The notes beneath the pieces were generated by a model, which was given only the letters and a program-made list of their open reading frames with translations, searched no databases and was not told the origin of the DNA. This document shows, piece by piece, positions 1-64,000 of a DNA stretch of 64,000 nucleotides. Source of the DNA: a bacterium. GTDB taxonomy: Bacteria; Acidobacteriota; Polarisedimenticolia; Polarisedimenticolales; Polarisedimenticolaceae. Both the position numbers and the translations under genes were made by a program. The stretch spans positions 1 to 64,000 of the forward strand of contig JAAELQ010000317.1 in the NCBI GenBank assembly GCA_024226515.1, given 5' to 3'. Each line of letters starts with the position of its first letter. Within the stretch, counting starts at the first letter, position 1.

Positions 1-61
1 CGCGGTCCGTCGCAAGCCACATTTCCGACTGACTCTCTCGGTCCCGACGGCCCATCGACAT
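1..61 (-). CDS. Start of a leftward gene cut by the window edge
   Basis: Reading leftward from an ATG at 61 gives about 20 residues (MSMGRRDRESQSEMWLATDR) before the window ends. A strong Shine-Dalgarno sequence, AGGAGG, lies about 8 bases upstream of this ATG, and a TAAAAT -10-like hexamer lies further upstream at 87-92. These three signs suggest a real gene rather than noise. The second in-frame ATG at 55 is an alternative start. Too little protein is visible to name a family. Confidence 0.5.
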   Translation of the reverse strand, partial: MSMGRRDRESQSEMWLATDR

Positions 62-86
62 CGGAGTCCTCCTCGTTCTCGGATCG

Positions 87-105
87 ATTTTACTCGAACG
101 TTCGA
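87..105 (-). promoter_or_regulatory. -10-like hexamer next to a 12-bp palindrome
   Basis: On the minus strand the hexamer TAAAAT (87-92) sits 26 bases before the ATG at 61. Directly upstream of it is the perfect palindrome TCGAACGTTCGA (94-105). A palindrome beside a -10 hexamer is a usual place for a repressor or activator site, but the regulator is unknown and chance cannot be excluded. Confidence 0.3.
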
Positions 106-166
106 TCGGCGAGATGGGAGTTTTTCAACGGGCTGCTAGGAGCCTGTCCGAGCCGCCTGCCGGGAC

Positions 167-194
167 TTGACAGGTTCGAGGATCGGTCTTATCC
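167..194 (+). promoter_or_regulatory. Possible promoter of the fmdB-like gene
   Basis: A perfect -35 hexamer TTGACA lies at 167-172. The best -10 candidates, TCTTAT (187-192) or TTATCC (189-194), give spacers of 14 to 16 bases, which is short, so only the -35 element is convincing. Confidence 0.3.
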
Positions 195-225
195 CTTCTG
201 CACCTTGTTCTAGGGGTTTTGCTTC

Positions 226-501
226 ATGCCGATCTACGAGTACCGCTGCACGGGCTGTGACGAGGTCACCGAGGTGATCCACAAGGTGGGCGAGGGCCCG
301 CTGCGTAAATGCCGGAAATGCGGGGACAAACTGGAGAAGCTCGTCTCACGGGCCGCGTTCCAGCTCAAGGGCGGCGGCTGGTTCAACGAGGGCTACGGCT
401 CCGGCGGGAAGAAGGAGTCCTCGACCTCGTCCTCGTCTTCGTCCTCTTCCTCCAAGAAGTCGACGAAGAAGTCGAGCGGCGGCTCCAAGACCGGCGATTG
501 A
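226..501 (+). CDS. FmdB-type small zinc ribbon protein
   Basis: This 91-residue protein begins MPIYEYRC and carries two CxxC pairs (Cys8/Cys11 and Cys29/Cys32), the hallmark of the FmdB/CxxC_CXXC_SSSS family of putative regulatory zinc ribbons. The C-terminal third is low complexity: a run of serines followed by lysines and glycines, a tail common in this family. No biochemical function is established for the family beyond a suggested regulatory role. It ends 55 bases before purD, in the same direction, so co-transcription is possible. Confidence 0.85.
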   Translation: MPIYEYRCTGCDEVTEVIHKVGEGPLRKCRKCGDKLEKLVSRAAFQLKGGGWFNEGYGSGGKKESSTSSSSSSSSSKKSTKKSSGGSKTGD

Positions 502-556
502 CCGTCTTCCGAGGCGCGTGGAATAATCCCGCTTTTCCACGGAGCGCGTCCCACTC

Positions 557-1848
<1,292 letters not shown>

Positions 1849-1852
<4 letters not shown>

Positions 1853-2376
1853 GCTCCGCCGAACCGGCCTGGGTTCAGATCATGATGGGCAGCGATTCGG
1901 ACCTGGAGGTCATGTCCGAGGCGGCGAAGGTGCTGGGCAAGCTGGAAGTGCGCTACGAGGTGACCGTGACGTCCGCGCACCGATCGCCGCAGCGCACGGT
2001 GGAGACGATCCAGGACGCGGAACGACGCGGCGCGCGCGTCTTCGTGGTCGGAGCCGGCCACGCGGCACACCTCGCCGGGGTGACCGCAGCGCACACGACG
2101 CTGCCGGTTCTGGGCGTCCCCCTCGCCTCCTCGGATCTCAACGGACTCGACTCGCTGCTGGCGACCGTGATGATGCCGGCGGGGATCCCCGTGGGCACGC
2201 TGGCCATCGGCAAGGCCGGCGCGGCGAACGCCGGTTGGTTCGCGGCGTCGATTCTCTCGGCCTCCGACGACGCGCTCCGGCAGCGCCTCGCCCAGCAGCG
2301 CCAGGCCATGGAGCGCAAGGTCGCGGAGAAGAGCGACGCGGCCCAGGGCCGCCTGGCAACGCTGCTCGACGCGTGA
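1849..2376 (+). CDS. purE: N5-carboxyaminoimidazole ribonucleotide mutase
   Basis: The 175-residue protein has the class I PurE signatures: MMGSDSDLEVM at residues 10-20, TSAHRSP near residue 43, and VPVGTLAIGKAGAANAG-like sequence (IPVGTLAIGKAGAANAG) in the C-terminal half. The enzyme moves the carboxylate of N5-CAIR to C4 in purine synthesis. Where E. coli reads GAGGAAHLPG this protein reads GAGHAAHLAG; this loop varies among bacterial PurE proteins. It overlaps purD by four bases. The partner purK is not in the window. Confidence 0.95.
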
Positions 2377-2380
2377 GGTC

Positions 2381-3760
2381 GTGGCGGACGGATTCCATAG
2401 CGTTACGTTCGGCTGCAAGCTGAACCAGTTCGACTCGGCGGCGATCGAGGGCGAGTTGGTGCGCCGCGGCTACGCTCGCCGGGACGCCCCCGAGCGCGCG
2501 GCGCTGGTGATCGTCAACACCTGCACGGTCACGCATCGCGCGGATGCGGACGCGCGTAAGGCGATCCGTGCCCTGCGCCGCTCGAACCCGGACTGCACGC
2601 TGCTGGTCACCGGCTGCTACGCCGAGCTCGACCCCGAGACCCTGCGCGAGCAGGACGGCGTGGACCGCGTGTTCGGCAATCGCGACAAGCCGCGGCTGGC
2701 GGAGATTCTCGACGAACTCGGGTTCACTACCGCCTCCCCCGCCGCGGCGGTCGCGCCGCGCGGAGACCGGGGCTGCGACGGCACGCTCGGCCTGCCCGAC
2801 GCGGTCTCGTACGGCGAGCGCTCGCGCGCGTTCCTCAAGGTGCAGGAGGGCTGCCGGCTCGCCTGCTCGTACTGCATCATCCCGACCGTGCGCGGCCCCA
2901 GCCGCTCGGTCGCACCCGGCGACCTGCTCCGTGCAGCCCGGCGATTGTTCGAGTCCGGCTATCACGAGGTCGTTCTGACGGGCGTCAACACCGGGGACTA
3001 CGGCCGCGACCTCGCCCCGCGCACCGACCTCAGGGCCCTGCTCGACGAGCTGCTGAAGGTCTGCGGCCCGCGACACCGGATCCGTCTCAACTCGCTGGAG
3101 CCGTTGACGGTCAGCGACGAGATCGTGGCCCTGATGGCGCGCGAGAGGCGGATCGCGCCGCACCTCCAGGTCCCGCTGCAATCGGGGTCGGACCCGGTGC
3201 TGCAGGCGATGCGGCGCAACTACCGCACGGGCGACTATCTGGAACGACTCGAGACGTTGAGCGAGGCGGTGCCCGGCATCGGCCTCGGCGCGGACGTCAT
3301 CGTCGGTTTTCCCGGCGAGACCGAGGAGGACTTCGAGCGAACCGTCGCGCTGGTACGCCGCTCTCCGCTGAGCTACCTGCACGTGTTCTCGTGGTCCGCG
3401 CGGCCCGGAACGCCCGCGTCCGAGCTACCGGGGCGCGTGGACGAGGCCGAGATCCGGCGGCGCTCCGCGCGACTGAGGTCCGTCGCCGCGGAGAAGTCTC
3501 TCGCGTTTCGCCGCAGCTTCGAGGGCCGCTCGATGGACGCCGTGCTCCTCGGTCCGCGCAGGGACGGCCGCGGAACTCGCGCGCTGACCGGCAACTTCAT
3601 CGAAGTGGCCGTGGCGAAAGGGGCCGCGGAGCGCCGCGGCATGGTGCGGGTCAGAATCGACCACGCGAGCGAGAGGGAGACTCTCGCCGTCCTGCAGGAG
3701 GACGCCGACGCGGCGGGACGACCGCCGTCAGGCGGCCGCCCGAGCGCCGTTCGAATCTAG
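2381..3760 (+). CDS. mtaB: tRNA t6A37 methylthiotransferase (MtaB family)
   Basis: This 459-residue radical SAM methylthiotransferase adds a methylthio group to t6A37 of tRNAs reading ANN codons. The N-terminal UPF0004 domain has Cys12 (FGCKLNQ), Cys48 (VNTCTV) and Cys79 (TGCYAE) for one Fe-S cluster. The radical SAM motif CRLACSYC gives Cys158, Cys162 and Cys165 for the second. A TRAM-like domain closes the protein. The GTG start four bases after the purE stop is chosen because it directly precedes the conserved FGCKLNQ motif; a GAGG ribosome-binding sequence overlaps the purE stop. MiaB is the alternative, but the GCKLNQ and CRLACSYCI forms fit MtaB better. Confidence 0.9.
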   Translation: MADGFHSVTFGCKLNQFDSAAIEGELVRRGYARRDAPERAALVIVNTCTVTHRADADARKAIRALRRSNPDCTLLVTGCYAELDPETLREQDGVDRVFGNRDKPRLAEILDELGFTTASPAAAVAPRGDRGCDGTLGLPDAVSYGERSRAFLKVQEGCRLACSYCIIPTVRGPSRSVAPGDLLRAARRLFESGYHEVVLTGVNTGDYGRDLAPRTDLRALLDELLKVCGPRHRIRLNSLEPLTVSDEIVALMARERRIAPHLQVPLQSGSDPVLQAMRRNYRTGDYLERLETLSEAVPGIGLGADVIVGFPGETEEDFERTVALVRRSPLSYLHVFSWSARPGTPASELPGRVDEAEIRRRSARLRSVAAEKSLAFRRSFEGRSMDAVLLGPRRDGRGTRALTGNFIEVAVAKGAAERRGMVRVRIDHASERETLAVLQEDADAAGRPPSGGRPSAVRI

Positions 3761-4032
3761 GTCACGACAAGGTCTTTGAGTGACTTGGCGATGGTGAACT
3801 TGGCCACCGTCTTCGCCGGAATCTGAATCTCGGCGCCCGTGAGCGGGTTGCGGCCGGTGCGCGCTTTTCGATGGTGGACCTTGAACTTCCCGAGCCCCTT
3901 GAGCGGAACCTCTCCGCCGTCACGCATCGCGTCCTCGATCAATCCGGTCAACGCGTCGAGAAACCGCTTGACGTCGGTCTTTTCCATCCCGGTCCGCTGC
4001 GCCAGAGCTTCGATCGTCTGGGTTCGAGTCAT
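3757..4032 (-). CDS. HU/IHF-family DNA-binding protein
   Basis: The 91-residue product has the standard size and fold of DNABII proteins: an N-terminal helical dimerisation part and the DNA-intercalating arm with GRNPLTGAEIQIPA at about residues 60-73. It would bend and compact the nucleoid DNA. A GGAGG ribosome-binding site lies 8 bases before the ATG. Its stop codon interlocks with that of the convergent mtaB gene: both TAG stops share the palindrome CTAG at 3757-3760. HU versus IHF subunit cannot be decided from the sequence. Confidence 0.93.
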   Translation of the reverse strand: MTRTQTIEALAQRTGMEKTDVKRFLDALTGLIEDAMRDGGEVPLKGLGKFKVHHRKARTGRNPLTGAEIQIPAKTVAKFTIAKSLKDLVVT

Positions 4033-4104
4033 CTGCTGAGCCTCCGAATCGAAATGGGGCGATTCAGCCCGGAATTGGGCGATCCATGCCCCCCGACGGC
4101 CCTT

Positions 4105-4132
4105 AGTATCACCGATTCGACCCTCAAATCAA
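4105..4132 (-). promoter_or_regulatory. Putative sigma-70 promoter of the HU gene
   Basis: On the minus strand TTGATT (4127-4132) and GATACT (4105-4110) are separated by 16 bases, close to the sigma-70 consensus. The site lies about 70 bases upstream of the HU start codon. Confidence 0.45.
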
Positions 4133-4157
4133 CGGAAATCCGCCCGAAACATGGTCT

Positions 4158-4655
4158 TTACCCCTCCGCGGGGGGCAGCGAGCCCAGGATCGACTCGACG
4201 ACGACGTCGATTCCGGGCGAGGCATCCACCCGGACATCGGCCAGCGCGTAGGTGGCACGCCGGCGCTCGAAAAGTTCCCGGAAACCATGAGGGTCCGCCT
4301 CCCACAACGGACGCGAGGCCCCCTCCCCTACCCGCCTGCGCGCGATCTCGGGGAGGACGTCGAGCCAGACGGTGGTCGCGAGGCGGCGCAGCCGGCGCCG
4401 GTTGCCCGCTGCCGCGTACAGCCCACCGCCGGCGGCCACCACCAGATTCGAGCGGCCCTCGAGCGAGCGCAGGACCTCCCGCTCGAGCTCGCGGAATCTC
4501 TTCTCGCTCGAGCGGCGGAAGATCTCCGCCACGGGGCACCCCTCGCGCTGCTCCACGAGGGTGTCCGTGTCGGCGAAATCCCAGCCCAGCCGGTCCGCCA
4601 GCGCCCGGCCGACCGAGGACTTGCCCGAACCCATGAAGCCGACGAGGACGATCAT
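4158..4655 (-). CDS. aroK: Shikimate kinase
   Basis: The 165-residue protein is typical in length for shikimate kinase, which phosphorylates shikimate in the chorismate pathway. The P-loop GFMGSGKSSVG is at residues 6-16, the substrate-binding DTD is at 29-31, the AAGGG shikimate-binding motif is at 74-78, and an SRPLW lid sequence follows in the C-terminal half. The ATG at 4655 is chosen because it begins directly at the P-loop strand and overlaps the upstream gene stop (ATGA). It is the last gene of a leftward operon. Confidence 0.95.
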   Translation of the reverse strand: MIVLVGFMGSGKSSVGRALADRLGWDFADTDTLVEQREGCPVAEIFRRSSEKRFRELEREVLRSLEGRSNLVVAAGGGLYAAAGNRRRLRRLATTVWLDVLPEIARRRVGEGASRPLWEADPHGFRELFERRRATYALADVRVDASPGIDVVVESILGSLPPAEG

Positions 4656-5071
4656 TCGAGGAACCCCTCGAGCCGCTCGGGTGTGGGCCACACCGCCCCG
4701 GCGACGATGACCTGCGTCGCGACTCCAGCCAGCGCCTCGGGCCGTCCCGACAGCGTGAAGGCGATCCAGCCCAGCGCCGCGATCGAGGTGGCCAGCCCGC
4801 TCGCCGCCAGATTGGCCTGCTCGAAGACGCGGACTCGCGCGGCGGGGTCCGTCTCCGCGGCGGGCCGGTCGCGCAGGTAGAGATAGGTCCTGTAGCCCAG
4901 CACCGGACTCACCAGGCCCAGCAGCATCGCCGGCATGACCAGGAACGAGGCCCGTACGCCACCGGCCAGCCAGACGCTTGCCGTCGTCAACAACAACACG
5001 ACGACCGGCGGCAGCCCGACGATCAAGCGCCCGCGAACCAGCGCGCGCTCCACCGACGGGTCGAGGCTCAT
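4652..5071 (-). CDS. Small integral membrane protein, function unknown
   Basis: The 139-residue product has three or four hydrophobic stretches: around residues 15-35, 43-60 and 92-130. I do not recognise a family. It is overlapped at both ends by ATGA junctions, with the DUF1684 lipoprotein gene upstream and aroK downstream, so it is surely translated as part of this operon. Its role cannot be inferred from context, since the neighbours act in DNA repair and aromatic synthesis. Confidence 0.75.
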   Translation of the reverse strand: MSLDPSVERALVRGRLIVGLPPVVVLLLTTASVWLAGGVRASFLVMPAMLLGLVSPVLGYRTYLYLRDRPAAETDPAARVRVFEQANLAASGLATSIAALGWIAFTLSGRPEALAGVATQVIVAGAVWPTPERLEGFLE

Positions 5072-5727
5072 TGCGCCACGGTTTCCTTGAATCCACGTTC
5101 GCCGGCAGCGATGCGAACGCTCAGACGGTTCTCGGGCGGGGTGCGCGGGCAGGCGAAGCGATCGACGTCGCCGTAGGCGCACGACGGATTGTACGCGGAG
5201 TTGAAGTCGAGCACGTAGGGTCCGCCCTGCGCCCCGACCAGGTCGACGTAGCGTCCCGCGGGATACGTCTCGGTGCCCGTCGTTGCATCCATGAACGGCA
5301 GGAAGAACCCTCCGGCGCCGTCGACGAGATGGTAGACCTGCAGACGTTGCGCGCTGCCGTCCACGGTGAAGTCGACCCACCCGACCTTGTCGCACTCGCG
5401 ACTCTGCCCCGAGGTCGTGACGATCGTGAACCGTTCGGGCTGCGCATACAAGCTGACGTGTCCGCCGAAGTGGAACCGTTCGTCGGGCTCCCAGTGATCC
5501 AACCCGGCGAACCCCGCTCGATCCTCCTCCGCCAGCGGCGAGGTGGGATCGTCGCGGAACCAGTCGTTCTTGGATGCCCGGTCTCGCTCGAGCGAGGCCT
5601 GCCAGCCTCGCGGCGGATCGAGCCGGATCAACCCTTCGGGCGGCGCCGTGCGGCAGCCGACCGCAACTGCCGCGGCCAGCACGACCGCAGCGATGGAAAG
5701 TCGTTTCGTAGTTCGCATGTTCACCAT
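5068..5727 (-). CDS. DUF1684-type lipoprotein
   Basis: This protein of up to 219 residues begins with a basic-hydrophobic signal ending in AVAVGC, a plausible though not ideal lipobox. The mature part matches the DUF1684 family: GHVSLYAQPERFTIVTTSGQ-like and YPAGRYVDL segments, then DFNSAYNPSCAYGD and RFACPRTPPEN near the C-terminus. DUF1684 proteins are of unknown function. The start may be the ATG at 5727, which overlaps the helicase stop, or the ATG at 5718. Its stop overlaps the next start by four bases. Confidence 0.85.
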   Translation of the reverse strand: MVNMRTTKRLSIAAVVLAAAVAVGCRTAPPEGLIRLDPPRGWQASLERDRASKNDWFRDDPTSPLAEEDRAGFAGLDHWEPDERFHFGGHVSLYAQPERFTIVTTSGQSRECDKVGWVDFTVDGSAQRLQVYHLVDGAGGFFLPFMDATTGTETYPAGRYVDLVGAQGGPYVLDFNSAYNPSCAYGDVDRFACPRTPPENRLSVRIAAGERGFKETVAQ

Positions 5728-8700
5728 TCGACCGGCACGCGGACCGTGCGCTCGGAGTGGTCACGGTACAGCAGGTAGCCCCGTTCGCGCCCCAAATCGA
5801 ACAACCGTCGCGTCAAGTCTACGTCCTTCTTACAGTACTGCTCGATCAGGTCGATCCGACCCTCCTTCCACCACTGCAGGCTCTGCAGCCCGTCGGCGGA
5901 CTTCGACTCCCCGAGATTGACCTCGCACAGGTGGGCCAGCGAGATGCGGAACCCCAGCCGGCCGTGGATGTCGCCGAGCAGGTCGAACGTGCGGATGCGA
6001 TCCAGGTCCCACTCGGTGTAGGCCGAGAGCACCGTCAGATCGAAGCGGTCGAGGTTGAACCCGATCACGCGGTCGGCCATGACCAGGTCGAGCAACAGGC
6101 TCTTCACGTCCGCCTCGTAGTAGGTGCGGAACGCCCTGCGGCCGGTGTCGTAGGTCACCGCGAGGCCCAGGCGCATCTTGTCCGTGTTGGCCCACCCCCC
6201 GACCTCGTCGGCGCTGTACTGGGTCTCGAGGTCGAAGACCAGCGTGCGTTCGCCGTTGCTCGGGCGCGGTGCCTCCGCGACGCGGGGCGCGGCCTCCGGC
6301 GGACTGTCGAGCGCCGCCTCCCGCGCCGCGCGGGCCTGCTCCGGCGACAGGTTCCCGGCTCGCGAGACGCCGTGACGCGACGCGGGCGGATCTGTGGGGT
6401 CGTCCGCGGGCGGAGCGGAGGGGCGGCTCCGCGGCGGCGCTTCCGGCGGCGGCGGGAAGGGCGCGAGACGCTCCGGTTCGCGCTTCGGCGCCGGCCGGAC
6501 GCCGATCTCGTCGAGCGTCCGCTCGCCGGCCAGCAGGCGCAGGGTCAGCAGCGCCGCCTCCTTGTCGAGCGGCTTGTTGCCGTTGCCGCACTTGGGCGAC
6601 TGGATGCAGCCCGGACAGCCGTCCTCGCACGGGCAGTTCGCCACCAGCTCGAGCGTGCGGCCGAGCAGGTCCTCGAGATCGCGGAAACCGTGCTCGGCCA
6701 GCCCCGCACCGCCCGGAACACCGTCGTAGACGAAGATCGCCGGTCCCCCGGTCTGCGGGTGGCCGGTGTAGGAGATGCCGCCCACGTCGTCGCGATCGGC
6801 GATGGCCAGCAGCGGGAACAGGCCGATCGTCGCGTGTTCGGTGGCGTGAATTCCGCCCATGAAATGCAGCTCGCGTTCCGCGTATGCGGCCGACACTTCC
6901 GGGGGAAGCTCGATCCAGAATCCGGTGGTCTCGAAGATCAGCGGCGGGACCTCGAGCGGGTGCACCGAGATCGACTCGCCGTCGAACAGGCGCTTCTTCT
7001 GATACTCGCGAATGCGCACGGTGACCTTGAGTCGGCCCAGGCCGACGACGAACGGGCCGAGGTTCTTCGTCGCCCTGCGCTCGAGGATCTCGGTCTCCTT
7101 GTCGCCCAGCACGACGGTGTAGTAGTCGACGCGGGCCGCAACAGCGGTCACGCGACGGCGCTCGGCGTCGAGGTCCAGGACGGCGTAGGACTGCCCACCA
7201 TGCAGGTAGACCGCCCCCGGGTGACACTCGTGATACACACGGCGGGCATCGACGCTGCCGAGCAGCTTCCCGTCGCGCTCGACGATGCTGAACGGCTCTC
7301 CGCTCGAGCGCGGGCTGACGTCCCGGTGCGGATTGCGCCGGAAGGCAAAGAAGCGTTCGCCGTCCGCGTCCTGGACCAGGCGCCCTTCGTGGGCCAGGTC
7401 CCGCGCCAGCGAATCGAGAGCGGCCCGATCGAGCTCTGCCCGGGTCAGCGGCTCTTCGGATGCCGCACAGACCAGGTGCCGCCCCGCGACGAACGGGTTC
7501 TGGGGATCGAGCACGGCGCGCTCGAACTGCTCGCCGAAGAACAGCTCGGGGTGGCGCACCACATATTGATCGAGCGCGTCGGGCAGCGCGATCATCACCA
7601 CCAGCCCCGCCCTGGAGTGACGTCCGACGCGCCCGATGCGCTGCCACGACGAGATCAACGAACCGGGATACCCCACGAGCAGGCACACGTCGAGGCCGCC
7701 GACGTCGATGCCCAGCTCGAGCGCGCTCGTCGAGAGCACGGCGGACAGGTCGCCCCGGAACAGACGCGCCTCGAGTCGCCTGCGCTCTTCGGGCAGGTAT
7801 CCCGCGCGATACGGGGCGACTCGTCGGGCCAGCTCGGGCTGTTGACGGACGAGCCAGGCGTAGAGCAGCTCGGTGACCCGGCGTGCCTTGGTGAACGCGA
7901 TCGTCCGCAGATCGGCGTTCATCGCCTCCGCCAGGACACGCACCGCGACCGTGTACGGCGAGACGCCGACCGGGTTCAGGAACACGACGTCGCGCGCGGC
8001 ACGCGGCGCACCGGACTCGGCGATGACGTCGAACGAGCGACCGACGAGCGTCCGCGCGAAGTCGGCCGGGTTGCCCACGGTGGCCGACGCCGCGATGAAG
8101 CGAGGCTCCGATCCGTACAGCCGGCAGACCCGCTGCAGGCGCTGCAGGATGTGGTGCACGTGGGTCCCGAACAGGCCGCGATAGACGTGCAGCTCGTCGA
8201 GGACGACCCAGCGCAGGTTCCGCAACAACCCCTCCCAGTCCTGATGCCGCGAGAGAAGCCCCATGTGCAGCATGTCGGGGTTGGTGATCAGCGCGTCCGG
8301 GAGATCGGCCTTGATCTTCTTGCGACGCGCCTGCGGCGTGTCGCCGTCGTAGATCTCGAATCGCGGGGGTCGCAGCGCCCCGAGCGAGCCGGCCAGCGAA
8401 CGGAATCCGGAGAGCTGGTCCTGAGCCAGGGCCTTCGTCGGATAGAGCAACAGCGCCTTCGAGCCGGGCTCCTCGATGAAGGACTCGAGCAACGCCGTGG
8501 CGAACAGCAGCGTCTTCCCGGAGGCGGTAGGCGTCACGACCAGCACGTCGCGCCCGGCGCGCACGCTATCCACTCCCCGGGCCTGATGCTCGTACAGACG
8601 TGCGAGGCCGAGCGACTCGAGCCCCTCGGCCAACCGCGTGGGAAACGGTCGCTGCGGCTCGCCGAAACACGCAGGCGAGCCTTCCAGGCGCCGATGGTGC

Positions 8701-8756
8701 GACACCATCGCCCCCAGAGTCGGATGCTGCATCAGATGTTCGACGAACTCGCGCAT
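5721..8756 (-). CDS. MrfA-type DEAD/DEAH helicase fused to a DEDD exonuclease domain
   Basis: The 1011-residue protein starts at the ATG at 8756 (MREFVEHLMQ). Motif I TPTASGKT is at residues 75-82, motif II reads DELH, and the C-terminal RecA domain has GRVGRHSRAG. A cysteine cluster, CPCEDGCPGCIQSPKC, lies near residue 706 as in the DUF1998 region of MrfA. A proline-rich linker (about 735-835) leads to an RNase H-like exonuclease domain with FDLET, GFNLDRFD and YCKKDVDLT, matching the DEDD motifs of MrfB/YprB. In Bacillus subtilis MrfA and MrfB are separate proteins that remove mitomycin C lesions without UvrABC. Here one chain would do both. An upstream in-frame ATG at 8829-8831 is rejected because the sdh promoter overlaps it. 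Confidence 0.88.
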   Translation of the reverse strand: MREFVEHLMQHPTLGAMVSHHRRLEGSPACFGEPQRPFPTRLAEGLESLGLARLYEHQARGVDSVRAGRDVLVVTPTASGKTLLFATALLESFIEEPGSKALLLYPTKALAQDQLSGFRSLAGSLGALRPPRFEIYDGDTPQARRKKIKADLPDALITNPDMLHMGLLSRHQDWEGLLRNLRWVVLDELHVYRGLFGTHVHHILQRLQRVCRLYGSEPRFIAASATVGNPADFARTLVGRSFDVIAESGAPRAARDVVFLNPVGVSPYTVAVRVLAEAMNADLRTIAFTKARRVTELLYAWLVRQQPELARRVAPYRAGYLPEERRRLEARLFRGDLSAVLSTSALELGIDVGGLDVCLLVGYPGSLISSWQRIGRVGRHSRAGLVVMIALPDALDQYVVRHPELFFGEQFERAVLDPQNPFVAGRHLVCAASEEPLTRAELDRAALDSLARDLAHEGRLVQDADGERFFAFRRNPHRDVSPRSSGEPFSIVERDGKLLGSVDARRVYHECHPGAVYLHGGQSYAVLDLDAERRRVTAVAARVDYYTVVLGDKETEILERRATKNLGPFVVGLGRLKVTVRIREYQKKRLFDGESISVHPLEVPPLIFETTGFWIELPPEVSAAYAERELHFMGGIHATEHATIGLFPLLAIADRDDVGGISYTGHPQTGGPAIFVYDGVPGGAGLAEHGFRDLEDLLGRTLELVANCPCEDGCPGCIQSPKCGNGNKPLDKEAALLTLRLLAGERTLDEIGVRPAPKREPERLAPFPPPPEAPPRSRPSAPPADDPTDPPASRHGVSRAGNLSPEQARAAREAALDSPPEAAPRVAEAPRPSNGERTLVFDLETQYSADEVGGWANTDKMRLGLAVTYDTGRRAFRTYYEADVKSLLLDLVMADRVIGFNLDRFDLTVLSAYTEWDLDRIRTFDLLGDIHGRLGFRISLAHLCEVNLGESKSADGLQSLQWWKEGRIDLIEQYCKKDVDLTRRLFDLGRERGYLLYRDHSERTVRVPVEW

Positions 8757-8830
8757 CGGAGAGGTTCCGTGAGGCAGGCGACCCGCGGGGATTATGGCAC
8801 GCGACGGGCCGCTTTCACCGCAGGAGTCCA

Positions 8831-8859
8831 TTGAAAGCGCGGCCCGCTGCGACTAGAAT
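8831..8859 (+). promoter_or_regulatory. Sigma-70-like promoter of sdhCAB
   Basis: TTGAAA (8831-8836) and TAGAAT (8854-8859) are spaced by 17 bases, a near-consensus promoter. It lies 28 bases before the sdhC start, and a CTGGAG ribosome-binding sequence lies in between. Confidence 0.7.
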
Positions 8860-8887
8860 CCCCTCTCTTATTCGATCTGGAGTTGGC

Positions 8888-9565
8888 ATGCGCGGCACCA
8901 CGAGCCTCATCGGCTCGTCCGTGGGCAAGAAGATCGTGATGGGGCTGTCGGGAGTATTGCTCTTCGGCTTCGTCATCGGTCACATGATCGGCAACCTCAA
9001 GGTCTACCAAGGCGCCGAGAAGTTCAACGCCTACGCGGAGTTCCTACGCGAGGCGGGGGCACCGATGCTGGGGCACGGCCAGGCGCTGTGGATCGCGCGG
9101 CTCGTCCTGCTGGCCTGCGTGGGAATCCACATCGCGGCTGCCGTGCAGCTCGCGGTCGCCAGCAGTCGCGCCAGGAAGACGCGCTACAAGAAGTTCGACG
9201 ACCTGTCGTTCAGCTACGCGTCGCGCACGATGCGCTGGGGCGGAGCGATCATCACGGCGTTCGTGATCTACCACATCCTGCATCTGACGCTGGGAACCGT
9301 GCATCCGGACTTCGAGCACGGATCCGCCTATCAGAACCTCGTGGCCGGGTTCCGCGTCTGGCCGGTCTCGGTCGTCTACATCCTGTGCATGTTCCCGCTG
9401 GGTCTGCACCTGTATCACGGCCTGTGGAGCCTGACCCAGACGCTGACGCTGGACCATCCGCGGGTGAAGCAGTACCGGCGAGTCGCCGCCGCCGTCCTGG
9501 CGGGCGTCGTCGTCGTCGGCAACGTCTCGATCCCGATCTCGGTGCTGACCGGGATCGTGGGCTGA
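8888..9565 (+). CDS. sdhC: Succinate dehydrogenase cytochrome b558 subunit
   Basis: The 225-residue protein is a five-helix cytochrome b of the type B succinate:quinone oxidoreductases, as in Bacillus, Bacteroides and actinobacteria. Histidines placed in helices (GHMIGN near residue 41, GIHIAAA near 80, YHILHLT near 128, HLYHGLW near 178) are the likely ligands of two haem b groups. It anchors SdhA and SdhB to the membrane and passes electrons to quinone. It is the first gene of sdhCAB and starts at the ATG after CTGGAG. No separate sdhD is present, as expected for this type. Confidence 0.93.
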
Positions 9566-9575
9566 TGAGGTCGGT

Positions 9576-11485
<1,910 letters not shown>

Positions 11486-11486
<1 letters not shown>

Positions 11487-12235
11487 TGAATCTCAAGCTG
11501 CACGTCTGGCGCCAGAGCGGTCCGAACGCCACGGGCCGTTTCGTGGCCTACGACGTCGACGAGATCAGTTCGCACGCATCGTTTCTCGAGATGCTCGACG
11601 TGCTGAACCTGCGACTCGTCGAACGCGGCGAAGAGCCCGTCGCCTTCGAGCACGACTGTCGCGAGGGCATCTGCGGCGCGTGCGGCGTCGTCATCGACGG
11701 CGTACCCCACGGCCCTCACGGCGGGATCACGACCTGCCAGTTGCACATGCGCAGCTTCAACGACGGCGACGAGATCTGGATCGAGCCGTGGCGCGCGACG
11801 GGCTTTCCCGTGTTGAAGGACCTCGTCGTCGACCGCAGCTCGTTCGACCGCATCGTTCAGTCCGGCGGGTTCATCTCCGTCAGCACCGGCAACGCCCCCG
11901 ACGCGAACAACATACCGATCCACAAGGACGTGGCCGAGCACGCGATGGACGCGGCGGCCTGCATCGGATGCGGCGCCTGCGTCGCCGCCTGCCCCAACGC
12001 ATCCGCGATGCTGTTCACCGCGGCGAAGGTCGGGCATCTCGGTGTGTTGCCCCAGGGCCAGCCCGAGCGTCGCGATCGCGTGAGTGCCCTGGTGGCGCAG
12101 ATGGACCAGGAAGGCTTCGGTAGCTGCACCAACCACGGCGCGTGCCAGAACGCCTGCCCCAAGGAGATCAGCGTCGACTTCATCGCCCGGATGAATCGCG
12201 ACCTGCGCTGCGCCCTGCGTCGCGGAGGCGACTAG
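11486..12235 (+). CDS. sdhB: Succinate dehydrogenase iron-sulfur subunit
   Basis: The 249-residue protein carries electrons from FAD to the cytochrome b subunit. The [2Fe-2S] site is built from CREGICGAC plus a later Cys in [10 protein letters not shown] (residues about 54-90). The other two clusters are bound by [12 protein letters not shown] near residue 157 and [12 protein letters not shown] near 214. The start is fixed by the TAATG junction with sdhA. The gene is followed by a hairpin terminator that ends the sdhCAB operon. Confidence 0.96.
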
Positions 12236-12236
12236 G

Positions 12237-12285
12237 GGCCCCGATTCCGGCCGTAATCCTCGTAGACGAGGCTCTTTTCGGGGCC
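12237..12285 (+). terminator. Terminator-like nested hairpin after sdhCAB
   Basis: The arms GGCCCCGA (12237-12244) and TCGGGGCC (12278-12285) enclose an inner hairpin, CCTCG-TAGA-CGAGG (12258-12271), which is followed by CTCTTTT. The inner hairpin plus T-rich stretch resembles an intrinsic terminator. Confidence 0.55.
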
Positions 12286-12331
12286 TAGCCCCCAGGCTCC
12301 CCGGGCCCCATATTCGGAGATGTCACCCCCC

Positions 12332-12361
12332 TTAGCCGAGCGGGACGCGGCTTGCTAGAAT
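12332..12361 (+). promoter_or_regulatory. Putative promoter of fusA
   Basis: A TAGAAT -10 hexamer (12356-12361) is preceded by a weak -35, TTAGCC (12332-12337), at 18 bases. The -10 lies 36 bases before the fusA GTG, and a CCGGAGAA ribosome-binding sequence sits between them. Confidence 0.5.
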
Positions 12362-12397
12362 CCCGCTCTTTACCAACCCTTTTTTCCGGAGAATAAA

Positions 12398-14482
<2,085 letters not shown>

Positions 14483-14495
14483 CGGAGGCCCTTAG

Positions 14496-15197
14496 ATGCA
14501 TCGCAAGGAACTGAACGAACGCAGTCCCCTGAGGGTCCTGGAACAATCGACTCACGGGGGCCTGGGCCGAGGCAACCTCGGCGTCATCGTCGCCCGTCAC
14601 GGCGTGGGCAAGACCGCCTTTCTCGTCGGAGTGGCCCTCGACGATCTGCTGCGCGAGCGCAACGTGTTGCACGTTGCGCTGGACGTGTCGATCGACCGCG
14701 TCTGCACGTTCTACGACGAGATCTTCAACGACCTGGTTCACACGCAGAAGCTCGAGGACGTGTGGCAGGCGCGGCTCGGCATCGAGCGGCACCGCCGGAT
14801 CGTGTGCTACGCCGAGGGCGATTTCACCCCGGCCAAGTTGCGCGACGGCCTCGGCTTCTGGAAGGACCACGGCGCCTTCGAGCCCGATGCGATCATCATC
14901 GAGGGGCACGACTTCTCGACGCTGGACGCGCCGGCTCTCGCCGAGCTGAAGTCCATCGCCGGCGAGTGCAACGCCGAGATGTGGATGTCGGCCGCCACGA
15001 CGCGCGCCGCCGAGCGCGACGAACGGGGCGTCCCGGAACCGGTGGCGCAACTCGTGTCGTCGATCGACGTCGTGCTCGGTATGGCGCACGACGGCAACGC
15101 GGTCCACGTGCAACTGCACAAGGACCACGACAACCCGGTCGCCTCGGATCTCCGGCTGGCGCTCGATCCGACGACCATGCTGCTGGTCAAGGAGTAG
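14496..15197 (+). CDS. RecA/KaiC-like P-loop ATPase paired with fusA
   Basis: The 233-residue protein has a Walker A motif ARHGVGKTAF at about residues 33-42 and a Walker B-like strand DAIIIEG near 135, in the order seen in RecA/KaiC/DnaB-type ATPases. I recall similar proteins as conserved but uncharacterised in delta-proteobacterial genomes, sometimes mislabelled as cobyrinic acid synthase. A perfect GGAGG lies 8 bases before the ATG, and only 13 bases separate it from fusA, so the two are almost surely one transcript. This suggests, without proof, a role tied to translation or its regulation. No DNA-binding or transmembrane segment is visible. Confidence 0.8.
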   Translation: MHRKELNERSPLRVLEQSTHGGLGRGNLGVIVARHGVGKTAFLVGVALDDLLRERNVLHVALDVSIDRVCTFYDEIFNDLVHTQKLEDVWQARLGIERHRRIVCYAEGDFTPAKLRDGLGFWKDHGAFEPDAIIIEGHDFSTLDAPALAELKSIAGECNAEMWMSAATTRAAERDERGVPEPVAQLVSSIDVVLGMAHDGNAVHVQLHKDHDNPVASDLRLALDPTTMLLVKE

Positions 15198-15204
15198 CCG
15201 CGGC

Positions 15205-15954
15205 TCAGAGCAGGAACGGAACCAGAGCACGGCGGTCGGTCGGGTAGTCCGGAAAGCGCCGGCGATACCAAGCGTGGTACGCCAGCGCCCGGGGCACCAG
15301 GTTGGCCGCCGTCCACAGCGCGAACGACAGTCCGGCGAGCGACCACGTCGCCAGAGCCCACCCTCCCCACTCGAGAATCTCCCCCAGATAGTTGGGGCAC
15401 GAGACGAAGCGGTGCAGCCCCCCCACGGGGACGCCGTAGCCGGCTTCGTCGGCGCGGCGCAGGCGGCACAGCTCGCGATCCGAGCGGACGTTGATCGCCA
15501 GCCCCACGCCGAAGAGGGCCGCCCCGCTCAGGAAACGGGCGTCGGCGAACCACGCGGTGTCGTAGGGCGCGCCTCCGGCGAACAGGTGCGAGCCGTTGAG
15601 CGTCGCGTTGATCGCGTTGAACACCACCCCGAACAGCGCCAGCAGCAGCGGCACACGCCGCGCGTTCCCGCGCCTGAGGAATGGATGGACGAGGCTGCGG
15701 TGCACGTAATGGCCCAGCCACATTCCGGCGAAGACGAGGGCCACCGGCCCCGGCGTCGCCCCCGATCCCAGCAGCAGCGCCAGGAACACCAGGACCGCGG
15801 GTAGCTCCATCACCAGCCAGCCGACACGGTCGCTCAGGGCGGGACCCCATCCCGGACGAAAGAAGCGGCCGTAGGGCGCGCGGAAGAACAACAGCGCGAT
15901 GAAGGCCGGCAGCGACAGCCCGATCCAGACCTTGACGAACGTATCGAGACCCAC
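15205..15954 (-). CDS. Steroid 5-alpha-reductase-like membrane protein
   Basis: The 249-residue integral membrane protein has about six hydrophobic segments and a C-terminal half typical of 3-oxo-5-alpha-steroid 4-dehydrogenases: SCPNYLGEILEWGGWALATW near residues 185-204, LVPRALAYHAWYRRRFPDYP near 218-237, and RRALVPFLL at the end. Human SRD5A1 has the same pattern (NYFGEIMEW, RAKEHHRWY, IIPF). Family members reduce a C4-C5 double bond with NADPH. The real substrate could be a sterol, a hopanoid-related or another isoprenoid lipid. The start is a GTG without a strong ribosome-binding site. It is convergent with the fusA-ATPase pair (7 bases apart). Confidence 0.87.
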   Translation of the reverse strand: MGLDTFVKVWIGLSLPAFIALLFFRAPYGRFFRPGWGPALSDRVGWLVMELPAVLVFLALLLGSGATPGPVALVFAGMWLGHYVHRSLVHPFLRRGNARRVPLLLALFGVVFNAINATLNGSHLFAGGAPYDTAWFADARFLSGAALFGVGLAINVRSDRELCRLRRADEAGYGVPVGGLHRFVSCPNYLGEILEWGGWALATWSLAGLSFALWTAANLVPRALAYHAWYRRRFPDYPTDRRALVPFLL

Positions 15955-15993
15955 TACGCCGCGTGTCTCACGGCCCCTCGGCGGACGCCGAGG

Positions 15994-16710
15994 TCACTTG
16001 CCGACGCCGAGCTTCGCGGCGAGGGCCGCGACGGCGACGGTCCCGGCCGTCTTGACGTCGACCGAACTCACGTTGAGGATCAGGTCATAGCCCAGTGGGT
16101 CGTCGATGTCGCGTGCGTAGACCTGCCGAATGAACGCCGCCTGCTGGCCGTCATGGTCGCGCGCCAACTGCAACGCCTCGGACACCGAGCAGTCTCTGTC
16201 CTCGGCGAGGTTCTGGGCCCGCAGTTCGAGCGGCGCCACGACCCTCAGGCGCAGGCCGAAACGGGACTTGAGGATCCAGTTCGCTCCGCGGCCGAGGATG
16301 ATCGCGTTGCCCTGCCTGGCGATACCCCAGATGACACGCATCATCTCCTTGAGGAACGTGGTCTGCCCCGGATCGCGCGGCACCATCAGCTGCGCCAGGT
16401 AGTCGTCGAACGCGCCGATCGCCCGTTCGTCGAGGCGCGAGAGGATCTGTTCGACCGTGTCGGTCTGCGTCGCGCAGCCGGAGAGGATCTGGCGATCGAA
16501 GACCTGCCAGCCGAACCGCTCGGCGACGGTGCGGGCGACCTCGTGCCCGGCCGAGCCGAGCTGACGCGATACGGTGACCCACGGGCCCTCGCTGAGGTGC
16601 GCCAGGGCGTCGCGAGCCTTCTCGCCACCCTCGTCGGCCATCCGCTGGCGCATCTCCCAGGACCTGGCCTGGCGCTGGAGGATCCCCTCCAGATCGACCG
16701 GAAGAGCCAT
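15994..16710 (-). CDS. Cytidylate-kinase-like P-loop protein
   Basis: The 238-residue product matches the cytidylate kinase-like family (AAA_26). It has TVSRQLGSAGHEVARTVAERFG near residues 46-67 in the P-loop position, FDRQIL, an ILGRGANWIL strand near 140, and a C-terminal DLILNVSSVD segment. Members are related to CMP kinase but usually unproven as nucleotide kinases; the GxxGxGK P-loop is degenerate here (GSAGHEV). The ATG at 16710 is preferred over an upstream in-frame start because AAAGGAG sits just before it. Confidence 0.85.
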   Translation of the reverse strand: MALPVDLEGILQRQARSWEMRQRMADEGGEKARDALAHLSEGPWVTVSRQLGSAGHEVARTVAERFGWQVFDRQILSGCATQTDTVEQILSRLDERAIGAFDDYLAQLMVPRDPGQTTFLKEMMRVIWGIARQGNAIILGRGANWILKSRFGLRLRVVAPLELRAQNLAEDRDCSVSEALQLARDHDGQQAAFIRQVYARDIDDPLGYDLILNVSSVDVKTAGTVAVAALAAKLGVGK

Positions 16711-16776
16711 GCGCGCTCCTTTCACGCTGCACTTCCAGTATAGCGACGGCGCGGTCGCCGCACGAGGGCCGCGACC

Positions 16777-19700
16777 CTACGGACAGGGTCGGGTATTCGG
16801 CCGCTCGACCCCGGATCCGTCCAGGCCCAGCGATCCCTCTCCGCCCCCGCCGGTCCCGCTCACCAGGTAGAACACGATGTCGCCGGCAGGCGGCTCGTAG
16901 GCGTCCGCCGCCGCGGGGGAGAGCAGGCCACAGAACTGCGCGGCGTTGGCCGCGACGGGATCCTGCGTGTATTCCCCGGTGTCCTTCAGCACCTGCAGGT
17001 CGCCACGGTACATGTTGAACCCGGTGTACAAGATGTCGCCCTGCCAGACCTGCGACGTCTCGGTGACCTCGATGAACAGCAGCAGGCCGTCGTCGAGATC
17101 GCACGCGTCGCCCTCGGTGTCCTGATCGATGTCGGACTGCGGCGGGTTGTAGGCCGCCACGCAGTTGTCGCAGATGTCCCCCACGTTGTCGACGTCGGCA
17201 TCGGCCTGACCCGGGTTGTCCACGGCCGGGCAGTTGTCGCACGCGTCGCCCAGCAGGTCGGCGTCGGCGTCGGCCTGGCCCGGGTTCGCGCTCTGCGGAC
17301 AGTTGTCGCACGCGTCGCCCAGGCCGTCCGTGTCGGCGTCCTCCTGGAGCGGGTTGTCCGTAAGATCGCAGTTGTCGCAGGCGTCGCCGAGCGCGTCCGA
17401 GTCGCCGTTCTCCTGCCCTGGGTTGAATACCGTGGCGCAGTTGTCGAACATCTGACTGCTCACGATCAGCGTCGGGACCAGGATCAGGTCGTTGGCCGAC
17501 GTGCCGATCTCGTTCCACACACCGATCGCCAGCACGTTGATGCCCTCGACGAGGTGCGGCAGAGCCTCCGTCGAGACGTCGGCGAACTCGTACACCGGCG
17601 CGGGGGCGTTGCTCGACTCGTGCGGGATGGGCGTCGTATCCCAGTCGGGGTCGACCCCGACGGGCATCCCCGGCGAGCGATAGATCTCCTCGCCGTTGAT
17701 CCAGGCCACGACGCCGTCGTCGTAGTCCAGGCCGAGCAGCACGCTGGCCACGGAGCCCGCCCCGTTGACGGTGAACTCGGTGCGCGTGTACACCGAGCGC
17801 GACCCGCTGGCCACGCTCGTCTCGAGCAACTCGGATGCGCCGCCGCTGGCCATCTCGAAGCCGATGCCGTACGCGCCGGTGCTCCAGCCCGCGTCCTCGA
17901 AGTCCGTCTCGACCCAGGTGATCCCCAGCCCGGGCGAGGCCGAGTTGGCCAGGTACGAGACCTCGCCGGAGGAAGTGCGATCGAGCGCCAGGCGCGGGGC
18001 GACCAGCAGGTCGTCCGCCGTCACGGCGTCGAAGTTCCACACGCCGACCGCCAGCACGTTCTCCCCCTCGTGCAGGGCGCTCAGCGCCGCCACTGTGATG
18101 TCCTCGTACGGCGCGTAGTCGGCGCTGCGCCCGTTGCTGGACTCACGGTCGATCAGCGAGTTCGTGTTCCACGCGGTCGGTCCCGCGGGCACTCCCGCCG
18201 AGCGATAGACCTCGATGCCGTTGATCCAGGCCACGACCGCGTCGTCGTAGTCGATGCCGAGTCCCACGTCGCGAATCGCGTAAACGTTGTCGATGTCGAA
18301 ACGGCTGCGGGTGTAGACCGAGAACGTCCCCGGCAACACCGAGGTCTGAATCAGGCTCTCGGCTCCGACGCCGGCCTCGTAGCCGATGCCGTACCAGCCC
18401 TGCGCCCACGAGCTGTCGTCGAAGCCCTCCTGCATCCACAGCGCGTCGACGCCGGAATCGTCGGTGTTGGCCAGGTAGCTCACCCGCGGCGCGCGGTTCA
18501 TCGACAGCCGCGGGACGAGCACGAGATCGGAGGACGCCGACTGACCGCCCTGGTAGTTGTACACACCGATGGCGAGGACGTTGTCGCCCTGCACCAGCTG
18601 CGGGATGACCTGCGAGACGTCGACCTGCGGTTCGTAGTTCGGCACCGCGCCGTTCGACGAATCGCTGACGCTCGGATCGGTGTCCCACGTCGGCACACCG
18701 GCCGGGATCTCCGGCGAACGGTAGACCTCGACCCCGTTGATCCAGGCGATGTAGCCGTCGTCGTAGTCCGCGCCCAGGTACAGGTTCTGCACCGAGGCCG
18801 GATCGTCGATCGTGAAGTGCGTTCGGGTGAAGATCGAGATCGTCCCGGGGGCGACCTCGGTCTGCAGCAGGGTTCTCGCGCTATTCGGCTCGTCAGCCTG
18901 GTCGTAGCCGATGCCGAACGTCCCGCTGATCCACGAGGCGTCGTTGTAGCCCGGCGCGATCCAATCCTGGCCGATGCCGGGGTCCGACGTGTTCGGTCGG
19001 TACTTCATCGCCGCGCCGAACTCCACGAGCGTGACGTCTTCCGCCGCACCGAACCCGACAAGCTCGATGTCGCTGTTCGACGGCTCGACGACGGTTCGCG
19101 TGTCGTCGCACACGCCGTCGGCGTCCGAGTCGGGATCCTCGGGGCACGGATCGCACGCGTCGCCCAGACCGTCGGCGTCCCGATCCGGCTGCAGCGGGTT
19201 GTCGGTGAAGATGCAATTGTCGTCGACGTCTTCGATCGAATCGTTGTCGTCGTCGGAATCGCAAACGTCGCCCTCGGCGTCGCCGTCGTTGTTCTCCTGG
19301 CCGGAGTTCGACATGCTCGGGCAGTTGTCGACGTCGCCGCAGACTCCGTCGTCGTCGATGTCGTTGTCGAAGTCGAGCGGACAATCGTCGCACACGTCGC
19401 CGAGACCGTCCGAGTCCGAATCCGTCTGATCGTTGGGCGTTGCCGGGCAGTTGTCCTCGGGGCAGCTGTCGGCATCGATCCCCGGATCGCCGAATCCGTC
19501 GCCGTCGCTGTCGGTGCACGGATCACAGGCATCACCCGGTCCATCGCCGTCGGTATCTTCCTGCCCCGTGTTGGCGTCGTCGACACAGTTGTCGCAGATG
19601 TCCTCGACCGTATCGGAATCGGTGTCGATCAACTGCGGCCACTGCGCATCGTCGCAGTCATTGCGCAGGTCGTCGCAGATCTCCGGCGCGCCCGGGTAGA

Positions 19701-22700
19701 TATCGGCGTTCGTGTCGTCGCAATCCAGCCCTTCGGGCGGCGCGCACACGGTGTCCAGGTCGAGGTCGAGCACCTCGCTGCATCCCGGCAGACGGAAATC
19801 GGCCTCCTCCACTCCCCGCACCGGGACGGCCAGCCAGCGGCTGACCGAGGCGTAGGGCAGCGACACCGGGTCGTAGTGCAATCGAACGCGCCAGTGGAAG
19901 ATGCGCTCCACCGGTCCCAGCCCGGTGACGACCTCGCTCAACTCGACTCCGTTGAGGCCGGTCGCGCTCCACGACGGGGCGATCTCCGTTCCCTGCGCGT
20001 CGAACAGCGTGCCGAGAGGCTTGACCTCGTACTCCAGCCGCACGCGCCCCGCGCCGAACGGCGTTCGGCCCAGCGCGGCCAAGCGCACGCTGTCCGCGCT
20101 GTCGGAGGCGCCCAGTCGTTCGAGCGGGGCCGTGTCGTCCACACGCCGCTGCTCGGGACGCAGCGCTAGCCCCGGCCTGCCTCCGCCGTAGTACAGCACG
20201 GCGCTACCCTCGTCGACGAACAGTCCGTTCCACAGGAACGAGCCGATCACGATGTCGGCGTAGCCGTCGCCGTTCACGTCCCCGGCCCCCGCCAGCGAGA
20301 AGCTGAGCTGCTGGTCGTCCTGCGTGCCCGTGACCGACCAGCTGGGCTGGGTCGACAGGCCCGACGCCGAGCCCGGGTAGAGCAGCGCTCGTCCGGTGTT
20401 CGGATCGCCGACAACGTCCCAGCTATACTGTCCGACCAGCGCGTCGGCATAGCCGTCGCCGTTCACATCGCCGGCCGCGGCGACCGTGAATCCGTATTCG
20501 GAGAAGACCTGCTCTCCGGTCACGGTCCACACGGGCGTGGTCGCGAGACCCGAAGCGGATCCCAGATAGGCGTCGGCTCGCCCCTCGTTGGTCGTCGTGT
20601 TGTCGTAGAGCGGTGCACCGACGATCACGTCGCTGTAGCCGTCGCCGTTCACGTCGCCGAGACCCGCCACGCCCTTTCCGGCCTCCGCTCCGACCTGATC
20701 ACTCTCGCCGATCCAGTCGGCGCTCGCCGAAGGCCCGCCGGCGCTGCCGTGGAACACGAAGGCCGCGCCCTCGCCCACCTGACCGTTGCCGTACAGCGGG
20801 ACTCCGACGATCACGTCGGAGAACCCGTCGCCGTTCACGTCCCCGGCGGATCCCACCTTCCATCCCAGGTTGGCGTTGGGCTGGTTGCCCTCGGCGGTCC
20901 AGATCGGGTCCGTTGCAGGACCTGCGACACCGCCGGCCCAGACGTACGCCCGACCTTCCTGGGTCTCGCCGTTGTCGTAGAGATACGCCGAGCCGATCAC
21001 GTCGGAGAAGCCGTCGCCGTTCACGTCTCCGGCGCTCTCGACGGAGAAGCCGAGCTGCGCGTCGAGTTGGTCCGACTCGGTGGTCCACATCGGGCCCGCA
21101 ACCACGCCCGAGGACGACCCGGCGAAGACGTAGATCCTCCCCTCGCCTACCTCGCCGTTGCTGTACAGCGGAGCTCCCACGACGAGATCCGAATAGCCGT
21201 CGTTGTTCACGTCGCCGGCAGACGCTACCGAGAAGCCGAAGTTGGCCCCCGCCACGTCGCTCTCGATGATCCAGTCCGGCGCCGTGTCGATCCCGGCCGC
21301 CGAGCCGCCGAAGACGAAGACGGCGCCTTCCGATGCCTCGCCGTTGTCGAACAACCGCGCACCGACGGCCACGTCGGCGTAGCCGTCGCCGTTCACGTCC
21401 CCGGTCGTGTTGACCGAGTAGCCGAACTGCGCGCCCTGCTGCCCACCCTCGGTGGCCCACCCGGCCGCGTCGGACAGACCGGAGACCGAACCCTCGTAGA
21501 CCCACGCACGGCCCTGGCCGTCGATCGTGTCGTCGTACATCGGGGCGCCTACAATGATGTCCGCGAACCCGTCTCCGTTGACGTCGCCCGCGGTGGAGAC
21601 CGACGTGCCCAGCAGGGCATCCATCTGATCGGACTCGACGGTCCACGTCGGATCCGCCGTCAATCCCGTCGGGGTCCCCTCGAAGACGAAGGCTCCCCCC
21701 TCGTCGATCTTGCCACCCGTGCGAAAGCCCGGAGCGCCGATGATGACGTCGGCCAGGCCGTCGCCGTTGATGTCGCCGGCCGTGGAGAGAGAATAGCCAA
21801 ACTGTGCGTCGCTCTGGTCCGGGGCGTAGGTCCAGTCCTCGGTCGTGTCCGGCCCCGCGGGGCCGCCGAGGTAGAGAGACGCCTGCCCTGCGGCGAGGAA
21901 CATCGTGTTGAAGCTGACCGCACCGACGAGCACGTCGGCGTAGCCGTCCGCGTTCACGTCGCCCGCCGTGGAGACGGCGTTGCCGAAACGAGCCTCGAAC
22001 AATTGATCCGCCTCGACGAACCAACTCGCGGAGGCCTCGAGCCCCGAGGCCGAGCCGAGGTAGATGAACGCGGCGCCCTCGTCGATCTGGCCGTTGGTGA
22101 ACCCCGGCGCACCGACGATCAAATCCGAGTATCCGTCAGCGTTCACGTCGCCCGCGGCCGACACGGCGCGCGCGTACTCGCCGCCGCCCTGGTCGCCCTC
22201 GCCGACCCAGTCGGCCGTGGCCGACGGACCGGACCCCGAGCCATGGAACACGAAGGCGACGCCCTCGTTGGCCTCGCCGTTATCGTAGAAGTAGGCCCCG
22301 ACGACGATGTCGGAGAACGCGTCGCCGTTGACGTCGCCCAGCGTCGAGACCGCGGTACCGAGTTGCGCCCCGACCTGGTCGGCCTCGAACTGCCACGTCG
22401 CAGTCGTCGACAGGCCGGATGCCGAGCCGAGATAGACGTACGCCGCGCCCTCACCGCTTTCGCCGTTCTCGTACTGCGGGGCGCCGACGATCACGTCGCT
22501 GTAGCCGTCGCCGTCGACGTCGCCGGCGGTCGCGAGGAACTCGCCGAACCGCGAGAACGGCACGTCCGACTCCAGCGTCGCCGCCGCCGTCGCCGACAGG
22601 CCCGCCGCACCGCCCTCGAAGACGTATACGCGGCCCTCGTTGACCTCGCCGTTGTCGTAGCCCCAGGCGCCGACGACCACGTCGCTGTAATGGTCCCCGT

Positions 22701-23523
22701 TGACGTCGCCGGCCGTCGAGACCGCGACGCCGAACCGCGTGAGGTTCTGATCGCTCTCGGCGAACCAGGTCGGGCTGGTGGTGAGCGGGTCGATCGTCAG
22801 CGGATAGAGCGCATCGCGGTCGTCGACGATGAGCCGAATGCTCGCACCACGCGCGCCGGCGACAATCTCCACGCGCGCCGGCAGGTCGCGCTCCAGCGCG
22901 TCCCATGCCCGCAGGTCGGAGTAGCGCAGCACTCGCGCGCCCTTGGAGGAGAAGAACTCGACGCTGCGCTCGTCGATCGGGCGAGCCTCGAGATCGCCCG
23001 CGATCGCCATCTCCACCAGCACGTCGCCACGGACGTCCGCGCCGTTCGACGGCGGCTCGTGCAACACGAAACCTTGCTCGAGCCCGCGGCTGTCGTTGAC
23101 GTACCACTCGGTCAACGGGCCCCGCCGATACTCGATCCGGTTTTCGTCGGCGTGCAGCACCGGCGGCGGCGCAGCCACGAGCGAACCGGCACGGCCGAAC
23201 GCCGTCAGCGAGAGTGCCCAGCTCCAGGCCGGTTCCGTGTCGGGTGCGCTGCGCGGGACCACGCGGATGCCGTCCTGGGCGAAGTAGGTTCGCAGGTCGT
23301 GCGCACGGTTCGGAGCGTGCCATGCGGAGTCGAGTCCCGCGATCCGGGTCCTCGTCTGCCACGTCACGTGGTACTCCGAGTCGGCGATGTCGCGTCGTAC
23401 GCGGTCCCACCACGAAGCGTCGACGTCCGTCGTGGACGGCGGAGTCTCGGCCCGGAGCGGCGTCGCGCCGTACCCCGATACCATCGCCAGCAGAACCAGA
23501 GCGCATCCGAACGTTCGGCGCAT
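16777..23523 (-). CDS. Giant secreted FG-GAP / thrombospondin type 3 repeat protein
   Basis: The 2248-residue protein starts with a signal peptide (hydrophobic residues about 6-24, cleavage near LRAE). Residues about 258-1108 hold 14 FG-GAP repeats of the form DVNGDGYSDVIVGAP, each with a calcium-loop DxNxDGxxD pattern; fourteen blades would make two seven-bladed propellers. A MopE-like metal-binding motif (DCDDTNADIYPGAPEICDD) follows near 1265. Asp-rich thrombospondin type 3 repeats (DNCP..NPGQ..D.DG.GDACD) occupy about 1295-1471 and again 2023-2145. Between them are three similar modules of about 165-175 residues with DYDDGxxAWINGxEVYRS, which look like jelly-roll binding domains. It is probably a calcium-stabilised surface or matrix adhesin. 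No sortase motif or PEP-CTERM is seen. Confidence 0.88.
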   Translation of the reverse strand: MRRTFGCALVLLAMVSGYGATPLRAETPPSTTDVDASWWDRVRRDIADSEYHVTWQTRTRIAGLDSAWHAPNRAHDLRTYFAQDGIRVVPRSAPDTEPAWSWALSLTAFGRAGSLVAAPPPVLHADENRIEYRRGPLTEWYVNDSRGLEQGFVLHEPPSNGADVRGDVLVEMAIAGDLEARPIDERSVEFFSSKGARVLRYSDLRAWDALERDLPARVEIVAGARGASIRLIVDDRDALYPLTIDPLTTSPTWFAESDQNLTRFGVAVSTAGDVNGDHYSDVVVGAWGYDNGEVNEGRVYVFEGGAAGLSATAAATLESDVPFSRFGEFLATAGDVDGDGYSDVIVGAPQYENGESGEGAAYVYLGSASGLSTTATWQFEADQVGAQLGTAVSTLGDVNGDAFSDIVVGAYFYDNGEANEGVAFVFHGSGSGPSATADWVGEGDQGGGEYARAVSAAGDVNADGYSDLIVGAPGFTNGQIDEGAAFIYLGSASGLEASASWFVEADQLFEARFGNAVSTAGDVNADGYADVLVGAVSFNTMFLAAGQASLYLGGPAGPDTTEDWTYAPDQSDAQFGYSLSTAGDINGDGLADVIIGAPGFRTGGKIDEGGAFVFEGTPTGLTADPTWTVESDQMDALLGTSVSTAGDVNGDGFADIIVGAPMYDDTIDGQGRAWVYEGSVSGLSDAAGWATEGGQQGAQFGYSVNTTGDVNGDGYADVAVGARLFDNGEASEGAVFVFGGSAAGIDTAPDWIIESDVAGANFGFSVASAGDVNNDGYSDLVVGAPLYSNGEVGEGRIYVFAGSSSGVVAGPMWTTESDQLDAQLGFSVESAGDVNGDGFSDVIGSAYLYDNGETQEGRAYVWAGGVAGPATDPIWTAEGNQPNANLGWKVGSAGDVNGDGFSDVIVGVPLYGNGQVGEGAAFVFHGSAGGPSASADWIGESDQVGAEAGKGVAGLGDVNGDGYSDVIVGAPLYDNTTTNEGRADAYLGSASGLATTPVWTVTGEQVFSEYGFTVAAAGDVNGDGYADALVGQYSWDVVGDPNTGRALLYPGSASGLSTQPSWSVTGTQDDQQLSFSLAGAGDVNGDGYADIVIGSFLWNGLFVDEGSAVLYYGGGRPGLALRPEQRRVDDTAPLERLGASDSADSVRLAALGRTPFGAGRVRLEYEVKPLGTLFDAQGTEIAPSWSATGLNGVELSEVVTGLGPVERIFHWRVRLHYDPVSLPYASVSRWLAVPVRGVEEADFRLPGCSEVLDLDLDTVCAPPEGLDCDDTNADIYPGAPEICDDLRNDCDDAQWPQLIDTDSDTVEDICDNCVDDANTGQEDTDGDGPGDACDPCTDSDGDGFGDPGIDADSCPEDNCPATPNDQTDSDSDGLGDVCDDCPLDFDNDIDDDGVCGDVDNCPSMSNSGQENNDGDAEGDVCDSDDDNDSIEDVDDNCIFTDNPLQPDRDADGLGDACDPCPEDPDSDADGVCDDTRTVVEPSNSDIELVGFGAAEDVTLVEFGAAMKYRPNTSDPGIGQDWIAPGYNDASWISGTFGIGYDQADEPNSARTLLQTEVAPGTISIFTRTHFTIDDPASVQNLYLGADYDDGYIAWINGVEVYRSPEIPAGVPTWDTDPSVSDSSNGAVPNYEPQVDVSQVIPQLVQGDNVLAIGVYNYQGGQSASSDLVLVPRLSMNRAPRVSYLANTDDSGVDALWMQEGFDDSSWAQGWYGIGYEAGVGAESLIQTSVLPGTFSVYTRSRFDIDNVYAIRDVGLGIDYDDAVVAWINGIEVYRSAGVPAGPTAWNTNSLIDRESSNGRSADYAPYEDITVAALSALHEGENVLAVGVWNFDAVTADDLLVAPRLALDRTSSGEVSYLANSASPGLGITWVETDFEDAGWSTGAYGIGFEMASGGASELLETSVASGSRSVYTRTEFTVNGAGSVASVLLGLDYDDGVVAWINGEEIYRSPGMPVGVDPDWDTTPIPHESSNAPAPVYEFADVSTEALPHLVEGINVLAIGVWNEIGTSANDLILVPTLIVSSQMFDNCATVFNPGQENGDSDALGDACDNCDLTDNPLQEDADTDGLGDACDNCPQSANPGQADADADLLGDACDNCPAVDNPGQADADVDNVGDICDNCVAAYNPPQSDIDQDTEGDACDLDDGLLLFIEVTETSQVWQGDILYTGFNMYRGDLQVLKDTGEYTQDPVAANAAQFCGLLSPAAADAYEPPAGDIVFYLVSGTGGGGEGSLGLDGSGVERPNTRPCP
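17455..19010 (-). repeat. Three tandem jelly-roll-like modules (about 500-530 bp each)
   Basis: Within the giant gene three diverged copies lie near 18480-19010, 17955-18480 and 17455-17955. Each copy encodes the order W..xGFDDxSW, GIGY, LLQTSVxxGTxSVYTRxxF, DYDDGVVAWINGxEVYRS, ESSN and NVLAxGVWN. They are repeats at protein level with clear nucleotide similarity. Confidence 0.8.
20200..22760 (-). repeat. Fourteen tandem FG-GAP repeats (about 190 bp period)
   Basis: The phrase gccgttcacgtc (plus strand) or close variants recurs about every 190 bases through this stretch. It encodes DVNGDG on the minus strand. I count 14 copies of the blade motif by reading the translation. Copies differ by many substitutions, so this is an old protein repeat and not a recent DNA duplication. 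Confidence 0.85.
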
Positions 23524-23536
23524 ACGTTAACCTCTG

Positions 23537-23555
23537 CGGCCGGTCCGACCGGCCG
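23537..23555 (-). promoter_or_regulatory. GC-rich inverted repeat beside the giant gene's ribosome-binding site
   Basis: CGGCCGGTC and GACCGGCCG are perfect 9-base arms around a single C (23537-23555). They lie 14 bases upstream of the ATG at 23523 and next to its GAGG ribosome-binding sequence. It could fold in the leader RNA or be an operator. The remaining bases of the 322-base gap between the two secreted-protein genes (23524-23845) contain no gene that I can see. Confidence 0.4.
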
Positions 23556-23742
23556 GAACTCCCCGATTCTCCCGAGACTCAGTGGATTGGGGGGTAAACC
23601 CGAGCCGACCCATAAAGAAGGCCGGATCTGATTTCTATACTGCGGCTCTTGGCAAAAGTCTATGAATCAATACCAATAACTTCGGTTGAGAAAGGGGGAT
23701 TTTCGCGAGAGTCGCGAAGCGCCCCGGAACTCCGCTCTGACA

Positions 23743-23776
23743 GAAAAAAAGAGGCGACCTCCGTAGAGGTCGCCTC
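23743..23776 (-). terminator. Intrinsic terminator of the Asp/Ser-rich gene
   Basis: On the minus strand GAGGCGACCTC and GAGGTCGCCTC form an 11-base-pair stem with a four-base loop (23751-23776). Seven Ts follow (plus-strand A run at 23744-23750). This is a textbook Rho-independent terminator 70 bases beyond the stop at 23846. Confidence 0.88.
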
Positions 23777-23845
23777 ATCGGCAAAACCCATTCGCGAGCC
23801 CGGTCCGGACGCGGCACCGCCCGCTCCCGAGGACGCGGATGAATG

Positions 23846-25117
23846 CTAGATACGCGGATGCGATCCCACGCCGTCGGAGTCGGCGTCGCCACTGCTGTCG
23901 CTGTCGCCGTCGCCGTCGCTGTCGCTGCCGCTGTCGTCGTCGCTACCGCCGTCGGAGCTGTCGCTGTCGCCGTCGCCGTCGTCGTCGCTACCGCTGTCGC
24001 AGTCGCTGCCGCCGTCGGAGCTGTCGCTGTCGCCGTCGCCGTCGTCGTCGCTGCCGCTGTCGCTGCTGTCGTCGCTCGACTCACCGTCGCACGTGCACTC
24101 GCAGTCGTCGCTCGACTCGGAGTCGTCGCTCGACTCGGAATCCTCGTCGTCGCTGGACTCGGAATCCTCGTCCTCGTCTTCGTCTTCGTCCTCATCCTCG
24201 TCGCCGGGCTCGTCGCCGCACGGACCGTCGATGAACACGCCGGAGATGATGCTGTTGACCTTCGCGGTGTCGCCCGGGTCGCAGTCGGGGGACACGCCCT
24301 CGACCAGGAACGTCATCATCTCGACGAGATGACCGTTCGGCATGGGCTCGAGCCCTTCGATGTCGAAGGAGACGTACAGACCGGCGTTGACGTCGGTGAT
24401 CAGGTCGGCAGCGACCTCCTCGCCGTCGATGCGCAGGACGTACTCGTAGTCACCGCAGAGATCCGACTCCATCGTGTAGTAGTAGGTCAGCGTGATCGGA
24501 GTGTCGTCATCGACGTGCAGCTCGAGAACGAGCGGGTCGAAGGCGAAGTCCTCGTTGTCCCACGTGGCCCAGTGGAAGTCGTTGCGGCACGGGTTCCACT
24601 GTGCGCTCTCCGGCAGGAAATCCGGATCGGTCCAGGCGAACACACCGTTGAGCGTCGGGTCCTGGCTGAACGGACGGTACAGCGACCAGTCGATCACGCC
24701 GTCGTCGAGGTACTCGCCGCCGAAGCAGTTGTTATGGATGTACTGCTCGGGGTTCGTGCTGTAGAGCAGCGGACCCACGGGCTCTTCCACCTCGACGAAC
24801 TGCGGCGAGGGGACCATGTAGAAGCAGCTGCCGTACGCGCCGCGCCAGTCACCACCGGTCGAGGGATCCTCGAACGGACCGGTGACGATCGCGCCGGCGG
24901 GGGCGCTGTCTTGGGGCAGCGCGATGGCGCGGCCCAGATCGATCGTGTCGTCGGTCGTCACGGTGACGTCCACCGTAAGCTCGTCGACTTCCATGGAACC
25001 GTGGACTTTGCCCTCACGGTTCGCGCCCTTCACGTCGAGGCCCCGGGAAAAACTGAGTCCCGTGGCCAGTGCCGCGATGACGGAAATCACGAGAATGCGT
25101 CTCAACGCGTTTCTCAC
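23846..25117 (-). CDS. Secreted protein with an Asp/Ser-rich repetitive tail
   Basis: The 423-residue protein starts at a GTG (25117) preceded by GGGGGAG at seven bases. A hydrophobic segment (residues about 8-24) looks like a signal peptide. Residues about 30-295 form an ordinary-composition domain with several cysteines and acidic stretches that I do not recognise. From about residue 300 to near the end the chain is almost only Asp, Ser, Glu and Gly, including three 21-residue repeats of the type GSDDDSGSDSDGDGDSDSSDG. Such tails bind calcium or extend a protein from the surface, as in Sdr/Clf proteins or phosphophoryn. No cell-wall anchor motif is seen. It has its own terminator. Confidence 0.8.
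   Translation of the reverse strand: MRNALRRILVISVIAALATGLSFSRGLDVKGANREGKVHGSMEVDELTVDVTVTTDDTIDLGRAIALPQDSAPAGAIVTGPFEDPSTGGDWRGAYGSCFYMVPSPQFVEVEEPVGPLLYSTNPEQYIHNNCFGGEYLDDGVIDWSLYRPFSQDPTLNGVFAWTDPDFLPESAQWNPCRNDFHWATWDNEDFAFDPLVLELHVDDDTPITLTYYYTMESDLCGDYEYVLRIDGEEVAADLITDVNAGLYVSFDIEGLEPMPNGHLVEMMTFLVEGVSPDCDPGDTAKVNSIISGVFIDGPCGDEPGDEDEDEDEDEDEDSESSDDEDSESSDDSESSDDCECTCDGESSDDSSDSGSDDDGDGDSDSSDGGSDCDSGSDDDGDGDSDSSDGGSDDDSGSDSDGDGDSDSSGDADSDGVGSHPRI
23885..24073 (-). repeat. Three 63-bp tandem repeats encoding Asp/Ser/Gly
   Basis: The sequence gccgtcggagctgtcgctgt begins at 23948 and again at 24011, a period of exactly 63 bases. A third, more diverged copy lies before 23948. The codons are nearly all gtc, gtcg-type (Asp/Ser) on the complementary strand. 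The near-identity suggests recent expansion and possible length variation between strains. Confidence 0.75.
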
Positions 25118-25219
25118 TTTGAAACTCCCCCGGATCGCTGATCGCGATCCTGAATGTGGCAACGGACGGGACGCCACGCGACGCGCGACCGTCCTGGTTC
25201 GGTTAAACACTTACAGTTC

Positions 25220-25240
25220 CGTATTCCGTAACAGAATACG
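25220..25240. promoter_or_regulatory. Inverted repeat CGTATTC-N7-GAATACG upstream of the Asp/Ser-rich gene
   Basis: Perfect seven-base arms (25220-25226 and 25234-25240) are separated by seven bases. The site is about 105 bases before the GTG start and in an AT-richer stretch, where a promoter is expected. It could be a dimeric regulator's site. The rest of the 259-base gap (25118-25376) shows no gene. Confidence 0.4.
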
Positions 25241-25376
25241 CTCAGTCCGCTCCGTTGCCACCGCCCGCGAGCCTAAAACCCCCGTAAATGTAGCGACTCC
25301 ACAACCCCGAATAGAAAGAGCAGTTCAAATACCTAAAGCACAAACGACAGGCGAGTGTGTGCACTACAAACAGAAA

Positions 25377-26300
25377 TCACTCTTGCTCATGTCCCTCGAA
25401 GTCGCTCGGGAGCGCTGCCTGCACCGTGCGTGTTCCCTCGCCGGACGGGTCCGGGAACTCGAGCCGCGCACAGTGCAGCAACTGGCGCGAGGGGCCGTCG
25501 TCATCGGCGCGCGCGTCCCCCTCGCCGCGCACCAGTCGGAGGTAGGGACCGTCGTCGCGACCGTAGAGCAGATCGCCGAGGATCGGATGCCCGATCGCTT
25601 CCAGGTGCACGCGTAGCTGGTGCCGGCGACCGGTGCGCGGGAACAGGCGCAGCAGCGTCCGATCCGCGAAGCGCCGCTCGACCTTCCAGGCGGTCGAGGA
25701 CTCGCGACCGTGACCCGCCTCGAGCCGCACGTACACCTGCGAGTCGCGCGCCGGTCCGATCGCGAGATCGATGTTCCCCGAGTCCCGCTCCACGACGCCG
25801 CGCACGACCGCGAGGTACTCCTTGTGAACCAGGCCGCGCATGAACGACAGGGAGAGCGAACGCGCCGTCTCCCTGTTCTCGGCGATCAGCAACACCCCGG
25901 TCGTCTCGGCGTCGAGCCGGTGGGTCAAGCGCAGCTCCGCATGCCGTTCCTGTCGCCGGAGCATCCGGATCAGACTGTTCTCGCGGATGCGATTCACCGG
26001 GTGCACGGGGACACCCGAGGGCTTGTTCACCGCGAGCCAGCCCGGGCCGCGGACGAGGACCGGGATCTCGATCTCGAGCAGCTCCTCGACCAGCGGCGTG
26101 TAGCCGATGCTGACCGTTCCCCCCGCCTGGACCGGCGTCGAGGGGCGCGCGCGGACGCCCCAGGAGAGCTCGACCCGCTCCTTGATCGCGCGCTGGATCC
26201 GCGTGCGCGAAAGCCCGGGGATCCGGCCGTGCAGGAATCGGTCGAGACGCTTGCCCTGTTCGCGCCTCCCGACCTGAAACCGGGTCGTCGGCTCGCTCAT
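25377..26300 (-). CDS. RluA-family pseudouridine synthase
   Basis: The 307-residue enzyme has an N-terminal S4-like RNA-binding segment (RLDRFLHGRIPGLSRTRIQR near residues 18-37) and the catalytic HRLDAETTGVLL motif near residue 130 with its active Asp. The C-terminal GRRHQLRVHL and LLYGR complete the RluA/RluC/RluD pattern. It would isomerise uridines in rRNA or tRNA; the target site cannot be told. The ATG at 26300 is chosen because the domain begins there. It lies 16 bases after the NUDIX gene. Confidence 0.93.
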   Translation of the reverse strand: MSEPTTRFQVGRREQGKRLDRFLHGRIPGLSRTRIQRAIKERVELSWGVRARPSTPVQAGGTVSIGYTPLVEELLEIEIPVLVRGPGWLAVNKPSGVPVHPVNRIRENSLIRMLRRQERHAELRLTHRLDAETTGVLLIAENRETARSLSLSFMRGLVHKEYLAVVRGVVERDSGNIDLAIGPARDSQVYVRLEAGHGRESSTAWKVERRFADRTLLRLFPRTGRRHQLRVHLEAIGHPILGDLLYGRDDGPYLRLVRGEGDARADDDGPSRQLLHCARLEFPDPSGEGTRTVQAALPSDFEGHEQE

Positions 26301-26316
26301 TCGCGATCGCCTGCGC

Positions 26317-26739
26317 TCAGAGGCGCCACCGGAGCGCTCGCAGCATCGGCGCGTTGGCCTCGGGCATCTCCAGCGCCTCGAGCTCGGCGAGGGTCTTCCA
26401 GCTCCACGCGCCGTCGATCGGGGGCTCGTCGGGAACGGGGTCGCGGGCGACGAACACATGGAAGCGCAACGGAGCGTCGGCGTAGTCGTGCACCACGATC
26501 GTCAGGTGATCCAGCCGTTCCGCCGCGAGGCCGGCCTCTTCCTCGAGCTCGCGCCGCGCCGCCTGCTCCGGGCTCTCTCCCCGCTCGACCTTGCCCCCGG
26601 GGAACTCCCAGCTGCCGGCAAGGTGGGACCCCGCGGGCCGCTGCCTGACGAGCATGCGCCCGTCGCGCAGCGCGACGGCGAGGGCCACGTCGACGCGGCC
26701 GGGAGTATCCGGAAACTGCCCGTCGAGGCGCTCGGTCAA
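26317..26739 (-). CDS. NUDIX hydrolase, MutT-like
   Basis: The product has the Nudix box [20 protein letters not shown] extending to EAG at about residues 49-71, and the preceding [14 protein letters not shown] common in MutT-type 8-oxo-dGTP diphosphatases. It is about 140 residues. No ATG is available: the start is probably the TTG at 26739, which overlaps the hbd stop (TTGA); a further upstream TTG at 26787 is also open. The C-terminal [12 protein letters not shown] also fits MutT. Substrate cleansing of oxidised nucleotides is likely but not proven. Confidence 0.85.
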
Positions 26740-27593
26740 GACTTCGAGTAGTCGTAGATGCCGCGCCCGGTCTTGCGCCCGAGCCAACCGGCCTCGACGT
26801 ACTTACGCAACAGCGGGCACGGACGGTACTTCGAGTCGCCCAGCCCCTCGTGCAGCACCTCCATGATCGCGAGGCAGGTGTCGAGCCCGATGAAGTCGGC
26901 CAGCGTCAGCGGGCCCATCGGGTGGTTCATCCCCAGCTTCATGATCTCGTCGATGGCCTCCGGAGCCGCGACGCCCTCGTGCAGACAACACACGGCCTCG
27001 TTGATCATCGGCATCAGCACGCGGTTGCTGACAAAGCCGGGAAAATCGCGGCACTCGACCGGGGTCTTCCCCAGCTTCTGCGCCAGCTCGGTGACCTCGG
27101 CCGTCGTCTCGTCCGAGGTCCCCAGGCCGCGAATCACCTCGACGAGCTTCATCACCGGGACCGGATTCATGAAGTGCATGCCGATCACGCGCTCGGGCCG
27201 CTCCGTGCAGGCGGCGATCTTCGTGATGGAGATCGAGGACGTATTCGAGGCCAGGATCACGCCCGCCTTGCATACGCGATCGAGCGTGCCGAAGATCTCG
27301 GATTTGACGGAGAGCCTCTCGACCACCGCCTCGACCACGAGATCGCAGCCGGCCATGGCCTCGAGCTCCGTCGCGCCCTCGATTCGCGCGAGGGTGCCGC
27401 TCTTGTCGTCGGCGGTCATCCGGCCCTTGTCGACGCCGCGCTGCAGGTTCTTGTCGATCGTCTTCAACCCGCGCTGGACGAACTCGTCCTTCACGTCGTG
27501 CAGGACGACCTTCAGCCCCGCCTGCGCTGCGACGTGCGCGATGCCGTTGCCCATCTGGCCCGCGCCGACGACTCCGATCGTCTCGATGCTCAT
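26736..27593 (-). CDS. 3-hydroxybutyryl-CoA dehydrogenase
   Basis: The 285-residue NAD-dependent enzyme shows [20 protein letters not shown] at residues 7-26, the catalytic region [15 protein letters not shown] near 140, and [14 protein letters not shown] with GMNHPMGPL in the C-terminal domain. It interconverts 3-hydroxybutyryl-CoA and acetoacetyl-CoA. The thiolase gene lies 19 bases upstream, so the pair makes or breaks C4 acyl-CoA, for beta-oxidation or butyrate-type metabolism. A polymer-making phaC is not in the window. Confidence 0.94.
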
Positions 27594-27612
27594 GTCGAAT
27601 CTCCGTTTGCGT

Positions 27613-28794
27613 TCAGACTCGCTGAACGGCCATGGCGACCGCGTTGCCGCCTCCCAGACACAGCGCTGCGATGCCGCGCTGCGCGTTCCGGTCCTCGAGC
27701 GCGTGGACCAGCGTCGTCAGGATGCGCGCGCCGGACGCACCGATGGGATGTCCCAGCGCGACGGCGCCGCCACTGACGTTGTGCTTGGCGGGGTCGATGC
27801 CGAGCACCTTGCCGAGCGCCACCTGCTGAACCGAGAACGCCTCGTTGAACTCGTACAGGTCGACGTCGTCCGCGGACCAGCCGGTCTTCTCCCAGACGCT
27901 GCGCACGGCGAGCTCCGGCGCCATCATCACCAGCTCCGGCGCGAGCCCGCTCGAGGCGTAGGCCACGATCTCGGCCAGCGGCTTGCAGCCCAGCTCCTGG
28001 GCCGTGTCGGGCGACATCACCACCAGCGCCGAGGCGCCGTCGTTGACCGGCGGGGCGTTACCCGCGGTGACCGTTCCGTCCTTCTTGAACGCCGGGCGAA
28101 GCTTACCGAGTGCCTCGAGCGACGTGTCGCGCCGCGGACACTCGTCGGTGTCGAACAGGACCGGGTCCTTCTTGCGCTGCGGGACCTCGACGGGCGTGAT
28201 CTCGTTCTTGAACTTGCCGTCGTCGATCGCCGCAATCGCTTTCTGGTGGCTCTCGAACGCCCACTGGTCCTGGGCCGCGCGATCGACCTCGTAGCGCTCG
28301 GCGACGACCTCGCCGGTGTTGCCCATGTGATAGTCGTTGTAAGCGTCCCACAGGCCGTCGTGGATCATCGAATCGAGGACCTTGCCGTGCCCCATGCGCA
28401 TGCCGTCGCGGGCGCCACGCAGCAGGTAGGGCGCGTTGGACATCGACTCCATCCCGCCGGCGATCACGACGTTCGCGTCGCCGCAGCGAATCGCCTGCGA
28501 GGCCAGCACGACCGCCTTCAGACCGCTGCCGCAGACCTTGTTGATCGTGAGCGCGGGGACCGAGTCCGGTAGGCCGCTGCCGAGGGCCGCCTGGCGCGCG
28601 GGGTTCTGGCCCAGGCCGGCACCGACGACGTTGCCCATGATGACCTCGTCGACCCGGCCCGACTCGATGCCGCTGCGTTGGACCGCCTCGCGCACGACCT
28701 GCGCGCCGAGCTGCGTGGCGGGGATCCCGGACAGGGTTCCGCGGAACCTACCGATCGGAGTTCGTACCGCGCTGACGATGACGGCGTTCTTCAT
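27613..28794 (-). CDS. Acetyl-CoA acetyltransferase (thiolase)
   Basis: The 393-residue product begins [17 protein letters not shown]. It has the acyl-binding cysteine in [11 protein letters not shown] near residue 88, the catalytic [10 protein letters not shown] near 350 and the second cysteine in [10 protein letters not shown] near 379. Length and motifs fit the biosynthetic/degradative acetoacetyl-CoA thiolase family. GGAGG lies 8 bases before the ATG. It heads the run thiolase-hbd-NUDIX-RluA. A weak TAAAAT -10 (28843-28848) lies upstream. Confidence 0.94.
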
Positions 28795-28889
28795 GTAGCT
28801 GCCTCCGGAAAGCCTGTTTTCTAGGGGATGTCGTACCTGGAGATTTTAGCAGCCCTGTCGAGCCGCCAACGGACCCGCGCAGCACCGAA

Positions 28890-29234
28890 TCAGCCCGGCG
28901 GCCAACCCAGCGATCGGCCGCCCAACACGTGGAGGTGAATGTGGAACACGCTCTGGCCGGCGGCGGCCCCGCAGTTGTTGACGACGCGGTAGGCCCCGGC
29001 GATGCCTTCCTGCTCGGCGATCGAACGGCAACTGCCGAGCAGGCGCCCCAGCAGCTGCGCGTCGCCTTCGGCCGTCTCGTCGAGCGAGGCCAGGTGCCTC
29101 TTCGGGATGACGAGGACGTGGACCGGGGCCTGCGGGCTGATGTCGCGAAACGCCACGACGTCGTCGTCTTCCCACACGCGGTCCGACGGGATCTCGCCCG
29201 CCACGATCTTGCAAAACAGACACTCTTCGCTCAT
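28890..29234 (-). CDS. HIT-family (HINT-like) hydrolase
   Basis: The 114-residue protein has CLFCKIVAGEIPS at the N-terminus, VLVIPKRHLASL in the middle and the histidine triad HIHLHVLGG near residue 100. HINT proteins hydrolyse AMP-linked phosphoramidates. The ATG overlaps the murA stop (ATGA at 29231-29234), so it is coupled to murA. A metabolic link with MurA is not evident. Confidence 0.93.
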   Translation of the reverse strand: MSEECLFCKIVAGEIPSDRVWEDDDVVAFRDISPQAPVHVLVIPKRHLASLDETAEGDAQLLGRLLGSCRSIAEQEGIAGAYRVVNNCGAAAGQSVFHIHLHVLGGRSLGWPPG

Positions 29235-30484
29235 CGGATTCTCTCCACCGCCGCGCCGAGACGGCCCAGCTTCCCCTCCATGCACTCGTAGCCGCGGTCG
29301 AGATGGTAGATGCGGTGGATCACCGTCTCGCCCTCCGCCGCCAGCGCGGCCAGCACCAGGCACGCCGAAGCGCGGAGATCCGTCGCCATCACCTGCGCGC
29401 CGGTCAGCGACCTCGGGCCGACGACGACGCAGTTGTGCCCGTCGATCCGCAGATCGGCGCCCATGCGCATCAGCTCGCTGGCGTGCATGAATCGATGCTC
29501 GAAGATCGTCTCGCTGACGAGGGTCGTCCCGTGGGCCTGCGTCATCATCGCGACGTACTGCGCCTGCATATCGGTCGGGTAACCCGGGTGCGGGGCGGTG
29601 CGCAGATCCTGTGCCGCGAGCGCGCGCGGACCGCAGACACGCAGGCTGTCGTCACCGCGTTCGATCTCGACGCCGGCCGCCGCGAACTGCTCGAGGATCG
29701 GGAGCATCGCCTCCGGATCGCAACCCGCGACGACGACATCTTCGCCGACCATCGCCGCGGCCGCGAGATACGTGCCCGCCTCGATCCGATCGGGGATCAC
29801 GTGATGACGCGCGCCGCCGAGCGACGTGCGCCCCCGGATCACGATCTCGTCGGTCCCCTCGCCGGAGATCTCCGCGCCCATCGCCCGCAACAGCTTGGCG
29901 ACGTCGACGACCTCGGGCTCTTGAGCGCAGTTGCGCAGCACCGTCTCGCCCTCGGCGAGCGCGGCGGCCATCATCAGATTCTCGGTCCCGGTGACGCTCT
30001 TGAACGGAAAGCTGTACTCGGCTCCGCGCAGCCGTTCGGCACGGGCCTCGACGTATCCGTGCTCGAGCACGATCTCGGCGCCCAGGCGCCTCAACCCCTC
30101 GATGTGAAAGTTGATCGGGCGCTCGCCGATGGCGCACCCGCCGGGCAACGAGACGCGGGCGCGCCCGTGCCGCGCTACCAGCGGGCCGAGCACCAGCACC
30201 GAGGCGCGCATGGTCTTGACCAGCTCGTACGGCGCCTCCTCGGCCACGATCCGGGGGACGCGCAGGGTCAGTCGATCGCCCCCGTCGGCCGAGCTCTCGG
30301 CCCCCAGACCCTCCAGCACGCGGGTCATCGTCCGCACGTCGCGCACGGCCGGCAGATTGGACAGCGAGACCGCCTCGTCGGTCAGCAAACAGGCGGCCTG
30401 CGCCGGCAGAGCGGCGTTCTTGGCGCCGCCGATCTCGACCCTTCCGGCGAGCCGTCGACGGCCCTCGATCCGTAGTTTGTCCAT
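29231..30484 (-). CDS. murA: UDP-N-acetylglucosamine 1-carboxyvinyltransferase
   Basis: The 417-residue enzyme carries out the first committed step of peptidoglycan synthesis, moving enolpyruvate from PEP to UDP-GlcNAc. KNAALPA near residue 22, the active-site loop [11 protein letters not shown] with Cys117 (the fosfomycin target), [11 protein letters not shown] near 165 and [12 protein letters not shown] near 303 are all present. It starts at the ATG at 30484, the first that begins the conserved DKLRIEG. A TAACCT hexamer ends eight bases before the ATG, so the message may be leaderless. It diverges from serS. Confidence 0.96.
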
Positions 30485-30553
30485 GACAGAACAGGTTAGC
30501 AGCCGGCCGAGGCGGGCCCCTCGGAGAGGAAAGGCCGCGCGCGCCATTTCCGC

Positions 30554-30559
30554 TAGAAT
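30554..30559 (+). promoter_or_regulatory. -10 element of serS
   Basis: TAGAAT lies 37 bases before the serS ATG in the murA-serS divergent gap. No good -35 is seen at 16-18 bases. Confidence 0.4.
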
Positions 30560-30596
30560 GCCCCCTTTCGAACCGCCAGCGGAATCAGGTGTTTGC

Positions 30597-31871
30597 ATGC
30601 TCGACCTGCACTACGTCCGTGAACACGCCGACGAGGTCACGAACGCGTTGAAACGACGCGACGCGGGACTGACCCTCGAACCCCTGCTCGAGCTCGACCG
30701 GCGACGCCGACAGCTGCTCGGCGAGGTCGAGGGGCTGAAGAAGCAACGCAACGACAGCTCGAAGCAGATCGGGCAGATCATGAAGTCCGGCGGCGACGCC
30801 GGGCCGATGCGCGAAGAGGTGAAGCGTGTCGGCAGCCGAATCTCCGAGATCGAGGAACAGCTCGAGAGCGTCCAGGGAGAGCTGCACGAGCTGCTGTCGA
30901 CGATCCCGAACACGCCGCATGCCAGCGTGCCCGCCGGCGGTTCGGAGGAAGACAACGAAGAGGTCCGGCGCTGGGGCGACCCGCCGAGCCTGGGGTTCGC
31001 CCCGAAGGCGCACGACGAGCTGGGGGTGGCGCTGGGCATCCTGGACTTCGAGCGCGCGGTGAAGGTTGCAGGCTCACGGTTCGCTCTGTACCGCGGAGAC
31101 GGGGCGTTGCTGGAGCGCGCCCTGATCCAGTTCATGCTCGATCTGCACACGCGCGAGCACGGCTACGTCGAGGTGATCCCACCCTTCATGGTCAACGCGG
31201 ACGCGATGTTCGGCACCGGCCAGCTACCGAAGTTCGAAGCGGACCTGTTCAAGGCCGAGCCGGGAGGCTTCTATCTGATCCCGACCGCCGAGGTTCCGGT
31301 GACCAACATCCACAGGGAGGAGATCCTCGACGGCTCCTCGCTGCCCTTCGGCTACTGTGCCTACACGCCCTGTTTCCGCAGCGAGGCCGGCTCGTACGGC
31401 AAGGACGTGCGCGGCCTGGTCCGGCAGCATCAGTTCAACAAGGTCGAACTCGTGCGGTTCTGCAAACCGGCGGACTCGTACGCCGAACTCGAGAAGTTGA
31501 CGGGGCACGCCGAGATCGTCCTGCAGAAACTGGGTCTGCCCTACCGCGTGGTCACGCTCTGTACGGGCGACGTCAGCTTCTCCTCCGCCAAGACTTACGA
31601 TGTCGAGGTCTGGCTGCCGGCCCAGGACACGTACCGCGAGATCTCGTCCTGTTCGAACTTCGAGGGCTTTCAGGCGCGGCGCGCCAAGATCCGCTACCGC
31701 GAAGAGCGCGGTGCGAAGCCGGCCCACGTGCACACGCTCAACGGTTCCGGGCTGGCCGTCGGGCGGACCGTGGTCGCCATTCTCGAGAACTACCAGCAGG
31801 AGGACGGCAGCGTGGTGGTGCCCGAGATCCTGCGCCCCTACATGCACGGCAAGGAGCGCATCGGGCCCTGA
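30597..31871 (+). CDS. serS: Seryl-tRNA synthetase
   Basis: The 424-residue class II synthetase starts with the family's long coiled-coil tRNA-binding arm (residues about 25-105, rich in E, K, R, Q and L). Motif 2 gives [22 protein letters not shown] near 260-281 and motif 3 [20 protein letters not shown] near 380-399. The start ATG directly begins [10 protein letters not shown], typical for SerRS. Its two cognate tRNA genes follow directly downstream, 17 and 163 bases after the stop. Confidence 0.97.
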
Positions 31872-31888
31872 GCCAGACGACCGGATTC

Positions 31889-31974
31889 GGAGGGATGGGT
31901 GAGTGGTTGAAACCGCCGGTCTTGAAAACCGGAAGCCGCAAGGCTCGCGGGTTCGAATCCCGCTCCCTCCGCCA
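31889..31974 (+). tRNA. tRNA-Ser (anticodon UGA)
   Basis: The 86-base gene has the acceptor arm GGAGGGA paired with TCCCTCC, discriminator G and an encoded CCA. The anticodon loop CTTGAAA carries TGA. A long variable arm (AGCCGCAAGGCT) and a GGTTCGAATCC T arm are present, as required for tRNA-Ser. It starts 17 bases after serS and is probably read from the same transcript. Confidence 0.96.
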
Positions 31975-31976
31975 GG

Positions 31977-32005
31977 TTGGATCGGAACGCGGCGTGCGCT
32001 AGAAT
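31977..32005 (+). promoter_or_regulatory. Promoter of tRNA-Ser(GCU)
   Basis: TTGGAT (31977-31982) and TAGAAT (32000-32005) are 17 bases apart and lie 29 bases before the second tRNA-Ser gene, so this tRNA can be transcribed apart from serS. Confidence 0.6.
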
Positions 32006-32034
32006 CTGCGCCTGAACGAGCCGGATCGCGACAC

Positions 32035-32126
32035 GGAGAGGTGCCGGAGTGGCTTAACGGGACGGTTTGCTAAACCGTTGAAGGGTTTAAACCCTTCCGA
32101 GGGTTCGAATCCCTCTCTCTCCGCCA
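32035..32126 (+). tRNA. tRNA-Ser (anticodon GCU)
   Basis: The 92-base gene has acceptor GGAGAGG opposite CTCTCC, an encoded GCCA end, and an anticodon loop TTGCTAA holding GCT. The variable arm is long (GAAGGGTTTAAACCCTTC), the class II mark of serine tRNAs. It reads AGC and AGU codons. Confidence 0.96.
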
Positions 32127-32170
32127 CGCGATCGACAGTTTCTGGCCGCGCGCCGGATCCCCGGCGCTGC

Positions 32171-32198
32171 TTGACCCGCACCGACCCACTGCTATAAT
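32171..32198 (+). promoter_or_regulatory. Promoter of tRNA-Gln
   Basis: TTGACC (32171-32176) and a perfect TATAAT (32193-32198) are separated by 16 bases and sit 21 bases before the tRNA-Gln gene. Confidence 0.75.
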
Positions 32199-32219
32199 CC
32201 CGGCCGCAAATCGGGGCTC

Positions 32220-32293
32220 TGGGGTGTCGTCCAATGGTAGGACATGCGGCTCTGGACCGTAGGATCGGGGTTCGAATCCCTGCACCCCAGCCA
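32220..32293 (+). tRNA. tRNA-Gln (anticodon CUG)
   Basis: The 74-base gene has acceptor TGGGGTG paired with CACCCCA, an encoded GCCA end, and an anticodon loop CTCTGGA holding CTG. The D arm TCCAATGGTAGGA and the T arm GGGTTCGAATCCC are regular. It reads CAG codons. The alcohol dehydrogenase gene begins 20 bases later, so read-through from the tRNA promoter is likely. Confidence 0.96.
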
Positions 32294-32313
32294 TCCGACT
32301 CAGACCCGGCCCG

Positions 32314-33318
32314 ATGAGAGCCATGCTCGCCGACCGGACGGCGCCGATCGCGGAACGACCGCTGACCGCCGTCGAGATCGAGCGCCCGGTCCCCCGCCCC
32401 GACGAGTTGCTGATTCGCGTATCCGTCTGCGCCGTCTGCCGCACCGACCTGCACGTTCTCGAGGGCGACCTTGCACCGGGCAAGCTGCCCATCGTCCCCG
32501 GCCATCAGGTCGTCGGCGTCGTCGAGCAGGCCGGGCCGGAGTGCTCGCGCTTCCGTCCCGGGGATCGTGTCGGCATCGCCTGGCTGCGCCACACCTGCGG
32601 GTCGTGCGCGGACTGCCGCCGCGGGTCGGAGAACCTGTGCGCCGGTTCGCGGTACACCGGCTACCACGCCGACGGCGGGTACGCGGAGTTCACCGTCGTC
32701 GCCGAGGAGTTCGCGTACGCAATCCCGGACGCCTTCTCCGACGAGGAGGCGGCTCCCCTGCTCTGCGCGGGGATCATCGGCTTCCGCGCGCTGTCGCGCG
32801 CCGAGGTCCCGCCGAACGGGCGCCTCGGGCTCTACGGGTTCGGCTCGTCGGCGCATGTCGTCTTGCAGCTCGCACGTCATCGCGGATGCGCGGTCTACGT
32901 GGCCACACGCCGCGAAGGACACCGAGCCCTGGCGCGGCGGATGGGAGCGAACTGGGCCGGCGGCCCGCACGATCGCGTTCCGGAGCCGCTCGACGGGGCG
33001 ATCGTGTTCGCCCCCGCGGGAGAGGTCGTCCTGCCCGCGCTGGAGAGCGTGCGTCCCGGCGGAACCGTCGCGCTCGCCGGAATCCACATGTCCGACATCC
33101 CGGCGCTGGACTACGAGCGGCACCTGTTCCACGAGAAGAGCCTGCGCTCGGTCGAGGCGAACACGCGTGAGGACGGGCGCGCGCTGCTCGAGGAGGCCGC
33201 ACGCGTTCCGCTCCGCCCCGAGGTCACGACGTACCCGCTCGAACGGGCCAACGACGCCCTGATCGACCTCAAGCACGGCCGGATCGACGGATCGGCGATC
33301 CTGCGCGTTCAGTCCTGA
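32314..33318 (+). CDS. Zinc-dependent alcohol dehydrogenase family protein
   Basis: The 334-residue MDR protein has CAVCRTDLHVLEGDL near residue 39 and PGHQVVGVVEQ near 63 for the catalytic zinc. CGSCADCRRGSENLC near 94-108 supplies the four structural-zinc cysteines. The NAD-binding turn is LGLYGFGSSAHVV near 170. It resembles AdhA-type enzymes of the 'zinc-binding alcohol dehydrogenase family', acting on unknown alcohols or aldehydes. No ribosome-binding site is visible and the gene begins just behind tRNA-Gln. Its stop overlaps the convergent MBL-like gene by ten bases. Confidence 0.9.
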   Translation: MRAMLADRTAPIAERPLTAVEIERPVPRPDELLIRVSVCAVCRTDLHVLEGDLAPGKLPIVPGHQVVGVVEQAGPECSRFRPGDRVGIAWLRHTCGSCADCRRGSENLCAGSRYTGYHADGGYAEFTVVAEEFAYAIPDAFSDEEAAPLLCAGIIGFRALSRAEVPPNGRLGLYGFGSSAHVVLQLARHRGCAVYVATRREGHRALARRMGANWAGGPHDRVPEPLDGAIVFAPAGEVVLPALESVRPGGTVALAGIHMSDIPALDYERHLFHEKSLRSVEANTREDGRALLEEAARVPLRPEVTTYPLERANDALIDLKHGRIDGSAILRVQS

Positions 33319-33902
33319 CGCGCCGACGCGTCGGCGGCAAGCGGGGCGCCGTGCGCCGGACACAGCCAGCGCGCCGGGATCGCGGAGAGCCGCTCGACAC
33401 TGCGCCGCGTGCGGGCCGGGTCGTCGTGGTGTTCTTCCGGGACCAGTCGCAATCCTCCGTCACCGACCCGCATCAACAGGTCGGCGAGGAACAGCGCACC
33501 GCTCGCGGCGTGCGACAGGACGAAGTGCGGAACGGTCGGACCGGGCAGGTCATGGGCCTTCAGACCGCCCGGCAAGTGCTCGCCGTCGCCGTACTCTCGA
33601 TCCGGCCGTTCGTCGAGCCCCGGCGCGTCAGCAGGAGCCCAGACCTCGCACCCCGTTCGCCGGCGAAAGCTCCACGCCGAGCGCTGGTGGAACGCCCCGG
33701 TGATGCACGCGGCCTCCACGGAATCGAGAGCTCGCGCCGCTCGCGGAGCGAGGGGCAACGGATCGACCAGGACGGTCCCGTCCGACGATCGCACCGCGTA
33801 CGCCTCGCTGCGAAAGTCGATGCGCTCGTCGTGAATCGTCCAGTGCCGCAGGCCCGGGGCCAGCTCGTTCAGCCGGTCCGCGATCGTCTTCGGTTCGGCC
33901 AT
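33309..33902 (-). CDS. Metallo-beta-lactamase-fold protein lacking the usual metal motif
   Basis: The 197-residue protein has the strand pattern of small MBL-fold hydrolases: a buried SSDGTVLVDPLPL strand near 40, HFVLSHAASGALFLADLLMR near 128-147, and CPAHGAPL near the C-terminus. The HxHxDH motif that binds zinc is replaced by TGAFHQRSAW (near 68-77), so catalysis by the standard two-zinc mechanism is doubtful. It could be a pseudo-enzyme or use a single site. The family assignment is moderately sure. Confidence 0.65.
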   Translation of the reverse strand: MAEPKTIADRLNELAPGLRHWTIHDERIDFRSEAYAVRSSDGTVLVDPLPLAPRAARALDSVEAACITGAFHQRSAWSFRRRTGCEVWAPADAPGLDERPDREYGDGEHLPGGLKAHDLPGPTVPHFVLSHAASGALFLADLLMRVGDGGLRLVPEEHHDDPARTRRSVERLSAIPARWLCPAHGAPLAADASARQD

Positions 33903-33985
33903 CGTACGAGCCTATCCAGCATGCGACGCTGGCCGCAAGTCCTGCTATCCTGACCCGGGTTTTTCGGGACATATCGGAGTCTTGG

Positions 33986-35059
33986 ATGAACGACAGGGTC
34001 GCACTGGTCACGGGCGCGGGCGGCGAGATGGGGCACCTGCTGATCCCCGCCCTGCGGCGTGACGGGTACGCCGTCGTGGCCCTGGATCTCGTCGAGCTGC
34101 CCGACGAGCTGCGGCAGCAGTGCAGCGAGACCCTCGTCGCCAGCATCCTCGACGTCGATGCCGTCGAGGACCTGGTTCGGCGCCACCGCCCCGGGCTGGT
34201 GTTCCACCTGGCCGCGGTGCTCTCCAGCAAGGCCGAGATCGACCCGAACCTGGCGCACAACGTCAACGTCACCGGGACGTTCGAGCTGTTCCGCATCCTG
34301 CGCGAGATGAGCAGCGACGTCCCGCCGCGCTTCATCTTCCCCAGCAGCATCGCCGTCTACGGGCTGCCCGACGCCGAGACGAAGAAGCGCCAGGGGGCCG
34401 TCGAAGAGAACGAGTGGAACGTCCCCTCGGGGATCTACGGCTGCAACAAGCTGTACTGCGAGTTGATCGGCACGTACCTCGCGCGCACCCGTCCCGGGGG
34501 CGGCGCCCCGGCGATCGACTTCCGCGCGATCCGCTTTCCCGGGCTGATCAGCGCCGCCACGCTGCCGACCGGCGGCACGACGGACTACGCGCCGATGATG
34601 ATCCACGCCGCCGCGCGCGGCGAATCATATTCGTGCTTCGTCCGCGAGGACACGCGGCTGCCGTTCATGACGATGCCCGACGCGATCGATGCCCTGCGCC
34701 TTCTGGCCGGGGCCTGCAGCTCCGACCTGTCGACACGGGTGTACAACATCCGCGGTTTCGCCGCGTCGGCGACCGAGATCTGCGAACGCGTGCTGCGCCA
34801 TTTCCCCGAAGCGAAGATCGAGTTCGAGTCGATACCCGCGCGCCAGGCGATCGCCGACTCGTGGCCCGAGGACGTCAACGACGCCCGTGCGCGCCGCGAC
34901 TGGGGGCTGGACCCCGAGCACGACTTCGACGCCGCGGTCGACGAGTATCTCGTTCCGGCGCTGCGCAGGCGCTACGGGACGCAGGACCAGCGGGCCGCGG
35001 GTTCGCGGGGTCCGCGGCGGTGCGCGTCGCCGCCCGACTCGTCGCCCGGTCTGAGCTGA
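33986..35059 (+). CDS. L-threonine 3-dehydrogenase-like SDR (extended SDR family)
   Basis: The 357-residue product begins ALVTGAGGEMGHLLIPALRR, the NAD-binding turn of an extended short-chain dehydrogenase. The serine in PSSIAVYG and the YGCNK pair give the catalytic Ser-Tyr-Lys. FPGLISAATLPTGGTTDYAPMM near residues 186-207 is typical of the SDR-type L-threonine 3-dehydrogenases related to UDP-galactose epimerase. It would make 2-amino-3-oxobutyrate from threonine; a partner glycine C-acetyltransferase is not in the window. The final 25 residues are an unusual basic-proline tail. GGAG lies about 8 bases before the ATG. Confidence 0.82.
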   Translation: MNDRVALVTGAGGEMGHLLIPALRRDGYAVVALDLVELPDELRQQCSETLVASILDVDAVEDLVRRHRPGLVFHLAAVLSSKAEIDPNLAHNVNVTGTFELFRILREMSSDVPPRFIFPSSIAVYGLPDAETKKRQGAVEENEWNVPSGIYGCNKLYCELIGTYLARTRPGGGAPAIDFRAIRFPGLISAATLPTGGTTDYAPMMIHAAARGESYSCFVREDTRLPFMTMPDAIDALRLLAGACSSDLSTRVYNIRGFAASATEICERVLRHFPEAKIEFESIPARQAIADSWPEDVNDARARRDWGLDPEHDFDAAVDEYLVPALRRRYGTQDQRAAGSRGPRRCASPPDSSPGLS

Positions 35060-35072
35060 GCGGCCGCCGGGC

Positions 35073-35798
35073 TCAGAGTTTCCAGTGCTCGAGGTTGCGC
35101 TCGAGCCCCGCGATCTCGTCCTCGGGCTCGCCACCGTGGATGTGTCGCGCCACGTACATCACGATCAGCAGCGAGACGTAGAACGCGACGCCTCCGCCGA
35201 CGACCGCCCAGGCGGGAATCCACGCCACCGCGATGCGCTCCCACAGTTGCGACACCGAGCTCATCGGCTCCGGGTGGATCACCAGCTTGATGAACCAGGC
35301 ACCGAGGATGATCAGGAAAATGTGCACGTAGTTGCGCCACAGCCGGAAGCCCACAGCCTCCAGCAGTGTCGTCTTGTACTTCGGCAGGTCGAGGTCCATC
35401 GCCACCATCTCACGCCAGGTCACCATCGGAGACTCGAGCTGGCGCGTGATCACGGGGATGAGGAAGTTCTCCTCGAGCATGCGCACTCGGGCGCGGTAGA
35501 CCTCGAAGTAGCGATAGCGCCGGCCCTCGACGATCAGGTAGGACAGGATCACCAGGTTCGAGAGCAGCAACAGGATGTGCGGATTGTTCGGCGTGGCGAA
35601 GGCGAAGGACAACATGCCCGCCATCGTCAGCACGGACCAGTTCGTCGTGGCGTCCAGCCGCTGGCGCCAGGCCGTGGAGCGATTCACCTCGCCGCGGTAG
35701 AAGTGCACCATCACACTGATGTACTCCTGCCGGGTCAGCGGGTAGTCTTCGAAGTTCTCCGGGCTGCGCTGCGGCGCTTGGCTGTGCGCGTCGTCCAT
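35073..35798 (-). CDS. DUF2270 integral membrane protein
   Basis: The 241-residue protein has an N-terminal FYRGEVNRSTAWRQRLDATTNW segment, four hydrophobic helices (about residues 56-75, 78-95, 155-172 and 190-215), and YRARVRMLEENFLIPVI in the loop. This matches DUF2270, a family of predicted membrane proteins of unknown function. It stands alone between convergent tdh-like and upstream histidine kinase genes. Confidence 0.85.
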   Translation of the reverse strand: MDDAHSQAPQRSPENFEDYPLTRQEYISVMVHFYRGEVNRSTAWRQRLDATTNWSVLTMAGMLSFAFATPNNPHILLLLSNLVILSYLIVEGRRYRYFEVYRARVRMLEENFLIPVITRQLESPMVTWREMVAMDLDLPKYKTTLLEAVGFRLWRNYVHIFLIILGAWFIKLVIHPEPMSSVSQLWERIAVAWIPAWAVVGGGVAFYVSLLIVMYVARHIHGGEPEDEIAGLERNLEHWKL

Positions 35799-35841
35799 CT
35801 CCGAATACTACACGGACGCCGCAAACGTCACTAGCACGCCG

Positions 35842-38346
35842 CTAGGACGCCTCGGCCCTGCGCGGTTCGAGGGCCTGGACGAGCACGCGGCGAACCGTCT
35901 CGACCTCGAGCGGCTTCGTCAGGATCCGGTTGGGCAGGCGCTGCAGGAAGCTGACCGTCTCCTCGCGCACGAGATCTCCCGTGGCGAAGACGAAGCGCCT
36001 CAGCATCTCGGGCCGGTGCTCGGCCACCTTCTCGTACAGCTGGCGTCCGTCCAGGTTCGGCATGCGCATGTCGGCCACGATCAGGTCGAACTCCTCTCGC
36101 TCGATGTGGTCCCACGCCTCGTTGCCGTCTCGCGCCATCTCGACCTTCGCGCCGAGGTCCATCAGCACACGGCCCAGCAGCTCCAGCACGACCGGCTCGT
36201 CCTCGGCGACGAGAATCCGCCGCCCGTCCAGCGCGTCGTCCACCTCGAGCTCGAGCGGCGTCGGCGGCGAGGACGGCTCGTCCGCCGCGGCGGAGAGCGG
36301 CAGCACGAGGCGGAACTTCGCACCGTTCCCCTCCTCCCTCGGCAGCAGTTGCAGCTCTCCGCCGTGCTCGGAGACGATGCCGTAGGACACCGACAGACCG
36401 AGGCCCGTCCCCTGCCCCAGCGCCTTCGTGGTGAAGAACGGGTCGAAGACGCGGTTCTTGATCTGCGGCGGGACCCCCGGTCCGTTGTCCTCGACCTCGA
36501 CGAACAACCGGTCGTCGAGCCGCCCGCTGCGCAGCACGATGCGTCCCGGCGTCTTGATCGACGCGATCGCCTGCTCGGCGTTGTTCAACAGGTTCAGCAC
36601 GACCTGCTCGATCTGATGAAAGTCGAAGCGCGTCCGCGGCAGGTCCGCGTCGAGTTCGAGCACGGTCTCGATCTGCGAGGATCTGAGGTGATACGACTTG
36701 AGGTCGAGCACCTTGGTCACGCAGGCGTTGAGATCGTGATTGCGTTTCTCGGAAGGGTGCCGCCGCGCGAACGAAAGCAGCTTGAACACGATCTTCTGGC
36801 ACCGCATCGCGGACTCCACGATCCGCTCCAGATCGCGCACCTGGCTCTGGTCGCGCGCCTGCGCCCGCAGCAGCTCCGCGTACCCGACGACTCCCGACAG
36901 CGGGTTGTTCAACTCGTGCGCCACGCCGGCGACGACCTCGCCCAGGGACGACAGGCGCTCGGCCTGGATCAGACTCTGCTCGACCCGGCGCAGCTTCGTC
37001 ACGTCGCGCCCGATCCAGACCCTTCCGGCGGGAGCGCCCGCGGCATCGGACAGCGGCGCGTCGATCATGCTGATCTCGACGCGTTCGCCGTCGCTGCGTT
37101 GAATCTTCACGTCGCGCGGGTCGGAGGACTCAGCGTCGTCGTCGCGGTCCCAGACGGATGCGTCGTTACCCACGACCACCGCCAGCGGACGTCCGACCGC
37201 GCGATCGGCGGAGACGCCCGTCAGGGCCTCGGCCCCACGGTTGAATTCCTTGATGCGACCGGCGGCGTCGGTGGCCACGATCAGATCGGGCGAGCCGTTC
37301 AGCACGCGGCGCAGTTTCTCCCCGGTGGCCCGATGACGCTCGGCCGCGCTCTCGGCCTCGCGGAAGAGCAGCGCGTTCTTCAGTGCATTGGCCGACGCAC
37401 CGGCGACGACCTTACAGAATCGGAGCTCGTCGCGGGTGAACGGTTTCTCGTTACGCGTCCTCAGGAACAGCGCGCCCAGGACGTCGCTGCCGAAGATCAG
37501 CGGGACGACGAGCAGAGAGCGATAGCCCTTGGCGATCAGGACCTCGCGCACCTCGTCGACCAGCGGGTGGCGCTGAACGTCGTCGACGACGACCGGTTCG
37601 CGCGTCTCCATCGCGGCTCGAACTTCCGGATAGCGCGACAGGTCGACTTCCAGCATGTCGACCTCGGGGTGGCCCTTCGAAGCGACGACGAAGCACGAGC
37701 CGACGCTCTCGTCGAACAGCAGGATCGAGCAGCTCTCGGTCGACATCAACTCGCCGACGCGCTGCACGATCGAGCGCATCACCTGCCCCACGTCGAGCGT
37801 CTTGCCCAGGGCCTCGGTGATCTCGAGCAGGGTCCACAGCTCGCCGTTCTCCGCGGGGGCCGTCACCTCGACCGATTCGCGGGACGTCATGCGCGCCGCG
37901 ATCGTGGAGAACGAGAGCGACGAGGCGACACAGAGCGGGACGTACGCGAGAAACTCCGGCGTCATGACCCACGCCGGCAAGACGCCGCTGGCGGAGAGCG
38001 AACCCAGCAGACCGAGCCACGCACCCGCCCCGATGAGCCCTCGAACGCGATCCGCGGCGAGGGTGGAGACGAAGGCCACACCCAGGAAGGCCAGAAACAC
38101 GGCGGGCTTCAGGCGGCCGAGTCCCAGCAGCACGAGACAGACCAGGGCGAGATCGGCCGCGAGCAGGTAACCGGTCGCCGTCCAGCGGCGCAGCACCGCG
38201 GGATCGAACAGGTGGACGAACAGCATGCCGGCGCCCAGTGGCAGGAGCAGGGAGAGTCCCCAGAGGAACGAGTGAGCCTGCAGCACGACGACGAGCGCCG
38301 CAGCCAGCATCATCGGAACGCGCCAGAGGAGGAACCGTCCGGCCAT
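35842..38346 (-). CDS. Hybrid sensor histidine kinase with GAF, PAS and receiver domains
   Basis: The 834-residue protein starts with five or six membrane helices (residues about 5-150). A GAF domain follows (about 175-330), then a PAS domain (about 350-460). The HisKA box has the phospho-His in [14 protein letters not shown] near 493, and the ATPase has [20 protein letters not shown] and [11 protein letters not shown]. The C-terminal receiver (from about 705) has the acceptor Asp in [11 protein letters not shown]. The ATG at 38346 is preferred over a TTG at 38388. It senses an unknown signal; no separate response regulator gene lies beside it. Confidence 0.9.
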
Positions 38347-38477
38347 CGCGTCGACGTTGCGCCCCAAGAGTGGCCCCTTTCGGCGCAACCATGATCATAA
38401 ATATGCCCCCAGAGGAGTTTGCATATGTGCGCCGCGGTCGAATATAGGTTCGCCCCCCGGGGGCGCAAGCCGGGCGG

Positions 38478-38505
38478 TTGAAAGCCTCGTCGGCTTCCGT
38501 ATAAT
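38478..38505 (+). promoter_or_regulatory. Promoter of tRNA-Glu
   Basis: TTGAAA (38478-38483) and a perfect TATAAT (38500-38505) are spaced by 16 bases, nine bases before the tRNA. Confidence 0.8.
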
Positions 38506-38514
38506 AAGGGGCGT

Positions 38515-38589
38515 GCCGCTATCGTCTAGGGGTTAGGACGGGTGGTTCTCAGCCATCAAACCGGGGTTCGATTCCCCGTAGCGGTACCA
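38515..38589 (+). tRNA. tRNA-Glu (anticodon CUC)
   Basis: The 75-base gene has acceptor GCCGCTA opposite TAGCGGT (first pair G-U), discriminator A and encoded CCA. The anticodon loop TTCTCAG contains CTC. The D arm TCGTCTAGGGGTTAGGA and the T arm CGGGGTTCGATTCCCCG are those of glutamate tRNAs. It is a single-gene unit with its own promoter and terminator. Confidence 0.95.
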
Positions 38590-38600
38590 GTCATTCGGAG

Positions 38601-38629
38601 AGGCCCTCGATCGAGGGCCTTTCTTTTTT
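38601..38629 (+). terminator. Intrinsic terminator of tRNA-Glu
   Basis: AGGCCCTCGA-TCGAGGGCCT is a perfect 20-base palindrome (38601-38620) followed by TTCTTTTTT. The convergent 100-residue gene ends inside its T tract. Confidence 0.9.
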
Positions 38630-38930
38630 AGACGAGTTCCGGGCTACAGGCCCAGATCTCCATCTTCTCCGGCAGCCGCGTATCCGGACACAACCGACGC
38701 AGGATGCTGAGGATGTTGCGCGTGACGTCGTCCACCCGGTCCGTCGTCAGCCGCTCTTTGATGGCCTTGCCCACGTAGAGGTCTTCGCCGTGGCTACACA
38801 GACGGAGGAACTCGGACTCGTCCACCGACACGTAGCGACTGTCGGGACCGCTCAGGTTCTGCAGTTGCCGCTTGAGGTTGCTGTCGAGCTTGAACCCGAC
38901 GAAGATGGGATTGCGTTCCGTCAGTTCCAC
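38628..38930 (-). CDS. Hypothetical protein of 100 residues
   Basis: The product has no family that I recognise. It is charged, mixed in composition, and has no signal or membrane segment. A GAGG sequence lies six bases before the GTG at 38930, which I take as the start; a TTG at 38936 is also possible. The stop lies in the T tract of the tRNA-Glu terminator. Composition and codon use look like normal coding DNA, so it is likely real. Confidence 0.6.
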   Translation of the reverse strand: MELTERNPIFVGFKLDSNLKRQLQNLSGPDSRYVSVDESEFLRLCSHGEDLYVGKAIKERLTTDRVDDVTRNILSILRRLCPDTRLPEKMEIWACSPELV

Positions 38931-39000
38931 GATCAACCTCGTCCCGGCGTCCGGCGGCCGTCGTCAGGACCGTAGCACGCCCCAGACCCGGACGCCCCCG

Positions 39001-40353
39001 TCACTGCATCAGGTCGAGCACTTCCTGTGTCTTGGCCTGCATCAGCGCCTCATCGCCGCGCGACTCGACGTTGAGCCGGATCAACGGCTCGGTGTTCGAC
39101 ATCCTGAGGTTGAAGCGCCAGTCCTCGAACTCGATTCCGACTCCGTCGGTCTCGTCCACACCCAGCGACTGCGGAGCGTAGTGCGAGCGGATGCGCTCGA
39201 TTACCGCCTTCGCATCGTCGACGCGCCGGTTGATCTCGCCACTGGCCGGAAAGCGCCGCACGCGCTCGCCGACGAGTTCGCCGAGGGTCTTGCCCGACGA
39301 CGACATCAGTTCGGCAACGAGCATCCAGGGAATCATGCCGCTGTCGCAGTAGGAGAACTCACGGAAAAAATGATGCGCCGACATCTCGCCGCCGTAGACC
39401 GCGTCCTCGTTGCGCATGACCTCCTTGACGAACGCGTGGCCGCTCTTCGACTGGACGGCCACTCCGCCGGACTGCTCGACCATCTCCAGCGTGTTCCACG
39501 TCATCCGCGGGTCGTGCACGACCTTGCCGCCGCGATGCCGACCGAGGATGCTCGCCGCCAGCAACCCGACGATGTAGTACCCCTCGATGAACTCCCCCTT
39601 CTCGTCGAACAGGAAGCAACGATCGAAGTCGCCGTCCCATGCGATGCCCAGGTCCGCTCCCGCGGAGCGCACGACGGAGGCGGTCGCCTCACGGTGGTCG
39701 GGGAGCAGCGGGTTGGGGACACCGTTGGGGAAGTTCCCGTCCGGTTCGTGGTTGCGCTTGACGAACTCGAACGGCAAGTGCGGCTCGAGCAGGTCGATCA
39801 CCTTCCCGGCCCCGCCGTTGCCGGCATTGACCACGACCTTCAGCGGACGCAGCGCGCTGCGGTCGACGTAGGTGCATAGATGCTCGACGTACTCCGCATC
39901 CAGCGCCACCGGCTCGAGCGTGCCGCCCCCCGGGGCGTCGCCGAGCTCTCCGCCGACGATCATCTGCTCGATGTCGCGCAGCCCGGTGTCCGAGCTGATC
40001 GGCCGTGCGTCCTCGCGCACCAGCTTGAGCCCGTTGTGGTCCTTGGGGTTGTGGCTGGCCGTGACCATGATGCCGCCGCCCAGCTTCAGGTGGAATGTCG
40101 CGTGGTAGACCTGCTCGGTGCCGCACTGGCCGAGGTCGAGCACGTGGACGCCCTCGGCCTGCAGCCCGCGCACAACCGCCGCGGCCATGTCGGGGCTCGA
40201 CAGACGGATGTCGTGCCCGACGACGACGCGCTCGGGGCGCACGAACCGCGCGTAGGCGCGACCGATCTGCGTCGCCAGGTCGAGGTTCAACTCGTCGGGC
40301 ACGCGACCTCGAACGTCATAGGCCTTGAAGCAGGACAGGCGGGTCTCGGACAT
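39001..40353 (-). CDS. Phosphomannomutase/phosphoglucomutase
   Basis: The 450-residue enzyme belongs to the alpha-D-phosphohexomutase family, ManB/AlgC branch. It has the phosphoserine loop TASHNPKDHNG near residue 99, the metal-binding DGDFDR near 240, the sugar-binding GGEMSAHHFF near 320 and the phosphate-binding RMSNTEPLIR near 418. It interconverts 1- and 6-phosphates of mannose or glucose for polysaccharide and lipopolysaccharide precursors. The ATG begins directly at the family's N-terminus. A good promoter lies upstream, and it diverges from fumC. Confidence 0.92.
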   Translation of the reverse strand: MSETRLSCFKAYDVRGRVPDELNLDLATQIGRAYARFVRPERVVVGHDIRLSSPDMAAAVVRGLQAEGVHVLDLGQCGTEQVYHATFHLKLGGGIMVTASHNPKDHNGLKLVREDARPISSDTGLRDIEQMIVGGELGDAPGGGTLEPVALDAEYVEHLCTYVDRSALRPLKVVVNAGNGGAGKVIDLLEPHLPFEFVKRNHEPDGNFPNGVPNPLLPDHREATASVVRSAGADLGIAWDGDFDRCFLFDEKGEFIEGYYIVGLLAASILGRHRGGKVVHDPRMTWNTLEMVEQSGGVAVQSKSGHAFVKEVMRNEDAVYGGEMSAHHFFREFSYCDSGMIPWMLVAELMSSSGKTLGELVGERVRRFPASGEINRRVDDAKAVIERIRSHYAPQSLGVDETDGVGIEFEDWRFNLRMSNTEPLIRLNVESRGDEALMQAKTQEVLDLMQ

Positions 40354-40398
40354 CGGCAGCCTCCGTCTCCGGCGGCGGTCTCGCGCCGCGAGTCAGGG

Positions 40399-40426
40399 AG
40401 CATAACAGATGCGACTTTGCCTGCAA
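40399..40426 (-). promoter_or_regulatory. Promoter of the phosphomannomutase gene
   Basis: On the minus strand TTGCAG (40421-40426) and TATGCT (40399-40404) are separated by 16 bases, about 46 bases before the ATG at 40353. Confidence 0.55.
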
Positions 40427-40502
40427 ATCGAGCGCTCCGGCCTCTCGCGGGCGCTCCGCCGCTGCGATATCCTGCAGGTATTCGGACAGTGGAGGTGCGA
40501 CG

Positions 40503-41912
40503 ATGGGCTCGGATGGAACGCGAACGGAACGGGACTCGATGGGACCGATGGAAGTGCCGGAGACTGCGTACTACGGCGCTTCGACGCAGCGGGCGGTGAT
40601 CAACTTCCCGATCAGCGACTTACGCCTGAAGAGCCGCATGATCCGCGCTCTCGGCCTGATCAAGGGCGGCGCCGCGCGCGCGAACCGGGCGCTGGGGCTG
40701 CTCGACGTCGAGCGCGCCGAGGCGATTGCCGGTGCGGCGGACGAGGTCGCGGCGGGCAAGCACGACGACCAGTTCGTCGTCGACATCTTCCAGACCGGGT
40801 CCGGGACCTCGTCGAACATGAACGCCAACGAGGTCATCGCCAACCGCGCGGCCGAGCTGCTCGGCGGCAAGCGCGGAGACCGAGACCGCGTGCACCCCAA
40901 CGACCACGTCAACATGGGACAGTCGTCGAACGACGTGATCCCGACGATGGTCCATGTCGCCGCCCTGCTGGCCATCCGCGACGTGCTCGAGCCGGGGCTC
41001 GAGCGGCTACGCAAGGCAACCGCCGCGAAGTCCGAGGAGTTCTGGGACACGATCAAGACCGGCCGGACCCACCTACAGGACGCCACCCCCATTCGCGTGG
41101 GGCAGGTGTTCCTCGGTTTCGCCGGCCAGCTCGAGCGTGCCGAGCGGCGCGTCGCGCAGGCGCGGACCGAGCTGTCGGAGGTGGCCCTCGGCGGCACGGC
41201 CGTCGGCACCGGCCTGAACACGCACCCGGAGTTCTCGGCTCACGTCTGTCGCTTCGTCTCCGAGCAGGGCGCCATCGACGTCCGCGAGACGAGCAACCAC
41301 TTCCAGGCACAGGCGACGCTCGACTCCGTCGTCGCGGCGTCCGGCGGCCTGCGTACGGTCGCGATCAGCCTGCTCAAGATCGCCAACGACCTGCGCCTGC
41401 TCGCCTCGGGCCCGCGCACGGGCCTCGGCGAGCTGACGCTTCCCGAGGTCCAGCCGGGCAGCTCGATCATGCCGGGCAAGGTCAACCCGGTCATCGCCGA
41501 ATCGTTGATTCAGGTCGCCGCACAGGTCCTGGCCAACGACCAGGCGATCGTGCAGTCCGGAGAGTGGGGCTTCTTCGAGCTGAGCACGATGCTCCCTCTG
41601 GCCGGCTACAACGTGCTGCAGTCCGTCGAGCTGCTCGGCGCCGCGTCGGCCAACTTCAGCGAGAAGTGCGTCGAGGGCGTCACCGTCACCGAGCGCGGAC
41701 CGGAGATGGTCGAGCGCGGGCTGGCGACCGTCACGCGACTGGTGCCGCTGATCGGCTACGACCTGGCGGCCAAGATCGCGCATGACGCCGCCGCCTCGGG
41801 CCGCACCGTGCGCGAGGTCGCCCGCGAGCTGACCGACCTGACGGAAGAGCAACTCGAAACCGGCCTCGACCCGTTCAAGATGACCGAGCCTTTAAAGACG
41901 CCCGGGGTCTGA
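40503..41912 (+). CDS. fumC: Fumarate hydratase class II
   Basis: The 469-residue protein belongs to the fumarase/aspartase superfamily. It shows TGSGTSSNMNANEV near residue 98, the catalytic-site HPNDHVNMGQSSND near 130, GRTHLQDATP near 186 and the signature GSSIMPGKVNP near 320. It hydrates fumarate to malate. Aspartate ammonia-lyase is the alternative, but TGSGTSSNMN and the length favour fumarase. GGAGG lies before the ATG at 40503. The stop overlaps a GGTCTGAC repeat of the cruciform element. Confidence 0.93.
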   Translation: MGSDGTRTERDSMGPMEVPETAYYGASTQRAVINFPISDLRLKSRMIRALGLIKGGAARANRALGLLDVERAEAIAGAADEVAAGKHDDQFVVDIFQTGSGTSSNMNANEVIANRAAELLGGKRGDRDRVHPNDHVNMGQSSNDVIPTMVHVAALLAIRDVLEPGLERLRKATAAKSEEFWDTIKTGRTHLQDATPIRVGQVFLGFAGQLERAERRVAQARTELSEVALGGTAVGTGLNTHPEFSAHVCRFVSEQGAIDVRETSNHFQAQATLDSVVAASGGLRTVAISLLKIANDLRLLASGPRTGLGELTLPEVQPGSSIMPGKVNPVIAESLIQVAAQVLANDQAIVQSGEWGFFELSTMLPLAGYNVLQSVELLGAASANFSEKCVEGVTVTERGPEMVERGLATVTRLVPLIGYDLAAKIAHDAAASGRTVREVARELTDLTEEQLETGLDPFKMTEPLKTPGV

Positions 41913-41990
41913 CGAAAATGCGTTGCATCGCAACGACGCCGCAAGACACGACTCTTGCGCAATCGATGCAACGCTTTTTGGTCTGACCCC
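41904..41990. repeat. Cruciform, REP-like element between convergent fumC and the permease gene
   Basis: The arms GCGTTGCATCG (41920-41930) and CGATGCAACGC (41964-41974) form an 11-base stem. Inside it, CGCAAG (41940-41945) and CTTGCG (41954-41959) form a second stem. Outside it, AAAA faces TTTTT, GGGGTC (41904-41909) faces GACCCC (41985-41990), and GGTCTGAC occurs directly at both ends (41906-41913, 41980-41987). It could be a bidirectional terminator or a REP-type repeat of the kind moved by Y1 (RAYT) transposases. No transposase gene is in the window. Confidence 0.65.
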
Positions 41991-41998
41991 GCTCCGTA

Positions 41999-43777
41999 TC
42001 ATGGATGGAACGGGAAGACCACCGGGATGAGCAGCGTCCCCACGATCCAGTACATCAGCGTCAGCGGAGTTCCGAGCCGGAGGAAGTCGGTAAAGCGGTA
42101 GCCGCCCGGACCGTAGACCAGCAGGTTGGTCTGGTAGCCGATCGGCGTGTAGAACGCGGCGGACGCGGCGAACGTAACCGCCATCAGGAACGGCCGAGGG
42201 TCGGAGCCGACCGCGTTGGCACAGGTGATCGCGAGCGGCGCGAGCAATGCTGCCGTCGCGAGGTTCGACATCACACCGGTCAGGACCGCGGCCAGCAGGA
42301 AGAAGACCGCCAGCACGGCGTGATTGCCCCAGTTGCCCGCCGCGGCCACGAGCCAGCGCGCCGCGGTGTCCGCCGCCCCCGACGACTCCAGCGCGATGCC
42401 CAGCGGCAACAGCCCGGCCAGCAGGAAGATGACGCGCCAGTCGATGAACGAGTAGACCTTGCGCGCCTGCACGCAGCCCGTGAGGACCATCAGGACGGCG
42501 CCGACGACCGCGGCCTCGGCCAGGTCGTAGATTCCCAGCGTCGCCACGACGATCACGCCGGCGACGATCAGCGAAGCGGTGATGGCCGAGACCGGGCGAA
42601 TGACCGGCAGGTCGAGCTCTTGCAGGATCAGGAAGCTCGTCTCTTGCCGCAGGCGCGGCAGCCTGCGTTGCGGGGCGAGGATCAGCAGCTCGTCGCCCAT
42701 GCGCAGACGGATGTGGCCGATCTTCTCGCGGATGTCCTCGCCGTGACGCCTGATGGCCAGCGCCGTCGCGCCGAAGCGGCCGCGGAAGTCGGCGCCCTTC
42801 AGGCTCCGCCCGTCGAGCTCGGAGTTGGGCGGGATGACCGCCTCGTACAGCGACGTGTCGCCCGATCGCAGGTCGGCGTCGTCCGGCCTGCGGCCGGGCC
42901 GCACCGCGATGCCGGCCGCGTCGCGCAACTTGACCAGCGCGGAGGCCGGGGCCTTGACCAACAGAATATCGTCCTGCCGCAGCTCGTCGTAGCCGCCCGG
43001 CACGCCCCGCATCACCTTGTTGCGCACGTGGCCCAGCACCTCGAGGTCGTAGCGCTCGCCCAGCCGTGCCTCGCGCAGGTCCTGGCCGATCAGCGGCGAG
43101 TCCTCGAGCACCACGACCTCGCTGAGGTAGGGGTTGAGGTGGTGCCCCGCCGTCAGGCTCTCCGCCTTGACGCGCTCCGGGATCAGTTTCTCGGAGAAGA
43201 CGAAGAGGTACGCGCCGCCGAGCACCAGCAGCACCAGGCCGATCGAGGAGAACTCGAACATGCCGAAGCGCGGCTGCCCGTTCTGCACCGCGATCGAGCT
43301 GACGAGGATGTTGGTCGAGGTCCCGATCAGCGTACACGTGCCGCCGAGCATGGCGAAGAACGACAGCGGCATCATCATCCGGCTGGGGCTGATCTGCCGG
43401 TCCTGACAAGCGCGCGAGATGATCGGCAGGAACACGGCCACCGCGGCGGTGTTGTTGATGAACGCGGAGACCGGCGCGACGACGAGAGCGGTCAGGAACA
43501 TGAGCGAGGTGGGACTCGACGGGCCGTGCAGCAGCAGACGATCGGCCAGGAACTGCACGACACCGCTGCCCTGCAGCCCCGCCGTCAGCACGAACATGCA
43601 GGCCACCGCGACCGTGGCCTCGTTCGAGAAGCCCGACAGCGCCTGCTCCGGCTCCAGCATCCTACCGAGAACGAGCGCGGCGAGGATCAGCATCGCCACC
43701 ATGTCCGCGCGCAGTCGCTCGCTGACGAGCAATGCCGTGGCGAGCAGCAACAGGACGAGGATGAAGATCGAATTCAA
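41999..43777 (-). CDS. SLC13/DASS-family permease with two TrkA-C domains
   Basis: The 592-residue transporter has two membrane halves of about five to six helices each. The first holds NNTAAVAVFLPI and GTCTLIGTSTNILV, the second SNLATAALLAPLA and FYTPIGYQTNLLVY: the two divalent-anion-transport signature halves. Between them (about residues 200-370) lie two TrkA-C regulatory domains (SEVVVLEDSPLIGQ, YEAVIPPNSELDG). Substrates may be sulfate, dicarboxylates or other anions. The start is a TTG with GGGAG seven bases before it. It is convergent with fumC. Confidence 0.9.
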   Translation of the reverse strand: MNSIFILVLLLLATALLVSERLRADMVAMLILAALVLGRMLEPEQALSGFSNEATVAVACMFVLTAGLQGSGVVQFLADRLLLHGPSSPTSLMFLTALVVAPVSAFINNTAAVAVFLPIISRACQDRQISPSRMMMPLSFFAMLGGTCTLIGTSTNILVSSIAVQNGQPRFGMFEFSSIGLVLLVLGGAYLFVFSEKLIPERVKAESLTAGHHLNPYLSEVVVLEDSPLIGQDLREARLGERYDLEVLGHVRNKVMRGVPGGYDELRQDDILLVKAPASALVKLRDAAGIAVRPGRRPDDADLRSGDTSLYEAVIPPNSELDGRSLKGADFRGRFGATALAIRRHGEDIREKIGHIRLRMGDELLILAPQRRLPRLRQETSFLILQELDLPVIRPVSAITASLIVAGVIVVATLGIYDLAEAAVVGAVLMVLTGCVQARKVYSFIDWRVIFLLAGLLPLGIALESSGAADTAARWLVAAAGNWGNHAVLAVFFLLAAVLTGVMSNLATAALLAPLAITCANAVGSDPRPFLMAVTFAASAAFYTPIGYQTNLLVYGPGGYRFTDFLRLGTPLTLMYWIVGTLLIPVVFPFHP

Positions 43778-43903
43778 CTGCGGGCTCCCAGCCGGCTGTC
43801 GGACAACACGTACGGCTCTCGTTGCAGGCGAGACCGTGCGGGCAGTCTACTCCAGACCACGCACCGCCCTCCGGGAGTCGTGAAACCGTCGTGCTGCACC
43901 GTG

Positions 43904-45556
43904 TCAGTCGGCGCGGAACAGGACGCCGGGGGAAAAGCGTCCGGCCGGGTCCAGTCCGCGCTTGATCTCGCGCATGCGATCCAGCGCCGCGCCGCCGACG
44001 AAGCGGCGCAGCAGCCTCTGTTTCAGCGGGCTGCGCCCGACGCCGTGCTCGGACAGCGGGCAGCCACCCGCCCGCACCGCGGCGTCGGCCAGCTCGAGCA
44101 GCGCTTCCTCACCGGCCTCGACTTCGCCCGCCTCCCGCGCGATCGCGTTGGGGTGCAGGTTGCCGTCGGACAGGTGGCCCCAGATCGCGTAGTCCAGCTC
44201 GCGCGCCTCGAATGCCGCCGTGCAGCGCTCCAGCATCTGCGGAACACGGTCGAACGGCACGATGAAATCACCGCCGACCTTCACCACTCCGGGCGAGGCG
44301 ACGCGACGTCGCGCCAGCAGCTCGTTGACTGCCGTGGGGACCGCCTCGCGCAGCTCCCGCAGCCCGGCCAGCCGCTCGTCGTCCCCGGGAAAGGCGAGCT
44401 CCACGTCGTCGAGTCGCGCGTAGCGCAGCAGAATGTCGAGCAGTTCGGGCAGCGGCCCGTCGACGCGCGAGACGCCGTCCAGATGATCCGCGATCGCCTG
44501 CTGCGCCTCGCTGGACTCGACCGGCCGCGGCAGTTCCACCTCGAACAACACGCCCGCCCGCGCGGCATCCGGAAGATGCAGTCTGAGGCGGCGCGGCACA
44601 GCCGCATCGCGCAGCAGGGCGAGCGAACGGGCGTCGACCCACTCGATCGAGCGCACGTCGGGCAACGTCGAGTCGGGCTCTTCCCGGGCCCGCGCGGCGG
44701 CGGCGCGCAGATCCGCGGCGAGGTGCAGGGCGGTCCCTGCGTTGTCCAGGAAGACGAAGCCGCTGACGACGGCGGGCGGCAGCGGGACGAGGTCCAGGGT
44801 GACCTCCGTGATCAACCCCAACGTCCCCTCGGAGCCGACGAACAGGTCGACGAGATCCAGCGGGTCCGAGGAGTGGTAGCCCGCGGAGATCTTCTTCAGT
44901 GGCGGCAGCCGGTGATTCGGCACCGGGGCGCGAAGCTCGGCGCCGTCGCTGGCGCGAATTCGGATCGTCTCGCCGGGGCCGAACAGGTGCTCGCCGCGCC
45001 GCAGCTCGAGCAGGTCGCCGTTGTGCAACAACACTCGCAGCGCGCGCACCCACTCGCGCGTGGCTCCGTACTTGAACGAGGACGCCCCTCCGGCGTTGGT
45101 CGACACGGTGCCCCCGAGCATCGCCTCGCGAAACGTCGGCACCGGCGGATAGTAGAGGCCGTGGCCGGCAAGCTCGCGTTCGAGATCGGACAGCCTCGCG
45201 CCGGCTCCCACGCGGACCGAGGCGCGTCCGGCGGCGGACGGCTCCGGCACGGAGATGCCACACATTCGTTCGACGGAGACGACGATCTCGCCGCGCGGGA
45301 TCGCCCCTCCGGTCAACGACGAGCGTGCGGCCTGGACCAGCACGGGCCGGCAACCGGTGTCGCGCAGCAGCGCCGAGGCCTGCTCCTCGTCCTCCGGCCG
45401 GCAGAGACCCGACGCGAATCCCGGGGGCGCGCCCGAGGCGTCCTCGCAGTAGGCGCCACAGACTCCGGGGTCCTCGAGGATCTCCGGCAACGGGGCCGCG
45501 GGGAGCTTTCGGGCATGGATCACGCGTTCCTCGCACGCGGCGTTCCGCGGACCCAT
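43904..45556 (-). CDS. FAD-linked oxidase, GlcD/D-lactate dehydrogenase type
   Basis: The 550-residue protein has the FAD-binding-4 domain with ARSSLTGGAIP near residue 77, GGTVSTNAGGASSFKYGATREWV near 147-169 and FVGSEGTLGLITEVTLDL near 241. The FAD-oxidase C-terminal domain has GHLSDGNLHPNA and SEHGVGRSPLKQ. It would oxidise a 2-hydroxy acid such as glycolate or D-lactate. The N-terminal 45 residues are variable. No glcE/F partner genes lie nearby, so it is probably a single-chain enzyme. It lies upstream in the same direction as the permease (126 bases apart). Confidence 0.9.
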   Translation of the reverse strand: MGPRNAACEERVIHARKLPAAPLPEILEDPGVCGAYCEDASGAPPGFASGLCRPEDEEQASALLRDTGCRPVLVQAARSSLTGGAIPRGEIVVSVERMCGISVPEPSAAGRASVRVGAGARLSDLERELAGHGLYYPPVPTFREAMLGGTVSTNAGGASSFKYGATREWVRALRVLLHNGDLLELRRGEHLFGPGETIRIRASDGAELRAPVPNHRLPPLKKISAGYHSSDPLDLVDLFVGSEGTLGLITEVTLDLVPLPPAVVSGFVFLDNAGTALHLAADLRAAAARAREEPDSTLPDVRSIEWVDARSLALLRDAAVPRRLRLHLPDAARAGVLFEVELPRPVESSEAQQAIADHLDGVSRVDGPLPELLDILLRYARLDDVELAFPGDDERLAGLRELREAVPTAVNELLARRRVASPGVVKVGGDFIVPFDRVPQMLERCTAAFEARELDYAIWGHLSDGNLHPNAIAREAGEVEAGEEALLELADAAVRAGGCPLSEHGVGRSPLKQRLLRRFVGGAALDRMREIKRGLDPAGRFSPGVLFRAD

Positions 45557-45568
45557 TATGACTGCGCC

Positions 45569-45919
45569 CTAGGCGGGGGCGACGATCCGGCGGCGGCCCG
45601 CACCGAACAGGCGGGCGATCAGCCAGATACCGAAGACGACGAACAGGACCGGCAGCAGCGGGATGAGAACGAGCCCGAACAGCAGGGCCAGCGTACCCAG
45701 CAACGCGCCGGCGACGCTGAGCAGGGCCGAGCCGAGCGCGGCGACCACGCTGAATACGACACTGAACGCGACGGCCAGGATGCGGAACGGCAGCACCACG
45801 ACGAACACCGCGAGCTTGATCAGGCCGGCCAGCAACACCAGCGGCAGCAGCAGCAGGACCAGAACGGCGATACCGAGTCCGACCGCAGAGACGACGATCA
45901 AGGTCAGCAGCTCAGCCAT
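45569..45919 (-). CDS. Very hydrophobic small membrane protein
   Basis: The 116-residue protein is almost entirely hydrophobic: four likely helices made of V, L, A and I with a short basic end (GAGRRRIVAPA). I do not recognise a family. GGAGGGGAGA lies four bases before the ATG at 45919, a very strong ribosome-binding site. It ends 12 bases before the start of the FAD-linked oxidase gene, so the two are probably co-transcribed. Confidence 0.75.
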   Translation of the reverse strand: MAELLTLIVVSAVGLGIAVLVLLLLPLVLLAGLIKLAVFVVVLPFRILAVAFSVVFSVVAALGSALLSVAGALLGTLALLFGLVLIPLLPVLFVVFGIWLIARLFGAGRRRIVAPA

Positions 45920-46058
45920 GGGTCTCCCCTCCCTCGAGTTCGGGCCGCCAACCGCCGGGCCGGAGGCTCTCACCTTGGATCTACGGGAATCCGCGGCGAA
46001 GGTTACCGACCCGGCAATATGGACGGACTCCGGGAGAAGCCGAGCCCATGGGCGCCGC

Positions 46059-47573
46059 TCACACGTCGAACTTGACGCCCTGGGCCAGCGGCATCTCGGC
46101 ACCCCAGTTGATCGTGTTCGTCTGGCGTCGCATGTAGATCTTCCACGAGTCCGACCCGGACTCGCGTCCGCCGCCCGTCTCCTTCTCTCCGCCGAAAGCA
46201 CCGCCGATCTCGGCGCCCGAGGTTCCGACGTTGACGTTGGCGATACCGCAGTCGCTGCCGCGGTGCGAGAGGAACGTCTCGGCCTCGATCAGGTTCTGCG
46301 TGAAGATCGACGACGACAGTCCCTGCGGGACGTCGTTGTGCATCTTCAACGCCTCGTCGAGGTCGTCGTACTCGATGATGTAGAGGATCGGGGCGAACGT
46401 CTCCTCCTGCACGATCTCCATGTCGGCGCGCGCCTTGACCAGCGTCGGCTCGACGAAGTTGCCCGGGCGGTCGAGCTTGCCGCCGCCGTGGAGCACCTCG
46501 CCGCCCTGGGCCGCGACCTGCTCCAGCGCGGCCATCATGTCGCCCACCGCGGCGTCGTCGACCAGCGGACCCATCAGCGTGTTCTCGTCGAGCGCGTCGC
46601 CGATCACGACGTTGCCGTAGGCCCGGACCAGCTTCTCGGTGAATTCCTTGGCGATCGACTTGTGCAGCAGCAGGCGGCGCGTGGACGTGCAGCGCTGACC
46701 GGCCGTGCCGACCGCACCGAACAGCACCGCGCGCAGCGCGAGGTCCAGGTTGGCGTGCTCGCTGACGATCACGGCGTTGTTGCCGCCCAGCTCGAGCAGC
46801 GTGCGGGCGAGGCGCTCGCCGACGACCGTCGCGATGCGCCGACCCATGCGGCACGAGCCGGTGGCGGAGATCAACGGTAGGCGGCGATCGGCGAGCATGC
46901 GCTCGCCGACCTCGGCGCCGCGGCCGATGACGAGGTTGAAGATCCCGCTCAGGCCGTTGCGCTCCATCACGCGGTTGGCGATGTTCTGCACGGCGACCGC
47001 GGTCAGCGGAGTCTTCGACGACGGCTTCCACACCATCGTGTCGCCGCAGACGGCGGCGATCGCGACGTTCCAGGCCCAGACGGCGACCGGGAAGTTGAAC
47101 GCGGTGACGATGCCGATCACGCCCAGCGGGTGCCACTGCTCGTACATGCGATGCTGGCCGCGCTCGGAGTGCATGCTCAGACCGTAGAGCTGGCGCGAGA
47201 GTCCGACCGCGAAGTCGCAGATGTCGATCATCTCCTGGACCTCTCCGAGTCCCTCGGTCAGGACCTTGCCCATCTCGAGCGAGACGAGCCGCCCCAGTGC
47301 GTCCTTGTTCGCGCGCAGCTCGTCGCCGAGCTGGCGCACGATCTCTCCGCGCTGCGGCGCGGGCATCATGCGCCAGGTCTCGAACGCGGCCGTCGCCTGC
47401 TGCATGACCTTCTCGTAGTCCTCGGCCTCCGCCTGTTTGACGCGGGCGATCGGCTCGCCGTTCGACGGGTTGAGCGACACCAGCTCCTTGCCGGAGGTCT
47501 CGAGCCAGGTTCCGGTGCAGGCGCCGTGGTTGGTGGATTCGAGACCGAGCTTTTGCAACAGGTCAGCGGACAT
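46059..47573 (-). CDS. ALDH7-type aldehyde dehydrogenase (aminoadipate-semialdehyde dehydrogenase-like)
   Basis: The 504-residue enzyme is close in character to antiquitin/ALDH7A1. It has the active-site cysteine in GTAGQRCTSTRR near residue 300, the catalytic glutamate in LLELGGNNAVI near 268, and the family end IANVNVGTSGAEIGGAFGGE followed by SGSDSWKIYMRRQTNTINWG. ALDH7 proteins oxidise alpha-aminoadipic semialdehyde from lysine breakdown and related aldehydes. The ATG is preferred to a preceding GTG (47576), with AGGAG seven bases upstream. No lysine catabolic genes adjoin it. Confidence 0.93.
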   Translation of the reverse strand: MSADLLQKLGLESTNHGACTGTWLETSGKELVSLNPSNGEPIARVKQAEAEDYEKVMQQATAAFETWRMMPAPQRGEIVRQLGDELRANKDALGRLVSLEMGKVLTEGLGEVQEMIDICDFAVGLSRQLYGLSMHSERGQHRMYEQWHPLGVIGIVTAFNFPVAVWAWNVAIAAVCGDTMVWKPSSKTPLTAVAVQNIANRVMERNGLSGIFNLVIGRGAEVGERMLADRRLPLISATGSCRMGRRIATVVGERLARTLLELGGNNAVIVSEHANLDLALRAVLFGAVGTAGQRCTSTRRLLLHKSIAKEFTEKLVRAYGNVVIGDALDENTLMGPLVDDAAVGDMMAALEQVAAQGGEVLHGGGKLDRPGNFVEPTLVKARADMEIVQEETFAPILYIIEYDDLDEALKMHNDVPQGLSSSIFTQNLIEAETFLSHRGSDCGIANVNVGTSGAEIGGAFGGEKETGGGRESGSDSWKIYMRRQTNTINWGAEMPLAQGVKFDV

Positions 47574-47663
47574 CACGAGTCTCCTGGGGCGAACACCTGC
47601 TCGCCGTGCGTGGGCAGGTCGCCGTACTTTCTGTTCGTCAAGAAAACGCGGTTGGAACGGGCA

Positions 47664-47669
47664 TTCTAA
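47664..47669 (-). promoter_or_regulatory. -10 element of the ALDH7 gene
   Basis: On the minus strand TAGAAT stands about 90 bases before the start codon. It is the same hexamer as in the sdh, fusA and serS leaders. No clear -35 accompanies it. Confidence 0.35.
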
Positions 47670-47685
47670 CAGAGGAAACCAAACG

Positions 47686-48741
47686 CTACAGCTTGGCCGG
47701 AGGCAGCAGGTAGCGCACCCGCCCCTCCGTCTCGGCGGTCAGGCCGGGAGCGAATCTCAACCGCTCCTCGAGCGACCCCGAGGCCAGCAATTCGGGCCCC
47801 CGATCGCCGCGCACCAGCAGCACCGCCTCGACGCGCCGCGAGCGCGTGAGCAGGTCCGCCCCGCGATGCGAGCCGGCGACCAGCAGCGCCGTCGCGACCG
47901 CGTCGGCGTCCGCCGCGCTGTCGGCCACGGCGACCGCGACCAGCACGTCGCTCGCCGCCGGCCGCCCCGTCGCCGGGTCGAGGACGACGGGGCACGCGGC
48001 ACCGGCGTCGCGCACCCCGCTGGAGGCGATCCCCCGGTTGGCGACCAGCAACCCGAGCCAGTCGTCGGTCGCGGTCCCGCGCGGGTCGGCCAGCTCCACC
48101 CAGTGCCCGAGCTCGTCGGGGGGCCAGCCCCAGGCGTAGGCGTTGCCGCCGAGCCTCAGCACCCCCCCGTGGTTGCCCGTGCGCGTGAAGGCGCGCGCGG
48201 CGGCGTCCAGAGCGAAGCCCTTCGACACGCCCCCGAGGTCGAGCGACATGCCGGGTGCGAGGAAGTGCACCGTGCGCACCTCCTCGGCGATCGCCACCTC
48301 GGCCCAGCCGACGCGCCCCAGCGCCGCCTCGATCGCGGCCGCATCGGGCGCCCCTCCCGTGGAGTCCCGCCACAGCGCGGTCAGCGGCGCGACGGTGGGG
48401 TCGAAGGCCCCCCGGCTGGCGCGGGCCCAGTCCAGCGCCAGCAGCGCCATGCGAAACAGGTCCCGGTCCTCCACGCGGTAGTGGCCGGCGCCGGCCTCGA
48501 CATTCAGCCGCGCCAGCTCCCCGTCCGCGTCGCCGGGATCCACGAGCGCCTCGACCTTCTCGATCGCTTCGCGGAACTCCTCGAGCGCCAGATCGGCGTC
48601 TCGTTCGGTGATGGTGTAGATCTCGGCCTCCGCCCGATCCCCCATCGCCGCCCATCCGGAACTGCGGTGCACCGGGTCCGGGCAGCCCGTGCCCAGCAGG
48701 ACCAGGGTCGAGACCCCGACGATCAGCGTAGCTCTGGGCAC
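47686..48741 (-). CDS. ApbE-like FAD:protein FMN transferase (lipoprotein)
   Basis: The 351-residue product starts with a lipoprotein signal ending LLGTGC. MSLDLGGVSKGFALD near residue 165 is the ApbE signature (DLGGIAKGxAxD), GGVLRLGGNAYAWG follows, and VVLDPATGRPA near 245 is the DPxTG motif. ApbE attaches FMN to threonine in redox proteins such as Na+-NQR or nitrous oxide reductase maturation; no such target gene is in the window. The GTG start has AGGAGGTG before it. Confidence 0.85.
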   Translation of the reverse strand: MPRATLIVGVSTLVLLGTGCPDPVHRSSGWAAMGDRAEAEIYTITERDADLALEEFREAIEKVEALVDPGDADGELARLNVEAGAGHYRVEDRDLFRMALLALDWARASRGAFDPTVAPLTALWRDSTGGAPDAAAIEAALGRVGWAEVAIAEEVRTVHFLAPGMSLDLGGVSKGFALDAAARAFTRTGNHGGVLRLGGNAYAWGWPPDELGHWVELADPRGTATDDWLGLLVANRGIASSGVRDAGAACPVVLDPATGRPAASDVLVAVAVADSAADADAVATALLVAGSHRGADLLTRSRRVEAVLLVRGDRGPELLASGSLEERLRFAPGLTAETEGRVRYLLPPAKL

Positions 48742-48758
48742 ACCGCACCTCCTCGGGC

Positions 48759-48764
48759 ATTGTA
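48759..48764 (-). promoter_or_regulatory. -10 element of apbE-like gene
   Basis: The minus-strand hexamer TACAAT lies 17 bases before the GTG start, in the gap of 82 bases shared with the divergent 2-oxoglutarate E1 gene. Confidence 0.4.
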
Positions 48765-48786
48765 GCCACGGAATCGCTCGATTCGA

Positions 48787-48815
48787 TTGCCCCGGTCATG
48801 TGCCGGAGCTAGGAT
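48787..48815 (+). promoter_or_regulatory. Promoter of the 2-oxoglutarate E1 fusion gene, likely leaderless
   Basis: TTGCCC (48787-48792) and TAGGAT (48810-48815) are 17 bases apart. A start point about seven bases downstream falls at 48822-48824, on or beside the ATG at 48824. No Shine-Dalgarno sequence is present. Confidence 0.55.
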
Positions 48816-48823
48816 TGCCTTTC

Positions 48824-51800
48824 ATGGCCAAGTTCGGACACAACCTGGGGTACATCGACGAGCTGTTCCGCCGCTTCCAGGCGAACCCGCAGGCCGTCTC
48901 GGAGGCGTGGCGCGAGTTCTTCAAGGACTATCGCCCCGACCCCGCGACCGAGCCGCCGCGCCCGGCGCCCGCGGAGTCGAAGCCGGCCGGGCCGGCGCCC
49001 GCACCGCCGGCGGCCGCCAACGCCCGCCCACTGCGCGGCATCGCGGCCAAGATCGTCGAGAACATGGCGGCCAGCATCGAGGTGCCGACCGCGACCTCGG
49101 TGCGCACGATCCCGGTCAAGATGCTGGAAGAGAACCGGCGCGTGGCCAACCTGCACCAGCAGAACGTCGCCGGCCCCAAGATCTCGTTCACCCACCTCAT
49201 CGCCTGGGCCATCGTCCAGTCGCTGAAGCAGCATCCGGGCATGAACGTCGCCTACGCCGAGATCGACGGGAAGCCGCACGTCGTGCCGCGCGACGAGATC
49301 CGCCTCGGTCTGGCCATCGACGTCTCGAAGAACGGCGAGCGCGTACTCCTCGTGCCGAACATCAAGCACGCCGAACAGCTCGACTTCCCGGCGCTCGTCG
49401 CGGCGTACGACGACCTCGTGCTGCGCGCGCGCAACAACGAGCTGACCCTCGAGGACTACGAGGGGACGACGGTGACGTTGACCAACCCCGGGATGCTGGG
49501 CACCGCGCTGTCGGTGCCGCGCCTGATGCAGGGCCAGGGCGCGATCATCGGCGTCGGCGCGATCAGCTATCCGGGCGAGTACTCCGGCATGGCCCCGGAG
49601 ATGATCTCGCAGCTCGGCATCTCGCGCGTGATGTCGGTCACCAGCACGTACGACCACCGCGTGATCCAGGGCGCCGAGTCCGGCCGCTTCCTGGCGACGC
49701 TGGACAAGTTGCTACAGGGCGAGCAGGACACGTTCGCCCGCATCTTCGGCGAGATCGGCGTCCCGCAAGAGCCGCTGCGCTGGGCGGGTGACCGCAATCC
49801 GCCGATCCTGGGCGGGGCGAACAACGCGGAGGCGATCGCCAAACAGGCCGGCGTCCTGCAGTTGATCCGCTGCTACCGCGTGCGCGGCCATCTGTGGGCC
49901 GACCTCAACCCGTTGGGCTACGAGCCCGAGCCGAACCCCGAGCTCGAGCTGTCGACCTACGGGCTGTCGGTGTGGGACCTCGACCGCGAGTTCGTCGCCG
50001 GCAACCTGGGCGGCGAGCGCGGGATGCTGCGCCTGCGCGACATCCTCGAGACGCTGCAGCGCACCTACTGCCATCACATCGCCGTCGAGTACATGCACAT
50101 CCCCGACTCCGAGTCACGACACTGGCTGCAGGAGCGACTCGAGTCCCCGTCCGCGACCGAACCGCTTCCACGCGAGATGCAGGTCGAGATCCTCAAGAAG
50201 CTCAACGCCGCCGAGGCGTTCGAGACCTTCCTGCACACGAGCTATGTCGGACAGAAGAGATTCTCGCTGGAAGGCGCCGAGACGCTGATCCCGATGCTGC
50301 ACTTCCTGCTGGCCGACGCTGCTGAAGCCGAGATCGATGCGGCCGTCATCGGCATGGCGCACCGCGGTCGGCTCAACGTGCTGGCGCACGTGGTCGGGAA
50401 GTCGTACGGGCAGATCTTCCGCGAGTTCGAGGGCATCGACCCGCGCACCGCGCTCGGCTCGGGCGACGTGAAGTACCACCTCGGCGCGAGCGGCCGTTTC
50501 ACCTCCGCCGACGGCAAGATCGTCGACGTCGAGGTCGCGTCGAATCCGAGCCATCTCGAGGCGGTCAATCCGGTCGTCGAGGGGATGGTACGAGCGCGCC
50601 AGGACAGGAGAAACGACGCCGACCGCAGCAGCGTGCTGCCTCTGCTGCTGCACGGCGACGCCGCGTTCGCGGGGCAGGGCGTCGTCGCCGAGACGCTGAA
50701 CCTCTCGCAGCTTCAGGGCTACCGCACGGGCGGCACCGTGCACGTCGTGATCAACAACCAGATCGGATTCACCACTGGCCCGAAGGACGCGCGCTCTTCG
50801 ACCTACGCCACCGACGTGGCGAAGATGGTCCGCGCGCCGATCTTCCACGTCAACGGCGACCAGCCCGAGGAGGCGGTGCGCGTCATCCGTCACGCACTGG
50901 CCTTCCGCCAGGCGTTCCAGCGGGACGTCGTCGTCGACCTCGTCTGCTACCGGCGCTGGGGCCACAACGAGGCGGACGACCCTTCCTACACGCACCCACT
51001 GCTGTACGACAAGATTCGCGAGCACCGCTCGGTGCGCAAGCTGTACACCGAACAGCTGCTGCGCCGCGGCGACTTCGACGTCGAGACCGCCGAGAACGCG
51101 CTCGAGGACTACCGGCGTCGGCTGCGCGAGGTGCACGACGAGGTCCGGCAGGCCCGGCAAGAGGGCCAGCCCGAGCCGGCGCGTCGCGAGCTGGAGGCCG
51201 TCGAGGGCGTCGCGCGGCCGCATCGCGACAGCGGCGTGCCGCTCGACAGCCTGCGGCGCGTGCTCGCCGGACTCGAACGGCGCCCGGACGGGTTCGAGGC
51301 GCACAAGAAGCTGGCGCGCCAGCTCGCGCACCGGACCGACCGCTTCGAGGAGGGACGGATCGACTGGGCGCTGGCCGAGGCACTGGCCTTCGGCTCGCTC
51401 GTGTACGACGGGTGCGAGGTACGCCTTTCGGGTGAGGACAGCGGCCGCGGGACGTTCAGCCAGCGCCACGCGGTGCTGTATGACCATCGCAACGCACAGA
51501 CCTTCTGTCCGTTGGCGGAATTGCCGGACGCCGGCGGCAAGTTCCAGGTGTTCGACAGCCTGCTGTCGGAGTTCGCCGTGCTCGGCTTCGAGTACGGGTA
51601 CAGCGTGGAGCACCCCGAGGCGCTCGTGCTGTGGGAGGCGCAGTTCGGCGACTTCGCCAACGGCGCGCAGGTGATCATCGACCAGTTCCTCGTCTGCTCG
51701 GAGCAGAAGTGGGGCCAGAAGAGCAGTCTCGTCCTGTTGCTGCCTCACGGCTACGAGGGCCAGGGGCCCGAGCACTCGACCGCGCGGCTGGAACGCTTCC

Positions 51801-52438
51801 TGCAACTCGCCGCGCGCGGCAATATCCAGATCGCTTCACCCAGCACTCCGGCGCAGTACTTCCATCTGCTACGCAGCCAGACGCTGCAGGACGTCCGCCG
51901 GCCGCTGGTGGTGATGACGCCGAAGAGCCTGTTACGCCTGCCGGCATGCGTCTCACAGCCCGACGAGTTGACGCAGGGCTGCTTCGAGGTTCTGCGCCGC
52001 GATCCGCGCATCGAGGCGGAGCGGCCGTTGCGCCGCCTCGTGCTGTGCAGCGGCAAGCTGTTCTACGACCTCGACGCGGAGCGCAACAAACGCGAGATCG
52101 ACGACGTGGCGATCTGCTGCGTCGAGCAGTTGTACCCGTTCCCCGGGGCGTCGCTGGCCGGACTGTTCGAGAAGCTGTCCGACGTCAAGGACATCGTCTG
52201 GGCACAGGAAGAATCGCGCAACATGGGCGCGTGGAGCTTCTTCGAGGATCGCGCGCGCTCGTACCTGGCCGAAGGTCAGACGCTGCGCTACGTCGGCAGG
52301 CCGCGCAGCGCCAGTCCGGCAACCGGGTCGGCCAAACGGCACGCCATCGAGCAAGAGGCGATCGTGCAGGAGGCGTTGCTCGACGCTCCGACTCCCGCGG
52401 CGCCGCGCCGGCGGACGGCCGCCGCGAAACGCGGCTAG
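48824..52438 (+). CDS. kgd: Multifunctional 2-oxoglutarate decarboxylase/dehydrogenase E2-E1 fusion (Kgd/OdhA type)
   Basis: The 1204-residue protein begins with the E1 N-terminal helix (IDELFRRFQANPQAVSEAW). An E2-like succinyltransferase core occupies about residues 70-300, with the catalytic STYDHRVIQGAESG (His278), but there is no lipoyl domain. The E1 part follows: MAHRGRLNVLAHVVGKSYGQ, HGDAAFAGQGVVAETLNL, INNQIGFTT. This architecture is that of mycobacterial Kgd and corynebacterial OdhA. It decarboxylates 2-oxoglutarate with TPP for the TCA cycle and needs a separate lipoylated E2 and E3, not seen here. The A/P-rich linker (residues 40-66) is typical. The ATG at 48824 directly begins the conserved N-terminus. 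Confidence 0.94.
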   Translation: MAKFGHNLGYIDELFRRFQANPQAVSEAWREFFKDYRPDPATEPPRPAPAESKPAGPAPAPPAAANARPLRGIAAKIVENMAASIEVPTATSVRTIPVKMLEENRRVANLHQQNVAGPKISFTHLIAWAIVQSLKQHPGMNVAYAEIDGKPHVVPRDEIRLGLAIDVSKNGERVLLVPNIKHAEQLDFPALVAAYDDLVLRARNNELTLEDYEGTTVTLTNPGMLGTALSVPRLMQGQGAIIGVGAISYPGEYSGMAPEMISQLGISRVMSVTSTYDHRVIQGAESGRFLATLDKLLQGEQDTFARIFGEIGVPQEPLRWAGDRNPPILGGANNAEAIAKQAGVLQLIRCYRVRGHLWADLNPLGYEPEPNPELELSTYGLSVWDLDREFVAGNLGGERGMLRLRDILETLQRTYCHHIAVEYMHIPDSESRHWLQERLESPSATEPLPREMQVEILKKLNAAEAFETFLHTSYVGQKRFSLEGAETLIPMLHFLLADAAEAEIDAAVIGMAHRGRLNVLAHVVGKSYGQIFREFEGIDPRTALGSGDVKYHLGASGRFTSADGKIVDVEVASNPSHLEAVNPVVEGMVRARQDRRNDADRSSVLPLLLHGDAAFAGQGVVAETLNLSQLQGYRTGGTVHVVINNQIGFTTGPKDARSSTYATDVAKMVRAPIFHVNGDQPEEAVRVIRHALAFRQAFQRDVVVDLVCYRRWGHNEADDPSYTHPLLYDKIREHRSVRKLYTEQLLRRGDFDVETAENALEDYRRRLREVHDEVRQARQEGQPEPARRELEAVEGVARPHRDSGVPLDSLRRVLAGLERRPDGFEAHKKLARQLAHRTDRFEEGRIDWALAEALAFGSLVYDGCEVRLSGEDSGRGTFSQRHAVLYDHRNAQTFCPLAELPDAGGKFQVFDSLLSEFAVLGFEYGYSVEHPEALVLWEAQFGDFANGAQVIIDQFLVCSEQKWGQKSSLVLLLPHGYEGQGPEHSTARLERFLQLAARGNIQIASPSTPAQYFHLLRSQTLQDVRRPLVVMTPKSLLRLPACVSQPDELTQGCFEVLRRDPRIEAERPLRRLVLCSGKLFYDLDAERNKREIDDVAICCVEQLYPFPGASLAGLFEKLSDVKDIVWAQEESRNMGAWSFFEDRARSYLAEGQTLRYVGRPRSASPATGSAKRHAIEQEAIVQEALLDAPTPAAPRRRTAAAKRG

Positions 52439-52453
52439 CGCGCCCTCACGAAC

Positions 52454-53986
52454 CTAGTCCTTCTTCTCGTCCCCCAGCGCGGCGCGCAGTTTCTCCGCCA
52501 GGCTGGTGCCGAAGTTGCCGGGGTCGACGTGGCCTCCGCGACCGGAGTCGCGGTTGCTGCGCGAGGGGTCGTCGATGCGCGGCTTGGAATCGCGGCGCGC
52601 CTGCGGCCGGGCCTCGAAGCCCGGCTTGGCGAGACGGATGCGACGGCCGCCCTCCTCGATGCCCACCACCTCGACCTCGACCTCGTCACCGCCGGCAAAA
52701 CGCCGAGTGAGATCGGCGTCGCGCGGGGCGCCGATGAACTCGCGCGGCATCAGGCCGACGCGGCCGGGGCCGAGCCAGACGAAGACGCCGAAGCGTTCGA
52801 TACGCTGCACGCGGCCCTTCAGCTTGGCCCCGGTCTCCAGCGGCGCGTCGGCAGCGAGCGCCTCGCCCTCGGACGGCAGCGTCAGCGAGATGCGACGCTT
52901 TCCGGGGTCGACGGAGAGCACGAGCCATTCTTTCTCCTGCCCGACCTCGAGCCCGTCCTTCCAGCCCAACCGGGCCGGCGGGAACTCGCTGGCCGGGGCC
53001 AGCCCCTCGAGGTCCGGCGCGAGCCGGACGAACGCGCCGAAGTCGGTGATGCGCTCGACCTTGCCCGGGTAGCTCTTGCCGACGTCGAACTTCTCCGCCA
53101 CGCCCTTCCACGGATCCTCGGTCGCCTGACGCATGCTCAACGAGATGCGCCCGCGTCCCTCGTCGACCTTGAGCACCTTGACCTGCACGTCGTCGCCGAC
53201 CTTGACGATGTCCTCGGCCTTCGCGGCGCGCGAGTGCGAGAGCTCGGAGACGTGCACCAGACCCTTCACGCCCGCGCCGAGGTCGACGAACGCGCCGAAC
53301 GCCGCGACGCCGGTGATGCGGCCGCGCATCACGGTGCCCTCGACGAGCGTCGCGCGCACCGCCTTGGCGTTTTCCTGTCGTTCCTCGTCCAGCAACGCGC
53401 GGCGCGAGACCACGATATCGTCGCCGCCGCGGCGAATCTGCGTGATGCGGAACTCGAGCGTCTGGCCGACCTTCGACTCGGCTTCGGTGACACGCTCGAC
53501 GTCGACCTGCGAGTGAGGGCAGAACGCGCGGACCTTGCCCAGCTTGACCTCGTAGCCGCCCTTGATCACCTTCTCGACCTTGCCCTCGATGGGCAGGCCG
53601 GCACGGAACGAACGATAGAGCGACGAACGTAACGCCTGCGGCAGCGAGCTGCGCGGGCCCGGTTTCTTTTTCTTCTCCGCCGGCTCCGACGTGCCCGGCT
53701 CTGCCTTCGACGTGGCAGCGACATCGTCCGCGCCTTCCGTCGGAGGCGCGGCTGCCTCTTGCGCCGGCTCCGTGGCCGGTGCCTCGGCAGGCTGCGCATT
53801 GGACGCGTCGGCGACAGGCTCGGCGGGCGTCTCGTTGGACGCGTCGGCGACGGGCTCGGCGGGCGTCTCGCTCGGCGCCTCGGCGGCGGGCTCGGGCCCG
53901 GCCGGCGTCGGCGTCGGAATCTCGGCCGCAGGCTCGGCGGCAGGCACAGCCTCGGTCGCGTTTTCCGTCTTGGGTTCTTCGCTCAC
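52454..53986 (-). CDS. Four-domain S1 RNA-binding protein (rpsA-like)
   Basis: The 510-residue protein has an N-terminal region of about 125 residues, rich in Ala, Glu and Pro with a duplicated ETPAEPVADASN unit. Four S1 domains follow: GLPIEGKVEKVIKGGYEV near 145, VMRGRITGVAAFGAFVDLG near 235, YPGKVERITDFGAFVRL near 320 and LKGRVQRIERFGVFVWLGPG near 400. A basic tail closes it. The four S1 repeats suggest an RNA-chaperone or S1-like ribosome function. The GTG at 53986 is taken as start because the repetitive segment begins there; it is convergent with the 2-oxoglutarate E1 gene. Confidence 0.88.
   Translation of the reverse strand: MSEEPKTENATEAVPAAEPAAEIPTPTPAGPEPAAEAPSETPAEPVADASNETPAEPVADASNAQPAEAPATEPAQEAAAPPTEGADDVAATSKAEPGTSEPAEKKKKPGPRSSLPQALRSSLYRSFRAGLPIEGKVEKVIKGGYEVKLGKVRAFCPHSQVDVERVTEAESKVGQTLEFRITQIRRGGDDIVVSRRALLDEERQENAKAVRATLVEGTVMRGRITGVAAFGAFVDLGAGVKGLVHVSELSHSRAAKAEDIVKVGDDVQVKVLKVDEGRGRISLSMRQATEDPWKGVAEKFDVGKSYPGKVERITDFGAFVRLAPDLEGLAPASEFPPARLGWKDGLEVGQEKEWLVLSVDPGKRRISLTLPSEGEALAADAPLETGAKLKGRVQRIERFGVFVWLGPGRVGLMPREFIGAPRDADLTRRFAGGDEVEVEVVGIEEGGRRIRLAKPGFEARPQARRDSKPRIDDPSRSNRDSGRGGHVDPGNFGTSLAEKLRAALGDEKKD
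53799..53870 (-). repeat. Two 36-bp tandem copies (ETPAEPVADASN)
   Basis: 53799-53834 and 53835-53870 are identical except for one base, and each encodes twelve residues in the acidic-proline part of the S1 protein. The near-identity suggests a recent in-frame duplication. Confidence 0.85.
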
Positions 53987-54110
53987 GGCATGACCTCGCA
54001 CGACCGGCAGCGGGAGCGCACACTCCTGCTCTCGATAGGGAATCCGTCGGACGGCCGTGCCGAGAGCATTGTGCCACAAACGCCGGGAGAGCAACCGACT
54101 ATCGCGGTTC

Positions 54111-54139
54111 CTGACAGGCGGGGGTGCCTGTGTCATGCT
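54111..54139 (+). promoter_or_regulatory. Promoter of the quinone oxidoreductase-murB pair, likely leaderless
   Basis: CTGACA (54111-54116) and CATGCT (54134-54139) are 17 bases apart. The expected start point falls at about 54146-54148, next to the ATG at 54149. No ribosome-binding sequence is seen. Confidence 0.45.
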
Positions 54140-54148
54140 GCCCGGGGT

Positions 54149-55129
54149 ATGAGGGCGATCGTCATCGAGCGGCCCGGAGGGCCTGAGGTCCTGCAGCTTC
54201 GGGAGGTCGCGGACCCGGTACCGGGACCGCGCGAAGTGCTTGTCGCGGTCCGGGCCACCGCGCTGAACCGAGCGGATCTGCTGCAGCGCCTGGGCCGCTA
54301 TCCCGCGCCGGCCGGCTGGCCCCAGGAGATCCCGGGACTCGAATTCGCGGGGGAAATCGTCAAAACCGGGGCCGCGGTGGACCGTCTGCGCTGCGGGGAT
54401 CGCGTCATGGGTCTGCTCGGCGGCGGCGGGTATGCCGAGCTCGTCCGCCTCGACGAGCGGCTCTGCATGCGCATCCCACCCCAGTTGGACTGGGCCGAGG
54501 CCGCCGCGATCCCGGAAGCGTTTTTGACCTCCTTCGACGCGCTGTTCCTGCAGGGCGGTCTGTCGGTGGGCGAGACCGTGCTGATCCACGCGGCGGGCTC
54601 CGGAGTCGGCACCGCCGCCGTCCAGCTGGCGTTGAGCGTCGGGGCACGCGTGGTCGCGCTCTCGCGCACCGAGCAGAAACGAAGGCGCCTCGAACAGTTC
54701 GGTGCGTTACGGACGCTCGACCCCGCGCGAGAGGGGCTCGCCGAGCAGATCCGGCTCGCGTCGAACGATGACGGCGTCGACCTCGTCCTCGACCTCGTCG
54801 GTGGGCCCGCCTTCGGGCTCAACGCCGACGTGCTGCGCCGCCGAGGCCGCTGGGTCGTCCTCGGACTGCTCGGCGGAGCGCGCGCGGAGACGAACCTCGG
54901 GCTGCTGATGCAGAAGCGCATCAACCTGACCGGCAGCGTCCTGCGCTCGCGCCCGATCGAGGAGCACGTCGCGCTCGTGCGCAGCTTCTCGCACCAGGTG
55001 CTGCCGCTGCTCGCCTCCGGCGTGCTGCACCCCGTCGTTCACGCGACGCTGCCGCTCGAACGCGCCGCCGACGCACACGCGATGCTCGAGCGCAACGACA
55101 GCTTCGGCAAGATCGTGTTGCAGGTATGA
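54149..55129 (+). CDS. NAD(P)H quinone oxidoreductase, PIG3 type
   Basis: The 326-residue medium-chain reductase starts MRAIVIERPGGPEVLQL. It has TALNRADLLQRLGRYPAPAG near 38 (the PIG3 signature), the GGGGYAE loop near 91 and IHAAGSGVGTAAVQLA near 146-161 for NADPH binding. SGVLHPVVHATLPLERAADAH ends the pattern. The family reduces quinones; the true substrate is unknown. The stop overlaps murB by four bases (ATGA). Confidence 0.92.
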   Translation: MRAIVIERPGGPEVLQLREVADPVPGPREVLVAVRATALNRADLLQRLGRYPAPAGWPQEIPGLEFAGEIVKTGAAVDRLRCGDRVMGLLGGGGYAELVRLDERLCMRIPPQLDWAEAAAIPEAFLTSFDALFLQGGLSVGETVLIHAAGSGVGTAAVQLALSVGARVVALSRTEQKRRRLEQFGALRTLDPAREGLAEQIRLASNDDGVDLVLDLVGGPAFGLNADVLRRRGRWVVLGLLGGARAETNLGLLMQKRINLTGSVLRSRPIEEHVALVRSFSHQVLPLLASGVLHPVVHATLPLERAADAHAMLERNDSFGKIVLQV

Positions 55130-56037
55130 CGGACGACCTCGGCGATCGGCTCCGGAGCGACGGTTTCCGCGGCGAGATCGAGCGCGAGGCCTGTCTGGCT
55201 CCGTACACGACGTGGCGCATCGGTGGACCCGCCGAGTTGCTCGTCTCTCCCGCGGACGCCGAGGACGTCGCGCGCGCGCTGCGCTGGGCGAGCGACGCGG
55301 GCGTCGGCTGGCGCGTGCTGGGCAACGGCTCGAATCTGCTCGTCGCCGACTCCGGCGTGCGCGGAGTCGTGCTGCGCATCCGGCGCTGCCTGGACCGCGT
55401 CGAGCACGACGGCGCGCTTCGCATCGATGCCGGCGCGGGGGCGTTCTTTCCCGCGGTGGCGCGCCGCGCCGCGCGCGAGGGGCTGGCCGGCATCGAGTTC
55501 GGCGCCGGAATCCCCGGGACGATCGGCGGCGCGATCGTGATGAACGCCGGCTGGCACGAATACGAGATCGGCAACTGGGTCGAGCGCGTCACGTTCGCCG
55601 ACGAGCTGGGCGCCGTGCACGAGTTGCAGGGCGAGGAGTGCGCGTTCGGCTACCGCAGCAGTCGTTTTCACCGGCAGCGCGGCATCGTCCTCGGCGCGCT
55701 CCTGCGGCTCGAGCGCGGCGACGCGGTCGAGATCGAGAAGCGACTCGACGCCTTCGCCGAGTCGCGCAAGGCGAACCAGCCGACCGGGCTGCCGTCCTGC
55801 GGGTCCGTGTTCATCCAACCGCCCGGCGATTTCGCGGGACGCCTGATCGACGAGGCGGGCCTCAAGGGCAGGCGTGTCGGCGCGATCGAGGTCTCGCCCA
55901 AGCACGCCAACTTCTTCGTCAATCTGGGAGGAGGCACGGCGGCCGACGTGCTGCGCCTCGTCGAGCGGGTCGAGGCCGCGGTGCGCGACGCGTTCGGTGT
56001 CGAGTTGACGCGCGAGTTCGAGTTCTGGGCCGACTGA
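55126..56037 (+). CDS. murB: UDP-N-acetylenolpyruvoylglucosamine reductase
   Basis: The 303-residue FAD enzyme reduces the enolpyruvyl ether made by MurA. It has APYTTWRIGGPAEL near residue 25, LGNGSNLLVAD near 65, FGAGIPGTIGGAIVMNAG near 125 and YRSSRF near 182. The catalytic serine is in SCGSVFIQP near 226. The end SPKHANFFVN is family-typical. Its start is set by the ATGA overlap with the quinone oxidoreductase gene. It lies apart from murA and from any division cluster. Confidence 0.96.
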   Translation: MTDDLGDRLRSDGFRGEIEREACLAPYTTWRIGGPAELLVSPADAEDVARALRWASDAGVGWRVLGNGSNLLVADSGVRGVVLRIRRCLDRVEHDGALRIDAGAGAFFPAVARRAAREGLAGIEFGAGIPGTIGGAIVMNAGWHEYEIGNWVERVTFADELGAVHELQGEECAFGYRSSRFHRQRGIVLGALLRLERGDAVEIEKRLDAFAESRKANQPTGLPSCGSVFIQPPGDFAGRLIDEAGLKGRRVGAIEVSPKHANFFVNLGGGTAADVLRLVERVEAAVRDAFGVELTREFEFWAD

Positions 56038-56055
56038 GGGATCGGCTCCCGAGGA

Positions 56056-58734
56056 TCATGTTTCCGTCGAGGCGGAAGTCTGCGAAGACTCGATCAGATC
56101 CAGCACGCGCTCGACGAGCGAGCCGCGCATGGCGTCGTCGAACACGACGCGGTCGACGTCGTCGGTCAGCAGGCCATCGAACAGCGCGCGCTTGCCCTCG
56201 AGAATCTGCCGCACGCGCTCCTCGAGCGCGCCGCGCGTGACGAAGTGCAAGACGCGCACGCCGCGCCGCTGGCCCATGCGGTGCACCCGGCCGATGCGCT
56301 GCTCGAGCACGGCGGGGTTCCACGGAACCTCGAGGTTGACGACGACCGACGCGGCTTCCTGGAGGTTCAGCCCCAGCCCGCCGGCGTCCGTCGAATAGAG
56401 CACGCGGAAATCGGGATCGGTGAAGAACGAATCGAGCATCTCGTCACGCGCCTTGCTGCTGAGCCCGCCGTGGAACACGTCGGCGCGCAGGTCGCGCCGT
56501 TCGAGCACGTCGCGCGTGACGAAGCCCGCGAGGCGCAGCATCCGCTCCCATTGCGAGAAGACGACGACCTTCGCATCGGACTCGTCGAGCAGGTCGTCGA
56601 GCACGCGCGCGAACTCCTCCAGCTTCGGCGACCCCAGAGCGCGCAGCTCGCCGCGCGACGGCGGGGCCGGGTCTGTCAGCCGACCCTCGATCGTGTCCCA
56701 CGCGTACTGCGCGCGGGAGTTACACAGGATGCGCATACAGGTCAGCGACTGCAGCAGCACGCGCACCTCGCGCGGTCCGAGCGGCTGCCCGCGTGAGGCC
56801 AGCGCGCCGACCGTCGACGCATGCTTGCGATACGGCGCGCGCTGCGCGGCCGTCATGCCGGTCCAGAACGTGTGGTCCGTCCGCTCGGGCAGCTGGTCCA
56901 GCACGGTGTCGCGTTCGCGGCGCAGGAAGAACGGTCGCAATCTCCGTCGCAGGACCTGCAGGCCCTCGTAGGCCAGGATGCGGCCCTTGCCGTCCGTTAC
57001 CGCGTGGAACGGCAGCAGACGCCAGCGCGGGCCCAGGCCACGCGGATGAATGTACTCGACCAGCGAGTGCAACTCGTGCAGCCGGTTCTCGAGCGGCGTG
57101 CCGGTCAGGATGAACGCGTACGGGCTACGCAGACGCTTGACCGCGCGCGCGGTCTTGGTATCCCAGTTCTTGATGCGCTGCGCCTCGTCCAGGATCACCA
57201 GGTCGACGTCGGTCTCGCGGATCGCGTCGAGATCGCGCAATACGAGCTCGTAGTTGATCAGCATGAAACCGTCGGTCCATTCCGCGTACGCACGAAGGCG
57301 ACGCGAGCGCGGTCCCTCGACGACGTGCGCGGCCTCGCCGGTCGCCTTGTCGATCTCGCGCTTCCATTGGTGCTTCAGCGACGCCGGGCAGACCACCATC
57401 ATGCGCCGCACGCCGGCCGCGCGCTGCAACAGTCCGGCGGCCGCGATGGCCTGCACCGTCTTGCCGAGGCCCATGTCGTCCGCCAGAAACGCTCGCCCGC
57501 GGCGCGCCAGGAACGCAACGCCGGTCTCCTGGTACGCATGCAGGCGCAGCCCCAGCTTCGGGACCAGCGCCTCCCAGTCCGGGTGCCCCGGCCCGATCGA
57601 CGACAACCTCTCCGCGCCTCGTCGCTCTTGCGCCGCGAGCTCGATCCGCTGCGGCACCGCCGGGTCGAGGTCCCACAGCCAGTCGTTGTCGGCCGCGAGG
57701 CGGCGAGCCGCGTCCACGGCAGCCTGCGCGCGCTCCGGGCCGAGCGCTCCGTCGTCGTCGGTCCTCAGCCAGCCGGTCTCGTCGAACCAACCCTCCAGCG
57801 ACGGCGGCGTCCCCTCCCCCGGCGCGTCGAGTCGGATCTCGGACAGCCGGTCCGGCGCGTGCTCCATCGACGCACGTCCGCAGCGGCGCACGGTGCAAAC
57901 CCGCGACAGGTCCGGCTTGGGCTTGCGCGAGAACCACATGCGCGCGCGCTCGACGTGCACGCACGTTCCGAGTTCGCCGTGCCAGTGGTCCGCACAGGTG
58001 CAAGAGCCGCGGGCGAACTTCTCGCCCCACAGCGCTACCGTCTCCCCGTGCCGGGCTCCCTTCCGCGACACGCAGAAGCCGGGCACCGTCCCCTCGAGCG
58101 GCTCGACCGTCAGGCCGCGGCGTCGCGCGCCGACGCGCCGGGTGGCGAGCTCCTCCGCCCGCGCCAGCTCGATTCTCTCGTCCCGCCCGAATGTGCGCTC
58201 GGCGCCGCCGACGATCCAGTAGCCGGACAGCTCCGTCGGCGGCGGTTCGGCGGGGGCGCGAGGCCGTCCGCGGCGCTCCGCGGCGGGCACTCGCGGCACC
58301 GCGGCCGCCGGAAAGCGCAGCGCCTCCAGCGCGGCCACGGCGTGCTTGCAACCCGACTTGGTCTCGCGGGCGCACGTGCATCGGCAGTCGAGGCCGCCGT
58401 CGACGACCCACACGCGGACCTGGTACGGCAGCGGCCGGTTGCCGCGTACGCGCGCCTCGACGCGGCGTCCGTCCGGGGTCAGCCTCAACGACTCGACTCG
58501 TCCCAGCAGCGCGTCCTTGCGCCCACCCGCCGCGATGCCCGCTCCGGCCCACTGCGCGAGGTCGTGCTCGAGCAGTTGTGCGGCGGCGGGCGATTCGCGC
58601 TCGCGGTCCTGGGATCCGGCTCGGGCCAAGAAGGCCTCCTCGCTTCCCGCGTTGCGGACTCGTTCGCGCCGTGAGCACGGGACAAACGAATAGTGTGCCT
58701 CAACTGCCCCGTTTTCCCAAGCCGAAGGGTGCAT
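56056..58734 (-). CDS. SNF2-family helicase with SWIM-type zinc fingers
   Basis: The 892-residue protein has two cysteine-rich SWIM-like fingers: DCRCTCARETKSGCKHAV near 119-136 and SCTCADHWHGELGTCVHVE near 242-260. The SNF2 motor follows, with motif I DDMGLGKTVQA near 417, motif II LDEAQRIKN near 525, and helicase C motifs (EQRIGRVHRMGQRRGV) near 825. It probably remodels protein-DNA complexes or aids repair with ATP. The first ATG (58734) is used; it is separated by only 30 bases from the divergent E1 gene, so the promoters overlap. Confidence 0.9.
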   Translation of the reverse strand: MHPSAWENGAVEAHYSFVPCSRRERVRNAGSEEAFLARAGSQDRERESPAAAQLLEHDLAQWAGAGIAAGGRKDALLGRVESLRLTPDGRRVEARVRGNRPLPYQVRVWVVDGGLDCRCTCARETKSGCKHAVAALEALRFPAAAVPRVPAAERRGRPRAPAEPPPTELSGYWIVGGAERTFGRDERIELARAEELATRRVGARRRGLTVEPLEGTVPGFCVSRKGARHGETVALWGEKFARGSCTCADHWHGELGTCVHVERARMWFSRKPKPDLSRVCTVRRCGRASMEHAPDRLSEIRLDAPGEGTPPSLEGWFDETGWLRTDDDGALGPERAQAAVDAARRLAADNDWLWDLDPAVPQRIELAAQERRGAERLSSIGPGHPDWEALVPKLGLRLHAYQETGVAFLARRGRAFLADDMGLGKTVQAIAAAGLLQRAAGVRRMMVVCPASLKHQWKREIDKATGEAAHVVEGPRSRRLRAYAEWTDGFMLINYELVLRDLDAIRETDVDLVILDEAQRIKNWDTKTARAVKRLRSPYAFILTGTPLENRLHELHSLVEYIHPRGLGPRWRLLPFHAVTDGKGRILAYEGLQVLRRRLRPFFLRRERDTVLDQLPERTDHTFWTGMTAAQRAPYRKHASTVGALASRGQPLGPREVRVLLQSLTCMRILCNSRAQYAWDTIEGRLTDPAPPSRGELRALGSPKLEEFARVLDDLLDESDAKVVVFSQWERMLRLAGFVTRDVLERRDLRADVFHGGLSSKARDEMLDSFFTDPDFRVLYSTDAGGLGLNLQEAASVVVNLEVPWNPAVLEQRIGRVHRMGQRRGVRVLHFVTRGALEERVRQILEGKRALFDGLLTDDVDRVVFDDAMRGSLVERVLDLIESSQTSASTET

Positions 58735-58764
58735 TCCCCCGGAATCCGGGCTAGCATCGGGCCG

Positions 58765-61275
58765 ATGGCCCGCGGCAAGACCAGCAAGAAAGCCACCGCG
58801 CTGCGCGCGGAGAGACGGCCGACGACCGCGAAGAAGCTCGCCGCGTTCGTGCTCGAGCGTTACCCCTTCTGCCTGACCGCGGTCGCGGACTGCGTCAAGT
58901 CGATCGCCGAGCCCGCGAGAAAGCTCGCCGCGCAGCAGTCGGTCGAGCGACTGCGCAGCGAGCTAGCCAGACGCCTCCCGCGGGCGTTGAAGTTCTCGTT
59001 GCCGCGTGGACTGCCGGACGCGATCCCCGGTGCGAGCGCTGCGGCGCGTCACGACCACGCCGTGCGCGAGGTATGCGACGCGGTGGACGGCTTCCTGCAC
59101 CGTGAGTCGATCGCCGCCTCGTTCACGACCGAGGAGCGGCTCGAGCTGCTGCGCGGGATGATCCTGACGCGCGCCACCGACAACCAGCTCAAGCAGTTCT
59201 TCATGGGCAGCGACGTGCGCTACGGCGGCGGCGCGTTCCAGGGCAAGGGGTTCCGCTCGCTCGGGCAGGAGGCGATCTACGGCGTCGCGTTGCGACTGCG
59301 GCGCGGGCCGGGCTACCGCACCGAGGGCGGCGAGTGGAGCGGCGACGTCGTCGCGCCGCTGATCCGCGACCTCGGTGCCGCGCTCGCGATGCGACCCGAG
59401 GCCGAGGCGGTGCGGCGCGTGCTCAGCGCTCAGATGGGCAAGGCCGGCCCGCCGATGGACGGCCGCGACTTCCACATCGGCGATTTCGAGTGGGGCGTGC
59501 TGCCCGCGACGGCGCCGTTGAGCATCTCCAGCCTCTCCGCGGCCGGTCTGGCCATGGCGTTCAAGATGGAGAATGGCGGCCGCGTGGCGGTCGCGTTCAT
59601 CGGCGAGGGCGGGTCGTCGCTCGGCGAGTGGCACGAGGCGATCAACGCCTGCGCCGCGCGCCGGCTGCCCGCGATCTTCTGTATCCAGAACAACCAGACC
59701 GCGCTCTCGACGCCTGTCGTCGAACAGTCCGCGGTGCGGGTGTTCGCCGACAAGGCGGCGGGCTACGGCATCCCGGGATTCAGCATCGACGGCACCGACC
59801 CCGAAGCAGTGGCCGCCGCGTTCTCGCACGCCGCCGAGCGCGCCCGGGAGGGACACGGACCGACGCTGATCGAGGTCGTCGCGATGCGCATGTGCGGTCA
59901 CGCGCACCACGACGACATGCTGTACCTCGGGCGAGAGACTCCTCCCACGTGGGAGTATCCCGAGCCGACCGAACAGGGCTACGCCGACGCCGAGACGTAC
60001 GCGTTCTGGCGCGAGCGCGACCCGATCGCGACTTACGCGCGACGCCTCGAGGCCGACGGCCTGCTGGCCCCCGGCGACCTGCAGCAACTGCAAGAAGACG
60101 CCGAGACGCTGGTCGCCGAGGCGGCGCGGACCGTCGTCGATGCCCCGTGGCCCGAGGGCACGGACGCCGGCGCGCGCGTCTTCGCGGACGAGCCGGCGCG
60201 CATGCACGTCGAGGTTCTCGAGGGGCGCGCTTCTTCGAAGTCCTCGGGCGACGCGCAGTTGCCGTCGCTCGAGAACGGTCCCGGGTTCGACCCCAAGGGC
60301 AACACGTTCCTGGAAGCCGTCATGCTGGGCGTGCGCGACGCCCTCGAGGCCGACCCGCGGGTGTTCCTCTACGGTGAGGACGTCGGCGGCAAATACGGCA
60401 ACGCGTTTCTGCTGTTGCGCCCGCTGCTCGAGGCCCACGGAGAGCGCATCGTCAACTCCACGCTGGCCGAGGGCGGCGTGCTGGGGGTCTGCATCGGTGC
60501 TGCCCTGGCCGGGATGCGCCCCATCGGCGAGATCCAGTTCAACGACTTCGTCGCCAGCGGCTTCAACCAGCTGGTGAACAACGCCGCGAAGATCCGCTAT
60601 CGCTGGGGCGGCTCGGCCCCGATGGTCGTGCGCCTGCCGTGGGGCGGGCTGCGCCGTGCGGGCCCGTACCACAGTCAGAACACCGAGCCGTGGTTCTACC
60701 GCACGCCGGGACTGAAGATCGTCGCCCCGTCGACGCCGCACGATGCGCGTGCGCTGATGGCGTCGGCCGTCGCCGACCCGGATCCGGTGCTGTTTTACGA
60801 GCACATCGGCCTGTATCGCGACCCGAAGATCAAGCAGGTGCTGGGCGAGAACGCGCCCGCTCCGCTGCCGATCGGACGCGCCGCGCTGCGCCGGGCCGGC
60901 TCGGACCTGCTGATCGTCTCCTACGGCGCCTATGTGCACCGTTGCATGCGCGTCGCCGCGCGGCTGGCCGGCGACGGCATCGAGTCCGCGGTGCTCGATC
61001 TACGCAGCATCGCGCCGCTCGACCGCGCGGCCGTGCTCGGCTCTGCGCGTTTCTGCGGCAAGGTGCTGATCGTGCACGAGGACTCGCGCACCGGAGGCAT
61101 CGGCGAGAGTGTCGCCGCCGTGATCCAGGAGGAGGCGTTCGAGGATCTCGACGCGCCGGTGCGCATCGTCGGGGCTCTCGATGCGCCGGTGCCGTACGCA
61201 CCGCCGCTCGAGGACTATTTCCTGCCCGACGAGGAGCGGATCGAGCGCGCGGCGAGGCTGCTCGCCGCGTACTGA
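58765..61275 (+). CDS. 2-oxoacid dehydrogenase E1, alpha and beta fused
   Basis: The 836-residue protein has a basic N-terminal extension of about 110 residues. The alpha half holds FMGSDVRYGGGAFQGKGFRS and the TPP-binding GEGGSSLGEWHEAINACAAR extending to QNN near 283-316; the motif begins GEG where E1 alpha usually has GDG. The beta half (from about 515) has FLYGEDVGGKYGNAF, TLAEGGVLGVCIGAALAGMR, and a beta C-terminal domain. This is the pyruvate/branched-chain E1 type; the substrate is not determined. A TAGCAT hexamer (58752-58757) ends seven bases before the ATG, so a leaderless start is likely. No E2 or E3 gene adjoins it. Confidence 0.92.
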   Translation: MARGKTSKKATALRAERRPTTAKKLAAFVLERYPFCLTAVADCVKSIAEPARKLAAQQSVERLRSELARRLPRALKFSLPRGLPDAIPGASAAARHDHAVREVCDAVDGFLHRESIAASFTTEERLELLRGMILTRATDNQLKQFFMGSDVRYGGGAFQGKGFRSLGQEAIYGVALRLRRGPGYRTEGGEWSGDVVAPLIRDLGAALAMRPEAEAVRRVLSAQMGKAGPPMDGRDFHIGDFEWGVLPATAPLSISSLSAAGLAMAFKMENGGRVAVAFIGEGGSSLGEWHEAINACAARRLPAIFCIQNNQTALSTPVVEQSAVRVFADKAAGYGIPGFSIDGTDPEAVAAAFSHAAERAREGHGPTLIEVVAMRMCGHAHHDDMLYLGRETPPTWEYPEPTEQGYADAETYAFWRERDPIATYARRLEADGLLAPGDLQQLQEDAETLVAEAARTVVDAPWPEGTDAGARVFADEPARMHVEVLEGRASSKSSGDAQLPSLENGPGFDPKGNTFLEAVMLGVRDALEADPRVFLYGEDVGGKYGNAFLLLRPLLEAHGERIVNSTLAEGGVLGVCIGAALAGMRPIGEIQFNDFVASGFNQLVNNAAKIRYRWGGSAPMVVRLPWGGLRRAGPYHSQNTEPWFYRTPGLKIVAPSTPHDARALMASAVADPDPVLFYEHIGLYRDPKIKQVLGENAPAPLPIGRAALRRAGSDLLIVSYGAYVHRCMRVAARLAGDGIESAVLDLRSIAPLDRAAVLGSARFCGKVLIVHEDSRTGGIGESVAAVIQEEAFEDLDAPVRIVGALDAPVPYAPPLEDYFLPDEERIERAARLLAAY

Positions 61276-61285
61276 CGCCGCAGTC

Positions 61286-61870
61286 TCAGTTCTTCTTCTT
61301 GCGCTTGCGCGACTTCTTGGTCGGCTCGGCCTCCGGCTCCGGCGGGCAGGTCTCGAGCGCCTCGACCGATTCCAGCAGCTGGTTGAATGCGCGGGTCATG
61401 CCCGCCAGCCCCATGCCGGCGTCGGCCGTGTTGGCGGCCGTCTCGAAGATCTGCGCGCCGCGGCGCAGCGAGTCCAGGTCCTGCCCGGCGAACGCCACGG
61501 CGGACACCGCGTCGTCGTTGCCGCCGCTCTCGTAGCACCGCGAGAGCTCGCCGAGTTGCCGCTGCACCTCGTCGAAGCCGGCACGCAGCCGCTGCAGGTT
61601 GTTGGTGCAGCAGACCCGGGCCGGCGTCGCCGGCTCGCCGTCGTCGCCCGTTCCCATGCCGGCGACGCTGTTGGTGAGCCGCATCCGGGCGTTCTTGATC
61701 TGCCCGCGGAACTTGCCGATCTGCTCGTGGATCACGTCCAGAGCGGACACGGCGCTCGACTCCGCGTACGATTGTTCCTGCGGATCCGCCGCGACGACCG
61801 CTCCGCACAGCAGCAGCGCCACGACCCAACAGGCGGTGGTGTTCCGCACCCTTCCGATGCCAGATTTCAT
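61286..61870 (-). CDS. Secreted helical protein of unknown function
   Basis: The 194-residue product begins with a signal peptide (TTACWVVALLLCGAVVAA) and continues with a helical, heptad-like region from about 40 to 165 (HEQIGKFRGQIKNARMRL, QRLRAGFDEVQRQLGEL). Several cysteines (VCCTNN, SRCYESG, LETCPPE) are seen, and the tail is strongly basic (KKSRKRKKKN). GGGAGAG stands before the ATG at 61870. No family is recognised. It is convergent with the E1 gene. Confidence 0.75.
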   Translation of the reverse strand: MKSGIGRVRNTTACWVVALLLCGAVVAADPQEQSYAESSAVSALDVIHEQIGKFRGQIKNARMRLTNSVAGMGTGDDGEPATPARVCCTNNLQRLRAGFDEVQRQLGELSRCYESGGNDDAVSAVAFAGQDLDSLRRGAQIFETAANTADAGMGLAGMTRAFNQLLESVEALETCPPEPEAEPTKKSRKRKKKN

Positions 61871-61973
61871 GATCTCTCCCGTCTTCCGGTCCACCTTATC
61901 AGCCCACCGGCGGGGCCGCGAACGTCCGCCGGGGCATTTGCTATCATCTCGTCCGCACCCCGGATCCCGACCC

Positions 61974-63803
61974 ATGAACAACGACCATAGCGGGCCGACC
62001 GACCCGCACACCCGGCAAGCCCGGCAGCACGACTCCCAGACGACGCGAGAGACCGCGCGGGAACTCGTGCGCCTGGCCCGCGAGTCGCCACGCGACTTCG
62101 ACGCCCGAGTGCGCGAGCTGAACATCCGCGATCTGGCCGAGCTTGCCGCGCGCCTGCCGCCCGAGGCCCGCCTCGAGCTGCTGGTCAACGCGCCGCGGCC
62201 CATGCGGCTGGTGCGCGCTCTGCCGGACTCGGACCTGTACATGACGGTGCGCGAGGTCGGGCCGGTCGACGCCACTCCGGTGATCGGCCTGGCGTCGAAG
62301 AGCCAGCTACAGCATCTGGTCGATCTCGAGTCGTGGCGCGGCGACCGCTTCGACGCCCGGCGCGCCGGCGGCTGGACCGCCCTGCTGCTGGAGGCCGGCG
62401 AGCCGACCATGCTGCGCTTCCTGCGCAACGCCGACGACGAGCTACTGGCCCTGCTGCTCAGGCAATGGGCGCGCATCGAACAGATCGAGTACGAGGACGA
62501 TCCCGGCAAGCACGGGCACGGTCAGGGAGACGCCGGCACCGAGCAGGGACTGATGACGCCCGACGGTTACCATCGATTCTCTCCCGAGATCACCGAGCAC
62601 GGCCCCGCGATCCGGCGCATGCTACAGATCTTCTTCACCGACAACGCCGAGCGCTACCAGCGCATCATGTGGCTCTCCATGTGGGAGCTGCCGTCCGAGC
62701 TCGAGGAGTCCGCCCTGCACTGGAGACAGTGCCGACTGGAAGAGCACGGCTTCCCGCGGCGCGAGGAGGCGTTCGACGTCTACGCCCCTCCGGAGGGGGC
62801 CACGCTGCCGACGAGCGTGAGCGAACCGGTCGATGCGGACTCGCTGCGCGCGAGTCACAGCGCCCTGATGGTGCTGCCGGCGGAGCACCGGCTGGCGGCC
62901 TCGATCGAGCTGCTCGGAGACGAGGTCCGCGACCGTGTATTGCAGGAATCCGTCGCGCTCGCCAATCGTATTCTGATCGCCGACGGCGCCGACACGGGTG
63001 ACCTCGACGTGCATCGCAGCGTGCTGCGCAAGGCCGCCGGCTTCGTTGCCATCGCCCTGGAGACCCGCGCCGGTCACGACGTCGAGGCCTGCGGACGAGC
63101 TCTGAGCGAGAATCCGCTGGTCGAACTGTTCCGCGAGGGCTACGCGCGCGTCGCGGACCTGCAGCGGCGGGCGCGGTCGATGTTCGAGACGGGCTGGGGC
63201 GCGGCCCACGACCAGGCGCTCGACTTCCTGGACTCGCCCATCCGCCAACGCGTCGAGGCGCTGCTGTTGCCGCGCCCGCTGTTTGTCCCGTTCGAGCTGG
63301 GCGACGACGCCGGCGTCGCTCGCCAGTTCGAGCAGGCCGCCGAGGTCGAAGAGACTCGCGTGTCGGTGGAGATGACCGAGGTCGTGGGCGCCGTACTGGC
63401 GTCGGGACTCGGGCTCGACCTCCGGGCGCTGCTCGACGGGCCGGCGCCTGATCGCCTGCACCCGCCGACGCAGTGCAGCGTGCTGCTCACCGTCCTCGCC
63501 TGGCACGCCGAGCGCGGGGAGACGACCCTGAGACCGCTGCCGGCCGAGGTCAGCGCGGGATTCCTGCGCAACGTAGCGTCACGCCGAACCGCGGCCCCGG
63601 ATGCGCCCGAACGCGCGCTGAACGCGTTGATCGGCTCGCTGGCGGCCGCCCTCGAGCTCGAGCCGCGATCGGCCGAGGTGCTGCGCTCGTTCGGGCGCTT
63701 CTGCGTCGAGCGGCTGTCCGCCGAGTGCGGCAACCTGGACCCCGGCGTCCCGATCGACCCGCGTCACGTCTCGTGTCTGCTGCTCGACGACCCGGGCGCT
63801 TGA
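61974..63803 (+). CDS. DUF6178 family protein
   Basis: The 609-residue protein matches what I recall of DUF6178, a conserved family of delta-proteobacteria: LNIRDLAELAARLPPEARLELL near residues 50-71, SDLYMTVREVG near 85, and MLRFLRNADDELLALLLRQWARI near 144-166. It is mostly helical and charged, with no signal peptide, no membrane helix and no catalytic motif that I can name. The ATG at 61974 has no clear ribosome-binding sequence; a TATCAT hexamer (61942-61947) lies 26 bases upstream. The next gene starts 26 bases after its stop. Confidence 0.75.
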   Translation: MNNDHSGPTDPHTRQARQHDSQTTRETARELVRLARESPRDFDARVRELNIRDLAELAARLPPEARLELLVNAPRPMRLVRALPDSDLYMTVREVGPVDATPVIGLASKSQLQHLVDLESWRGDRFDARRAGGWTALLLEAGEPTMLRFLRNADDELLALLLRQWARIEQIEYEDDPGKHGHGQGDAGTEQGLMTPDGYHRFSPEITEHGPAIRRMLQIFFTDNAERYQRIMWLSMWELPSELEESALHWRQCRLEEHGFPRREEAFDVYAPPEGATLPTSVSEPVDADSLRASHSALMVLPAEHRLAASIELLGDEVRDRVLQESVALANRILIADGADTGDLDVHRSVLRKAAGFVAIALETRAGHDVEACGRALSENPLVELFREGYARVADLQRRARSMFETGWGAAHDQALDFLDSPIRQRVEALLLPRPLFVPFELGDDAGVARQFEQAAEVEETRVSVEMTEVVGAVLASGLGLDLRALLDGPAPDRLHPPTQCSVLLTVLAWHAERGETTLRPLPAEVSAGFLRNVASRRTAAPDAPERALNALIGSLAAALELEPRSAEVLRSFGRFCVERLSAECGNLDPGVPIDPRHVSCLLLDDPGA

Positions 63804-63809
63804 TAGAAT
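63804..63809 (+). promoter_or_regulatory. -10 element before the last gene
   Basis: TAGAAT begins right after the TGA of the DUF6178 gene, 19 bases before the ATG of the next gene. No good -35 is visible. Confidence 0.35.
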
Positions 63810-63828
63810 CGGTTCACACGGAGAGCCC

Positions 63829-64000
63829 ATGTCCGACAAGTCACTAAAATCCGCCTACGAACTGGCGATGGAACGCCTCGCAGCCGAGGACGAGAAGGCC
63901 GGGCGCGCGCCGTCCAGGCCGCTGACGGACGAGCAGAAGCAGGAGATCGCTCAGTTACGCAAGGAGTGCGAGGCCAAGCTCGCCGAGCGCGAGATCATGC
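63829..64000 (+). CDS. Start of a rightward gene cut by the window edge
   Basis: Fifty-seven residues are visible, starting MSDKSLKSAYELAMERLAAE. The sequence is charged and helix-prone, with a coiled-coil-like pattern (QKQEIAQLRKECEAKLAER), and has no signal peptide. A GGAGAG ribosome-binding sequence stands before the ATG. I recall similar short conserved proteins in delta-proteobacteria, but the function is unknown. Confidence 0.7.
   Translation, partial: MSDKSLKSAYELAMERLAAEDEKAGRAPSRPLTDEQKQEIAQLRKECEAKLAEREIM

Follow-up and report, generated by a model that had tools for sequence, protein, structure and literature searches.

The window (the whole stretch of DNA that was analysed, 64,000 nucleotides long) carries a gene for a protein of 1011 amino acids, in which a YprA/MrfA-type helicase is joined through a proline-rich linker to a DEDDy exonuclease domain. 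The original prediction had placed a helicase-exonuclease fusion at 5721-8756, and it is present there, on the minus strand, which had not been given. The start was assigned to the ATG at 8756 by alignment with relatives, the frame being open from 8831, and the stop codon lies at 5721-5723. The gene, its domains and its downstream neighbours are as follows:

5721..8756, minus strand: whole gene, YprA/MrfA-type helicase and DEDDy exonuclease, 1011 aa, with the start taken from alignment with relatives
7521..8645, minus strand: helicase core, RecA1 and RecA2, approximately residues 38-412 (PF00270, E 4.9e-30; PF00271, E 5.7e-13; match to YprA, 6znp)
6588..6839, minus strand: MrfA zinc-binding domain (MZB/DUF1998) with the cysteine cluster, residues 640-723 (PF09369, E 1.8e-21)
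6249..6524, minus strand: proline-rich linker, approximately residues 745-836, predicted to be disordered (low pLDDT over 753-834 in the full-length model)
5724..6248, minus strand: predicted DEDDy 3'-5' exonuclease domain, residues 837-1011 (model pLDDT 90, fold matches, conserved residues)
5068..5727, minus strand: lipoprotein with DUF1684 (PF07920, E 4e-39), its start overlapping the helicase stop, kept in relatives
4158..4655, minus strand: shikimate kinase, the next gene downstream (PF01202, E 2.2e-35), kept in relatives

All the motifs named in the original prediction were found in the translation of 8756..5721: TPTASGKT (residues 75-82), DELH (187-190), the cysteine cluster (708-723), FDLET (841-845), GFNLDRFD (899-906) and YCKKDVDLT (974-982). 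In the helicase core, TPTASGKT forms the Walker A motif and DELH a DEAH-type box, and both PF00270 and PF00271 are above their cut-offs. Residues 38-720 match the solved YprA structure 6znp with an E value of 4e-134, and the MZB domain PF09369 reaches 77.1 bits against a cut-off of 24.2. By these matches residues 1-745 are assigned to the YprA/MrfA family of helicases, as had been predicted, and with a two-domain layout that is kept in many genomes the fused protein stands far above chance. The profile TIGR03817 (DECH_helic), which describes one YprA subgroup, gave 710.6 bits, under its cut-off of 874.1, indicating a relative and not a member of that subgroup. MrfA (YprA) of Bacillus subtilis shares the helicase family, the MZB domain and alignment across residues 38-720, but stops after the zinc domain and has a separate partner, MrfB, whereas the fused protein has about 290 more residues, made up of the linker and the exonuclease.

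The linker differs in length between relatives. Beyond it, the last 175 residues carry the D-x-E, D and Y-x3-D elements, with predicted catalytic residues D842, E844, D906, Y974 and D978, each of which is kept in 58 or 59 of the 59 fused copies aligned. The domain was modelled with a pLDDT of 90.2 and a pTM of 0.85, and, of the PDB matches listed for its predicted fold, the best were to archaeal family-B polymerases and T7 polymerase, in each case to the exonuclease domain (Foldseek E as low as 5.7e-7; VIA Z of 13.5-14.8 over 147-170 residues). A profile search against PDB sequences gave weak matches, the best being T7 polymerase at E 0.39. Predicted fold (VIA Z of about 14) and DEDDy active site are shared with these polymerase domains, which are attached to a polymerase, while the domain described here is attached to a helicase and to no polymerase. 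Active-site residues and predicted fold identify the C-terminal part as a DEDDy exonuclease of the proofreading type, with a predicted 3'-5' activity; it falls within the RNase H-like DEDD exonucleases, where the original prediction had put it. The full-length model, built from four sequences, was poor (pLDDT 61.9, pTM 0.43), so that contact between the helicase and exonuclease domains is not visible from it.

The favoured interpretation, which appears rather likely from the sequence and the models, is that of a single-chain DNA-repair machine in which unwinding and 3' degradation would be coupled. The YprA/MrfA-family motor would travel 3'-to-5' on one strand of the damaged DNA and unwind it, a polarity suggested by MrfA and SftH, and the exonuclease, held on its flexible proline-rich linker, would trim nucleotides from the freed 3' end by its presumed 3'-5' activity. 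The lesion-bearing stretch would then be excised, as proposed for the two-protein MrfAB, with coupling and a repair role presumed by analogy. For MrfAB, a passage of the MrfB study (PMC11194089) has the free 3' end set beside the nuclease site and proposes unwinding followed by excision. Since helicase and exonuclease are joined in one protein, a single molecule probably both unwinds the damaged DNA and trims it. In favour of the repair machine are the domains, the predicted fold, catalytic residues that are all intact, long conservation as one protein, the position of the fused helicases on one branch of the helicase tree and the housekeeping character of the nearby genes that were examined. 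A role in mitomycin repair may be inferred for the fused protein; the sequence itself gives no pointer to the type of lesion.

It is also possible, though unlikely, that the protein acts as a replication-fork or recombination factor, processing stalled forks and not excising lesions, in the manner of the human Werner helicase (WRN). WRN has 3'-5' helicase polarity and a DEDDy exonuclease at its N-terminus. The same pair of activities is expected here in one chain, an SF2 helicase of a 3'-5' family and a DEDDy exonuclease with a proofreading-type fold. Standalone relatives of the exonuclease, without a helicase, occur in other genomes, so the domain can work alone, a point that counts against the coupled repair machine. 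Some of them have a QLGLF-type motif resembling that of sliding-clamp binders, which speaks for the WRN-like role (by a loose pattern, 12/43 standalone against 3/59 fused copies, and none in the linker of the 8756..5721 protein). Against a WRN-like role, the helicase is of the YprA type and not RecQ as in WRN (TIGR01389 recQ gave 30.3 bits, its cut-off being 640.2), and the order of the domains is opposite. The WRN exonuclease is named in a passage of PMC11194089. Another protein that combines a helicase with a 3'-5' exonuclease in a single chain is SaDinG, the exonuclease-bearing DinG of Staphylococcus aureus, which differs from the fused protein in having an XPD-like 5'-3' helicase and an N-terminal DEDDh exonuclease.

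Improbable, too, is a true fusion of MrfA with MrfB, the nuclease being an MrfB whose His was replaced by Tyr and whose TPR tail was lost. MrfB (YprB) of B. subtilis is likewise a DEDD exonuclease of the RNase H fold and a partner of a YprA helicase, and the original prediction had named the C-terminal domain MrfB. PF13482, the family of MrfB, is the best single Pfam match among 34 fused domains (E 3e-9), other members scoring better than the 8756..5721 protein, and fusions between YprA helicases and MrfB/YprB homologs are noted in a 2025 preprint (PMC12458937). MrfB is DEDDh (His258) and has a TPR tail. His occupies the Exo III position in 3/3 MrfB aligned, whereas the fused domain, of about 175 aa, has Tyr-x3-Asp (DEDDy), with Tyr in 59/59 fused copies aligned, and the protein shows no TPR tail, ending at residue 1011 immediately past the exonuclease fold. 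The DTETTGL stretch with its wedge leucine, invariant in three MrfB, is not found in the fused set, which has DxET followed by AxxVGGW. On PF13482 the domain of 8756..5721 gave 19.7 bits, under the cut-off of 22, against 129 and 148 bits for two true MrfB proteins. When profiles of the C-terminal domain and of MrfB/YprB were compared, MrfB was not recovered: the fused-domain profile met two of three MrfB genes at E 3.5 and 9.9 (L054 and L047) and the third (L045) at no E below 10, and hhalign gave a probability of 14%. The MrfB label was rejected on these grounds, namely Tyr for His, no TPR domain and sequence profiles that set the families apart.

The phage family phrog_403 was tried as a separator and abandoned: 34/34 fused members match it, yet the MrfB control matches about equally (1.6e-11 for the domain of 8756..5721; 2.5e-9 to 1.7e-11 for three MrfB), which counts on the side of kinship, and it was not used against MrfB. 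8UN9, the solved core of MrfB, was absent among the best 50 matches listed in each fold comparison, which counts neither way. In the source genome, the sole PF13482 match above the cut-off belongs to a long frame that also contains a helicase portion and is not an MrfB.

The protein thus represents a second pairing of the YprA/MrfA helicase family with a DEDD exonuclease. It had been put forward as a Rosetta-stone case linking MrfA to MrfB, which it does not provide, since the nuclease is not MrfB and fusions of YprA with MrfB/YprB homologs are already in print (PMC12458937). Given that earlier mention, the fusion itself is not new; the differing type of nuclease is. The fusions mentioned in that preprint probably include the present architecture, and the passage concerned, which sets them within the repair branch of YprA, gives neither nuclease class nor distribution nor standalone relatives.

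A function in anti-phage defence, suggested by the many YprA relatives that are members of DISARM, Druantia, ARMADA or TALON, is very unlikely. According to part of the same preprint (PMC12458937), YprA-family proteins hold a central place in several defence systems, and the YprA proteins of TALON have C-terminal RNase H-fold domains. However, the RNase H domains of TALON are reported to be inactivated, while the catalytic residues of the fused protein are intact; none of the nuclease types of the TALON, ARMADA and Druantia YprA proteins (inactivated RNase H in TALON; a Vsr or PLD domain) was found in it, active DEDDy residues being present instead. The genes examined around it on the chromosome serve housekeeping functions (purD, purE, a radical-SAM enzyme, succinate dehydrogenase and EF-G), and the fused gene is conserved across the class, unlike mobile defence genes.

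An artefact of sequencing or assembly that merged two genes is refuted to near certainty by the same layout in independent genomes: helicase and exonuclease lie in one frame in 29/29 relatives (the first set examined), and the layout recurs in 20/20 genomes of another phylum and in records L039, L040 and L041. The single-chain fusion proposed originally is therefore real. In the source phylum the fused form occurs in 49/396 genomes and a standalone exonuclease in 22/396. In the phylum of the delta proteobacterium NaphS2, 96/345 genomes encode the exonuclease within a frame of at least 940 aa, and the helicase was present in that frame in all 26 checked of those 96. The pairing of helicase and exonuclease is common in some bacterial groups. 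One genome (G021) taken for a case of helicase without exonuclease was rejected, as its contig ends just past the helicase.

In the helicase tree one branch separates the fused helicases from the others (SH-aLRT 90), a clean split that the sampling favours, since rows were picked by exonuclease or MZB matches. No single fusion event emerges from the exonuclease tree, in which 4 label changes are required; L194 is placed among long viral branches there, and fused groups enclose both L089 and the very long L109. A tentative proposal, placed a little below the balance of probability, is that on at least two occasions YprA-type repair helicases took on a partner with 3'-5' exonuclease activity, in one lineage the separate DEDDh MrfB and in another a fused DEDDy domain of the proofreading type, drawn from another DEDD family. 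The second would be a bacterial counterpart of WRN, and the standalone relatives, some perhaps clamp-tethered, would make up a family of free proofreading-like exonucleases that is so far undescribed.

The MrfB paper, in a passage of PMC11194089, calls the role of the interaction with MrfA unknown and offers a model only. A natural single chain with both expected activities would lend itself, as a stable complex, to structural and kinetic study of coupled unwinding and excision. The YprA/MrfA helicase family can pair with different types of exonuclease, and helicase-exonuclease pairing of this kind is placed in many bacteria beyond Bacillota.

The DUF1684 lipoprotein and the shikimate kinase probably stand outside the mechanism. 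Their predicted membership of one operon with the fused gene holds as far as the sequence tells, with an overlapping start and all genes on the same strand.

The helicase and the exonuclease are encoded by a single gene:

8756 to 5721, minus strand: helicase-exonuclease gene, 1011-residue translation

The upstream limit of the open frame is 8831 on the minus strand, and the start was assigned to the ATG at 8756, where relatives begin to align. Every motif quoted in the original prediction, which described an MrfA helicase and an MrfB exonuclease joined in one chain, is present in this translation. A frame error is not borne out, as both domains lie in one frame in 29 of 29 relatives' loci (the window's own locus not counted). 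The assignment of the helicase part to the MrfA/YprA type also stands: residues 38-720 matched YprA (6znp) at E 4.2e-134 in a search of solved-structure sequences, and the Pfam domains DEAD, Helicase_C and MZB, the MrfA zinc-binding domain, were all above cut-off. The NCBIfam model TIGR03817 was matched below its cut-off (710.6 bits versus 874.1), and the protein therefore belongs to the YprA family yet lies outside that subgroup. RecQ models gave weak matches to the helicase half, and with PADLOC the models matched were those of other SF2 defence-system helicases, BrxHI scoring highest (155 bits, residues 47-381).

The C-terminal 185 residues alone scored 19.7 bits with PF13482 (RNase_H_2; cut-off 22) and matched DNA_pol_B_exo2 and DNA_pol_A_exo1, both under cut-off. 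Among 34 aligned fused exonuclease domains, with matches counted at E 0.1 or better, PF10108 was found in 32 (best E 1.2e-5), PF13482 in 31 (best E 3e-9) and PF01612 in 26 (best E 5.1e-7). Invariant positions of this alignment include D16, E18, D80, Y148 and D152 (D842, E844, D906, Y974 and D978 of the protein), as well as an AxxVGGW motif directly after Exo I. Since the last motif is Tyr-x3-Asp, the exonuclease domain is of the DEDDy type. Residues were counted in 59 fused rows and 43 standalone ones (exonuclease relatives without the helicase), fourteen duplicate loci being excluded. The Glu, the Exo II Asp and the Tyr occur in all 59 fused rows, and the Exo I and Exo III Asp in 58 each, with one Asn at either position; the standalone rows have Tyr in 42 and Ala in one, the remaining catalytic residues being complete. 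An AlphaFold2 model of the exonuclease domain built from five sequences (pLDDT 90.2, pTM 0.85) retrieved archaeal family-B polymerases and T7 polymerase at the top Foldseek ranks (best E 5.7e-7), and the best 50 VIA-align matches listed (Z 14.8 to 13.5) were all natural or engineered DNA polymerases. In the viral library the 214-residue protein H9C0I0 came first (E 2.5e-12), followed mostly by phage polymerases and exonucleases. The window's genome has a further long frame (contig C231, locus L009) in which RNase_H_2 is combined with part of a helicase; it presumably belongs with TM0106-type RecB/RNase H/helicase proteins.

An exonuclease tethered to the helicase, with the same expected polarity, would fit the MrfAB scheme of unwinding followed by excision (PMC11194089), acting in cis. 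The main rival to this scheme is a WRN-like role at replication forks. YprA helicases fused to MrfB homologs are mentioned in a preprint (PMC12458937), and the fusion as such is thus already in print. Searches of open-licence literature found neither a DEDDy classification for the fused domain nor any account of how widely it is distributed or of standalone relatives, which is weak evidence of absence. The published SaDinG is a functionally similar fusion, but with a different kind of helicase.

The other half of the original prediction, that the C-terminal domain is MrfB, did not hold. As controls, three separate MrfB genes immediately downstream of yprA (L045, L047 and L054) were used, which encode DTETTGL, His-Asn-x-x-Asp and a long C-terminal part, that of L054 matching TPR families. 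An identity with MrfB might be argued from phrog_403, matched about equally by both, from PF13482 being the best Pfam family of the best fused member, and from the MrfB structure, which is said in PMC11194089 to resemble DEDDy enzymes. However, PF13482 gave 148 bits with L045 and 129 bits with L054 against 19.7 for the window's domain, and the fused-domain profile did not recover the control MrfB (E 3.5 for L054, 9.9 for L047, none below 10 for L045), while hhalign gave a probability of 14%, the MrfB alignment consisting of only three sequences. According to the same paper MrfB is a DEDDh enzyme with His258 and a TPR domain, in contrast to the Tyr-x3-Asp of the fused domain. The two are relatives within one superfamily; our claim is that they belong to different families, and it extends no further.

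Fusion frequency, a matter raised with the original prediction, was surveyed by phylum; in an initial set of related genomes, 40 of 60 had the exonuclease. Among 396 genomes of the window's phylum, a threshold of E 1e-3 gave 90 with matches and one of E 1e-40 gave 71; 49 of these 71 carry the fused form, called when the fetched locus had a helicase in frame with the exonuclease or when MZB matched in that frame. In five of these 49 the frame is short (317-758 aa) but retains part of the helicase, the cause being a contig end in four and a stop in one (G037). The other 22 genomes have the standalone form, and no YprA helicase was found nearby in 22 of 22 regions inspected (several kilobases fetched). 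MZB is present in 213 of the 396 genomes, and therefore most YprA helicases of this phylum are without this exonuclease. For the phylum of the delta proteobacterium NaphS2 (345 genomes), the numbers of matching genomes at the same two thresholds were 112 and 101. The match lies within a frame of at least 940 aa in 96 genomes; the helicase was in frame in 26 of 26 checked, and the remaining 70 were called fused by frame length alone. Six places with shorter frames comprise three with an in-frame helicase, two standalone and one (G704) with a short helicase tail only. In the phylum to which a Chloroflexi genome (L051) belongs, matches came from 43 of 380 genomes, with no frame above 495 aa, and in that of Heyndrickxia coagulans from 7 of 378, four of them strong and none of the four in a frame above 445 aa. 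The fusion also occurs in the named records L039, L040 and L041, and in L043, where it is partial. Viral contigs (L055-L061) carry standalone relatives about 30% identical, a standalone copy at L151 has two stops within the match, and a Verrucomicrobia contig (L046) has adjacent YprA-type helicase frames at 5851-8658 and 9534-10202.

A tree computed for 76 helicases has a single branch (SH-aLRT 90) that sets 55 fused helicases apart from the others, the Bacillota MrfA proteins among them; the unfused helicase closest to the fused group is that of locus L160. The tree of 102 exonuclease domains, with fourteen duplicate loci left out, requires four changes between fused and standalone labels; these sequences would fit one fusion with later losses or several fusions, and the tree does not decide between them. 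A motif QLGLF, QMGLF, QLSLF, QMSLY or QRSLF stands shortly before Exo I in 12 of the 43 standalone exonucleases, all from the window's phylum (L090-L099, L114 and L115), and we take it to resemble the bacterial sliding-clamp-binding consensus.

As far as the sequence shows, the predicted operon-like setting is as described: the start of the lipoprotein gene overlaps the stop of the fused gene, and shikimate kinase is next. The DUF1684 lipoprotein and shikimate kinase genes occupy 4158-5727 of the window. Among 29 relatives, with flanks of only 1.5 kb, 10 have the lipoprotein gene beside the fused gene and 8 have shikimate kinase there. Neighbours scanned include purD, purE, a radical-SAM methylthiotransferase-like gene, a succinate dehydrogenase/fumarate reductase flavoprotein and EF-G. 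This conservation looks like housekeeping synteny, and the neighbours are assigned no role in the mechanism of the fused protein. Elsewhere in the window, a 2248-residue frame (16777-23523, minus strand), with repeats resembling by eye FG-GAP and calcium-binding thrombospondin type 3, probably encodes a large secreted protein.
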